Shown here: positions 1 through 44,305 of the stretch, in pieces | Numbering within the stretch: position 1 is the first letter of the stretch | Layout of the letters: the number at the start of each line of letters is the position of its first letter | Assembly: GCA_016786785.1 (NCBI GenBank) | Contig: JAEUVR010000407.1 | Location: 1-44,305, forward strand | Length of the DNA: 44,305 nt | Reading direction: 5' to 3' | Source of the DNA: Chitinophagaceae bacterium | GTDB taxonomy: Bacteria; Bacteroidota; Bacteroidia; Chitinophagales; Chitinophagaceae | Translations under genes and position numbers: made by a program | The notes under the pieces: generated by a model | Database searches by the model: none | What the model was told of the DNA's origin: nothing | Seen by the model: the letters and a program-made list of their open reading frames with translations, nothing else

Positions 1-1
1 G

Positions 2-736
2 GTCGACCAGTATGTTTGGGATGATACATTCGAGGGGAAGCATAATCAGAAGATCACCTGGGACAATTTGTTAACGCAATCTTCCGATTGGAGCGGTACG
101 CTGTTTGGCATATCAGACTGGGCAGACAGGCCGCCGAAAGAAGGCGGCATTGATGACTGGAAATCCCGGAAGCTCCATGAACCGGGAACCTTTTTCAGGT
201 ATAATGATGTTAGGGTAAACGTGCTGGCTTATTCGCTCCTGCAAGTCTGGCGCAAACCCCTGCCAATGGTTTTAAAAGATAAGATCATGGATCCCATTGG
301 GGCTTCTTCCGCCTGGCGTTGGTACGGCTACAACAATTCCTTTGTGAACATAGATGGAATCATGATGCAATCGGTAAGCGGAGGCGGGCATCATGGCGGC
401 GGCATTTTTATAAGCGCGATGGACCAGGCGAGATTTGGTCTATTGTTTTTAAGAAACGGGAAATGGAAAAATCAACAGCTGATCTCAAAGAATTGGATCA
501 ATAAAGCCACCCAACCATCGCTTCCCAATAAAGAATATGGATATATGTGGTGGCTCAATGCAACAAAAAAATGGGAAGGCGTTTCGCCGAGGGTATATCA
601 TGCCGCAGGCTTTGGCGGCAATTATATAGTGATAGACAATGAGCATGACCTTGTAATAGTAGCCCGTTGGATGGATAGTAGTAAAATGGGCGCGCTGGTC
701 GAATTAATTATCAAATCAATAGACAATAAATTATGA
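2..736 (+). CDS. Serine hydrolase, beta-lactamase class C-like (5' end outside window)
   Basis: This is the C-terminal part of a penicillin-binding-protein/class C beta-lactamase-fold serine hydrolase; the reading frame is open to the left edge, so the start and the SxxK nucleophile motif are outside the window. Visible family features are an ITWDNLL segment (compare ITFRHLL in relatives), the F-x-YND motif in [14 protein letters not shown] that fills the YxN role, the glycine-rich HHGGGIFIS stretch, and a C-terminal HAAGFGG that corresponds to the KTG/HTG strand. Such enzymes hydrolyse esters, amides or peptidoglycan-like substrates in the periplasm, and the exact substrate cannot be inferred. 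The stop codon overlaps the start of the next gene (ATGA), which indicates translational coupling with the downstream alpha/beta hydrolase. Confidence 0.85.
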
Positions 737-1863
737 AAAAGAAATTTATCATTGCCTTCCTTATGTTGAGCAGCTTCGTTGTTGGCGCGCAAAAACCGAT
801 CGAACAATTCCGGGAGCCCTTTTCTAAATCATATCCTATCCGGAAAGAGCAGCACTTTGAAGTCAAGGCATATGTCGAGAAAATACTAAAAGAACAAACT
901 GAGGCTTCTTTAAACAAATTCGCACCCGATTTTTTCAGTATTGAAAACTACGAGAACTCTCTTTATCCCTATCGCCAACAACTCGGAAGCTATTTTGGTT
1001 ATACCCCTCCAAAATCGACTAAGGGAAGAATAACCAAATTTGAAAGAGTGGGGCAGGATAAATACAGCACAGTATACCGGGCCTGGATAGAAGTTGCCGA
1101 AGACGTTCATGCCTATGGAATATTTATGGTTCCTGTAAACCTAAAGAAGAAAGCGCCTATGATCGTTGCGATACACGGGGGCGGCGGCAACCCTGAAGCC
1201 ATTTGCGGACTGGATGAACGCAAACCCTATCATAATTTTGGATATGAAGCGGTCAAAAGAGGATATATTGTCTGGGCTCCGGGATTAACCATGTTAAGCG
1301 ACTATTCCGGAGATGAAAATATTCCCGGAGTATCAAGAGAGGTTCTTGATAAACAGCTTAAATTAGTGGGCAGTAGCATCATTGGTCTGGAAATCCATAA
1401 AATCATAGAGAGCGCCCGAACGCTAATGAGCGAGCGCGCCGAAATAGACGCAGAAAATGTAGGAATAACAGGGCTTTCCTGGGGCGGTTTTTTTACGATG
1501 TATTCCGCTGCTTTATGTCCCTTCGTTAAAGCGGCAGCCATTTCCGGCAATTTCAGGGATACTAAGGTTGAATTGAATAAAACTTTAAATAGCAGTTTAT
1601 TGAATGGATTAACCAAGCCTTTTGAGGGTTTTGGCTATTTCCAGGCAATAGGAATGATTTGTCCGCGTCCTTGCTTTGTTCAGTTAGGCGAAAATGACGA
1701 AGTATTTAAAGATATGGAAGGCGCCCGCATCGAAGCGGAAAGAGCCGCATTCTTTTATAAAAAGCTGAACATTCAGGATAAATTCAAGTATGCCACTCAT
1801 TCCGGCGGCCATGAGTTCGAGAATGAAAGCATATTTAATTTTTTTGGCAAGTATTTGAAGTAA
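733..1863 (+). CDS. Secreted alpha/beta hydrolase (esterase/peptidase type)
   Basis: A 376-residue alpha/beta-hydrolase-fold protein with an N-terminal signal peptide ([20 protein letters not shown]). The catalytic triad can be placed: nucleophile Ser249 in GLSWGG, acid Asp322 in GENDEVF and His360 in SGGHEF. An HGGGGN stretch near residue 140 would form the oxyanion region. The arrangement resembles the dienelactone hydrolase/acetyl-xylan-esterase group of large secreted bacterial hydrolases. It starts inside the stop codon of the preceding serine hydrolase, so the two are probably made together. A role in removing ester substituents from the glycan handled by the downstream SusCD locus is plausible but inferred; a peptidase activity is the alternative. 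Confidence 0.85.
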
Positions 1864-1908
1864 GTTGGGATTATCCGCAATTTCGTTAGCTTTACTTGCC
1901 AAACTAAT

Positions 1909-2499
1909 ATGCCGGGATTGCAGACATACGATATTATCTTATTGCTTGAGCGGGTTTCACAAGATAACGAAGAGGCTTTTCGTATTGTCTTTGATCATTA
2001 CAAGGCTCCCTTTTATGCCGCCGCCTTAAAAATGACGCATGTTGCGGGCATCGCCGAAGAGATTGTACAGGAGGTTTTTGTAACGCTATGGGTAAAAAGA
2101 AAGCTGGCGGCCGAGGCAAGAAATCCTGAAGGGTATATTTTCACCATTCTTCATAATTGTATTTACGCTCATTTCAGAAAGCTTGCGCAGGAAAGACAAC
2201 TGAAGTCGAAAGTAGCGCTGGTAAGGGAAGAGAGTGAAAATCCCGTGGAAGCGCTATTGCTCGAAAAAGAACATAGGGCAGTCATTGAAAAAGTGATCAG
2301 CCAGCTCCCGCCCCAGCAGAGGATCATTTATAAACTCGCCAAGCAGGAAGGAATAAGCAGGGAGGAGATCGCCAGGCAATTGAGCATCTCTCCCAATACC
2401 GTAAGAAACCATCTTGCCGCCGCAGTCGAGCAGCTCCGGACTTGCCTGAAAAAAGAAACCTCCATCATGATATGGGCCGCTATCTGGGCTTGCCTGTAG
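1909..2499 (+). CDS. ECF-type RNA polymerase sigma factor (FecI-like)
   Basis: A 196-residue extracytoplasmic-function sigma-70 factor. Region 2 covers about residues 20-90 (core-binding and -10 recognition, with AEEIVQEVFVTLW), and region 4 about residues 125-175, with the PPQQRIIYKLAKQEG entry and the helix-turn-helix SREEIARQLSISPNTVRNHL. It has no region 3, as is normal for ECF factors. The next gene encodes a FecR-type anti-sigma, followed by SusC with an STN domain. This is the standard Bacteroidota cell-surface signalling arrangement in which substrate binding at the outer membrane releases the sigma factor to transcribe the transporter genes. A 240-base spacer separates it from the anti-sigma gene, which is longer than usual and contains only a weak 8-bp inverted repeat (2596-2603/2628-2635). 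Confidence 0.93.
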   Translation: MPGLQTYDIILLLERVSQDNEEAFRIVFDHYKAPFYAAALKMTHVAGIAEEIVQEVFVTLWVKRKLAAEARNPEGYIFTILHNCIYAHFRKLAQERQLKSKVALVREESENPVEALLLEKEHRAVIEKVISQLPPQQRIIYKLAKQEGISREEIARQLSISPNTVRNHLAAAVEQLRTCLKKETSIMIWAAIWACL

Positions 2500-2739
2500 T
2501 CTTTGAAGGCAAAGCATTGCCCCGCTGCTGCCTCCCTTGATCACATTGACGATTCCCTCAATAAGGGCGTTTTAAAAGAAATAAATACCGCGCATACAGG
2601 CAGGTTTATTATTGCCGTTAAAGGGATCTGCCTGTCCAATTAATATGCTGTCATAAAAAATCTTTCAGCGCGCTGGTACATTTTCATTTGCTCTTTCATC
2701 TTCTTTAAAGAAAGGGATATTTCAACTTAAAAAATCAGT

Positions 2740-3927
2740 ATGAAGCTTTCCGGGAACAGGGCCGCCTATTTATTAGAAGTTTATTCGGCGGGTAAAGCCA
2801 CCGCAGAAGAAGAGCAGGAGCTTTTCAGCTGGGTAACAGAGGGGAATGAGCAGCCCGTAAAGGAACATATTGAAAAGCTCGCGTCTTCTTATCGTTCCGA
2901 TGAAGCGGCTTTGCGGGTAGATTGGGAGCAATTGTACCAGCGGATCATAGAAGAAAAAAATACCATCGATAGGCAGCCCGGGATAAGAAAGATGGCATGG
3001 ATGCGTTGGGCCGCAGCGGCAGTGGTTTTATTGCTGGGCTCAGGTTATTATTTCTTTAGCGGCGCTAATAGAGAAGAAAAGCAAAAAGCGCTGGTCCATG
3101 TTCAGCATACAAATAAAAATGACGTTGCGGCGCCAGATGCGGTAAACGCAGTGCTTACCCTGGCTAATGGACAGCGGGTTATTTTAGACAGCGCAGGCAA
3201 CGGAATGCTGGCAATGCAGGGATCCGTCGAGGTAAGAAAATTACCGGATGGCCAGATCGCCTACCAGGGAAAAAGCAAGGAAGTGCAATACAATACGTTG
3301 AGCAACCCCAGAGGCAGCATGGTCATCGCGTTAACCTTGTCCGATGGCAGCAGGGTATGGCTGAACGCGGCAAGTTCGTTGAGATATCCCACGGCATTTA
3401 CCGGTAAGGAGCGAAAAGTGGAGATCACCGGCGAAGCTTATTTTGAAGTAGCGCATAACCCCGCAATGCCTTTTGTAGTAAGCAAAGGGGGAACGACCGT
3501 TCAAGTGTTGGGAACGCATTTCAATGTAAACGCATACGATGACGAGCGTTCGCTGAATGTAACCTTATTGGAAGGAAGCGTGAGCGTCAAAACAGCGGGC
3601 AGCGGGCAATCTAAGGTAATCAGACCGGGAGAACAGGCGCAGGTAGAAAAAGACGGTAGTATCGGGTTGGCAGGTTCAGTTGATCTTAATGAAGTGATGG
3701 CCTGGAAGAATGGATTATTTTCTTTTAAAGGCGCCGGTATCGAAAGCATTATGCGGCAGGTAGCGCGTTGGTATGATGTAGACGTAATTTTTGAAAAACA
3801 GGTAACGGAGCGCTTTTACGCCGAGATTTCCATGAGCACCAACGTTTCTACCCTGCTGAAAATGCTGGAAGCTACAAAAGCCGTACAATTCAGTATTGAA
3901 GGCAAAACGATCAGGGTGATGCCGTAA
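2740..3927 (+). CDS. FecR-type anti-sigma factor
   Basis: A 395-residue single-pass inner-membrane regulator. The N-terminal ~80 residues are cytoplasmic and hold the sigma-binding part (EEEQELFSWV). One membrane helix spans about residues 88-106. The periplasmic FecR domain follows (about 175-285, with SMVIALTLSDGSRVWLNAAS and the FxVxxGGTTVQVLGTHFNV stretch), then a C-terminal secretin/TonB-short-N-terminal-like domain (about 320-393) that can contact the STN domain of the partner SusC. It lies between its sigma factor and SusC. The likely job is to hold the sigma factor until SusC reports ligand. The start follows an A-rich leader with no clear Shine-Dalgarno sequence, which is usual in Bacteroidota. 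Confidence 0.93.
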   Translation: MKLSGNRAAYLLEVYSAGKATAEEEQELFSWVTEGNEQPVKEHIEKLASSYRSDEAALRVDWEQLYQRIIEEKNTIDRQPGIRKMAWMRWAAAAVVLLLGSGYYFFSGANREEKQKALVHVQHTNKNDVAAPDAVNAVLTLANGQRVILDSAGNGMLAMQGSVEVRKLPDGQIAYQGKSKEVQYNTLSNPRGSMVIALTLSDGSRVWLNAASSLRYPTAFTGKERKVEITGEAYFEVAHNPAMPFVVSKGGTTVQVLGTHFNVNAYDDERSLNVTLLEGSVSVKTAGSGQSKVIRPGEQAQVEKDGSIGLAGSVDLNEVMAWKNGLFSFKGAGIESIMRQVARWYDVDVIFEKQVTERFYAEISMSTNVSTLLKMLEATKAVQFSIEGKTIRVMP

Positions 3928-4019
3928 AGACTGCGAGCGGGAGAAAAGAACAGGCGCAGTTTATGCCTCGCCCTTTCTATAATAAAGGTTTAAGGTTATG
4001 GCGACAGGCTTACGAAAAA

Positions 4020-4068
4020 GCCGGATCCTCTGGTACAGGATCCGGCCAAATGATTGAGCCGACTCAAT
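4020..4068 (+). promoter_or_regulatory. Two hairpins in the SusC leader
   Basis: A perfect 10-bp inverted repeat (GCCGGATCCT at 4020-4029 with AGGATCCGGC at 4037-4046, 7-base loop) is followed seven bases later by a 6-bp one (4053-4058 with 4063-4068). They lie between the anti-sigma gene and the SusC start at 4128. No T-run follows the first stem, so it is not a clear intrinsic terminator. It could be an RNA stability or translation-control element in the transcript leader, or a processing site that uncouples fecR from susC. Confidence 0.5.
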
Positions 4069-4127
4069 ATTGCTATAAAACAATTCGCGCTGTCTTATTA
4101 TTTCATCAACTCAAACCAAGCAAAGTT

Positions 4128-7100
4128 ATGTCAAATGTTTTTCACAGATCGCTATTTTTTAAGCGGCGATCTGTTATCAAAACGCTGCGCATTATGAATT
4201 TCATAGCCATTCTGCTTCTCGCATGCTGCCTGCAGATAAGCGCGCACGCCAGTTCCCAGGGCGTCACCCTGAATGTTAAAAAAGCTCCTTTGGACAAGGT
4301 ATTCCGCGAGATCAGGGAACAAACGGGCTATACCTTTATGTATACCGAAACCATGATAAGAGAGGCGAGGAAGGTGACCATACAGGTGAAAAACTCTCCG
4401 CTCCATAAAGTGCTTGATATTTGTTTTGACGCCCAGCCCTTCACTTATAACATTATTGACAAAACAGTGGTGATACAACCCCGGGCGGCCGCTACGGCTA
4501 CTGTCGCGATCGGCGAAGCGATAGCTCCGCCCCCGCCGATAGAGATACGCGGAAGAGTGACAAACCCCCAGGGAGAACCCTTACAAAATGTCTCGGTGTT
4601 AATTGTAGGCACCCAAACAGGAACAGTGACCAATAACGAAGGGTATTTTACGCTGACCGCTCCCGACAATAAAAATATTTCTATTGAAATTTCAAGCGTA
4701 GGATACCAGACCAAGCGGATAAGCGTGGGTACGCAAAATGAGATCAATATTACGTTGGAGCCGGGTGTCTCAGACCTTAGCGACGTGGTGGTGATCGGAT
4801 ATGGAACGCAGAAAAGAAGCGACCTGACAGGATCCATTATCACAGTAAACATGAATGATAGCCGGTTGGCTCCAAATGTTAGCATTGCCCAGGCATTGCA
4901 AGGAGCCGCTCCGGGTCTGAACGTTGAAGGCGGCGGCGGAGCAGGCTATTCGCCATCCGTTTCCATTAGAGGACGCACTTCATTGTCGGCTTCCGATGAT
5001 CCTTTGATCGTCCTGGACGGGATCATTTACCAGGGTTCTATATCCGATATTAATATTAACGATGTGGAATCAATAGATGTGTTGAAAGATGCCAGCGCCG
5101 CCGCAGTTTATGGAGCAAGATCTGCAAATGGGGTCCTGATCATCAGCACCAAAAAGGGTAAGATAGACAAACCTACTTTCGGGTTCAACGGATATTATGG
5201 CTTCCAGGATATCGCTAATAATCCAATGAAGGTCATGACGGCAGAACCTTTTGCTATACGACTGGTAGACTACTACTACCAGCAAAGCCTGTATGCCTGG
5301 TATGCGACTAAGCCCACTTCTGATGCAGGCAGGCCTGTCCGCGGAAATATTCAGGATCGCAATTTTGTGGCCTCTCTTTTACGAACCCAGGAAGAAAGAG
5401 ATAATTATCTTGCCGGATATGAGATCAACTGGATCGATGAAGTCACGCAAACCGCCCCAATACAAGACTACAATGTCAATATTTCAGGCAAGTCCGAGAG
5501 ATCCAATTATTACTTATCCGGTTCTTATACCAATCAGCAGGGCGTGTTGAAAAATGATAAGTTTGCCAGGTATACCGTACATGCCAACGTAGAAAGTAAA
5601 ATTACCGATTGGTTCACCTTAGGCTTAAATTCATCGTATACTACCCGCGATTATTCGGGATTATCAGCTTCAATGTTGTACGCCAGGGCAGGAAGTCCCT
5701 TAGCCAATAAATATAATTCGGCCGGATCATACCCCATGGATCTTTTGGGAGAGCTTTATCAGCGGCATCCGCTCGGAGATATCTTAATTGACGACCAGGA
5801 TATCAGGAATAGCTTATTTCTGGTAGCAAGCGCAAAAATCAATGTTCCCGGCATTAAGGGATTGACCTACGATTTTAATTATTCCACTACGCGCAATACG
5901 AGTACCGGAAAGGATTTTTATCCTGTCGAAAGCTATAACGGTTCGGCAAATAATGGATTGGCCATAAAAAATTATTCGCAAAACGATAATTGGATCATTA
6001 ACAATATAGCGACCTATTCAAGATCATTCGCCCATGATCATAATGTAAACGTTACCCTGCTCTATAGCGTGGAAGAAAGAAAAGGAGATGATTCCAGGCT
6101 ACAAGCCCAGGGATTTAGCAATCCCGTATTAGGATACAATAACATGGGGCTGGGAACGATCATGAACGTTACTTCTAATGCATGGCAGGAAAATAGCCTT
6201 TCCTATATGGCTCGCGTAAATTATGCATATAAAAGCCGGTATATGATTACGGGCACCGTTAGAAAGGACGGTTTCTCAGGATTCGGGCCTAATAAGAAAT
6301 TTGCTACATTTCCCTCCCTTTCGTTGGCATGGGTCGCTTCAAAAGAGCCCTTTTTCAATACGCCGGATTGGCTGAATCTATTGAAGATAAGGGCTTCTGT
6401 CGGCGCAAACGGGAACCAGGGAATCGGACGATATTCCAGCTTCTCCAAAATGAGCGCCAGCGCCTATGTCTACGGGGCAAATACAGATATCGGGGTTTAT
6501 CCGAGTTCTTTAGGAAATACAGACCTTGGCTGGGAATCAACCCTATCTTATAACTTGGGCATTGACTACGCCGCCCTCAACAATAGAATTACCGGCTCCA
6601 TTGATATATACGACGCGAAAACCTCCGATGTGCTGGTTACCCGAACGCTTCCTAACATTACCGGGTATCAGAATATATGGACAAATATCGGCGGGATCAG
6701 CAATAAAGGCATTGAATTGGGATTAACAACGGTGAATGTGGACAATATTATTCGATGGGAAACCAGGTTCGCCTTTGCCCTTAACAGGGATAAAATCACC
6801 AAACTTTACGGAGGCGCAGAGGATAAAGACATAGGGAATTCATGGTTCGCGGGAAAAGGCATTAGCGCTATATATGATTATAAGATGACAGGAGGCGTAT
6901 GGACAGAAGATGAGCTTTATAAAAGGACTATCTTATCTGAGTTTTATCCCGGCCAATGGAGATTAGCTGATCTAAACGGCGATGGCCTTATTGATGCAAA
7001 CAACGACAGAAGTATAATTGGCTACAGAACTCCTAATTACCGTTTTAGTATCAATAGTTTTCTATCGTATAAAAACTTCACGTTTTCCTTCTTTATTAAT

Positions 7101-7499
7101 TCCATACAGGGCGGCAATGGGTATTATCTAAAGAACAATGCCGCGGTTCTTTTTCCCAGCACTACGGCAGATATTGTCTTCAGAACGAACACTACGGCGA
7201 TCCGTCAATACTGGACCCCCGACAATGGCGTCACTAATGCAGTGGGAATATTCAATTCTCCTAAAAGAATAGCCGGATACTATGAAGACAGGAGCTTTGC
7301 CAGGTTACAGGATATTTCTTTATCCTATCTTTTTCCGAGCGATGCGCTAAAGCCATTGCATATAAGCAGTCTTCAACTGTATATAAGCGGAAAGAACCTG
7401 TATACCATGACCAAATGGTCGGGCTGGGATCCTGAGATAGGAGACGATAACACGCCAATGATGAGAAGTTTTGTTGTGGGAGCGAGAGTCAGCCTCTAA
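4128..7499 (+). CDS. SusC/RagA-type TonB-dependent outer-membrane transporter with STN domain
   Basis: An outer-membrane beta-barrel importer for glycan fragments, 1123 residues from the ATG at 4128. The open frame continues upstream to 3963, but those codons run through the leader hairpins, and only the 4128 start puts a signal peptide (residues ~20-42, ending in SAHA) near the N-terminus. Domains in order: STN/secretin-TonB domain (~46-117), which marks transducers that talk to a FecR; a carboxypeptidase-regulatory-like beta-sandwich (~138-212, RGRVTNPQGEPLQNVSV); a plug domain starting with the family motif VVVIGYGTQKRSDLTGS; then the barrel ending in a C-terminal aromatic-rich strand. It is followed 43 bases later by its SusD partner. 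The ligand is unknown, but the following uronate-type transporter and lactonase suggest an acidic or oxidisable sugar. Confidence 0.95.
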   Translation: MSNVFHRSLFFKRRSVIKTLRIMNFIAILLLACCLQISAHASSQGVTLNVKKAPLDKVFREIREQTGYTFMYTETMIREARKVTIQVKNSPLHKVLDICFDAQPFTYNIIDKTVVIQPRAAATATVAIGEAIAPPPPIEIRGRVTNPQGEPLQNVSVLIVGTQTGTVTNNEGYFTLTAPDNKNISIEISSVGYQTKRISVGTQNEINITLEPGVSDLSDVVVIGYGTQKRSDLTGSIITVNMNDSRLAPNVSIAQALQGAAPGLNVEGGGGAGYSPSVSIRGRTSLSASDDPLIVLDGIIYQGSISDININDVESIDVLKDASAAAVYGARSANGVLIISTKKGKIDKPTFGFNGYYGFQDIANNPMKVMTAEPFAIRLVDYYYQQSLYAWYATKPTSDAGRPVRGNIQDRNFVASLLRTQEERDNYLAGYEINWIDEVTQTAPIQDYNVNISGKSERSNYYLSGSYTNQQGVLKNDKFARYTVHANVESKITDWFTLGLNSSYTTRDYSGLSASMLYARAGSPLANKYNSAGSYPMDLLGELYQRHPLGDILIDDQDIRNSLFLVASAKINVPGIKGLTYDFNYSTTRNTSTGKDFYPVESYNGSANNGLAIKNYSQNDNWIINNIATYSRSFAHDHNVNVTLLYSVEERKGDDSRLQAQGFSNPVLGYNNMGLGTIMNVTSNAWQENSLSYMARVNYAYKSRYMITGTVRKDGFSGFGPNKKFATFPSLSLAWVASKEPFFNTPDWLNLLKIRASVGANGNQGIGRYSSFSKMSASAYVYGANTDIGVYPSSLGNTDLGWESTLSYNLGIDYAALNNRITGSIDIYDAKTSDVLVTRTLPNITGYQNIWTNIGGISNKGIELGLTTVNVDNIIRWETRFAFALNRDKITKLYGGAEDKDIGNSWFAGKGISAIYDYKMTGGVWTEDELYKRTILSEFYPGQWRLADLNGDGLIDANNDRSIIGYRTPNYRFSINSFLSYKNFTFSFFINSIQGGNGYYLKNNAAVLFPSTTADIVFRTNTTAIRQYWTPDNGVTNAVGIFNSPKRIAGYYEDRSFARLQDISLSYLFPSDALKPLHISSLQLYISGKNLYTMTKWSGWDPEIGDDNTPMMRSFVVGARVSL

Positions 7500-7542
7500 A
7501 TAATTTATAAAAATAACGCTTGTTATATAAAAAATTACGACT

Positions 7543-9258
7543 ATGAAATATAGTTTTTTACGTTCTTTTAGCAAAAGATCTTCCCTGCTGCCAATGATTT
7601 TATTGTTTATCTTTTCATCCTGCAGCAAGGATTTTATTGAAGAGAAGCCGCTCGATTTTCTTGCGCCTCAGAATGCCTATTCCACTAAGGCAGGAATAGC
7701 GCAAGGGGTGACCGGACTATATGCCAGAGCCCGGGCAGACTGGTACTTGTTTCCTCACGACGACGCTGTAGCGCTGTACGGACTAGGAACCGATGAAGCT
7801 TATGACGGAGAAGAGCCGGGGGGATTACGGTTTCTGACAAATTATACGACAAGCCTTACGCCCGATCATTCGCTTCCTATCACATTTTGGAGAAATTGTT
7901 ATGCGCTTATTCAGAGTTGCAACGTATTGATTGATAGAATTGACGCCGCTAATAAAGATATCTGGGAAAACGACGCTGAAAAAAACGCTTATCTGGCAGA
8001 AGCAAGGTTTTTCAGGGCCTATGCATATCGTATCCTCGTTATACTTTGGGGAGATGCGCCCATTGTACAAGAAGTGATCGCTTCTGCAAAAACCGATTTT
8101 ACCAGGGCGCCCAAAGCTGATATCTACAAGCAAATTGAAGACGACCTTAATTTTGCCGCTACAAACCTGCCCAAGCGAGGCAATGAAAAGGCCCCGGGAA
8201 GAATAACCCAGGGCGCTGCCTGGCATTTTTTAAGCGAAGCCTATCTTGCACAATCTAAATTCCAGCTTGCTGTCGACGCAGCTTCAAACGTAATCAACGA
8301 CTATGGATACGCATTGATGACAAACCGCTTTGGCACAAAGCTCGGGCATGATGTTTTCGGCTCAGGAGACGTATACTTCGATCTCTTTACGCTCGGCAAT
8401 CAGAATCTGGCTGAAAACACGGAAGCCATTTGGGTAATACAGGTAGAGCCATATATCACAGGGGGAGGTCAGGTATCGGGTGAATATCAATTTGGACCCG
8501 CCTATTTCAGAATAGGGAATACGCCCGACGGAAAAAAAGCAATTCTTGGAGAATTGGTTAATGGGGTATACACCGGCTATAGCGATACGTTGGGCCGCCC
8601 TGTGGCCCGGGCAAGACCCACAAACTATCTCGCCTATGATATTTGGAGGAAAGACTGGAATAATGATATCAGAAATGCCGAGCATAATATCAAACGAAAC
8701 TTTTATTTCGACAATCCCGCATCAATATACGATAAGCAAAAGATTGATTTCTCTTTATATCCGCCGGGAACCAGAGATAATATAAAGGATACCTGTCAAT
8801 ATATCTTTCCCTATTGGATAAAAGTTGCTTCGCCCTGCGAGCATTTTACGGAACCTCAGCGATCAGGCGGCGGAAGAACGCATAAGGACCTTTACGCAGT
8901 CCGCCTTGCCGAGACCCTGCTTCTGCGCGCCGAAGCCTATCTGGGTTTAGGTAAAAATGACCTGGCTGCCAATGATATTAATGCAATCAGGAACAGAGCC
9001 GGCGCAACGCCGGTCGACCCCGAAGAAGTTACCATCGACTATATATTGGATGAACGGGCCAGAGAACTTTATACGGAAGAGTTCAGAATGCTTACCTTAA
9101 TGAGATTAGGTAAACTTGTTGAGAGGGTCCGGAAGTATAATAACAATCCCCTGATGCCCGCATTGAATATACAGGATTATAATAATCTCTGGCCGATACC
9201 TCAAAGCGAAATAGATTTAAATATCGAAAACAAGATGCAACAGAACCCTGGTTATTGA
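7543..9258 (+). CDS. SusD/RagB-type surface glycan-binding lipoprotein
   Basis: A 571-residue partner lipoprotein of the SusC above. It has a type II signal peptide with the lipobox ending at Cys27 (IFSSC), and the tetratricopeptide-rich SusD fold with typical stretches AEARFFRAYAYRILVILWGD (~residues 152-171), RITQGAAWHFLSEAYLAQSK and the C-terminal RLAETLLLRAEAYLGLGKN/INAIRNRAG block (SusD C-terminal domain), finishing with LWPIPQSEIDLN. SusD caps the SusC barrel on the outside and presents the substrate. Length and order are normal for the family. Nothing in the sequence indicates ligand specificity. Confidence 0.95.
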   Translation: MKYSFLRSFSKRSSLLPMILLFIFSSCSKDFIEEKPLDFLAPQNAYSTKAGIAQGVTGLYARARADWYLFPHDDAVALYGLGTDEAYDGEEPGGLRFLTNYTTSLTPDHSLPITFWRNCYALIQSCNVLIDRIDAANKDIWENDAEKNAYLAEARFFRAYAYRILVILWGDAPIVQEVIASAKTDFTRAPKADIYKQIEDDLNFAATNLPKRGNEKAPGRITQGAAWHFLSEAYLAQSKFQLAVDAASNVINDYGYALMTNRFGTKLGHDVFGSGDVYFDLFTLGNQNLAENTEAIWVIQVEPYITGGGQVSGEYQFGPAYFRIGNTPDGKKAILGELVNGVYTGYSDTLGRPVARARPTNYLAYDIWRKDWNNDIRNAEHNIKRNFYFDNPASIYDKQKIDFSLYPPGTRDNIKDTCQYIFPYWIKVASPCEHFTEPQRSGGGRTHKDLYAVRLAETLLLRAEAYLGLGKNDLAANDINAIRNRAGATPVDPEEVTIDYILDERARELYTEEFRMLTLMRLGKLVERVRKYNNNPLMPALNIQDYNNLWPIPQSEIDLNIENKMQQNPGY

Positions 9259-9391
9259 CCTGCAGCGTAAATGGCATAAAGCGAGCTGGATTCGTCTGTA
9301 ATCGTCAATGGCCATTTGCCATCAATACAGAAGCGACAGTAGGGCAAAACCCAGCCTCTGCGCTACTGTTAATAACTATAAAACACATAAA

Positions 9392-10243
9392 ATGGAAAAT
9401 CCCAGAAGACGTTTTTTAAAAAATACCGGAACCGCAATGGCTTCTCTGAGTCTTTCTGCTGTTATTCCGGATAGGGCGCTAGCTATTGATGATAAAACGA
9501 CAGGTAAAAAGGAGGATCCGTTTAAAGTGGGGATTGCCTCCTGGACATTTGTAAAATTCAAATTGGATGCTTCGTTGGAGATGACCGAAAGAGTGAATGT
9601 AAAATATCTTTGTATCAAGGACTTTCATTTACCGATAAACAGTACTTCCGGGCAGATTGCAGCGTTTCTTGACCAATTGAAAAAAAAGGGAATAACAGGA
9701 TATGGCGTAGGCCCGATATCAATGAGATCGGAAGATGAAGTGAACAGAGCGTTTGAGTATGCTAAAAACGTAGGCGTTAAATTAATCGTTGCCGTTCCGA
9801 ATCACGAATTACTTCCCCATGTCGAAAAGAAGGTAAAGGAATACGGTTTCCATATTGCTATTCACAACCATGGGATCGGGGATAAACGCTATCCTACCGT
9901 AGAAAGTATTTATGAGAAAATAAAGGATCTTGATCCCCGCGTAGGCATTTGCCATGATATTGGATATTCAGCGCAGATGGGATTTGACCCGGCTACCCTG
10001 ACTTTAAAATATGGACGCCGGGTTTATGAAATGCATATAAAGGATATGACCTCCAATACGGCTGAGGCGAAGGATTGTGAAATCGGCCGGGGAGCTATTG
10101 ACTTTCCGAAGCTGGTAAAAGCGCTTAGGAAGACAGGGTACAGCGGAACGTGCAGCATTGAAATGGAAAAGGACAATATGGATCCCTTGCCGGGCCTGGC
10201 CGAATCGGTCGGTTTTTTTCGGGGAGTGCTGAAATCTGTATAA
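9392..10243 (+). CDS. Sugar phosphate isomerase/epimerase-like TIM-barrel protein with Tat-like signal
   Basis: A 283-residue xylose-isomerase-like TIM-barrel protein (AP endonuclease 2/IolE-type family). I start it at 9392 because this places a twin-arginine-like leader (RRRFLKNTGTAMASLSLSAV) at the N-terminus; the frame is open from 9308, but that extra 28-residue segment looks untranslated. Metal-site candidates are the HNHG strand (IAIHNHG), the CHDIGYSAQ strand, MHIKDM and the terminal SIEME glutamate. A Tat leader implies export of a folded, probably metal-loaded enzyme to the periplasm. It sits between SusD and a second family member, so it probably rearranges an oxidised or keto sugar in the same pathway. 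The reaction is not identifiable from sequence alone. Confidence 0.85.
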   Translation: MENPRRRFLKNTGTAMASLSLSAVIPDRALAIDDKTTGKKEDPFKVGIASWTFVKFKLDASLEMTERVNVKYLCIKDFHLPINSTSGQIAAFLDQLKKKGITGYGVGPISMRSEDEVNRAFEYAKNVGVKLIVAVPNHELLPHVEKKVKEYGFHIAIHNHGIGDKRYPTVESIYEKIKDLDPRVGICHDIGYSAQMGFDPATLTLKYGRRVYEMHIKDMTSNTAEAKDCEIGRGAIDFPKLVKALRKTGYSGTCSIEMEKDNMDPLPGLAESVGFFRGVLKSV

Positions 10244-10317
10244 ATTACCCTACTTACGTCAGCTATATCATATTAATCTTAAAATATTTAATAGACAAAA
10301 ACCCCTCTTCTCACACT

Positions 10318-11262
10318 ATGGTAAATCTTCCTAAAACGCCAACGGGCAACCCTGCTGATTTTAAAATAAAGACATGTCTTCATTCTGTAAGTTATAGCGG
10401 ATTATGGCGCGGACAGGCCTTCCTTTCCGTTGATGAGTTCCTGATCAAAGCGGCTCAATTGGGGTTCGATGGCGTCGAATTGGGTTCTAAACGCCCGCAT
10501 GCTTCTCTGATCGATTATAATGCCGCAAAACGAAAGGATCTGCGCGCAAGGTTTAATGACCTTGGCCTTGACCTGGTCTGCCTCGCAGGCTATAATGATT
10601 TTACGGCGGGTATTGACAAGGTCGGCGTTCCGAATGTTGAGATCCAGGCTATTTATATCGGCGAACTGGCCCGTCTTGCGCATGATCTCGGGACAAATAT
10701 GCTCCGGATATTTACCGGCTATGAACGCCCGGGTCATCCTTACGACAAACAATACGAAATGGTGTTGGATGGCATAACGATTGCCGCCAGGATAGCCGCT
10801 GATTACGGCATTACGCTGATCGTACAAAACCATCATGATATTGCCCTGCACCATGACGCAATGAAATGGCTGCTCGATGAAGTGAACCTTCCTAATGTGA
10901 AAGCGGCATTCGATGCATGGTCTCCCACCATTGAAGGGTTGTCATCTGAAGAGATCAGGGACGCCGTCCATCTCATGAAACCCTATCTTGTGCATACAAC
11001 TACGGCTGATTATCAAAAACATCCCCGGTTTAAATATGAGTTCCTGCAGACTTATTACGCGCCATTGCTGCCGCAAAACAGGATGGTTATGATGGGCGAG
11101 GGATATATTGATTATGCCACGTTTATCAATGCCCTGAAAGAGATCGGGTACCAGGGCTATATCGCCTATGAAATGTGTGAAGTGCTGAAAGGAGGAGGCG
11201 CTATCGAGAACCTCGATAAAAGCGCAACCACGTTCTTAAACTATGTTAAACAGTTTCAATAG
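10318..11262 (+). CDS. Sugar phosphate isomerase/epimerase-like TIM-barrel protein (cytosolic)
   Basis: A 314-residue member of the xylose-isomerase-like TIM-barrel family, only distantly similar to the preceding gene. It has no signal peptide, so it is expected in the cytosol. Visible barrel strands with likely metal or substrate residues are GFDGVELG near residue 52, LIVQNHHD near 164, AAFDAWS near 195, a LVHTTTADY strand, and the C-terminal YIAYEMCEVL. Members include epimerases, isomerases and dehydratases acting on keto sugars or inositols. The pairing of an exported and a cytosolic isomerase next to a SusCD pair and a uronate-type transporter suggests successive steps on the same sugar, but this is inference. 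Confidence 0.85.
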   Translation: MVNLPKTPTGNPADFKIKTCLHSVSYSGLWRGQAFLSVDEFLIKAAQLGFDGVELGSKRPHASLIDYNAAKRKDLRARFNDLGLDLVCLAGYNDFTAGIDKVGVPNVEIQAIYIGELARLAHDLGTNMLRIFTGYERPGHPYDKQYEMVLDGITIAARIAADYGITLIVQNHHDIALHHDAMKWLLDEVNLPNVKAAFDAWSPTIEGLSSEEIRDAVHLMKPYLVHTTTADYQKHPRFKYEFLQTYYAPLLPQNRMVMMGEGYIDYATFINALKEIGYQGYIAYEMCEVLKGGGAIENLDKSATTFLNYVKQFQ

Positions 11263-11301
11263 CATAATAACAACCCTTATTGTCTGAACTGAAAAATAGT
11301 T

Positions 11302-13563
11302 ATGAAAATCAGGAATCTTTTTATCACAAGCGTTTTATTGGGAATATTGATTGCCGGATGCCAAACCGGGCAGGAAAGCGAAGCCGGTATTTCTTTTGAT
11401 AAGTATAAAGTTGCCGATGGTTTCGAGATCCAATTGGCCGCTTCAGAGCCTTTGATAGTAGCGCCTGTAGCGATGGACTTTGACAATAAGGGCAGGATAT
11501 GGGCGGTGGAAATGCGCGGCTATATGCCTAACCTCGCAGGATCAGGCGAGGATGCGCCGAATGGAAGGATCAGCATCCTGGAAGACCCGGATAAAAACGG
11601 CAGAGCGCGACGCGCCAAAGTATTTTTAGACAGCCTGGTGCTCCCCAGGGCTATTGCGCACGTATACGGGGGACTGTTATATGCCGCGCCTTCTGAGCTT
11701 TGGTTTGTGGAAATAAACGATGATAAGCCGGGTAAAAGAACTCTCGTGGATTCATTGTATATAGATGGCGGAAATCCCGAAAATCAGCCAAACGGACTGA
11801 TCATGGGAATGGATAATTGGATCTATAGCGCCAACGCTACCGCGAGGTATCAACTAAGGGATGGAAAATGGATCAAGGAAGCCACTTCTTTTCGGGGCCA
11901 ATGGGGCATTACCAGGGATAATTTCGGCAGGCTGTATTATAATTATAATGAGATACAACTGGCGGGCGATTATGCGCTGCCCAATACCCTCATCAACAAT
12001 CCCTATTTAAGGCCCAAAGAAGGCATTAACAGGATATTGACGAAGGATCAACGGATCTATCCGTTGCACCCTACTACCGTAAACCGCGGGTATGTGGAAG
12101 GGATCCTTAACAAAGACAGCGTGTTAATCAACTTTACGGCAGCCTGCGGACCTTTGATCTACCGCGGCGACCAGTTCCCGGATGAATACGATCAGAATGC
12201 CTTTGTTTGCGAGCCGCAGGCAAATCTCATCAAGCGGAATATACTCAGTTTCGAAGCTTTTACGACAACGGCAACGCAGGCATGGAACGACAGGGAATTC
12301 CTTGCTTCGACAGACGAAGGCTTCCGCCCGGTGAATGCATTAAATGCTCCCGACGGCGCCATGTATGTAGTAGATATGCATCGCGGCGTGATGCAACACA
12401 GAGCGGATGAAACGCCCTATTACCGCAACGGTATAGCGCAAAAAAAACTGGACACACTGTTAAATATGGGACGTATCCTGAGAATAAAAAATAAAAATAA
12501 AAGTCTTACTCCCATCCCGGAATTCGATAAAGCTTCAGGCATTGAATTGGCGGCGTTGTTAAAAAGCAAGAACGGATGGACCAGGGATCGCGCGCAGCAA
12601 TTGTTAATTTATAAGCAGGACATGTCGGCGATACCGGCGCTGAAAGCCTTAGCGGAGGATAAGACATATCCTATGGCCGCGATACATGCCTTGCATACCC
12701 TTAACGGGTTAAAGGGGCTGTCTTTTGAATTTCTTCAGAAGATCGTAACCGACGCCAAAGATCCGATGGTAATAGCGCATGGCCTGTTGTTATTAGCGAA
12801 CGATAGCGCTAATGATAAAATAAACGACATGGCCGAGCTGGCGAATAACCTAATGAGCAGGAACGATCCGGTTATCGACCTTTACCTGGCCATCTCCCTG
12901 GGTTCATGGGCCCGTCTTTCAAAAGAACGTTTTTTACCAATACTTTCGAAATTATCAGGAATGCACGCAGGCTCCGGCGTTTTCCAGGAAGCAGTAGTAA
13001 GCAGCTTGAAAGACCTGGAAGCGGATTTCATGGCATTGACCGCTAAATCAACCGCGGCTAAAAGCCCGGATGAGCCAATAAATATATTGCTGGCAAAAAC
13101 CATAAAGAACAAACAGGAAAAAAGGATCAATTCAATTTTTACCCAAAGAAAAGTGCCCATGTATGGAAGGCAAAACGGGCTGGTCATTTATCGCAGCACC
13201 TGCTCTACCTGTCATGGACATGATGGCGAAGGGATACAGCATATAGGGCCTCCTTTGAATGGATCGGAATATGTATCCGGCCCCACGTCCAGGTTAGGGA
13301 TGATCATCCTGAACGGGTTATCAGGCCCCATTCATGTCAACGGACAGCTTTATGAATTTAATGGCGCTATGCCTGCATTTGGAAGCAATTTTTCTGATGA
13401 AGATATAGCAGGCATTATTGATTATTTGCATAATGCATTTGTCGTCGCCGACCCTAAGCTTTCCTATGGCCGTAAATCGGTAAAGCCGGAAGAAATAAAA
13501 ATTCTCAGGAATAAAACGACCGGACCGCTTTCTGAAGAAGAACTGATGAAAATAGTTGATTAA
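11302..13563 (+). CDS. PVC-type membrane-bound dehydrogenase lipoprotein with C-terminal cytochrome c
   Basis: A 753-residue lipoprotein (lipobox LLGILIAGC, Cys20). The N-terminal ~370 residues form a beta-propeller like glucose/sorbosone dehydrogenases and the 'putative membrane-bound dehydrogenase' family found in Planctomycetes and Bacteroidota (VAPVAMDFDNKGRIWAVEMR, DGAMYVVDMHRGVMQHR). A helical HEAT-like segment covers about 410-600. A monohaem cytochrome c domain follows with the haem motif C634-S-T-C637-H638 and probable axial Met690 in GAMPAFG. Electrons from sugar oxidation would pass to this haem and on to the respiratory chain. A lactonase two genes downstream would remove the lactone product. 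The substrate is unknown. The next gene starts 15 bases after the stop. Confidence 0.88.
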   Translation: MKIRNLFITSVLLGILIAGCQTGQESEAGISFDKYKVADGFEIQLAASEPLIVAPVAMDFDNKGRIWAVEMRGYMPNLAGSGEDAPNGRISILEDPDKNGRARRAKVFLDSLVLPRAIAHVYGGLLYAAPSELWFVEINDDKPGKRTLVDSLYIDGGNPENQPNGLIMGMDNWIYSANATARYQLRDGKWIKEATSFRGQWGITRDNFGRLYYNYNEIQLAGDYALPNTLINNPYLRPKEGINRILTKDQRIYPLHPTTVNRGYVEGILNKDSVLINFTAACGPLIYRGDQFPDEYDQNAFVCEPQANLIKRNILSFEAFTTTATQAWNDREFLASTDEGFRPVNALNAPDGAMYVVDMHRGVMQHRADETPYYRNGIAQKKLDTLLNMGRILRIKNKNKSLTPIPEFDKASGIELAALLKSKNGWTRDRAQQLLIYKQDMSAIPALKALAEDKTYPMAAIHALHTLNGLKGLSFEFLQKIVTDAKDPMVIAHGLLLLANDSANDKINDMAELANNLMSRNDPVIDLYLAISLGSWARLSKERFLPILSKLSGMHAGSGVFQEAVVSSLKDLEADFMALTAKSTAAKSPDEPINILLAKTIKNKQEKRINSIFTQRKVPMYGRQNGLVIYRSTCSTCHGHDGEGIQHIGPPLNGSEYVSGPTSRLGMIILNGLSGPIHVNGQLYEFNGAMPAFGSNFSDEDIAGIIDYLHNAFVVADPKLSYGRKSVKPEEIKILRNKTTGPLSEEELMKIVD

Positions 13564-13578
13564 TAGCGCATAAACTAT

Positions 13579-14883
13579 ATGAAAGAAACTAAAATCGGAA
13601 GTTATCGGTGGACCATCTGTTCATTGTTATTTTTCGCAATGACCGTTAACTATGTCGACCGGCAGGTGATCAGTTTGCTTAAGCCCATCCTGTCAAAGGA
13701 ATTTAACTGGAACGAATCGGATTACGCGAATGTTGTTATAGCCTTCCAGTTGGGTTATGCATTGGGTATGCTGGGCGCCGGCCGTATAATCGACAAAATA
13801 GGCACTAAGATCGGATATGCATTATCGTTAATACTTTGGAGCATAGTGGCTATCTTACAGGCTACGGCAAAAGGCACATTGGGTTTAGGCGTCATTCGTT
13901 TTTTTCTGGGAGTCACTGAAGCAGGAAACTTCCCCGCCGCTATAAAAGCCGCCGCTGAATGGTTTCCTAAAAGGGAAAGAGCGCTGGCAACCGGGATATT
14001 TAATACAGGAACAACTGCCGGAGCAATTGTTGCGCCTCTTGCGGCGCCCTGGATAGCCATTCACTATGGCTGGCAAATGGCATTTATTATCACTGGCGCT
14101 ATAGGCTTACTGTGGTTGTTATTTTGGTTTAGGATATATGAGATCCCCTCAAAACATAAAAAACTTTCAAAAGCAGAATACGATTATATCCATATGGATA
14201 ACGAGGAACTGCCGGCCGGCAGTGAAAAAGAGAATGCGCCAAAAATCCCCTGGGTCAAATTGCTGACCTACAAACAGACATGGGCATTCATGGTTGGCAA
14301 ATTTTTCACCGACGGCGTATGGTGGTTTTTTTTATTTTGGTTGCCGGCCTTTTTAACGCAGGAATATAAACTTGTTGGCGTAGAAGTGAGCTTTCCCATT
14401 GCGCTTGTCTACATTATGTCGGTTTTTGGAAGCATCATAGGCGGATACCTGCCTATCTGGTATATTAAGAAAGGATGGGATATCATACGGGCGCGAAAAA
14501 TGTCCATGTTTCTTTCGGCCTTATTTCCTCTGCTGGTGATCTTTACGCAACTGGCCGGAAGTTACAATATGTGGTATGCCGTTATCATCATTGGAATAGC
14601 GGTTTCAGCCCATCAGGCCTGGTCGGCCAATTTCTTCACCATTGTATCGGATATGTGCCCTAAAAACTATGTAGCGTCGGTATGGGGGATAGGAGGGGCG
14701 ACAGGCGCCTTGGGCAGTATAATCCTGGCAAAGGTTGCCGGCTGGCTTTTTGATCATTACAAGGATCTGGGACATCTTCAGACAGGTTATTATATCATGT
14801 TTTTTATTTGCGGGTTCGCTTATCTTAGCGCCTGGCTGATCATATTCAAAGTACTTGTTCCCAGGATGAAGCCTATATTGTAA
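13579..14883 (+). CDS. MFS transporter, hexuronate (ExuT)/anion:cation symporter type
   Basis: A 434-residue, 12-helix major facilitator superfamily protein of the anion:cation symporter branch, which includes hexuronate and galactonate transporters. Typical features are the first-helix motif VNYVDRQVISLLKP, the loop motif GRIIDKIGTKIGY, the TEAGNFPAAIKAAAEWFPKRERA segment and HQAWSANFFTIVSDMCPK in the C-terminal half. It would import an organic acid sugar (hexuronate or aldonate) across the inner membrane by proton symport. Its stop codon overlaps the lactonase start by one base (TAATG), so the two are translationally coupled, which supports a lactone-to-acid-to-import sequence. Confidence 0.9.
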   Translation: MKETKIGSYRWTICSLLFFAMTVNYVDRQVISLLKPILSKEFNWNESDYANVVIAFQLGYALGMLGAGRIIDKIGTKIGYALSLILWSIVAILQATAKGTLGLGVIRFFLGVTEAGNFPAAIKAAAEWFPKRERALATGIFNTGTTAGAIVAPLAAPWIAIHYGWQMAFIITGAIGLLWLLFWFRIYEIPSKHKKLSKAEYDYIHMDNEELPAGSEKENAPKIPWVKLLTYKQTWAFMVGKFFTDGVWWFFLFWLPAFLTQEYKLVGVEVSFPIALVYIMSVFGSIIGGYLPIWYIKKGWDIIRARKMSMFLSALFPLLVIFTQLAGSYNMWYAVIIIGIAVSAHQAWSANFFTIVSDMCPKNYVASVWGIGGATGALGSIILAKVAGWLFDHYKDLGHLQTGYYIMFFICGFAYLSAWLIIFKVLVPRMKPIL

Positions 14884-16016
14884 TGTTTAAAAACTTATTA
14901 TTACTACTCCTGCTGTCAGCGCCCACGATTGCTGCGCTGGCGCAAAAGCCTGCCGCAACCTATTTATTTGCGGGAACCTATACAGACAATAAGCCGGACA
15001 AGGGTATTTATATCTACCGGTTCAACGCTAAAACAGGAAAACTAAAAAAAACAGGGAATGCCTCAAACATTACCAATCCTTCATACTTAGATATCTCGCC
15101 AAACGGGCAGTTTGTGTATTCCTGCACCGATACCCGGATGTCGACAAAAGGATCTGTGTCGGCCTTCCGGGTCGACAGCCTCCGGGGTAAGCTGTCCTTT
15201 ATCAATAAACAATCCGCCGGCGCCGCCAATCCCGTTTACCTATCCGTGCACAACAGCAATAAATTTATCGTCAGCGGCAGCTATACCGAAGCCAGCGTTA
15301 CCGTTTTTACGGCTAATGACGACGGCAGCTTAAATCCCTATACGCAACTGCTGGCATTCAGCGACAGCAGCATTATCAAGGGGCGCCAGGACGAAGCGCA
15401 TGTGCATTCCGCCGTCTTTTCGCCTGCCAACGACTACCTGTTTTTGCCCGACCTGGGAGCGGATAAAATAAGGATCTTCCAATTTGACGCTTCGCAGGCT
15501 GAGCCGCTGATACACAAAGAAGATCATAAAAACGTACCGGGAAGCGGACCAAGGCATTTCGCCTTTCACCCGCGCCTCCCGTTCGCTTACTGTATTGAAG
15601 AGTTAAGCGGAATGGTTTCCGCTTACGCCTATAACAATGGAGGTTTACAGCCTATACAACGTATATTTTCTCATTCCCAGACCTATAGCAGTTATAGCGG
15701 CGCCGATATCCATATTTCGCCGGACGGACTTTTCCTGTATGCATCGAACCGCGGCGATGAAAACCGTATCGCTATATTTTCAATAGACCAAAGTAAGGGA
15801 ACGCTTAGCCTCGTCGGATATCAATCCACCTATGGTAATCACCCGCGGAATTTCACGCTGGATCCCTCAGGACAGTTCCTGCTGGTTGCCAATCAATACT
15901 CCAATAATATCGTCGTGTTTAAAAGAGACAGCAAAACCGGCTTATTGCACAGGGTAGGGCGGGATATAAAAATTCCCTCGCCATCCTGCCTCAAAATGCG
16001 GAGTTATCGGCCATAA
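14883..16016 (+). CDS. Secreted lactonase-family seven-bladed beta-propeller
   Basis: A 377-residue protein of the 6-phosphogluconolactonase/YkgB lactonase family (PF10282-type propeller). It has a signal peptide ending at ALAQ (residue ~22). Blade motifs include YLFAGTYTDNKPDKGIYIYR, NPSYLDISPNGQFVYSC, HVHSAVFSPANDYLFLPDLG, GSGPRHFAFHPRLPFAYC and GNHPRNFTLDPSGQFLLVAN; the H-x-H and GPRHF/HPRNF positions correspond to the family's conserved face. Because it is exported, a true 6-phosphogluconolactonase role is unlikely, and a periplasmic sugar-lactone substrate fits better. Its start overlaps the stop of the uronate-type transporter. It is the last gene of the plus-strand carbohydrate run. 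Confidence 0.88.
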   Translation: MFKNLLLLLLLSAPTIAALAQKPAATYLFAGTYTDNKPDKGIYIYRFNAKTGKLKKTGNASNITNPSYLDISPNGQFVYSCTDTRMSTKGSVSAFRVDSLRGKLSFINKQSAGAANPVYLSVHNSNKFIVSGSYTEASVTVFTANDDGSLNPYTQLLAFSDSSIIKGRQDEAHVHSAVFSPANDYLFLPDLGADKIRIFQFDASQAEPLIHKEDHKNVPGSGPRHFAFHPRLPFAYCIEELSGMVSAYAYNNGGLQPIQRIFSHSQTYSSYSGADIHISPDGLFLYASNRGDENRIAIFSIDQSKGTLSLVGYQSTYGNHPRNFTLDPSGQFLLVANQYSNNIVVFKRDSKTGLLHRVGRDIKIPSPSCLKMRSYRP

Positions 16017-16327
16017 CGCATAGGCTGACCAGCGTAAACAGGAAGAGGGCAGCGGTTCAAATTGAACTTAAGCTTATATGATGCGCGGCCTTGATCGCTA
16101 TTGTTTTAAGCTGGAGCTGATTGGGTTTTCTACTGTACGGTATTCCACTAAATGTCAAGGCGATACCCTTAGTCAAAATTTTATTTAGTATCGAAGAAAT
16201 AATATTCGCTTAACGCTGAGTTAATATAACTCGGCTTTCTTTGCGTATGATCCAGACATGCCATAGGGGTTGTCGTTAAACCCGGCGTGTGCTCAATTAG
16301 AAACATATCTTATTAAAAGTAGAACTT
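16017..16327. other. Intergenic stretch with one palindrome
   Basis: No gene is supported here. It holds a near-palindrome, CTGAGTTAATATAACTCGG, at 16216-16234 (8-bp arms with one G-T, 3-base centre), about 95 bases before the small gene at 16328. It is a possible operator or small hairpin. No convincing terminator for the lactonase transcript was found. Confidence 0.4.
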
Positions 16328-16540
16328 ATGAAACAGCAAAATCCGGTCGACAGGATATACAAAAGAGTATCTTTCGTTGCGCAACGCGTAGCTGTTGCAG
16401 CGGCGATTACAGGAGTGATGGGCATCTATGGCTGGAAAATATGGAATAAGTTAGAAGAATGGAAAAAGGACGCGCAATCACAGTCGGTTACGCATAAAAA
16501 TGAACCGGGTAAAAGTAATACCCTGCCGGCTACCCGATAA
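16328..16540 (+). CDS. Small hypothetical membrane protein
   Basis: A 70-residue protein of unknown function with one probable membrane helix (about residues 17-37, VAQRVAVAAAITGVMGIYGW), a basic N-terminus and a charged Lys/Glu-rich tail (KLEEWKKDAQSQ). It stands alone between the carbohydrate run and the convergent aconitase gene. The upstream region contains a palindrome at 16216-16234 that may control it. Coding status is supported by an in-frame ATG, sensible membrane-protein composition and lack of a competing frame, but it has no recognised family. Confidence 0.6.
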   Translation: MKQQNPVDRIYKRVSFVAQRVAVAAAITGVMGIYGWKIWNKLEEWKKDAQSQSVTHKNEPGKSNTLPATR

Positions 16541-16602
16541 CGCTGCCGCCCCGGCCGGGCAAGATCAGTGAGATCCGGCGATCCGGAGAGACCGGCAACA
16601 GG

Positions 16603-19383
16603 CTAACCCTCTTTATCAAGAAATTGCCTGAGCACGTATTGGAGGATGCCTCCATGACGATAATATTCCACTTCAATTTTAGAATCTATCCTGGCGATGG
16701 CCTGGAATACAATCTCCCGGCCGTCGGCTTTTTTAGCCAGAACCTGTATTCTTTTTAAGGGTTTAATATCTTCCGCAATGCCTGTCAGCGTATATATTTC
16801 TTCGCCGGTAAGGCCAAGCGTTTCCGCATTCTCTCCTGGCACATATTGAAGAGGCAATACGCCCATGCCCACCAGGTTGCTCCGGTGAATGCGCTCATAA
16901 CTCTCCGCCAGCACAGCCTTAATGCCCAGCAAGAAAGCGCCCTTCGCCGCCCAGTCGCGTGAAGATCCGCTGCCATACTCTTTTCCCGCCAACACCAGCA
17001 AGGGCGTTTTGTTTTCCTTATACCGGACCGAAGCGTCATAAACAGAGAGTTCTTCGCCTGTAGGCAGATAACGGGTATAGCCGCCTTCTTTTGAAGCCAG
17101 CTTGTTCCTGATGCGCACATTGGCAAAGGTTCCCCTGACCATTACTTCGTCATTTCCTCTGCGGGATCCGTAGGAATTGAACGCTTCCCTGGGAACGCCC
17201 TTGCTTATTAAAAACGCCCCGGCAGGCGAGGATTCCTTAAAGGAACCTGCCGGCGAGATATGATCTGTGGTAATACTATCTCCCAACATCAGCAATACGC
17301 GCGCGCCCTTGATATCCTTAAAGGGTTCAGGCTTATCAGAAATATTGTAAAAGAAAGGCGCTTCTTTTATATACGTGGAATGCTTGTCCCAACTGTATAA
17401 TTTGTCCTCCGGGATTTCCAGGTTTCTCCATACCTCGTTACCCTCAAATATCTCCCCATAGCTCCTGGCAAAGTCCTTAGGAGAAAGCGCCTTGTTCATG
17501 ATATCAAGGATCTCTTCATCTGTCGGCCAGATATCCTTCAAAAAAACAGGCTGCTGATTGGGATCATAACTTATCGGTTCATTGATAAGATCAATATCGA
17601 CCCTGCCGGCAATGGCGTAAGCGACTACCAGCATCGGGGACATCAGGAAATTCATTCTCACCTGGGGATGTATCCTTGCTTCAAAATTCCGGTTGCCCGA
17701 CAGCGCTGAAGCGACCACAAGATCATACTCCTCCACCGCCTTTGCAATATGGGGCGGCAGCGGGCCAGAGTTGCCGATACAGGATGTACAACCATATCCT
17801 ACCACATGAAAATGCAGCGCTTCCAGGTCGTCGAGGAGATCGGCTTTTGCGAGATAATCCGTTACCACTTTTGATCCCGGGGCAAGAGAAGTTTTTACCC
17901 AGGGCTTGACGTCCACCCCGCGCTCCCGCGCTTTCCGGGCTACCAGCCCTGCGCCGATCATTACAAATGGATTGGAAGTATTGGTGCACGAAGTAATCGC
18001 CGCAATAACAATATCGCCGTCGGCCAGCATAAATTTTTCCTGTCCAACGGTCACCCATACCGTCTTTATGCCGTTCACCACCTTTTCTTCAATCTGCGTT
18101 TCGAGAGGCATTGACTGGGGCGCCGGAACAATAGGCTGGCTTCCGCCCTCGGCAGACCAGCGTTCCACCTGCTTATCGTTAGCGCTATATTTCCGCCCGT
18201 AGGTCTCGTCGAGCAGGGCGATGAATTTGTTTTTGAAGTCCTTTAACAATATCTTGTCCTGCGGCCTCTTCGGGCCGGCCACAGAAGGTTGTATAGAAGA
18301 AAGATCGAGTTCTACTATATCCGTATACTGAATGGATTCCGACCCCGTTCTCCATAACATGTTGGCTTTGCAATAATCTTCCACCAACTTAACCTTTTCT
18401 TCCGACCGGTTGCTTTTTCGCATATACTCCAGCGTTTTATCATCGATCGGAAAATAGGTAACGGTACAGCCGAACTCCGGCGACATATTGCTTATCGTTG
18501 CCCTGTCGGGAACAGAAAGGGAATCCAGGCCGGAGCCGAATACCTCCACAAATTTGCCTACTACGCCGTACTTTCTTAACAACTCGGCGATATTCAATAC
18601 CAGGTCTGTAGCGGTAGACCCCAACGGCATCTTTCCGGTAAGCTTCAGGCCGATGACCTCCGGCATGATAAAATAGATCGGTTGCCCAAGAATAGCGGCT
18701 TCCGCCTCAATGCCGCCTACGCCCCAGGCGATCACGCCGATGCCGTTGACCATAGGCGTATGACTATCGGTGCCCACCAGGGTGTCGGGAAAGACCTCTC
18801 CATGTCGTTCAATAATACCCTGCGACAGGTATTCCAGGTTTACCTGGTGACAGATGCCCATGCCGGGCGGAACCACGCTGAAATTATTAAATGATTTCTG
18901 GGCCCATTTCAGAAACTGGTAACGCTCCTGGTTCCGTTTGTACTCTTCCTCGATGTTATGATCATAGGCGTAACGCGTTCCGAAATAATCGACCTGAACG
19001 GAATGGTCGATGACCAGGTCTACCGGTATCAAAGGGTTTATTTCGTCGGGATTTTTTCCCTTCCTCGCTATTTCCGCGCGTAACGACGCAATGTCCACCA
19101 CAGCGGGCACGCCGGTGAAATCCTGCATCAATACCCTGGCGGGTTTAAAGGGAATATCTTTGTCAGACGCTTCGGGCTTCCAATGCAGTATCGTTTCAAT
19201 ATTCTCTTTGGTGATCGCAAAATCATCAAAATTCCGGATGGCATTCTCTAATAATATCCTGATGGAAAATGGCAGTTTACCAATGTCATGCCCCTGCTTT
19301 TCAAGTTCCGAAAGACTATAATAGCTAAAAGTATTTGTCTTGCTGTTCAATAACTTCTTTACCCGGTATGGATTCTTATTCAT
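16603..19383 (-). CDS. acnA: Aconitate hydratase A
   Basis: Aconitase interconverts citrate and isocitrate through cis-aconitate in the TCA cycle. The 926-residue cytosolic protein carries the [4Fe-4S] ligands Cys466 (SCTNTSNP), Cys532 and Cys535 (GCTSCIGNSG); the 66-residue spacing from first to second ligand matches Escherichia coli AcnA. Other signatures are VGTDSHTPMVNGIGV, GDSITTDHISPAGS, NSYGSRRGNDEVM and KEYGSGSSRDWAAKG in the swivelling C-terminal domain. I choose the ATG at 19383 because a GAGGAA Shine-Dalgarno-like sequence lies just upstream of it; the frame stays open 18 codons further but without such a site. It is the IRP/AcnA type rather than AcnB. It is monocistronic as far as visible. 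Confidence 0.97.
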   Translation of the reverse strand: MNKNPYRVKKLLNSKTNTFSYYSLSELEKQGHDIGKLPFSIRILLENAIRNFDDFAITKENIETILHWKPEASDKDIPFKPARVLMQDFTGVPAVVDIASLRAEIARKGKNPDEINPLIPVDLVIDHSVQVDYFGTRYAYDHNIEEEYKRNQERYQFLKWAQKSFNNFSVVPPGMGICHQVNLEYLSQGIIERHGEVFPDTLVGTDSHTPMVNGIGVIAWGVGGIEAEAAILGQPIYFIMPEVIGLKLTGKMPLGSTATDLVLNIAELLRKYGVVGKFVEVFGSGLDSLSVPDRATISNMSPEFGCTVTYFPIDDKTLEYMRKSNRSEEKVKLVEDYCKANMLWRTGSESIQYTDIVELDLSSIQPSVAGPKRPQDKILLKDFKNKFIALLDETYGRKYSANDKQVERWSAEGGSQPIVPAPQSMPLETQIEEKVVNGIKTVWVTVGQEKFMLADGDIVIAAITSCTNTSNPFVMIGAGLVARKARERGVDVKPWVKTSLAPGSKVVTDYLAKADLLDDLEALHFHVVGYGCTSCIGNSGPLPPHIAKAVEEYDLVVASALSGNRNFEARIHPQVRMNFLMSPMLVVAYAIAGRVDIDLINEPISYDPNQQPVFLKDIWPTDEEILDIMNKALSPKDFARSYGEIFEGNEVWRNLEIPEDKLYSWDKHSTYIKEAPFFYNISDKPEPFKDIKGARVLLMLGDSITTDHISPAGSFKESSPAGAFLISKGVPREAFNSYGSRRGNDEVMVRGTFANVRIRNKLASKEGGYTRYLPTGEELSVYDASVRYKENKTPLLVLAGKEYGSGSSRDWAAKGAFLLGIKAVLAESYERIHRSNLVGMGVLPLQYVPGENAETLGLTGEEIYTLTGIAEDIKPLKRIQVLAKKADGREIVFQAIARIDSKIEVEYYRHGGILQYVLRQFLDKEG

Positions 19384-19658
19384 ATTTCCTCGTTCAGATA
19401 TAAACAAACAATTCCTTCCTCGCCGATCAGGCTCCATCTGGCAGCGGCTCCTGCTAAGCTTTTATCTGGCTATACAACGTATAGGGTTGAATAAGTCGCC
19501 GACTTCCATCTATGCTGATCAACATTCTAATTTACTGATTTATTCACACATGCAGCCCGGAACCGATAGCCCGGTAGCGGCTCATCCTGAATTTTTATCC
19601 GCCGCCGCATAAGCGTTAAGGCTGAAACCGAGTCGCTGCCTATAGCCCCGTTCCCAAT

Positions 19659-19832
19659 ATGAAAATATTTTTCCCTCCCGGGGAGCAGAAACAGGGCGAC
19701 CAAGGCGATTTTGAGCGTAAAACAAGATTGGCGCTCTTTTGGCCTATACACTATCGGTTTTTCATAGGATATTGGATTTTAAACCGGGGCTGGATTTTTA
19801 TCCTGGCCCCTTTTTGTTTTAAGACAGATTAA
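19659..19832 (+). CDS. Possible 57-residue small protein (weak)
   Basis: An ATG-started frame of 57 codons ending in TAA. The product begins MKIFFPPGEQKQGDQG and is rich in aromatic residues in the second half (FFIGYWIL, GWIFILAPF), as for a short membrane-associated protein. There is no recognisable ribosome-binding site and no family. A terminator-like hairpin lies within its 3' half, which argues against it. It is recorded because no other gene occupies the stretch. Confidence 0.2.
   Translation: MKIFFPPGEQKQGDQGDFERKTRLALFWPIHYRFFIGYWILNRGWIFILAPFCFKTD
19786..19820 (+). terminator. Terminator-like hairpin with T-run
   Basis: GGGGCTGG (19786-19793) pairs, with two wobble pairs, to TGGCCCC-side sequence ending at 19810, around an A/T-rich loop. 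TTTTTGTTTT follows on the plus strand. It has the form of an intrinsic terminator for a plus-strand transcript, yet no plus-strand gene is evident upstream (aconitase runs the other way). That leaves a short transcript starting divergently from aconitase as one explanation, and a chance structure as the other. Confidence 0.35.
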
Positions 19833-20210
19833 TTTCATGCCGCTCATCCTCGAATGCGCGACGAACATAGGGTAACCAGCATTATCAAGACAGATTAACT
19901 TTATACTGATCATCTGCCTGCAATATTCCCGCCAGCCTCTTTTTGATTATAAGTCCGGTCAGCCTGATCGCCGATCCTGCATCGACTGTATCACTGACCA
20001 TAAAATAATCATACACCCCCTGTCTGCATCGATTGTATCCCGCCTGCGTCTTTGATCTTATAACAATCGACTTAAACCGTCGCAGACGCTTTCTCTTTTC
20101 CATGTTTCTAACGTTGTCGATAATACGAGATCTGGCGACCGGATTTTTATCCGGTATTTTTATTATATTTCTCTTGAATATTTATGATTTTTTTTGCCAA
20201 GAGGAACTCC

Positions 20211-20262
20211 CATAAAATTTTTCATTCATAAAATACACAAGGTATGAATGAAAAATTTTATG
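20211..20262. repeat. Perfect 20-bp inverted repeat
   Basis: CATAAAATTTTTCATTCATA at 20211-20230 is exactly reverse-complementary to 20243-20262, with a 12-base loop between. It would form a long A/T-rich hairpin in RNA on either strand. The tail is not a simple T-run, so it is not a classical terminator. It may be a bidirectional transcript end, a structured RNA, or the remnant of a small mobile element. No target-site duplication was recognised. Confidence 0.75.
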
Positions 20263-20465
20263 TACGTTTGATTGCATTTGTAAGTACGCCCCGGTTAATG
20301 ATCGTTTTATCGACTTTTAAGGCTGTTATGGTTGCCGATGGCGTATGCCAGGCATAAGGCATGCCTGCCGCTACTTATTCGCTATCTTCCCGATCACGAT
20401 CTGCGCTACAGTGGTCTTTGCCTGATAGCGGAATATTGTCCGTCATAATCAAACCGCTTAGCAAT

Positions 20466-20597
20466 ATGAAACGTAAACCGCCCGTTAAAGCTCCTCAAAA
20501 AAAACATACGCAAAGACCCGATTGGTTTTTTCTGGTCGTGATCATGGTTGTACTTATCGTGCTGGCCATATCGCTGAATTGGTTTTTCAGCAGTTAG
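20466..20597 (+). CDS. Putative 43-residue membrane protein
   Basis: A short frame beginning MKRKPPVKAPQKKHTQR, followed by a single strongly hydrophobic segment (FLVVIMVVLIVLAISLNWFF, residues ~22-41) and a short tail. The lysine/proline-rich N-terminus followed by one membrane helix is common in small Bacteroidota envelope proteins. The frame is open 35 codons further upstream, but that part does not look like protein. There is no known family. Its isolation in a gene-poor stretch lowers confidence. Confidence 0.45.
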   Translation: MKRKPPVKAPQKKHTQRPDWFFLVVIMVVLIVLAISLNWFFSS

Positions 20598-20624
20598 CAT
20601 GACCGGGGTTTGCATGGTAAGGGA

Positions 20625-20741
20625 ACAGCGCGCTGTATCGGCGTTTAGCTGACGGCGGAAGGTAGCTAAAGGGAAATTTACCGATAGCGCTTGCGCTGCA
20701 TAATGGTTAGCCGGCGCGCCGGCGCCTTATCCTTTAGCTAC
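20625..20741. repeat. Cluster of palindromes that could fold as a branched structure
   Basis: Three perfect structures occur in 117 bases: the palindrome ACAGCGCGCTGT (20625-20636); an 11-bp inverted repeat GTAGCTAAAGG (20662-20672) with CCTTTAGCTAC (20731-20741); and, inside the latter, an AGCGCttGCGCT hairpin (20685-20696) and a 14-base palindrome GCCGGCGCGCCGGC (20710-20723). Nested in this way they would form a three-way junction. It ends about 80 bases before the glycoside hydrolase start, so it could act in that transcript's leader. Confidence 0.55.
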
Positions 20742-20819
20742 AAAATAGTGTAGCTTTTGAACAATATAGGGGAATGGCGTTGCGGATAACTACGATAAAT
20801 TTGAATGATAACGCGCAAT

Positions 20820-22214
20820 ATGAAATATTTTTCCCTCATCCCTTTGCTTATATTCATTTTCGCTGTTCCGATCTGCTGTACGGAACAGCAAAATAACCCG
20901 CAGGCGATCGATGTTAAAGCGACCATTGACGGTTCGGCCAGCTTTCAGCGTCTGGACGGCATTGGCGTGAATGTCAATACCCGAAGCTGGAATGGGAGAG
21001 AGCTGGAGCCTGCATTGGATCTTTTTATTGACTCCCTGCAAATAAACCTTTGGAGGGTCATCGTAGAAACAGTAGAAAAATGGGAAGAGCAGAATGACAA
21101 TAACGATCCTTTTGTTTTTAACTGGGATTACTATAACAAGCTGTATGAAACGCCTAAATTCCAAAGGGTCTGGGACATGATGTCCTACCTCAACAAAAGG
21201 GGCGTTACCGGCAACCTGATGATCAATTTTATGGGAATAATTCCCTTATGGATGGGAGGAGAGATCGTTAAGCCCGAATATGAAGATGAATATATCGAAA
21301 TGCTGGTCTCCTTTTTTTATTACGCTAAAAATACGCGCCATCTGCAATTCGGATTGATCTCGCCAATGAATGAACCGGATATCCGTAAAGAAGGCCCCAC
21401 GGTCGGACCGGAGCAATATGCCCGCCTCTTAAAAAAATTTATCTCCCGGATGAATGATGTTGGGCTGAATGGCATTCAATATGCCGGTCCTGACGTAGCC
21501 AGCATGCATACCGGCATTCAAAAATATTTACCGGAAATGATCAAAGAGCCGGTTATCATGTCGAACCTGGCTTTTTGGGCGCTTCATAGTTATGAGGGTT
21601 ATTACGCCAATGCAGACTCTGCCATCAAACATTCGGCATATCCCCAGGCCAAATGGCAGGTGACGGAATGGAACGAATGGTGCAATGGTTGCGACGATGG
21701 CAAATTGGGAAATTACAATTATGATTATGCCGCCAGCTCCCTGACGCGCCTATTAGATCTATTGTCTAACGGAGCCAATGGCACTATTTTGTGGGAAGGA
21801 TATGATAGTTATTATGAACATCATGCTCCCAGCCCCTTTAGCTATTGGGGCGTTTTGGAATACAATGCGGAGAGCAAAACCTATCATCCGCGTAAACATT
21901 TCTATACCCTGTCCCAGTTTACCCGGTTCATTTCTCCTGGCTCCGTCCGTATCGGGGTTAACGCTTCGGCAAAAGAACTGATGATAACGGCTTTCCGGGA
22001 CGAGCGGGGGCAGATCGCTATCATCGGGTTAAATCCGCACGATCAGGATATCGTTATCGACGGTTCCTTAAAAGATATTCCCGGCGTAAAACGTTTGCAA
22101 TACTATTATACCAACAGCGCAGAGAACCTGCAAAGAGGCGCGGATATAAAAGCGGGCAAAGGGTTTAAGGCGGCCATCCCGGCAAATACTATCTTTACCC
22201 TGAAAAGCTATTAA
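20820..22214 (+). CDS. Clan GH-A glycoside hydrolase, GH30-like
   Basis: A 464-residue secreted glycoside hydrolase. The start at 20820 gives a compact signal sequence (MKYFSLIPLLIFIFAVPICC) with a possible but non-ideal lipobox; five more codons are open upstream. It has a (beta/alpha)8 barrel with the retaining pair visible: acid/base Glu185 in SPMNEPD and nucleophile candidate Glu283 in VTEWNEW. The beginning (FQRLDGIGVNVNTRSW) and a C-terminal beta-sandwich (ITAFRDERGQIAIIGLNPHDQDI) fit the GH30/GH39-type layout. A specific substrate is not readable; beta-1,6-glucan or galactan are known for relatives. It is not adjacent to the SusCD locus and appears to be transcribed alone behind a palindrome-rich leader. 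Confidence 0.82.
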   Translation: MKYFSLIPLLIFIFAVPICCTEQQNNPQAIDVKATIDGSASFQRLDGIGVNVNTRSWNGRELEPALDLFIDSLQINLWRVIVETVEKWEEQNDNNDPFVFNWDYYNKLYETPKFQRVWDMMSYLNKRGVTGNLMINFMGIIPLWMGGEIVKPEYEDEYIEMLVSFFYYAKNTRHLQFGLISPMNEPDIRKEGPTVGPEQYARLLKKFISRMNDVGLNGIQYAGPDVASMHTGIQKYLPEMIKEPVIMSNLAFWALHSYEGYYANADSAIKHSAYPQAKWQVTEWNEWCNGCDDGKLGNYNYDYAASSLTRLLDLLSNGANGTILWEGYDSYYEHHAPSPFSYWGVLEYNAESKTYHPRKHFYTLSQFTRFISPGSVRIGVNASAKELMITAFRDERGQIAIIGLNPHDQDIVIDGSLKDIPGVKRLQYYYTNSAENLQRGADIKAGKGFKAAIPANTIFTLKSY

Positions 22215-22231
22215 GGATCATTCAACTTTTG

Positions 22232-22678
22232 CTAACGACCCAGCGGAGGGGTCCGGCGGGAGGATATTCCTATACGATTCCAGGCATTGATCGTGGTAAT
22301 GGCGATAATGAGCTGAGCGGTTTTGTGCAAACCGAAAGCCGCGATCGCCTTCGCGTAGGTATCATCAGTAAGACCATGCTGGCTGATCAGGGTGATTTCT
22401 TCTGTCATTGCCAGCATGATACGTTCCTCATCATTAAAATGCGGAGCCTCCCTCCAGGCATTCAGCAGGTAGATGCGTTCTTCCGTTTCTCCCAACCTTC
22501 GCGCATCCTTAGCATGTAAATCGATACAAAAAGCGCAGCCATTGATCTGGGATGCCCTTATCTTGATCAACTCTTTATGCAGGGGGGCGATATCGACCGC
22601 TGAGAGGTATTTTTCTAAGGCCTGCATAGCTTTATGCGCTTCAGGCTGAACATCCTTCAAAATAAATCGTTCTTTCAT
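22232..22678 (-). CDS. Carboxymuconolactone decarboxylase/AhpD-family protein
   Basis: A 148-residue all-helical protein of the AhpD-like superfamily. The redox motif Cys48-A-F-Cys51 followed by His55 (CAFCIDLHAKDAR) is the alkylhydroperoxidase signature, and the RASQINGC lead-in and LLNAWREAPHFNDEER segment are typical of the single-domain CMD proteins. A general peroxide-related or thiol-redox role is likely; AhpD itself needs lipoylated partners that are not present here. It converges with the glycoside hydrolase (17 bases between stops) and diverges from dps. A peroxide-stress connection with dps is possible. Confidence 0.88.
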   Translation of the reverse strand: MKERFILKDVQPEAHKAMQALEKYLSAVDIAPLHKELIKIRASQINGCAFCIDLHAKDARRLGETEERIYLLNAWREAPHFNDEERIMLAMTEEITLISQHGLTDDTYAKAIAAFGLHKTAQLIIAITTINAWNRIGISSRRTPPLGR

Positions 22679-23125
22679 GTTATGTTTTATTTGCTGTTTG
22701 GTCAGATAAACGTTCCTTGTAAGGCAAAGGTAACGCTGAACATCCTATCTGTTCCGGTCGGGCTACGTCCTGCGATAAATGCCAAAATCCTGGCGCCTAA
22801 CGCGCAGGCAACCGGACCGCCTATGGGTATTTTATTCCACAATCAGAAGCGAACCGTGAGTAAGTGAAAAGGAGCCGTTAACGCCCCTGCTTGCCCGCAT
22901 CGGCTCTTCAACTTTAGCAAGCCGCCGTATAACCGCGATAATGCAAAATCTCCTTGCCGAAAATAGAAAAGAATGGAAATTCAGAAAAAAGTCTTACTTT
23001 CTCTGTAAGGATCCGGAAATAAAAAATCGGCAACCTGTCAAACGCCCGCTGATATTCCGGTTGGCGTTATTCTCAGATTTGCTCCGGGAATGAATTTTGA
23101 ATGGATCGCTATAAAATCATAAAAC
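22679..23125. other. Intergenic stretch between ahpD-like gene and dps
   Basis: Divergent promoter region. No gene is supported. A plus-strand frame at about 22634-22867 has protein-like text in its second half but no family and overlaps the start of the AhpD-like gene. A partial inverted repeat occurs at about 22871-22878 with 22903-22910, and a short CTTAC-N7-GTAAG repeat at 22993-23009 lies in the likely dps promoter region. Confidence 0.35.
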
Positions 23126-23596
23126 ATGAAAACAAATATTGGCATTAGCGAAAAAAACACGAAGGAGGTAGCTGTTATACTCAACCAGCTACTGGCGGAC
23201 GAGCATGTGTTGTATATCAAGACGCGTAATTATCACTGGAATATTGAAGGGCGTAATTTTATGGAGTTACACAAGTTTTATGAAACCTTATATACGGAGC
23301 TTACCGAACTCATTGATGAAATTGCTGAGAGGGTGCGCAAAATAGGGCATTATGCAGAGGGCCGGTTAAAAGATTTTATAAAGCTCGCCTCCCTGGAAGA
23401 AGAAGATTATACCAACGATCAGTTGGTACAAATAAAGAACCTCCTGGATGATCATGAGACCATCGCCCGCGCGGTAAGAAAGAACATTAATAAAGTAGAG
23501 GAAGAATACAAAGACGCCGGAACGGCAGATTTTCTCACCGGCCTGCTCAAGCAGCACGAACAATGGGCCTGGATGCTCAGGGTTTACCTGAAATAA
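23126..23596 (+). CDS. dps: Dps-family DNA-protecting ferritin-like protein
   Basis: A 156-residue Dps monomer. Dodecamers oxidise ferrous iron with peroxide, store iron and shield DNA in the cytosol. The inter-subunit ferroxidase ligands are all present: His37 (YHWNIEG), His49, Asp64 and Glu68, with the same spacing as His31/His43/Asp58/Glu62 in Listeria innocua Dps. The helical bundle is complete. A bidirectional terminator follows at 23617-23657. Next to the divergent AhpD-like gene it suggests oxidative-stress expression, though no regulator site is certain. Confidence 0.95.
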   Translation: MKTNIGISEKNTKEVAVILNQLLADEHVLYIKTRNYHWNIEGRNFMELHKFYETLYTELTELIDEIAERVRKIGHYAEGRLKDFIKLASLEEEDYTNDQLVQIKNLLDDHETIARAVRKNINKVEEEYKDAGTADFLTGLLKQHEQWAWMLRVYLK

Positions 23597-23616
23597 GATC
23601 ATTCGGTTTAAGCTGA

Positions 23617-23657
23617 AATAACAATGGGCCAGGCTGTTTGCCAAGGCCCATGTTATT
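23617..23657. terminator. Bidirectional terminator between dps and the Gre-like gene
   Basis: AATAACAATGGGCC (23617-23630) pairs with GGCCCATGTTATT (23645-23657) apart from one bulged base. The A/T-rich outer part gives a U-rich tail on either strand. It lies 20 bases after the dps stop and between two convergent genes. Confidence 0.75.
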
Positions 23658-23796
23658 ATAGGTTAATATCTCATTATTTCCTGCCTGAACAGGCGCGAGC
23701 GACGGAAATATTTTCTTGCAGGTTCATTAACTCCTCATTATTCTCTTATGCAAACAACGATCTGCCGAAAGATTTCCGGTTCTGTTAAGAAACCCG

Positions 23797-24207
23797 TTAT
23801 TTTCCCTGGCGCTGAAGCTCCGCTTCATTGCGGACTTCTAAAACTTTGAGCGTTTTTAGTCCCGCCGGCATTTTCCATACCACTTCGTCGCCTTCCCTGA
23901 AGCCGATCAGGGCCGCGCTCATCTGCGTAAGTACAGAGATCTTTTTTTGTTTCATATCGGCCTGCCCCGGCATAACGATCTGGAACTGGTTCTCCCTTCC
24001 CGATTGTACGTCAAGGATGCGAACAGTGGAATTAATACGTATGGTATTGGAAGGAAAAGCGCTATCCTTTACTACTATGGCCCTACCGATCTCATGGGCA
24101 AGAGACATTTCAGGAGTAGCTTCCGAAACATTCGGCGTACCGATCAGCTGTTTGAGCTTCTGGTAATCTTCTTCACATAATACAACTGGATTTTTGGAAT
24201 TGTCCAT
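23797..24207 (-). CDS. GreA/GreB-family elongation factor-like protein (Rnk type)
   Basis: A 136-residue protein with the GreA/GreB C-terminal FKBP-like domain over about residues 50-130 (RINSTVRILDVQSGRENQF, VLTQMSAALIGFREGDEVVWKMPAGLK). The N-terminal part is short and lacks the long coiled coil of GreA, so it resembles Rnk (regulator of nucleoside diphosphate kinase), which binds RNA polymerase near the secondary channel. It acts in the cytosol. It converges with dps and diverges from the LysR regulator. Transcript cleavage activity is not expected without the coiled coil. Confidence 0.85.
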   Translation of the reverse strand: MDNSKNPVVLCEEDYQKLKQLIGTPNVSEATPEMSLAHEIGRAIVVKDSAFPSNTIRINSTVRILDVQSGRENQFQIVMPGQADMKQKKISVLTQMSAALIGFREGDEVVWKMPAGLKTLKVLEVRNEAELQRQGK

Positions 24208-24592
24208 GATAATAACAATAAAAAGTTAAAAAATAAAGTGTGCAAGCGTTCCTCCCGGATAGCTGAAGAACTTAGCTACGATCCGGGATACGGTAAAGAA
24301 AGACGTGAAAACTGTATTCTCTAATAAACATATCTGCTACAAAGATATTGAATATCTGCAAATTCAGGCCTGTTTATTCCCTTAAATAATGATAAAGCGT
24401 GCTAATTCCGGCATTCCTCTCTATCTATTCAATTCATTCATGATAATCAGTAAATCGTTTCATGTATTTTAAACGGGCACAGCCCTATTTAAAATTAATT
24501 TTGCCATATGCAGGAAACGTTCGATACGCAGTCCAGCGGATCTTCTATAAGCGTATTCAAATTCCGGCAGAAGCGCTTATATTGATGATATC
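24208..24592. promoter_or_regulatory. Divergent control region upstream of the MetR-like regulator
   Basis: No gene. A TAATTTTG box at 24496-24503 matches the Bacteroidota -7 consensus TAnnTTTG and would start a transcript about 85 bases before the regulator ATG. Further up, a 15-base palindrome AGATATTGAATATCT (24343-24357) overlaps a TGAAT-N8-ATTCA repeat (24349-24366). This is a candidate site for the LysR-type protein itself. The short GGGCacaGCCC repeat lies at 24475-24485, close to the promoter. Confidence 0.45.
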
Positions 24593-25504
24593 ATGGAAAC
24601 CAGACATCTTCGGCTGATAAAAGCCATCGTAGAGGAGGGAAGCATCGTCAGGGCAATGACCCGGCTGCATTTATCACAGAGCGCGCTGAGTTACCAGCTA
24701 AAAGAGGCGGAACTCCAGTTGGGCGCTCCGGTTTTTTACAGGAGAAATAAAAAGCTGATCCTCACGCCTATAGGAAAAAAGATGTATGCCACCGCCAATC
24801 ATGTGCTGAAGGAAATAGACGCCGCAGAGGCGGAAATTAAAAAAATGATGAATGGGGAAAACGGGACGGTCAGGATAAGCACGGAATGTTATACCAGCTA
24901 TCATTGGCTGCCGGCCGTATTGAAAAAATTCAAGGATGTATTTCCGAATGTGGATATTGAAATCGTTTTTGAAGCCACGCACCGGCCGATTGAAAAACTC
25001 CTTGAAGGAGAGCTGGACCTTGCCATCACCAGCAATCCCGAACAGATAGACAAGGTTGAATTCATTCAGCTATTCTCCGACGAAATGCTGGCCGTTGTTT
25101 CAGCGCAACACCCCTGGGCTCACAAACCTTATGTGGAAGCCGCGGACTTTGCAGATGTCAGCCTTATCATTCATTCCATGCCCCTGGATACGGTATCCAT
25201 TTTCCGGACCCAGCTAACGCCAAAGGGAATAGAACCTAAGAAGCTGATCGTTCTGCCGCTGACCGAAGCGTCCATAGAGCTGGTCAAAGCCAATATGGGC
25301 GTGATCGTAATGGCCAATTGGGCCCTACAACCCTATATGCGGGACAATATCCGGGCGGTCAGGATCAATCCCGAAGGCTTTTTCAGGCAGCAATATATTG
25401 CCCGGATAAGGGCAAGGGAATATCCTGTGTTCTTTGATTATTTTATCAAATTCCTCAGGGAGGAAATTAAAATCAACGATTTAACCAATGAGGTTGTCAA
25501 ATAA
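24593..25504 (+). CDS. LysR-family transcriptional regulator, MetR-like
   Basis: A 303-residue LysR regulator: winged helix-turn-helix at residues ~1-60 (SIVRAMTRLHLSQSALSYQL) and a two-lobed effector domain beyond ~90. It resembles MetR of enterobacteria more than other LysR types: VRISTECYTSYHWLPAVLKKF aligns with the MetR effector-domain entry RIAIECHSCIQWL, and ELDLAITSNPE aligns with ELDLVMTSD. MetR responds to homocysteine. The gene is directly followed by a peroxiredoxin and a transsulfuration-type PLP enzyme on the same strand, so control of sulfur amino acid metabolism is a reasonable inference. Confidence 0.88.
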   Translation: METRHLRLIKAIVEEGSIVRAMTRLHLSQSALSYQLKEAELQLGAPVFYRRNKKLILTPIGKKMYATANHVLKEIDAAEAEIKKMMNGENGTVRISTECYTSYHWLPAVLKKFKDVFPNVDIEIVFEATHRPIEKLLEGELDLAITSNPEQIDKVEFIQLFSDEMLAVVSAQHPWAHKPYVEAADFADVSLIIHSMPLDTVSIFRTQLTPKGIEPKKLIVLPLTEASIELVKANMGVIVMANWALQPYMRDNIRAVRINPEGFFRQQYIARIRAREYPVFFDYFIKFLREEIKINDLTNEVVK

Positions 25505-25529
25505 TTTATTCATTTTAAATTAAAGGACC

Positions 25530-26165
25530 ATGAGTTTACAAATTGGAGACGCCGCGCCGGATTTCAGCGCCCAGACAACAGAAGGAAAAATAAGTTTTTA
25601 TGAATGGCTGGGCGATAATTGGGGAATACTCTACTCACACCCCTCTGATTTTACGCCGGTGTGCACTACGGAACTGGGACGGACAGCCCTGCTCAAAGAA
25701 GCATTTGAGAAAAGAGGCGCAAAAGTGTTGGCCGTAAGCGTAGACGATCTTCCTTCGCATGAAGGATGGGTGAAAGACATTAACCAAACGCAACAATGCA
25801 CAGTCAACTTTCCCATCATCGCCGATGTGGACCGCAACGTATCTACCCTATACAGGATGATCCACCCCAACGCTTCCAGCTCGGTAACTGTAAGAAGCGT
25901 TTATTTTATCGGGCCCGATAAAAAGATCAAAGCGACGATCACCTATCCCGCTTCCACAGGCAGGAATTTTAACGAGATACTCAGGGTGCTGGACTCGCTG
26001 CAGTTAACGGCCAATTACAGCGTTTCCACGCCGGTAGACTGGGAGCCAGGGCAGGACGTAATCGTATCGCCCGCTATCAAAGACGAGGATATCCCTAAAA
26101 AATTCCCCAAGGGCTATAAAAAAATAAACGCATATTTGCGGTACACCCCGCAACCTAACAGTTAA
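25530..26165 (+). CDS. Peroxiredoxin, 1-Cys/Prx6 type
   Basis: A 211-residue thiol peroxidase. The peroxidatic Cys45 is in the motif SHPSDFTPVCTTELG, and the C-terminal extension (VDWEPGQDVIVSPAI, KKFPKGYKKINAYLRYT) is typical of the Prx6 subfamily. A second Cys lies near residue 94 (QCTVNF) but is not in the usual resolving position. It reduces hydrogen and organic peroxides in the cytosol. A GGA just before the ATG and a 25-base distance from the LysR gene suggest cotranscription with it. Confidence 0.95.
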   Translation: MSLQIGDAAPDFSAQTTEGKISFYEWLGDNWGILYSHPSDFTPVCTTELGRTALLKEAFEKRGAKVLAVSVDDLPSHEGWVKDINQTQQCTVNFPIIADVDRNVSTLYRMIHPNASSSVTVRSVYFIGPDKKIKATITYPASTGRNFNEILRVLDSLQLTANYSVSTPVDWEPGQDVIVSPAIKDEDIPKKFPKGYKKINAYLRYTPQPNS

Positions 26166-26231
26166 TGTATCGCGGTTATTCAGCCGCTATATAGAATCCC
26201 GGATACCTGGCGCCAACACAAATCAACAGAC

Positions 26232-27383
26232 ATGGAAAATTTCGAAACACTATGCGTACATCCCATAAGCGGGAAAGAGGAAGAATCCAGAGGTTCAGTA
26301 ACCGGCCTGATATATCCTGCTACCGCATACGATTATATTAACGGAGAAGAACTGCAATATCCGGGATTCTATTCTACCTATAATCAAAAAAGGCTTGCCC
26401 GGATCATCGCCAACCTGGAAAAAGGCGAATGGGGCATTGTCTTCAGTTCTGGGATGGCGGCCATCAGCACGGCTGTTTTATCCTTTGCCCAACAAAATGA
26501 TCATATTATTTTCTCGAAAGACCTTTATGGCGGCACCTGGAGCTTTGCTGAAAAAGAACTTCCTAAAAGAAATATTTCCAGCAGTTACGCAGACAATACC
26601 CCCGAAAGTTTTGCCGCCCTGATTAGGAAAAATACCAGGGTCATTTATATTGAAACGCCCTCGAACCCGCTCCTGAAGATCGTTCCGCTTAAGGCCATTG
26701 CGGAACTTGCCAGGAAGAACGGCATCGTTACCATTGTAGATAATACCTTTGCTTCTCCTATCAATCAACTACCGCTGAACGAGGGAATCGACATTTCCGT
26801 TCACAGCGGCACCAAATACCTCGGAGGACATAACGATCTTCCTTATGGCGCACTGGTTTCCAACCTTGTCGCTCACCGCGAACCCATCTTTACCACGGCA
26901 AAGATGTACGGCGGATCGCTATCTCCGGATCAGTGTTATCTTGCCGAACGCTCGCTGAAAACCCTGGCCCTGAGAGTAGAAAGGCAGAATCAAAATGCGC
27001 TGACGCTGGCCAAATGGCTTGCCGCGCATAAGGCCGTTAAAAAAGTATATTACCCGGGCCTCCCTGATCATCCAGGTTACGATATCGCGGGGCAACAGAT
27101 GAAGGGCTTTGGCGGCATCTTATCATTCGAGCTGGATATCCCTGCAAACAAACTCCCGGTCTTTCTGAAAAACCTGCGCATCGTCCGCCCTGCATTAAGC
27201 CTGGGCGGCGTAGAGAGCCTGATCTGCTCGCCTGCGGTTACTTCTCACCGGTACCTGACGCCTGAAGAGCGAAAAAGCGTAGGCGTAACCGATAGCCTGT
27301 TCAGGTTCTCTACGGGAATCGAACATATAGACGATCTTGTCGGCGATCTCGACGACGCCATTGCCGCCGTTTACTTACCCTGA
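26232..27383 (+). CDS. Cys/Met metabolism PLP-dependent enzyme (cystathionine gamma-synthase/lyase family)
   Basis: A 383-residue fold-type I pyridoxal-phosphate enzyme of the transsulfuration family. The Schiff-base Lys195 sits in SVHSGTKYLGGHND. Other conserved parts are VFSSGMAAISTAVL, the IYIETPSNP and VDNTFASP cofactor strands and the FRFSTGIEHIDDL C-terminus. Family members carry out cystathionine synthesis, gamma- or beta-cleavage, or methionine gamma-lysis; sequence alone does not separate them here. A MetR-like regulator at the head of the cluster favours a methionine/homocysteine-linked reaction. It converges with the ferredoxin gene, with only five bases between stop codons. Confidence 0.9.
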   Translation: MENFETLCVHPISGKEEESRGSVTGLIYPATAYDYINGEELQYPGFYSTYNQKRLARIIANLEKGEWGIVFSSGMAAISTAVLSFAQQNDHIIFSKDLYGGTWSFAEKELPKRNISSSYADNTPESFAALIRKNTRVIYIETPSNPLLKIVPLKAIAELARKNGIVTIVDNTFASPINQLPLNEGIDISVHSGTKYLGGHNDLPYGALVSNLVAHREPIFTTAKMYGGSLSPDQCYLAERSLKTLALRVERQNQNALTLAKWLAAHKAVKKVYYPGLPDHPGYDIAGQQMKGFGGILSFELDIPANKLPVFLKNLRIVRPALSLGGVESLICSPAVTSHRYLTPEERKSVGVTDSLFRFSTGIEHIDDLVGDLDDAIAAVYLP

Positions 27384-27388
27384 TTATG

Positions 27389-27727
27389 CTAAATTTCGTC
27401 TTCCTCCAGTATCCTTACCGTAAGTTCATGCAGCGCATGGGTTAAGGGTATCTGGCAGGCCAGCCTGGTATTTTGGGAGGAAATACCCATCTTCTGCAAG
27501 GTTGCCGTTTCATTGCGGTCCATAGAATCCAGCGGCCCCGAATGATTCATGATTTGTACCCGGCAGGTCCCGCATCTTCCCATGCCCCTGCATTCCCCGA
27601 ATGCCAATGCGTACACATGATCGTAGATAAGTTCCATCAGGCTCCTGTATTCGCCCTCATAGGCGCGCAATGTATACGCGTCTTCCTGGTATAATACCGT
27701 AATACAGATATCCTTCGTTCGCGGCAA
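27389..27727 (-). CDS. [2Fe-2S] ferredoxin, adrenodoxin type
   Basis: A 112-residue ferredoxin. Cluster ligands are Cys46, Cys52, Cys55 and Cys91 (ECRGMGRCGTC ... ACQIPL), a C-x5-C-x2-C-x35-C spacing like adrenodoxin/Isc ferredoxins and unlike the plant type (C-x4-C-x2-C). It is a small cytosolic electron carrier. It is the last gene of the minus-strand run and follows the hemerythrin by nine bases. A role in reducing the truncated haemoglobin or other metal centres of the cluster is a reasonable guess, but no dedicated reductase is present in the window. Confidence 0.9.
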   Translation of the reverse strand: MPRTKDICITVLYQEDAYTLRAYEGEYRSLMELIYDHVYALAFGECRGMGRCGTCRVQIMNHSGPLDSMDRNETATLQKMGISSQNTRLACQIPLTHALHELTVRILEEDEI

Positions 27728-27736
27728 AATAGATTT

Positions 27737-28243
27737 TTAAAGCGAAGACTTATTTAACCAGAACTCATCCGCATAGTCATCGCGCGGCCCGGCGGGCAAT
27801 GCATCCAGCGCGTTTCCTATCCGGCTGAGTTCTTTCTCATTTAGTTTTTTCTCCAGATAAGGAAACAATTCTCTTTCTTCAAAACGAACATGGCTATCCA
27901 GTTTTTCGGCCAGGGAAGACAGTAAGCCGGTAACCTGTTCATCGTCCTCTCCGGCGCGGGAGATTATTTCTTCAAACAGCCGCCTCAGCGCGATATGTTC
28001 ATCGACGGCTCTAAGGGTCATCTCATCGGGGAAATGATCGAAAATGATCTCTTCTTCTTCGCGGAAATGAGGCTCAGCATGATGTTTCCGGAAATAGTCG
28101 GCATAGTTGATCATCCTTTCGGGCGCTATTCCTTTTTTTACGCCCTGCCTGATCTTCCAGCAAAACAATAAACTGAAATGATGTTCCCTGGAAAGCCTCA
28201 AAATATGCTCGTTTCTCCGGATAGGCGTTTTTTCCATGATCAT
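27737..28243 (-). CDS. Hemerythrin HHE-domain protein
   Basis: A 168-residue four-helix protein with HHE-type iron-binding motifs: REHHFSLLFCWK (first helix), YFRKHHAEPHFREEEEIIF (second), DEHIALRRLF (third) and DSHVRFEERELFPYLEKKL (fourth). These give the His/Glu set of a diiron site. HHE proteins bind oxygen or sense/repair nitrosative and iron stress. Two close in-frame ATG codons (28243 and 28237) are possible starts. It lies between the DUF488 and ferredoxin genes with short spacers, in the Rrf2-led run. Confidence 0.92.
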   Translation of the reverse strand: MIMEKTPIRRNEHILRLSREHHFSLLFCWKIRQGVKKGIAPERMINYADYFRKHHAEPHFREEEEIIFDHFPDEMTLRAVDEHIALRRLFEEIISRAGEDDEQVTGLLSSLAEKLDSHVRFEERELFPYLEKKLNEKELSRIGNALDALPAGPRDDYADEFWLNKSSL

Positions 28244-28278
28244 ATATTTATGAGTAAAGGACGAAATGGATATCGGTA

Positions 28279-28641
28279 TTACAAAGCGCTCTTCAGCAAT
28301 TGCATCAATACTACGGCCTGGTTATGCGTTTCGTCGCGGGCGCCATACAACAGGGTTATTTTCTTATGTTTTTTCGCCAGGCCGATCAATGCTTTTGTCT
28401 TGTTTTCATCTTTCAGCTCCTCGCGGTATTTCCTGGCAAATTCTTCCCAGCGCTCAGGAAGATGATTGAACCATTTCCGTAGTTCGGCGGAGGGAGCGGC
28501 TTCTTTCAGCCAGGCGTCAATATGACCGTTCTCCTTTTTAATTCCCCGGGGCCATAACCCGTCCACCAGCGCTCTGAACCCGTCCGTTTTTTCCGGAGGA
28601 GCATAGACCCTTTTAATTTGTATGACCGGCTTAGCGCTCAT
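28279..28641 (-). CDS. DUF488-family protein
   Basis: A 120-residue cytosolic protein of the DUF488 family (YeaO-like). Signatures are IKRVYAPPE, GFRALVDGLWPRGIKKE, LKEAAPSAELRKWFNH and WEEFARKYREEL, and the end ITLLYGARDETHNQAVVL. No biochemical function is firmly established for the family. In many bacteria it neighbours hemerythrin or globin genes, as here. Spacers to both neighbours are about 30 bases, consistent with cotranscription. Confidence 0.93.
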   Translation of the reverse strand: MSAKPVIQIKRVYAPPEKTDGFRALVDGLWPRGIKKENGHIDAWLKEAAPSAELRKWFNHLPERWEEFARKYREELKDENKTKALIGLAKKHKKITLLYGARDETHNQAVVLMQLLKSAL

Positions 28642-28670
28642 GGCAGGAATAGTTGACTATTTACTTAGGT

Positions 28671-29066
28671 TTATAATAGATTTTTAAACCCCTGTTTCCG
28701 GTAATGATTGATCTTCAATTCAAACATCTCCGCCATTTTATTGGCGCGCCATTTGGCTTCTTCCGCTTTTTCGCCGGTAAATAAGTCATTTACCGTGGCA
28801 TTGAACAGTTCCAGCCATTGTTGAAAATGTTCATGCGATACCGGAAGCTGCGCATGCGGCGGAAACGGGCTGCCGTAATAGGTATGCTCTCCCAGCAATA
28901 CCGTTTGCCAGAAGGTATACATTTTTTCCAGGTGCTGCGGCCATCTGTCTTGTATGCGTTCATTAAAAATAGGGGCCAGCAGCTGATCTTCTCTCACCCT
29001 GCCATAAAAATTATCCACCAGCAATTTAATATCATCAAGCGTCAGTATCTGTTTTACTTCAGTCAT
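28671..29066 (-). CDS. Group III truncated haemoglobin
   Basis: A 131-residue globin-like protein. I start at the ATG at 29066 (MTEVKQILTLDDIK), since the open frame upstream of it encodes an unlikely Trp/Cys/Tyr-rich segment overlapping the previous gene. Group III features are DIKLLVDNFYGRVRED, IFNERIQDRWPQHLEKMYTFW, GSPFPPHAQLPVSHEHFQQW with the likely proximal His in SHEHF, and WRANKMAEMFELK. Group III globins bind oxygen or NO with high affinity and are often implicated in microaerobic or nitrosative conditions. It sits directly behind the oxidase genes. Confidence 0.93.
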   Translation of the reverse strand: MTEVKQILTLDDIKLLVDNFYGRVREDQLLAPIFNERIQDRWPQHLEKMYTFWQTVLLGEHTYYGSPFPPHAQLPVSHEHFQQWLELFNATVNDLFTGEKAEEAKWRANKMAEMFELKINHYRKQGFKNLL

Positions 29067-29071
29067 ACAGA

Positions 29072-29488
29072 TTATTGATTTATGGAAATATAAGTAATAA
29101 AATAATACATTGCCCATCCCACAAAACCAATGATCAGTATCCATACCCAGGATGGAATGCTTTGAGGCGTTTCGCTGCCCTCGATCAGGAATTTTTTCTG
29201 ATCGCCCTTTCCATATGCGTTGATCATTAAAGGCAATATGCCGTCCACTACCGCATTCTCCTTAATGCCTTCTATAGCAATTGCCGGGCCGTTTCTCACT
29301 TCAAAGGGGATCATCCTTATGCCTTCCTTTCCTGTCGGATCCTTACTCACTATTTTAAGGATATGTTTACCGTCGACCATCTTACGGGTATCGAGCTCAA
29401 AATTGACGGGCGACAAAAACTCGGCGATAGGCGCGGGGGAATCGTCAAGAAAAATGAATATGACGCTTTTGTCTTGCATGTTATTCAT
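29072..29488 (-). CDS. Unknown protein with beta-rich domain and C-terminal membrane anchor
   Basis: A 138-residue protein without a signal peptide. Residues ~5-105 look like a beta-sandwich (FLDDSPAPIAEFLSPVNFEL, VDGKHILKIVSKDPTGKEG, IRMIPFEVRNGPAIAI), and one helix near the C-terminus (SWVWILIIGFVGWAMYYFIT) would anchor it. Its start overlaps the stop of the preceding small gene by eight bases; a second ATG at 29479 avoids the overlap. It follows the oxidase subunits, and an accessory or assembly role for the cbb3 oxidase is inferred from position only. I do not recognise a named family. Confidence 0.75.
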   Translation of the reverse strand: MNNMQDKSVIFIFLDDSPAPIAEFLSPVNFELDTRKMVDGKHILKIVSKDPTGKEGIRMIPFEVRNGPAIAIEGIKENAVVDGILPLMINAYGKGDQKKFLIEGSETPQSIPSWVWILIIGFVGWAMYYFITYISINQ

Positions 29489-29741
29489 TATTTAAAATAT
29501 ATCTTTTGATATGATTGTTTGATCCTTCACCGGGTCTGATCAGCCATTTTACCGAAAAAAAAAGCGTAAAAACAACAATTGCCGCCATCGTTGCGATGAT
29601 CACATAGTCCCAGTCGCTGTCCGGTCCGGTTCCATGCGTGATGCCCCTTAATAACTCAGGTTGTTGTTTTTCACAGGCGCCGCATGCCAGGGCCGCAAAA
29701 CGAAGGGCGAGCAAGCCTGCGAGCAGGAACAGTCTTTTCAT
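29481..29741 (-). CDS. Small oxidase-linked membrane protein with CxxC
   Basis: An 86-residue protein. It has an N-terminal signal-like helix (FLLAGLLALRFAALAC), a CGAC motif straight after it, an acidic loop and one membrane helix (VIIATMAAIVVFTLFFSVKW), then a basic tail. The topology could place the CGAC cysteines outside the membrane, or make the first a lipid-modified cysteine. It is one base from the cytochrome gene and overlaps the next gene by eight bases. The size recalls CcoQ/CcoS-type oxidase helpers, but no motif supports a firm name. Confidence 0.75.
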   Translation of the reverse strand: MKRLFLLAGLLALRFAALACGACEKQQPELLRGITHGTGPDSDWDYVIIATMAAIVVFTLFFSVKWLIRPGEGSNNHIKRYILNNE

Positions 29742-29742
29742 A

Positions 29743-30753
29743 TTAAGGAGATTTAAGTTTGATGATATCGATGATCTTTTGTATTTCTTCCGGCGTTACG
29801 GGTTTGGCATTGTTGCCCCAGCTTGTTTTTTCGTGGTTCATGATGGCGGCCACTTCTTCCGCGCTCAGCCCGGCATTGGTTCCTACAGCAGGCATAGGGC
29901 CAAAACCCTCTGAAGCGCGCCCATTGTATCCATTCATGATGATCTCCGCCATAATCTCAGGATTTTCGTCGAGTACGATCTTACTGCCTTTAAGCGCAGG
30001 AAAAGCGCCTTTCAGGCCCTCTCCGTTTTCCTGGTGACAGGCCTGGCAATGAGTCATATACAGCTGCGCGCCATCCGGAGAAGCATTAGCCGCGCTGTCG
30101 CCCGCCGAAGACTTTTCCTTTTTTTTGTATAAAAATTCCGGCGTTACCGACCCATCCGGTAGCTTGGTTTGTTTTAAAGACTGGAGATAAGCGACCAGAT
30201 ACAGGGCTTCGGGACGGGCAATATATTTTCCTTCTTTTCCCTGCGTATAAGATTCGGGAACGTTCACTACCTTATCCCTTTCTCCGGGTTCTTTTTTAAA
30301 GGCGAACAGCCAGGGGTAGGCCGGCATGACCGATTCTTTTACCACGATGCGCGGGTTAAAAAGATGGGTAAGGTTCCAGTCTAAGCTAGGTTGGCGTACG
30401 CCGACATTGGTCAGATCGGGCCCTGTCCGTTCAGTGCCCATCAGCGTAGCGGTATTGCGCCAGAAATCCGTACGATGGATATCGGCGTAATCTGCAGCTA
30501 TGCCAGGACGTTCGCCCCATACCTTATCCATGTCTACATTGCGCACCTGCTGAGTATGGCAGGCGACGCATCCTTCGGCAATAAATACGGCCTTGCCCTT
30601 CCTGGCATCCTCGCTCAGCGGAACGGCGCCGGGAAGCGGCGCATTGTTCCGCTGCACTTTCATTGCGGGAACGATGGCTACCAACAGGGTCAGCCCGATA
30701 AAAAATAAGGTTGCAGTCCTGAATAACTTGCGATGATTGTCAAATAATTCCAT
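29743..30753 (-). CDS. ccoO: cbb3 oxidase cytochrome c subunit: CcoO-like domain fused to a second cytochrome c domain
   Basis: A 336-residue membrane-anchored dihaem cytochrome. One N-terminal helix (residues ~13-30) is followed by a CcoO-like domain: haem motif CVACH, the CcoO-specific HTQQVRN and RTGPDLTNVG stretches, and axial Met in VMPAYPWL. After a charged linker (KKKEKSSAGDSAANASPDG) comes a second, class I cytochrome c domain with CQACHQENGEG and axial Met in GPMPAVG. In standard cbb3 oxidases CcoO carries one haem and CcoP two; here the extra domain may replace CcoP, which is not in the window. It feeds electrons to CcoN. It is separated by a single base from ccoN. Confidence 0.92.
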   Translation of the reverse strand: MELFDNHRKLFRTATLFFIGLTLLVAIVPAMKVQRNNAPLPGAVPLSEDARKGKAVFIAEGCVACHTQQVRNVDMDKVWGERPGIAADYADIHRTDFWRNTATLMGTERTGPDLTNVGVRQPSLDWNLTHLFNPRIVVKESVMPAYPWLFAFKKEPGERDKVVNVPESYTQGKEGKYIARPEALYLVAYLQSLKQTKLPDGSVTPEFLYKKKEKSSAGDSAANASPDGAQLYMTHCQACHQENGEGLKGAFPALKGSKIVLDENPEIMAEIIMNGYNGRASEGFGPMPAVGTNAGLSAEEVAAIMNHEKTSWGNNAKPVTPEEIQKIIDIIKLKSP

Positions 30754-30754
30754 G

Positions 30755-32926
30755 TCAGTGTATTTGCTCCGTAACAGTTTCTGTGCGCGTTTTTAATTTT
30801 TCCACAGCGGCTTCCCTGATATCGGCAATGCCGTTTGCAGATAACATCTTGTAAATATTATAGGCAAAAAACAAATGAGACAACCACATAAAACTTCCGC
30901 CTATTGCCCGCCAAAGCCAGTGGGGGGCCATTAATACCACGCTTTCAATAAAGGGTTTGCCTTCCATCCACATCATCCCTTTTAAGGTTCCGCCATACAT
31001 CAGGGGAATCGTATAAAACAATAAGCCAATAAGCGCCAGCCAGAAATGCGCGCCTACCGTTATCTGCGGGGCTTCCTTTCCAGTAAGCCTGGGGATCACG
31101 GCATAGATGCCCGCCCATAAGAAAAAACAGATGATACCATACATCGTCAGGTGAGAATGCGCCACGGTAAAATCGGTAAAATGCCAGATCAGGTTGGTGG
31201 AGCGGAATGCCTCGGCCGTGCCCTGCATGGAGCCGGTAAAATAAAAGATGATTCCCACGAGAAAGAAGGGCAGGGTATAGCTGCCGGCTATTTTATACCA
31301 TGCTCCGTTAAAGGTGAGCAGGAAATTGGCCGTGCCGGCAACCACAGGAATGATCATACCTGCGCTGCCCACGATTGCCACTGTTTGCAACCACCAGGGT
31401 ATGGAGCTGAATACAAAATGATGGGTGCCGATCAGGGTATAAAAAAGGATCTGCGTCCAGAAAGCCAGGATGCCCAGGCTATAAGAATAGATCGGTTTAT
31501 TCAATTGCTGGGGGAGGAAATAATATACAATGCCCAGCGTAAAGAACATAAACCACATGCCCACTCCCTGGTGCATATAGTATCCCTGGATAATGGTTTC
31601 GCCCAGCCCATCCTGCCATAGCGGCACATAGGCGGCAATGGTAATCACCAGCGCAAAGATGATAGCGGAAATCATGTACCAGTTGGATATATATATTTCC
31701 TTTGTTTTTCTCCGGGCGATGGTTTGTAAGAAGTTGATCAGGGATAGTATCATGCCAATGCCAAACAGCGCCATCACAGGCCATATATATTCGCGAAATT
31801 CGCCGCCGCCGTTATTCACTCCGGTCATGAGGAAAACAGAGCCTATAATAACAGAGGCATTGATCAGGTAAAGCGCATACCATCCGTTCCGGATACTGGC
31901 CAGCGGGGTATTGCTTACCCGCGGCACAATATAATATCCCAGTCCCAACATGCCGAGGGAAGCCCAGCCCCAGAATACGCTATTGGTATGCACCGGGCGC
32001 AGCCGGCCAAAACTCAGCCAGGAAATATGGTCGGCGTCGGGGGCGACGAACTTAATGCCGAGATATTCGCCAATACTGGAACCAAACAACAACCAAAAAG
32101 TAGCAGAGCCGATATACCAGAGGATAAGCCTGGACAGAGCAGGATCGATATTTGGCCTTTTCTGAGCGCGTTTCTTTAAGGTAACAAAGGGCAGGCCGGC
32201 GTTGGCGCTGACATTGATAAGCCCTTTCTCATCCTTCGCCTGCAGGTTGCCCGACAACTCCGTATTGCTTAAGGTAAAATCCAATGCTGCCTTACGCTTC
32301 AGCAATCCCGGCTCCAGTTCTTCTGTCGGCAGCTCGCTGATATAGTCCGCAAGCTTTTCCGCTTCTCTGAGGTTTCGTTCATTACGGTATTGCTTGATAA
32401 CGTTGACGACTTTAACAACCATCAGCAAAATGCCCGCAAGGATGGGGATAAGGATCAAAAACACGGTGATCAGCATGCCCGTCTCGCCAAAAATGTCGAT
32501 AGACCTTTTCCCGCCTGATTGCGCAAACAGGGAAGCGCCCGACAGGACTGCAAGGATCGTTAAAGCGCCCGGAAGCGCCGACGCGCTTTTTTTCTGTTCT
32601 TTTGTTTTCACAACGCCGAGGCGCCGCTTACAGGCAAGGATAGCGTCGATCTGGCGGCTATCCATGCCGCGTATATACTGTTCAAGGCGCTCTATCTCAT
32701 TTTCCTTCTGCATTTTCCGGTTGTCAAAAAGGATCTGTCTGGTTTTCAGCTGCAATAACCACACGGCGACCAGCAGGAACGATATGGCAAGGATCAGCGC
32801 CAGCATCCAGGCGGCGACAGGATGTAGACTATTGGACGATCCGCCGTCGGATTGAGCGGCGGAGGGAAGCGCAGCCAAAAAAACGATGATGGAGAATATG
32901 CCGGCGATAGATTTATTCTTACGCAT
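30755..32926 (-). CDS. ccoN: cbb3-type cytochrome c oxidase catalytic subunit with duplicated N-terminal module
   Basis: A 723-residue integral membrane protein. The start at 32926 gives a signal-like N-terminus (MRKNKSIAGIFSIIVF). Residues ~255-695 are CcoN: low-spin haem ligands His313 (RPVHTN) and His592, high-spin haem ligand His590 (AHSH), copper ligands His452, His502 and His503, and Tyr496, which sits at the exact spacing of the cross-linked Tyr251 of Pseudomonas stutzeri CcoN. It is therefore an oxygen reductase and not a nitric oxide reductase. The first ~250 residues are an extension absent from classical CcoN and contain two copies of a ~110-residue module (signal-like segment ending AQS, membrane helix, charged coil). 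It is located between rrf2 and the cytochrome subunit. Confidence 0.95.
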   Translation of the reverse strand: MRKNKSIAGIFSIIVFLAALPSAAQSDGGSSNSLHPVAAWMLALILAISFLLVAVWLLQLKTRQILFDNRKMQKENEIERLEQYIRGMDSRQIDAILACKRRLGVVKTKEQKKSASALPGALTILAVLSGASLFAQSGGKRSIDIFGETGMLITVFLILIPILAGILLMVVKVVNVIKQYRNERNLREAEKLADYISELPTEELEPGLLKRKAALDFTLSNTELSGNLQAKDEKGLINVSANAGLPFVTLKKRAQKRPNIDPALSRLILWYIGSATFWLLFGSSIGEYLGIKFVAPDADHISWLSFGRLRPVHTNSVFWGWASLGMLGLGYYIVPRVSNTPLASIRNGWYALYLINASVIIGSVFLMTGVNNGGGEFREYIWPVMALFGIGMILSLINFLQTIARRKTKEIYISNWYMISAIIFALVITIAAYVPLWQDGLGETIIQGYYMHQGVGMWFMFFTLGIVYYFLPQQLNKPIYSYSLGILAFWTQILFYTLIGTHHFVFSSIPWWLQTVAIVGSAGMIIPVVAGTANFLLTFNGAWYKIAGSYTLPFFLVGIIFYFTGSMQGTAEAFRSTNLIWHFTDFTVAHSHLTMYGIICFFLWAGIYAVIPRLTGKEAPQITVGAHFWLALIGLLFYTIPLMYGGTLKGMMWMEGKPFIESVVLMAPHWLWRAIGGSFMWLSHLFFAYNIYKMLSANGIADIREAAVEKLKTRTETVTEQIH

Positions 32927-32976
32927 GTCAATAAAATATATTAATACCTTTTTGTCCTTTTGTAAATCAAAAAAAA

Positions 32977-33411
32977 TCAATTCCATTTCAGGAATGCCAG
33001 GTTGTTTTCGAGGCGCTCGGGGAATTCGCTTAACCTGGCTTTCTGCAACATATCAAATATATTCTTCCGCAGCTTTTTGAACTCATGATGAATAGGGCAG
33101 GGCCTGGATTCAGAACATTGGTTCAATCCCAGCCCGCAACCGGAGAAGAGCTTATCGCCATCTATCGCCCTCACAATATCCGCAATGCTGCATTTCATTA
33201 ATTGCTTATCCAGGTAAAATCCTCCATGGCGTCCTTTAGCGGATTGAAGCAAGCCTCTCCGGGTCAGATCCTGCAATATCTTAGCAATAAAAAACTCTGG
33301 GGAATCAATTCCCCTCGCTATTTCTTTTATGCTGGTCTTATGCCCGTTCTTTGACTGCTGCGCAATAAAGATCATTGCCCGGATCGCATATTCACAGGTT
33401 TTTGAAAACAT
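32977..33411 (-). CDS. Rrf2-family Fe-S transcriptional regulator (NsrR/IscR-like)
   Basis: A 144-residue winged-helix regulator, first gene of the oxidase run. It starts MFSKTCEYAIRAMIFIAQQS, has the recognition segment SPEFFIAKILQDLTRRGLL and the wing KGRHGGFYLD. Three cysteines in the effector loop, Cys92, Cys99 and Cys105 (SGCGLGLNQCSESRPC), match the cluster-ligand positions of NsrR/IscR proteins (93, 99 and 105 in Streptomyces coelicolor NsrR). This suggests an Fe-S cluster sensitive to NO, oxygen or redox state. A double palindrome (33445-33480) lies over its own promoter, consistent with autoregulation and control of the downstream genes. Confidence 0.93.
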   Translation of the reverse strand: MFSKTCEYAIRAMIFIAQQSKNGHKTSIKEIARGIDSPEFFIAKILQDLTRRGLLQSAKGRHGGFYLDKQLMKCSIADIVRAIDGDKLFSGCGLGLNQCSESRPCPIHHEFKKLRKNIFDMLQKARLSEFPERLENNLAFLKWN

Positions 33412-33428
33412 CGTTTCTTTTGATGCTG

Positions 33429-33436
33429 CAAAGATA
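33429..33436 (-). promoter_or_regulatory. -7 promoter box of the rrf2 run
   Basis: Reading the minus strand, TATCTTTG matches the Bacteroidota -7 consensus TAnnTTTG exactly and lies 18-25 bases before the rrf2 ATG. This implies a very short leader of about a dozen bases. The -33 position falls in the adjacent palindrome. Confidence 0.6.
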
Positions 33437-33444
33437 AATACAAA

Positions 33445-33480
33445 TATCTTTTAAAAGACTATTTTGTCTTTTAAAAGATA
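33445..33480 (-). promoter_or_regulatory. Double palindromic operator upstream of rrf2
   Basis: Arms at 33445-33459 (TATCTTTTAAAAGAC) and 33466-33480 are perfect reverse complements with a 6-base centre. Each arm also contains the 12-base palindrome TCTTTTAAAAGA. So there are two identical dyad sites 21 bases apart (two helical turns), suited to two regulator dimers. The proximal site covers the expected -33 region of the promoter whose -7 box is at 33429-33436. Binding would block transcription of rrf2 and the oxidase run. Confidence 0.8.
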
Positions 33481-33545
33481 AGGGCAATATTTCCTGTAAC
33501 CGGAACCCTTTAAACATATCGGGGAGGCGCGCATATTGCTGATAC

Positions 33546-33690
33546 TGGGAGATAATCCTGAAGTTTGAAGCAATCCACTTTCGAGCATCCACCCGCAAAC
33601 GACGCTGAGAAATAGCTGATGCCGAGGTTTGAAACAATCCACGTTCGAACGTCCACCGGCAAACCGACGCCGGGAGATAGTTAATCCTGA
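33546..33690. repeat. Imperfect tandem repeat, about 2.3 units of 60-65 bases
   Basis: Unit A (33546-33605), unit B (33606-33670) and the beginning of a third (from 33671) share the order GGGAGATA, ATCCTGAAG, TTTGAAGCAATCCAC, TTCGA, CATCCACC, GCAAAC and GACGC with scattered changes. The repeats fill the intergenic stretch between the rrf2 promoter and the LytTR gene (33412-33855), which otherwise holds no supported gene. Translations on the minus strand also repeat, but no family is recognised. They may be degenerate protein repeats or a non-coding minisatellite. Confidence 0.65.
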
Positions 33691-33855
33691 AGCCAGACAG
33701 GGATACGCTAAACGAAGCGGCCGGAGGAAGCAGGCTATTCAGACCTTGAGCATCCCGGCAAGCCCTGCATAGCAGGATAATACTCACCGAGGGAGAAGTA
33801 CAAAAAATAAGGCGACGGATAAAACAGAATTGCAGACCTTTAGCGGAAAATTTCT

Positions 33856-34551
33856 ATGAACTGCCTGATCATAGACGATAACAAGATTGCCCGGTCCATC
33901 TTAAAACAATTGGTAGCCCAGCGCCCCGGATTGGACTTGCTGGGCGAATGCGAGAACGCCGCCGATGCCTACAAAAAGATCGTCGAAGGGCCTGTCGACC
34001 TGCTGCTTTTGGATATTGAAATGCCGGGCATGACAGGGCTGGAGCTCGCCCGGAACGTAGGGTCTCAAAACCCGTTCATCATTTTTACCACTGCAAAAAA
34101 GGATTATGCCGCAGAAGCTTTTGACCTGAACGTAGTCGATTATTTGGTAAAACCCATCGCGCCCGCCCGTTTTTTCCAGGCTATTCAAAAAGTTGAAGAG
34201 ATGATCGGCAGCCGGGAACAGCGCATACAGGTGGAACAGGACGACTTTATATTTATCCGCGACGCAAATATTATCCGCCGCCTTGGACTGGACGATATCC
34301 TGTATGCAGAAGCCATGGGCGACTATGTTAAACTCTATACCGCCAACAAATTCTACGCTGTTCATACCACGCTGAAATCTATAGAAGACAAGCTTCCCGC
34401 CGCAAGATTTTTACGCGTGCACCGCTCATTCATTATCCAGGTAAATAAAATTGACGCTATCCAGGATGGCGCGCTGATCATTAACGGGAAACCATTGCCC
34501 GTAGCGGACGCTTACCGAAATACGCTGAACAAACGCATGAAAATTATCTGA
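33856..34551 (+). CDS. LytTR-family response regulator
   Basis: A 231-residue two-domain regulator. The receiver domain spans residues 1-~120 with acidic pocket Asp7/Asp8, phospho-acceptor Asp53 (LLLLDIEMPGM), the switch Thr in FTTAKKDYAAEAF and Lys in DYLVKPI. The LytTR DNA-binding domain covers ~135-230 (FIFIRDANIIRRLGLDDILY, LKSIEDKLPAARFLRVHRSFIIQ, LPVADAYRNTL). Such proteins bind direct repeats as dimers. The usual partner is a LytS-type kinase, which is not present; the next kinase in the window (35121) is of the hybrid type and ends in an Hpt domain, so partnership with it is possible but unproven. Confidence 0.95.
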   Translation: MNCLIIDDNKIARSILKQLVAQRPGLDLLGECENAADAYKKIVEGPVDLLLLDIEMPGMTGLELARNVGSQNPFIIFTTAKKDYAAEAFDLNVVDYLVKPIAPARFFQAIQKVEEMIGSREQRIQVEQDDFIFIRDANIIRRLGLDDILYAEAMGDYVKLYTANKFYAVHTTLKSIEDKLPAARFLRVHRSFIIQVNKIDAIQDGALIINGKPLPVADAYRNTLNKRMKII

Positions 34552-34795
34552 ACTAAAGAAGCCGTACCGGGTCAATACCCTAACAAATGAGCTAACGCAT
34601 GAAGATCATCCGAGCTTCGTCGACCGTTATTCCTTTTCCAACGATTGATTGACCGGTTTCGCCTAAAGCGCGCCGCTGTTCCCCAACGCAGGCTTATTTT
34701 TACAACGAGTTAAGAACATACAGTCTAAATACCGAAGATGGATGCAGTTACAGAAGCGGACAGGGTCTTTATAAGCGGGTATTTTAGGGGTATAG

Positions 34796-34822
34796 GGGCT
34801 GCATTTTTATGCAGCTCTTTTT
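34796..34822 (+). terminator. Terminator-like hairpin just before a small gene
   Basis: GGGCTGCAT (34796-34804) and ATGCAGCTC (34809-34817) pair with one G-T over a TTTT loop and are followed by five T. The ATG of the small membrane protein lies 12 bases further on. It is either the terminator of the LytTR transcript or an attenuator controlling the small gene. Confidence 0.6.
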
Positions 34823-34833
34823 ATGTGAGCGTC

Positions 34834-35037
34834 ATGAAAGTCTTATACATTATATTGTTTTGCATCGATACCATACTCCTGGCGTCGCTGGCTTTTTTAT
34901 TGATGAGCCTGCTGGCCAAAGGCGCTACGGCGCTGAGCGTCCTTGCAGACATATCCGGGATCGCCGTAAGTATCGCGCTGCTCGTCCTGGTGATCGGCCT
35001 TTACCTCAAACTACCCCATAACCCGGGACAGAAATAG
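34834..35037 (+). CDS. Small two-helix membrane protein
   Basis: A 67-residue protein with two membrane helices, VLYIILFCIDTILLASLAFL (residues ~3-22) and ISGIAVSIALLVLVIGLYL (~41-59), and a short polar tail. I start at 34834. The frame is open back to 34738, but those codons pass through a terminator-like hairpin, making a longer start unlikely. There is no family. It sits between the LytTR regulator and the hybrid kinase, 83 bases before the latter. Confidence 0.6.
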   Translation: MKVLYIILFCIDTILLASLAFLLMSLLAKGATALSVLADISGIAVSIALLVLVIGLYLKLPHNPGQK

Positions 35038-35120
35038 TTATCGGCTAAAGCTATGGGCCGTACAAGGGAACAGCATGCCGACTCCAAATAATTAAGGTAA
35101 TTTAGCCTAAACATGATCCG

Positions 35121-37313
35121 ATGGTCAGCCGCAGGTTTATTTATTATACGTTAACCGTTTTTATTGCCGGCATCCTCGCATTGGTATTCATGCAATATAA
35201 CTCCTCGCTGAACATGGAGAACCTGATTACCGGCAACGACAGGCTGGTGAACGAATTTGCCGTAAGCAACGACCTGAAAGATCTCGAACGCAACATCAAC
35301 TTCCTGGAACGCAGGGTGGAAGGCGTGGTTGCCAATAATATCATGCTTCCTATAGAGGGGTTTGGAGCAGAGATATCCGCTATCAAGGAAAACCTGGGCG
35401 AACTGCAACTGATCGACGACGACGATAGCACGGTAAAATATATCGGCGAGCTGACGCTGTTGGTTGACAAAAAACTTGCTTTCAGCAAACAGGTCCTTGA
35501 TACTTTTTTCTTCTCGGGTAAGCAAAGCGCGCAAAACCTGATCGCGGCGCAGAAAGGAAACGGGCTGATGGCTTCCATTACGGATATCTGCGATAAGATC
35601 GACAATAGCCGGCAACATTTCCTGGCAGCTATCACGGCTTCCATTGATGAAAGCGGCAGAAAGGCGCGGCGCTGGGGAATAGTGTTCATCTCGCTGGCAA
35701 TCCTTAGCGCCATGGGCCTGTTCTGGTTTATCGTAAACCGCATCAAACAGCAACAACTGCTGATAGAGCAGTTGGACGCATCTGAAAAAAAAGTCAGGGA
35801 GAGCGCGATGATAAAAGAAAAATTCATGGCCAATATGAGCCATGAGATCCGAACGCCGATGAACGCCTTGCTGGGCTTTACCGATCTGCTGAAAAACAGG
35901 GAGCTCGAACCGGAAGCCCGACGGTTTGTACAATATATCCAAACCTCCGGAACCAGCCTGCTCAATATCATAAACAATGTGCTCGACCTCTCCAAGATCG
36001 AAGCGGGCATGATGCGCATTGAATCAAATCCATTCAACATCCGTGAACTGGCGCAATCCGTAAAGATCCTGTTTAAAGAGAAAGCAAACGACAAGGGGTT
36101 GTATTTTAATACAAGCATAGCGGCATCCATCCCGGATATACTGGTTGGCGACGCCACCCGGCTTTCCCAGGTATTGGTAAACCTGGTCGGCAACGCTATC
36201 AAGTTTACAGAACAAGGAGGGATAGACCTGCAGATATATGACGAGGGGCAACACAACAATCATATAACGCTTGGCTTTACGGTAACCGACACGGGGATAG
36301 GCATCGAAAAAAATAAGCTTCCTTATATCTTTGATCGTTTTCAGCAGGCGGAGGACTCGATCACCAGGAAATATGGAGGCACAGGCCTGGGGTTGTCCAT
36401 TGTCAAAGAACTTATATCCCTCCAGGGAGGCAGGATCAAAGCAGAAAGCGAACCGGGCAAAGGAAGCATTTTTACGGTAAGCCTGACTTATCCGGTTAAC
36501 GCTTCGCAGGCCCCGTTAATACCTTCCTCTCATGATCATCCGGATATTCCCGGCCTTAGGCGGCTAAAGATACTGGCGGCAGAAGACAATGAATTGAACC
36601 AACGGCTGCTGGAGCATTTGCTGGCAGGCTGGGATATGGATCTGCAAATCGCGGGCAATGGGAGAGAGGCGCTGGATATGCTGAAGACTCGTTCTTTTGA
36701 TCTTGTTTTAATGGACATACAAATGCCGGTGATCGACGGCTATACCGCAATAAGAGCGATCAGGGACGAGTTGAAACTCGCCGTGCCCGTCATTGCCATG
36801 ACCGCTCACGCGTTGAAAGGCGAAAGAGAGAAATGCCTGGCGCAAGGCATGAATGATTATATCTCCAAACCGCTGAAAAAGGAAGCGCTATACCTGCTCA
36901 TCCTCCGCCATACGGACGCGGAAGCGCTTAAAGACCATGCGCAAACGCGCGCTATCCAGGCCGATAATTTTGCCGTCATCGACCTGCAGTACCTTAAAGA
37001 GCTCAGCGGCGGAGATAAGGAATACGAAAAAGAAATGACTAAACAGTTTATGGAAGCGATCCCGGGAGAGATCCGGTCGCTCGAAGAAGCCTTCCATAAC
37101 AACGATCTCCCCGAGATCCGCCGGATCGCTCACCAGCTCAGAACCACGATCTCCGTGATGGGTCTTAACGAAGCATTAAACCCGTCTCTCGACGGCCTTG
37201 AATACAATTATTCGCATGCGCAATCTTCCCTGAACGATTTTCATATCATCAAAACCATCTGCCTCGGAGCCCTGGCTGAAGCGGGAAAACTGCTGGAAAA
37301 TTATTCCTGGTAG
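35121..37313 (+). CDS. Hybrid sensor histidine kinase with receiver and Hpt domains
   Basis: A 730-residue membrane sensor. Helix 1 (~residues 5-25) and helix 2 (~190-210) flank a helical periplasmic sensor region of CHASE3-like type (DLERNINFLERRVEG). Then come HisKA with phospho-acceptor His241 (MSHEIRTPMNALLGF), HATPase (VNLVGNAIKFTEQGG, DTGIGIEKNKLPYIFDRF, GGTGLGLSIVKELI), a receiver with Asp532 (VLMDIQMPVIDG), and a C-terminal Hpt domain with His671 (RIAHQLRTT). This is a complete His-Asp-His relay that needs a separate final response regulator. None follows it; the LytTR protein upstream is the nearest candidate. The signal is unknown. Confidence 0.94.
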   Translation: MVSRRFIYYTLTVFIAGILALVFMQYNSSLNMENLITGNDRLVNEFAVSNDLKDLERNINFLERRVEGVVANNIMLPIEGFGAEISAIKENLGELQLIDDDDSTVKYIGELTLLVDKKLAFSKQVLDTFFFSGKQSAQNLIAAQKGNGLMASITDICDKIDNSRQHFLAAITASIDESGRKARRWGIVFISLAILSAMGLFWFIVNRIKQQQLLIEQLDASEKKVRESAMIKEKFMANMSHEIRTPMNALLGFTDLLKNRELEPEARRFVQYIQTSGTSLLNIINNVLDLSKIEAGMMRIESNPFNIRELAQSVKILFKEKANDKGLYFNTSIAASIPDILVGDATRLSQVLVNLVGNAIKFTEQGGIDLQIYDEGQHNNHITLGFTVTDTGIGIEKNKLPYIFDRFQQAEDSITRKYGGTGLGLSIVKELISLQGGRIKAESEPGKGSIFTVSLTYPVNASQAPLIPSSHDHPDIPGLRRLKILAAEDNELNQRLLEHLLAGWDMDLQIAGNGREALDMLKTRSFDLVLMDIQMPVIDGYTAIRAIRDELKLAVPVIAMTAHALKGEREKCLAQGMNDYISKPLKKEALYLLILRHTDAEALKDHAQTRAIQADNFAVIDLQYLKELSGGDKEYEKEMTKQFMEAIPGEIRSLEEAFHNNDLPEIRRIAHQLRTTISVMGLNEALNPSLDGLEYNYSHAQSSLNDFHIIKTICLGALAEAGKLLENYSW

Positions 37314-37437
37314 CCGCTGTTTGCAATTTCACCGATTGATTTTGCCCGTTCGGCGATTAGGCAAAACAAGCGGGTTTATCCGTTTTACTTTTACCTCGAC
37401 AAACGATTTTATCTCATCTACTTTAAAAGAACAACAC

Positions 37438-37785
37438 ATGAAAAAGTTATTGATCGCCGCCATCGTCATGATGGGCTTTATGGTTTCAGGCATGGCGCAG
37501 ACCGCTCCCGCAGCAAAAGCAAATGACCAGTCTGCCAAACATGCCGCAAAACTCTCGCACATGAAACAATCCGCCTCGAAAACCACGGACGCCGCTCCTG
37601 CCGTTAGCTCAAAGGCGAATACCGCAACAAGCAGCGCCGGCGAAAAGACAGCCCTGAAAAAAGACGGTTCCCCGGACATGCGGTACAAGGCAAATAAGGA
37701 TCACGCGAAAAATACAGGAGTAAAACACCTTAAAAAAGATGGAACAGCCGATAAAAGGTACAAGGAAAACAAAAAGCATAGTTAA
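37438..37785 (+). CDS. Small secreted protein with KKDG...RYK repeats
   Basis: A 115-residue exported protein. The ATG at 37438 gives a clean signal peptide (MKKLLIAAIVMMGFMVSGMAQ); the frame is open upstream but not protein-like. The mature part is Ala/Lys-rich and disordered-looking. It ends in two copies of a short motif, LKKDGSPDMRYKANKDH and LKKDGTADKRYKENKKH, joined by AKNTGVKH. Comparable LKKDG-x2-D-x-RYK repeats occur in small Bacteroidota envelope proteins of unknown role. Lysine richness suggests binding to nucleic acid or acidic polymers, but this is speculation. Confidence 0.75.
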   Translation: MKKLLIAAIVMMGFMVSGMAQTAPAAKANDQSAKHAAKLSHMKQSASKTTDAAPAVSSKANTATSSAGEKTALKKDGSPDMRYKANKDHAKNTGVKHLKKDGTADKRYKENKKHS

Positions 37786-37848
37786 CATTCCAACCTATCC
37801 GGTGCAAACCCCCGCGCCCTCTATTGATAACTACTAAAAACAATTACC

Positions 37849-38439
37849 ATGAAAAAGATCCTGTTGTCATTTTTATTAATGACGTTTGGCATGGCCGCAC
37901 TACATGCGCAAAGCAATGACGTAGCCATTAAAAAAGATATCAAATCGATTAACCGCCAGGAAAAAGCGCTGAAGAAAGAAAAAAAAGAATATCATAAAAA
38001 GCTGGTCAAATTAGAAAGCAAGGAGGTAAGCTATCAGTCTAAACAACAATTCAATAGCGATTTCAGAGACGCATCAGCCGTTACCTGGAAAAGAACCAAC
38101 TATTTCGACGAAGCCAGTTTTACTAAGGATGGAGTAAGAATGACCGCTTACTATGATAATGAATCCAACCTGGTGGGGACTACGACCGCTAAAACCGCGA
38201 ATGATATTCCCGCTGCGGCGCTAAAGGAGATCTCGAAGAAGTATAAAGACTATACCATTCAAAGCGTTATGCTTTTTGACGACAATGAATTCAATGAAAC
38301 GGATATGCTCCTGTATGACACGCAGTTTGACGATGCCGATAATTATTTCGTAGAAATGAAGAAAGGAGCCGATGAACTGATCCTGAAAGTAGACATGCAA
38401 GGAAATGTTTCTTACTTCAAAGAAATAAAAGCCAAATAA
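37849..38439 (+). CDS. Secreted PepSY-like protein
   Basis: A 196-residue exported protein with signal peptide (ILLSFLLMTFGMAALHAQ), then a charged coil (RQEKALKKEKKEYHKKLVKL, ~residues 43-62), then a domain resembling the putative beta-lactamase-inhibitor-like PepSY fold. Supporting text is FNSDFRDASAVTWKRTNYFDEASF and VRMTAYYDNESNLVGTT, followed by a strand-rich end EMKKGADELILKVDMQGNVSYF. Such proteins are common in Bacteroidota envelopes and lack a known biochemical role. A strong terminator follows at 38532. Confidence 0.78.
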   Translation: MKKILLSFLLMTFGMAALHAQSNDVAIKKDIKSINRQEKALKKEKKEYHKKLVKLESKEVSYQSKQQFNSDFRDASAVTWKRTNYFDEASFTKDGVRMTAYYDNESNLVGTTTAKTANDIPAAALKEISKKYKDYTIQSVMLFDDNEFNETDMLLYDTQFDDADNYFVEMKKGADELILKVDMQGNVSYFKEIKAK

Positions 38440-38531
38440 GAAAACCCGGTCGCGCCTAAAGCATAAGCCTAACCAGGTATTCTCCAAAGGCCGCATCCGT
38501 CTTAGAGAAAACAAATTTGCGCCATCCATCC

Positions 38532-38565
38532 GTCCTGCAACCATATACGGTTGCAGGACTTTTTA
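38532..38565 (+). terminator. Intrinsic terminator after the PepSY-like gene
   Basis: GTCCTGCAACC (38532-38542) and GGTTGCAGGAC (38549-38559) form a perfect 11-bp stem with a 6-base loop, followed directly by five T. It separates the PepSY-like gene from the universal stress gene. Confidence 0.88.
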
Positions 38566-38673
38566 TTGGTTATAAAAATATTTTCGGAACAATCTCGAGG
38601 AAAACTATGCGGAATTTGTTAACTTATTCAAAACTGAGAACCATTGATCATATCACATTAAAACCGCGTAGTT

Positions 38674-39141
38674 ATGAAAAAGATACTTATAGCGCTCGAT
38701 TATAATCCAAGCGCTCAGAAAATTGCAGAAGCCGGCCACGCTTTATCTAAAGCGCTGGGCGCTGAAGTATGCCTGATCCATGTTATCGGGGATACCGCTT
38801 ATTATGCTATGGAATATTCTCCTATCATGGGTTATGGCGGGTTTAACCCGGTAGGCGCTTTTAACCAGTCGGATGATCTGAAAGATGAAGCGGCTAAGTT
38901 CCTGGCAGCGGCTGTCGACCACCTGAAGGACGAAAACATCCAGACTGCCGTACTCGAAGGGCAACCTTCCGACGCTATACTGGATTATGCCTCCTCCTGG
39001 GGGGCCAACCTGGTCGTGATGGGATCGCAAAATCATTCGGGATTGGAAAAACTGATCATGGGCGATGTTACCGCCAGCGTCTTAAAACGCTCAAAAATAC
39101 CTATGTTGATCATTCCAATAGGCAGGGATGGGCAGGAATAG
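38674..39141 (+). CDS. Universal stress protein (UspA family)
   Basis: A 155-residue single-domain Usp. It begins MKKILIALDYNPSAQKIAEA, with the ATP-type end motif GSQNHSGLEKLIMGDVTASVL, close to the G-x2-G-x9-G-(S/T) pattern, and IPMLIIP at the C-terminus. The loop of residues ~45-75 (YYAMEYSPIMGYGGFNPVGA) is Gly/Tyr-rich. These cytosolic proteins support survival under starvation, low oxygen or stress. It is expressed alone between two terminators. Confidence 0.92.
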   Translation: MKKILIALDYNPSAQKIAEAGHALSKALGAEVCLIHVIGDTAYYAMEYSPIMGYGGFNPVGAFNQSDDLKDEAAKFLAAAVDHLKDENIQTAVLEGQPSDAILDYASSWGANLVVMGSQNHSGLEKLIMGDVTASVLKRSKIPMLIIPIGRDGQE

Positions 39142-39193
39142 GCTGGCTCTGGAAAGAAGAAACAAATAGCGACCGCCCGCTTTTATATCAAAA

Positions 39194-39230
39194 AGGCCGG
39201 CTCCACAGGGTGTTGAGCCGGCCTCCGTTT
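39194..39230. terminator. Bidirectional terminator between usp and RRM genes
   Basis: AGGCCGGCTC (39194-39203) pairs perfectly with GAGCCGGCCT (39215-39224). An A-run precedes the stem and TCCGTTTT follows it, so it can end both converging transcripts. Confidence 0.85.
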
Positions 39231-39244
39231 TCAATCAAAATGTT

Positions 39245-39550
39245 TTACCACCTATTTCTGTTGTAGCTATCATTTCTTTTGTAACCGCCATTTCCGCCAG
39301 CCCTTTCTTCCTTAGGCTTGGCAAGAGAAACCCTGATTGCGCGGCCTTCTACAGTAGCCTGGTCTAATTCGCCGATCGCTTTTTTCGCGGCTTCGTCGTC
39401 AGACATTTCAACAAAACCGAAGCCTCTTGAACGGCCGGTTTCCCTGTCATTAATAACTTTTGCAGAAGTAACTTCTCCATAAGGAGCAAAAAATTCCCTT
39501 AAGTCTTCATCCTGAACGTTGAAGCTTAAGTTCGAAACATAAATGTTCAT
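39245..39550 (-). CDS. RRM-domain RNA-binding protein
   Basis: A 101-residue protein with one RNA recognition motif: RNP2 IYVSNL at the N-terminus and RNP1 RSRGFGFVEM near residue 42, plus the FAPYGEVTSAKVI and AIRVSLAKP strands. The tail is short and Gly/Asn/Arg-rich (GGNGGYKRNDSYNRNRW). Such small RRM proteins in cyanobacteria and Bacteroidota are linked to cold response and global RNA binding. The A/T-rich leader of about 75 bases behind the promoter box at 39629 is consistent with leader-based control. Confidence 0.95.
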   Translation of the reverse strand: MNIYVSNLSFNVQDEDLREFFAPYGEVTSAKVINDRETGRSRGFGFVEMSDDEAAKKAIGELDQATVEGRAIRVSLAKPKEERAGGNGGYKRNDSYNRNRW

Positions 39551-39983
39551 ACTAAATAATTAATAATAAAAATTAAAACGATTCTGAGAAAGCAATAAGT
39601 AAAGAGATTAATAAAGGCAGATAACTGGCAAAATTACACATACTATAAATGCGAAGCTCAAAATTTAACGAAACAAAGTTAATATAAATTTGAATACCAT
39701 CATATAATGCCTAAAAATATTTTTCCACGTTTTTAGCCTGAAGATTGGAGGGCCAATAGGAAGGAACATACGCAAAACCTTTCGACCGCATTGAAGATTG
39801 GGGGTGGGGCGCCCGTACAAGGGATCCGGAATGGTCCAACAACAGCATACAGCAGGCCCCTCATTCCCAGATGCGCGGCGGCGCAGCCTGAGGAATGGCC
39901 GGATGATCCGAGCTCCGAATTCCGGTTTAGTCTGTCCGAATATAGGGAGCAGGTCGCCTACTCATCCTAATAATATGCCCGGA
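39551..39983. other. Intergenic stretch between RRM and DUF3606 genes
   Basis: It contains the likely RRM-gene promoter. On the minus strand a TAATTTTG -7 box (39629-39636) stands 22 bases after a TTTG at 39659-39662, and a second TAACTTTG occurs further upstream. Beyond about 39740 I see no gene, only short imperfect inverted repeats around 39857-39898. Confidence 0.4.
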
Positions 39984-40187
39984 CTATACCTGCGGGATAT
40001 GATCGGCCTGCATTTCCTCCAGGTAAGCCCTGATCTCCCTGACCGTATTGCCCACAACGCTCACCGCCTGTTTCAACTCCTCTTCCGTACAATTCAGCTC
40101 ATAACTCCAGTAAGTAACTTCATAATCCATGAACAGATCGATATGCTGTTCATCGCCCCCGTAAAAAACATTTCTTTGCTTTTGCAT
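39984..40187 (-). CDS. DUF3606-family small protein
   Basis: A 67-residue protein matching DUF3606 in layout. The core is IDLFMDYEVTYWSYELNCTEEELKQAVSVVG (given here by its landmarks DYEV-x2-W and EEELKQAV-x2-VG), ending in VREIRAYLEE. The family is small, soluble and of unknown function, common in soil Proteobacteria and Bacteroidota. It stands alone, with a 16-base palindrome 59 bases before the start codon. Confidence 0.85.
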   Translation of the reverse strand: MQKQRNVFYGGDEQHIDLFMDYEVTYWSYELNCTEEELKQAVSVVGNTVREIRAYLEEMQADHIPQV

Positions 40188-40767
40188 AAGATGATCATTT
40201 AAAGGATTGGAGAAGAAGGATGCTATTTTAAAACTTCAATCCGCATGCCATATATATGGCAGATCGGCGCGGCTAAAAGATCAAAACGCATAACAAAACC
40301 ATAATCATTACAATAGAAAGGACAGAATGTTTTTCACATTTTGCAAAAATTTCGAAGCCCTTGCTGGCCGGGACCGTGCAGGATTATTTTACCAACCGCT
40401 GCTCGGGATCCGGGGATTGCGGGACTTCGCAGGTCTGTTTCGAAGCTATATTATTTTAATGATCACAGACCGGAGATCCGAGGCTATTGACGCTGCGGAG
40501 CTGTTTTCAGGAAATATCGTTTTGTCTGCCGCAAATCGGCGCTCAGCGGCTATTTGACCCTCCAATTCATATGCAGGGAAATATTATTTAACGGCCGCCT
40601 ACCGCCTTCCAGCAATGGTAGTGACTCAGTTTCAGTCTCAACGCTTTAAAAGACCGGGGATAAAAATTCAACATGAGTCGCATCCCAGCAACCGCTTCTT
40701 GTATTGTCGACGCTGGAGCCTAACTTTAACATACGCTAATAGAACGTACACACATAAAAGATAAGAT
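40188..40767. other. Intergenic stretch with a 16-base palindrome
   Basis: No supported gene. The perfect palindrome TGCCATATATATGGCA at 40246-40261 lies upstream of the DUF3606 gene and could be an operator for a dimeric regulator. The remaining 500 bases up to the oxidoreductase show only short frames without family features. Confidence 0.45.
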
Positions 40768-41622
40768 ATGATCAGTTTTCTCGGTACCGGTTTGCTGGGC
40801 GCCAATTTTACCCGGGCGCTACTCAAAAGAGGAGAAAAAGTACAGGTATGGAACAGGACGGCTGAAAAAGCCAAAGCGCTTGAAGCTTACGGCGCGAAAG
40901 CGTTTGAACAGGCTAAGGACGCGGTGAAAGGAGCGGGGCGGATCCACCTGACCCTGGCAGACGACCAGTCGGTGGAAGAGGTCCTGGCAAAAGCATCCCC
41001 TGGTTTTGCGCCCGGAGCGATCATCATCGACCATACCACCACCTCGGCGCCAGGCGCCGCCAGGAGATCAGCTTACTGGAAAGAAAAAGGCTTTCTCTAT
41101 CTCCATGCGCCGGTCTTTATGGGTCCTCAGAATGCGTTGGAGGGAAGCGGTATCATGATGATCTGCGGCGACCAGCAGGCAATACAACAACTGGAGCCGG
41201 AATTATCGAAGATGACGGCCAAACTCTGGAACCTCGGGACCGACCTTCAAAAAGCAGCTTCCATCAAACTGTTGGGCAACCTGTTTCATATCACGTTAAT
41301 GGGTAGCGTGACCGACCTGATCACGTTGGCCGACTCTCTTGGCGTTCCTCATGCCGAGATCGAGGGCTTGCTGGAGCTCCTGAACCCTGCAGCTATCGTA
41401 CGGGTAAGACTCAAAAAAATTGCCAGCAACACCTTTGATCAACCCTCCTGGGAACTCAGTATGGCAAGAAAAGATGCGCGGCTCATGATGGAGCAGGCGG
41501 CCTCATCCCATAAAACGCTTTTGGCAGTACCGGCAGTAGCGCAAAAAATGGACCTTTGGCTCGCCAAAGGTCATGGCCATAACGACTGGACCATTATATC
41601 GAAGGACCCCAATAAGGCCTGA
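40768..41622 (+). CDS. NAD(P)-dependent beta-hydroxyacid dehydrogenase-type oxidoreductase
   Basis: A 284-residue protein of the 3-hydroxyisobutyrate/6-phosphogluconate dehydrogenase superfamily. The Rossmann domain begins FLGTGLLGANFTRAL, followed by VWNRTAEKAKAL (the Arg after the second strand suggests NADP preference) and IIDHTTTSAPGA. The catalytic Lys167 lies in KLLGNLFHI, followed by the helical C-terminal domain. The substrate is not determined; succinate semialdehyde/glyoxylate reductases and imine reductases share this layout. It converges with the dihaem cytochrome gene, 18 bases away. Confidence 0.9.
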   Translation: MISFLGTGLLGANFTRALLKRGEKVQVWNRTAEKAKALEAYGAKAFEQAKDAVKGAGRIHLTLADDQSVEEVLAKASPGFAPGAIIIDHTTTSAPGAARRSAYWKEKGFLYLHAPVFMGPQNALEGSGIMMICGDQQAIQQLEPELSKMTAKLWNLGTDLQKAASIKLLGNLFHITLMGSVTDLITLADSLGVPHAEIEGLLELLNPAAIVRVRLKKIASNTFDQPSWELSMARKDARLMMEQAASSHKTLLAVPAVAQKMDLWLAKGHGHNDWTIISKDPNKA

Positions 41623-41640
41623 GCAGATAGGGTAAGCACT

Positions 41641-42630
41641 TTATCCTTTTCTGGGATGCGCGGCAAACTTCTCAATGCCATGCTTTACCGGAGGGAGGGA
41701 TTGCAGGTAATCATAGATCGCCCCCAGGTCTTCGTCGCTCATCCCGGAATACATTATCCAGGGCATAATGGTATTGTACTCCTTTAAAATGTTCACCGGC
41801 TCATTTGCCCGGGCAGAGTCGCGATAGAAGCTGAATTTTTCAATGAACATGCTCTTGGTCCAGGCGCCGATCCCGGTTTCCCTGTCCGGCGTAATATTAG
41901 ACGAGGTCAGTAAGCCGGCCGGCATAGGAAACGATCTTCCTCCTGCAAAAGCAAACGCCTCATTAAACTTTCCCTTATCAAAGGGCGTATGGCAGGCTTT
42001 ACAGGATGCCGCGGTAACCAGGTATTCTCCATATTTAAGCGTATTTGAGGAAGAAGGCCTGGGAGACAGGGCCGCTTTGGAAGGGATGGTATTGATCAGG
42101 AAGTTCATGGGAAAATCCGATCTGCTCTCTCTCGCCTTGTTTTCGATAGGCGGTAACGACCTTATATAAACGATTATCGCCTTGATATCTTCTTCGTCCA
42201 GCAGCCTGTAAAAATCATGCGGCATCACGGGGAATATAGGCTTCCCGTTTTTACGCACGCCCGTAGTGATTGCGCGGAATATCTCGCCGTCCGTCCAGTC
42301 GCCAATACCTGCGGGCGTTATATTAGGCGCATAATATTCGCCGGGAAACCCCATTGTTTGATCGAACTTTTCGCCGCCTTTGCCAAAACTGCCCGGAATG
42401 ATCGGCCCGGAAAACTTGTTCCAGTCGCGGGCGCTATGGCAATCTATACATACCGTCACATGATTGGCAAGGTAATCGCCCCTGGCCATCCGGTCGGGAG
42501 TGGGTATCGCCGTTATCTCAGGAGCCGGCCCTACATTGGGAAGAAAATATTTTACATAGACGGCTAAGCCTGCGACAATAAATAAAAAGACAACGACAAT
42601 AGCGCCGATGATCTTAAGGGCTTTTTTCAT
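41641..42630 (-). CDS. Membrane-anchored dihaem cytochrome c
   Basis: A 329-residue cytochrome with an N-terminal membrane anchor (residues ~8-28) and two class I-like haem c domains. Haem motifs are C61-I-D-C64-H65 and C208-K-A-C211-H212, with Met candidates in FPVMPHDFYR and IMPWIMYSGM. The layout matches the dihaem cytochrome partner of alcohol or aldehyde dehydrogenases and related electron carriers. No dehydrogenase is next to it; the adjacent oxidoreductase uses NAD(P). It probably passes electrons from the periplasm to a terminal oxidase. Confidence 0.9.
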   Translation of the reverse strand: MKKALKIIGAIVVVFLFIVAGLAVYVKYFLPNVGPAPEITAIPTPDRMARGDYLANHVTVCIDCHSARDWNKFSGPIIPGSFGKGGEKFDQTMGFPGEYYAPNITPAGIGDWTDGEIFRAITTGVRKNGKPIFPVMPHDFYRLLDEEDIKAIIVYIRSLPPIENKARESRSDFPMNFLINTIPSKAALSPRPSSSNTLKYGEYLVTAASCKACHTPFDKGKFNEAFAFAGGRSFPMPAGLLTSSNITPDRETGIGAWTKSMFIEKFSFYRDSARANEPVNILKEYNTIMPWIMYSGMSDEDLGAIYDYLQSLPPVKHGIEKFAAHPRKG

Positions 42631-42756
42631 TTTGGCAAAAGGGTTGAAAGGCGTTAGGGAGAGAAATTAGCTGTAAAAGATAAACTATTTTAAATAATCC
42701 ATGCATAAATGATCATTTTAATATTTTATAGCCCGTAACTATCCGGACCCTGCCGT

Positions 42757-43599
42757 TTATAAAAAATCAACCGCTTCCCTCATGGTATGCTCATCCCGGT
42801 ATATCCGCCGGTGCCCCAGCCCTTTGGATATCCGGAACCGTATATTCGGATGGTTGTCTTCCTGCACCTTCAGCGCATCTTCCAGGGGCGTCAGCTCATC
42901 GTCCTCATCATGGAACCAGAGTATTTCGGCCCCGACCGTTTGTACCGCGCGACGGATGGAGTAATACGCGGGCCAGTTCCCGGACAGCTCAAAAATATGG
43001 CGCTCAAATTCCTTTCTAACGTCATTATCCAGTCGAAAAAATCGAAAAAACAATCTGAGGGTAGTATTCGTTTCGGTGGCGGGGGCAATAAAAACCGCTT
43101 TGATGGGACGGTCGCTCCGAAGCTCCTCCAGGAAAAGAGAAACGATCAGGCCTCCGTAAGAATGCGCCAGGAAGCCGTCTATAGGCCCGTAAAGTTCGTG
43201 TACTTTCCGAATGGTCGACAGGTAGAGCGGCAGCGTGAGCCGGTTGCCGGAAGATCGTCCATGCGCCGGGGCGTCAAAAGCGATTACTTCATATCCCTTT
43301 TTTACCAGCAAACCGATATACTTATCAAAATTTTTGGAAGAAGATTCAAAGCCATGCGCTATCAGTATTCGTTTAGCGCCCGTCCGATTCCAACGATGAC
43401 CATAAATCGTATATCCCTCAAGCATAAACGATAATGTCTCGCCTTCTTTAAAAATGCCGGGCTCTTTTCTTTTGGACTTTCTGAAAGGGGTGCAGAAGAT
43501 GTCAAACGCGCTTTCCGCAGCTTTCTTCTTCGAAAAAAAAGACAATATCCTCAACTTGGCGCGCAGGTAGGCGACCAGTAATTTTTGCTTTAACTTCAT
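42757..43599 (-). CDS. Alpha/beta hydrolase
   Basis: A 280-residue alpha/beta-hydrolase-fold protein without a clear signal peptide but with a basic, amphipathic N-terminus. The HGFESSS oxyanion segment lies near residue 82, the nucleophile Ser147 in AHSYGG, an acid in HDEDDELTP and the catalytic His in GLGHRRIYRD near the C-terminus. AFDAPAHGRSSG is typical of the serine aminopeptidase/lysophospholipase-like branch. The substrate is unknown. It is divergent from the DUF2520 gene. Confidence 0.9.
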   Translation of the reverse strand: MKLKQKLLVAYLRAKLRILSFFSKKKAAESAFDIFCTPFRKSKRKEPGIFKEGETLSFMLEGYTIYGHRWNRTGAKRILIAHGFESSSKNFDKYIGLLVKKGYEVIAFDAPAHGRSSGNRLTLPLYLSTIRKVHELYGPIDGFLAHSYGGLIVSLFLEELRSDRPIKAVFIAPATETNTTLRLFFRFFRLDNDVRKEFERHIFELSGNWPAYYSIRRAVQTVGAEILWFHDEDDELTPLEDALKVQEDNHPNIRFRISKGLGHRRIYRDEHTMREAVDFL

Positions 43600-43726
43600 T
43601 TCCCGCTTTTCTTTGTAAATTTATTGATACATCAGCGCAACGCGCATGCGCTTGTCTTTTTTTAACGTTAAGAACAGCTTTCGGTAAAATTATTAAAAAA
43701 GCCCCAGGAGAGGTTTATCGTAGCTT

Positions 43727-44305
43727 ATGCAGATCGTACTCTTAGGAACGGGAAATGTAGCCGTCGTATTAGGCAGGCTGATCGCCAATTCAGAGCATTC
43801 CGTTATACAGGTATACGGCCGGAGCAGGGACAATGCCCGGCTATTGGCTGAGGAGCTAGGCGCTATTTCCGGCAGTCCCGTTGCTTTTACCGCCGAAACG
43901 CAGTCGCTTGACCGCTCGGCCGGGCTCTACCTGGTAGCCGTATCCGATAGCGCGCTGATGGATATAAAGAACTGGCTGAAGCTGGATCAGCAGCTGGTTG
44001 CGCATACGGCAGGGGGCGTATCGCAGGAGGTTTTAAAAGCAGTAAGCGCCAACTATGGCATTTTTTATCCGCTGCAAAGCCTGAGAAAGGAAATGACCAG
44101 GATCCCGCATATTCCCTTCCTGGTAGATGGCAATACGCCGGAAAACCTTGCAACATTGTTTGACCTGGCGAAAGATCTCTCGCCCGACACATCCGTGGCC
44201 GATGATGCCGCCAGGCTTAAGCTGCATGTCGGCGCGATCATCGTCAACAATTTTACCAACTACCTGTTCACGCTGGCGGAAGACTATTGCCGGCAGGAGG
44301 ACATT
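43727..44305 (+). CDS. Rossmann-like/DUF2520 protein (3' end outside window)
   Basis: The first 193 codons of a protein whose frame continues past the window edge. MQIVLLGTGNVAVVLGRLI is a dinucleotide-binding start (GTGNVA). YLVAVSDSAL and VAHTAGGVS close the Rossmann domain, and FYPLQSLRKEM, IPFLVDG and LHVGAIIVNNFTNYLFTLAE are the landmarks of the DUF2520 C-terminal domain. The family resembles pyrroline-5-carboxylate reductase in fold. Its reaction is not established. Relatives are about 250-260 residues, so roughly 60 are missing. Confidence 0.92.
   Translation, partial: MQIVLLGTGNVAVVLGRLIANSEHSVIQVYGRSRDNARLLAEELGAISGSPVAFTAETQSLDRSAGLYLVAVSDSALMDIKNWLKLDQQLVAHTAGGVSQEVLKAVSANYGIFYPLQSLRKEMTRIPHIPFLVDGNTPENLATLFDLAKDLSPDTSVADDAARLKLHVGAIIVNNFTNYLFTLAEDYCRQEDI

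Follow-up and report, generated by a model that had tools for sequence, protein, structure and literature searches.

The closest described system is the NsrR regulon of proteobacteria and Gram-positive bacteria, whose targets, as listed in excerpts of Rodionov et al. (2005, PMC1274295), include hmp, norB, nirK, nnrS and dnrN. The same excerpts give the NsrR operator consensus as gATGyAT-N5-ATrCATc and describe regulons of HcpR2, a member of the CRP/FNR family, in Bacteroides, with the motif GTAACnnnnGTTAC (PMC1274295); an NsrR from Bacteroidetes is not among the proteins that these excerpts cover. Among the matches listed in a search of the open-access literature, none described, by its title and the start of its abstract, the motif reported below or an Rrf2-controlled NO regulon in Bacteroidetes.

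The window, i.e., the whole stretch of DNA that was analysed, comprises 44,305 nucleotides of contig JAEUVR010000407.1 from a Chitinophagaceae bacterium (GCA_016786785.1). It contains a gene for an Rrf2-family regulator, rrf2, with a run of genes behind it on the same strand (the 80 related loci mentioned here are defined below):

33856-34551, plus strand: LytTR response regulator, divergent, the next gene upstream of rrf2
32977-33411, minus strand: rrf2, Rrf2-family regulator with E7, C92, C99 and C105 (PF02082, TIGR00738)
30755-32986, minus strand: CcoN-like haem-copper subunit I, extended at the N terminus by about 290 residues (PF00115 at residues 287-698)
29743-30753, minus strand: FixO-like and cytochrome c subunit (PF02433, PF00034)
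29481-29741, minus strand: 86-aa protein kept in the run, with relatives in 37 of 80 loci
29072-29488, minus strand: 138-aa protein kept in the run, with relatives in 37 of 80 loci
28671-29144, minus strand: truncated globin (PF01152)
28279-28641, minus strand: DUF488 protein (PF22752, PF04343)
27737-28243, minus strand: hemerythrin-domain protein (PF01814)

The rrf2 product is placed in the Rrf2 family by two models (PF02082, 98.1 bits against a cut-off of 30; TIGR00738, 92.6 bits against 73.3), and it falls short of the NCBIfam equivalog cut-off for NsrR (44.8 bits vs. 182) as well as of the NCBIfam cut-offs for IscR (55.7 vs. 207.55) and RirA (61.3 vs. 193). In NsrR, three cysteines serve as Fe-S ligands together with an acidic residue close to the N terminus, a pattern that the sequence of the rrf2 product reproduces with E7, C92, C99 and C105; the cysteine spacings of NsrR, IscR and RirA likewise resemble it. 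All four residues are invariant in 81 of 81 Rrf2 proteins (the window's included), a figure that is inflated for E7 and C105, which are both spanned by the search peptides used to gather the 80 loci. Residue 61, in the wing, is arginine in the window protein and in locus L035 only, and proline in the other 79 of the 81.

The region upstream of rrf2 holds the following elements:

33467-33478, no strand assigned: promoter-distal 12-mer TCTTTTAAAAGA, its inner half being the distal operator half-site
33450-33475, minus strand: predicted Rrf2 operator, the 26-bp dyad TTTAAAAGA-CAAAATAG-TCTTTTAAA, conserved before rrf2 of relatives by column profile
33447-33458, no strand assigned: promoter-proximal 12-mer TCTTTTAAAAGA, its inner half being the proximal operator half-site
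33445-33480, no strand assigned: 36-bp perfect inverted repeat (15-6-15) that encloses the operator, its outermost parts particular to the source genome
33429-33436, minus strand: -7 box TATCTTTG (TAnnTTTG), exact, 16 nt past the operator's TCTTTT

The initial annotation of this DNA had pointed out two identical 12-bp palindromes, 21 bases apart, within perfect 15-bp inverted arms and next to an exact TAnnTTTG -7 box. We recovered the arms (33445-33459 and 33466-33480, with 6 nt between them), the box (33436-33429) and both exact copies of TCTTTTAAAAGA, the starts of which are, however, 20 bases apart, leaving 8 bases between the copies. The 12-mer had also been said to precede no other gene in the window, and we found no further exact copy there, one copy with a single mismatch (at 12915) and 12 matches with up to two mismatches vs. 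4.0 expected. Inverted repeats with arms of at least 15 and a loop of at most 20 were absent from 60 first-order Markov copies of the window, and for this reason we do not regard the repeat as due to chance; the window contains a second, larger repeat of this class at 20210-20261. Across the whole source genome (4.5 Mb, 464 contigs), there are four places with the 12-mer, two of them forming the repeat itself and two lying within long ORFs, vs. two places for a reversed control, so the genome-wide search that had been suggested with it proved of little use. The two 12-mers are also not independent evidence, because a dyad with self-palindromic arms yields the second from the first.

We sought the conserved unit among 80 loci with Rrf2 proteins 61-89% identical to the window's, mostly from Chitinophagaceae and Chryseobacterium but also from Pedobacter and others. 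This sample was gathered by a short-peptide search (with peptides spanning E7 and C105, not C92 and C99), and the upstream regions of the 80 relatives and the window were positioned by start codon. The loci are not independent: many of them are closely related, and one pair of upstream regions is identical. The family consensus is a dyad, AATAAAAGA-N8-TCTTTTATT, to which each of the two 12-mers contributes its inner half. Its core, AAAAGA-N8-TCTTTT, was present in the 100 nt before rrf2 in exact form in 39 of 81 regions (window included) and with at most one mismatch in 70 of 81, compared with averages of 0.005 and 0.15, respectively, in shuffled upstream regions; other spacers between 0 and 15 gave at most 1 exact and 24 near matches in the 81 regions. 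With up to two mismatches, 73 of 80 relatives (74 of 81 regions with the window) have the dyad 20-50 nt upstream of the start codon. It was not found at this place in the remaining seven (L040, L041, L051, L053, L105, L108 and L110), of which L040 and L041 have an exact dyad farther upstream, ahead of a preceding gene. The column profile of the 73 relatives reads AATAAAAGA-Y-N6-R-TCTTTTATT over 26 bp, conserved from AAT through ATT with little conservation beyond. Sites were picked by core match, and conservation of the core is thus partly built in; that of the flanking AAT and ATT, which played no part in site finding, is not.

The outer halves of the 12-mers (TCTTTT on the left, AAAAGA on the right) match at six of six positions only in the window and at no more than four of six on either side in the 73 relatives. 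Even the nearest relative, L035, a genus sibling with an 89% identical Rrf2, has the inner dyad alone. In each arm, the window site differs from the consensus by two bases (TTT for AAT, AAA for ATT), and its perfect arm of 15 exceeds the longest arm (13) among 74 aligned relatives, a comparison that used a slightly different filter from the 73 of the dyad profile. Since the inner dyad is conserved, the outer halves are not and the window has the longest arm, we assign the operator to the family and the extra symmetry to this genome. Accordingly, TCTTTTAAAAGA, which had been offered as a searchable motif for the regulator's targets, is the wrong one to search with and is to be replaced by the inner-half dyad, the outer halves being absent even in L035. 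The expectation that the motif would recur before the rrf2 run of related genomes holds for the inner dyad, kept in 73 of 80, and not for the full 12-mers.

Further support for a link between dyad and regulator comes from a second sample gathered without peptide seeds, consisting of the 29 best Rrf2 loci from whole genomes, window excluded. The dyad (at most two mismatches, 15-60 nt before the start codon) was present in 18 of 20 relatives of at least 51% identity and in only one of nine more distant relatives (43-50% identity), from which we conclude that it follows this Rrf2 subfamily. Eight of the 20 close loci were already in the 80-locus sample; of the other 12, 10 have the site. The two close relatives without a dyad at 15-60 nt are L020, which has one at 73 nt, and L022.

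A search for the exact 26-bp motif in 195 genomes of the family (source genome included, some coinciding with loci of the 80-locus sample) returned 25 sites in 20 genomes, vs. two sites for the reversed control. Close Rrf2 proteins (E <=1e-40) are encoded by 48 of the 195 genomes, and the motif was found in 16 of these 48 vs. 4 of the 147 others (Fisher p 4.7e-8); in all four of the latter, an Rrf2 relative of 36-48% identity lies beside the site. The exact motif is absent from the other 32 of the 48, the source genome among them, because their sites deviate by a few bases, in the source genome at the edges. From coordinates and neighbours, 22 of the 25 exact sites adjoin rrf2 or an NO-linked gene (RIC, DUF2249/DUF1858, CcoN-like or hemerythrin), while three have no NO-linked neighbour, lying before a gene with an HmuY-like Pfam match, at a contig end and by an ORF without an assigned family. 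An exact dyad at L157:3513 (G035:C290) lies 117 nt upstream of a gene whose product has HmuY-like and secretion-tail domains, reflecting either chance or a haem link.

Looser forms were searched as well. TAAAAGA-N8-TCTTTTA has two exact matches in the source genome, the operator site and one at 17348 inside an aconitase gene, and with up to two mismatches it gave 62 matches vs. 52 in the reversed control, too weak an excess for naming targets. AWTAAAAGA-N8-TCTTTTAWT with at most one mismatch gave 49 sites vs. 30 in the control across 99 genomes (the source genome included), divided into 29 vs. 9 in the 23 genomes with an Rrf2 match (E <=1e-40) and 20 vs. 21 in the other 76.

The -7 box lies 17 nt ahead of the rrf2 ATG at 33411, and an exact TAnnTTTG follows the dyad in 69 of 74 aligned sites, most commonly, as in the window, 16 nt past TCTTTT. 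In Flavobacterium psychrophilum, excerpts of PMC9723704 place the TAnnTTTG box at -12 to -5. If the start site is set on this scale, the dyad would extend from about -51 to -26 and thereby cover the -33 region upstream of rrf2, which the initial annotation had also taken the site to reach. A sigma-70 promoter scan of 33300-33900 found none. Between rrf2 and the LytTR gene, we also observed a 51-nt direct repeat (33550-33600 and 33614-33664), the copies of which are 80% identical and lie 64 nt apart; a third copy, of 14 nt, is at 33679.

The view that control acts at one site fits the window, given that the one other exact TAAAAGA-N8-TCTTTTA match of the source genome falls within the aconitase gene. 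On a different contig of this genome, however, a second NO-linked cluster has a related dyad in front of it. This contig, C333, carries DUF2249-RIC, DUF1858, an NnrS-like membrane protein, a 107-aa protein and, last, an rrf2 paralogue (43-44% identical). "NnrS-like" is our own label: a Pfam search of the protein gave no match, and a relative gives a sub-threshold COX1 match only. Before the cluster stands a perfect 26-bp palindrome, AATAAAAGTATTTAAATACTTTTATT (L172:4393-4418), which shares its AATAAAAG arms with the window-type operator. Among 11 paralogue-type clusters fetched, the region was in view in 10, and nine of these have the dyad (at most two mismatches); the tenth, L178, has by eye a shortened form. 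With a related dyad before the paralogous cluster, the genome seems to have two related codes. We tentatively propose, as a speculation that may well turn out wrong, that an undescribed NO regulon exists in Bacteroidota and is read by a pair of paralogous Rrf2 repressors, whose operators share the outer half-site AATAAAAG and are discriminated by the next bases (A-Y vs. T-A), so that one genome would run two NO clusters by near-identical codes; in the source species, the first operator would have been rebuilt into a longer symmetric site, alongside a wing substitution in the regulator (R61 for P) common to the genus sibling.

Alternative explanations of the repeat differ in what binds it, or whether anything does. 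The initial annotation took it for a composite operator over the rrf2 promoter, in which two identical palindromes, two helical turns apart, each bind one Rrf2 dimer, cooperatively. The exact 12-mers do start 20 bp apart, which is near two turns, and none of the 74 aligned relatives has a perfect symmetry as long as these 36 bp. Nevertheless, the outer halves are unconserved in all 73 profiled relatives, L035 included, whereas a two-dimer composite operator would keep both palindromes at a fixed spacing. A gapless 6-bp half-site with its mirror is also unlike the conserved 8-bp-spaced dyad, and there is no second dyad of the conserved kind, because the 8-bp-spaced partner of either outer half has, by eye, three mismatches in six bases. 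An operator is thus upheld by its conservation before the rrf2 run of relatives, while its composition from two palindromes is not. In this one genome, the bases flanking the dyad repeat its half-sites in mirror image, which gives rise to the pair of 12-bp palindromes. We consider the location and the regulator first proposed very likely right, and the composite two-dimer model very likely wrong.

A regulator other than the adjacent Rrf2 might bind the dyad, given that Rrf2 binding is predicted from sequence, that AT-rich dyads are bound by many transcription factors and that four of the 20 genomes with the exact motif have no close Rrf2. We find this unlikely, however, because the motif co-occurs with this Rrf2 and stands before its close relatives, seldom before distant ones, in each of the four exception genomes a different Rrf2 gene adjoins the site, and a matching variant of the dyad accompanies the paralogous Rrf2 cluster. 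That the repeat acts as a hairpin, terminator or RNA element is hardly credible. A terminator scan flags a minus-strand 15-pair stem followed by TTTGTATTTA, a single hit vs. a mean of 0.7 in shuffles. Yet the repeat lies upstream of the TAnnTTTG box, so that the rrf2 transcript would not contain it, and the next gene upstream is divergent; on position, we rejected the terminator or hairpin reading. In addition, the arms keep the same bases among relatives while the perfectly paired length varies widely, and there is no Rfam match within the window.

In the window, the CcoN-like subunit is 743 aa long and matched five solved chains, all of cytochrome c oxidases and, where titled so, cbb3-type CcoN; its approximately 290 extra N-terminal residues have no Pfam family match. 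Six histidines, which we take to be metal ligands, and a tyrosine six residues before the HH pair are present in 39 of 39 aligned sequences (window included). The tyrosine is as in cbb3 oxidases, and because it is kept we do not call this subunit an NO reductase; the main target is accordingly not a proven NO reductase. Relatives of the CcoN-like subunit occur in 42 of the 80 loci and the FixO-cytochrome c fusion in 40.

The first gene behind rrf2 in the 80 loci is CcoN-like in 37, globin in 8, DUF2249-RIC, NirK and a 150-aa protein in 7 each, RIC in 4, and hemerythrin, quinol NO reductase and an unmatched 108-aa ORF in 1 each, with no gene within 350 nt in 7; these classes are descriptive only, the reference families having been chosen from the same loci. 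Copper nitrite reductase NirK stands behind rrf2 in other species. Also found beside the motif or behind rrf2 elsewhere are a quinol-type NO reductase, the iron-sulfur repair protein RIC, an NO-inducible flavohaemoprotein, globin, a hemerythrin-PAS protein and DUF2249/DUF1858 proteins. Besides rrf2, the genes that have the motif in front of them include, in some species, those for an oxidase, RIC, a hemerythrin or a globin. In genomic terms, the presence of RIC, NirK, quinol NO reductase, flavohaemoprotein and globin genes corresponds to an NO-detoxification regulon of the NsrR type. One contig filed as Azovibrio restrictus (L036) encodes an Rrf2 73% identical to the window's, together with the dyad and a CcoN-like gene, and may be a misbinned Bacteroidota contig.

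A separate observation concerns window positions 20200-20272, an element of about 70 nt with a 20-bp perfect inverted repeat and a TACGTTTG box. Searched in 59 genomes (at most three mismatches in 28 bases), it occurs seven times in the source genome, 10 times in a genus sibling and twice each in two others, and not at all in the reversed control. In 15 of 15 viewed loci, an ORF of at least 60 aa starts within 300 nt of it, and the proteins look unrelated. A similar element precedes rrf2 in L040, which is without the Rrf2 dyad there. The element looks like a dispersed, possibly mobile promoter.

Comparison among genomes thus provides the dyad's conservation, its position, its link to the regulator and its link to NO-linked genes. 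On this basis, we read the feature as the operator of the adjacent Fe-S, NO-sensing Rrf2 repressor, with one dimer on one 26-bp dyad, and give this reading a probability of about 0.8; here we infer binding, repression, the number of dimers, the cluster and the NO signal. One Rrf2 dimer would bind the dyad (half-site AATAAAAGA, 8-bp centre) over the -33 region and would repress its own gene and the run behind it, i.e., the CcoN-like oxidase, cytochrome, globin, DUF488 and hemerythrin genes. NO would most likely attack an Fe-S cluster held by E7, C92, C99 and C105, releasing the protein and inducing the run.

The dyad replaces a misleading 12-mer and provides a means of mapping probable NO regulons in Chitinophagaceae, Chryseobacterium, Pedobacter and others, while paralogous regulators with close but distinct operators would offer a clean system for studying site choice in the Rrf2 family. 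The case also cautions against counting binding units from the symmetry of one genome, which can make them appear more numerous than they are.

Compared with the systems described to date, this one has in common with HcpR2 the control of nitrogen-oxide linked genes in Bacteroidetes, but the two differ in protein family and in motif. With IscR and RirA, the rrf2 product shares the fold and a three-cysteine pattern near residues 92-105; it scores far below both model cut-offs, however, and its identified neighbours are NO-linked and respiratory. The likeness to NsrR is broader, extending to an Rrf2-family regulator, a palindromic operator and NO-linked target genes. The operators nonetheless differ, being gATGyAT-N5-ATrCATc in NsrR and AATAAAAGA-N8-TCTTTTATT, with an even-length centre, here; none of the 81 upstream regions (200 nt) comes closer to the proteobacterial and Gram-positive NsrR consensus than three mismatches in its 14 specified bases. 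We therefore read this regulator as one that, although not filed as NsrR, works like NsrR through a motif of its own, with NO as its presumed signal.
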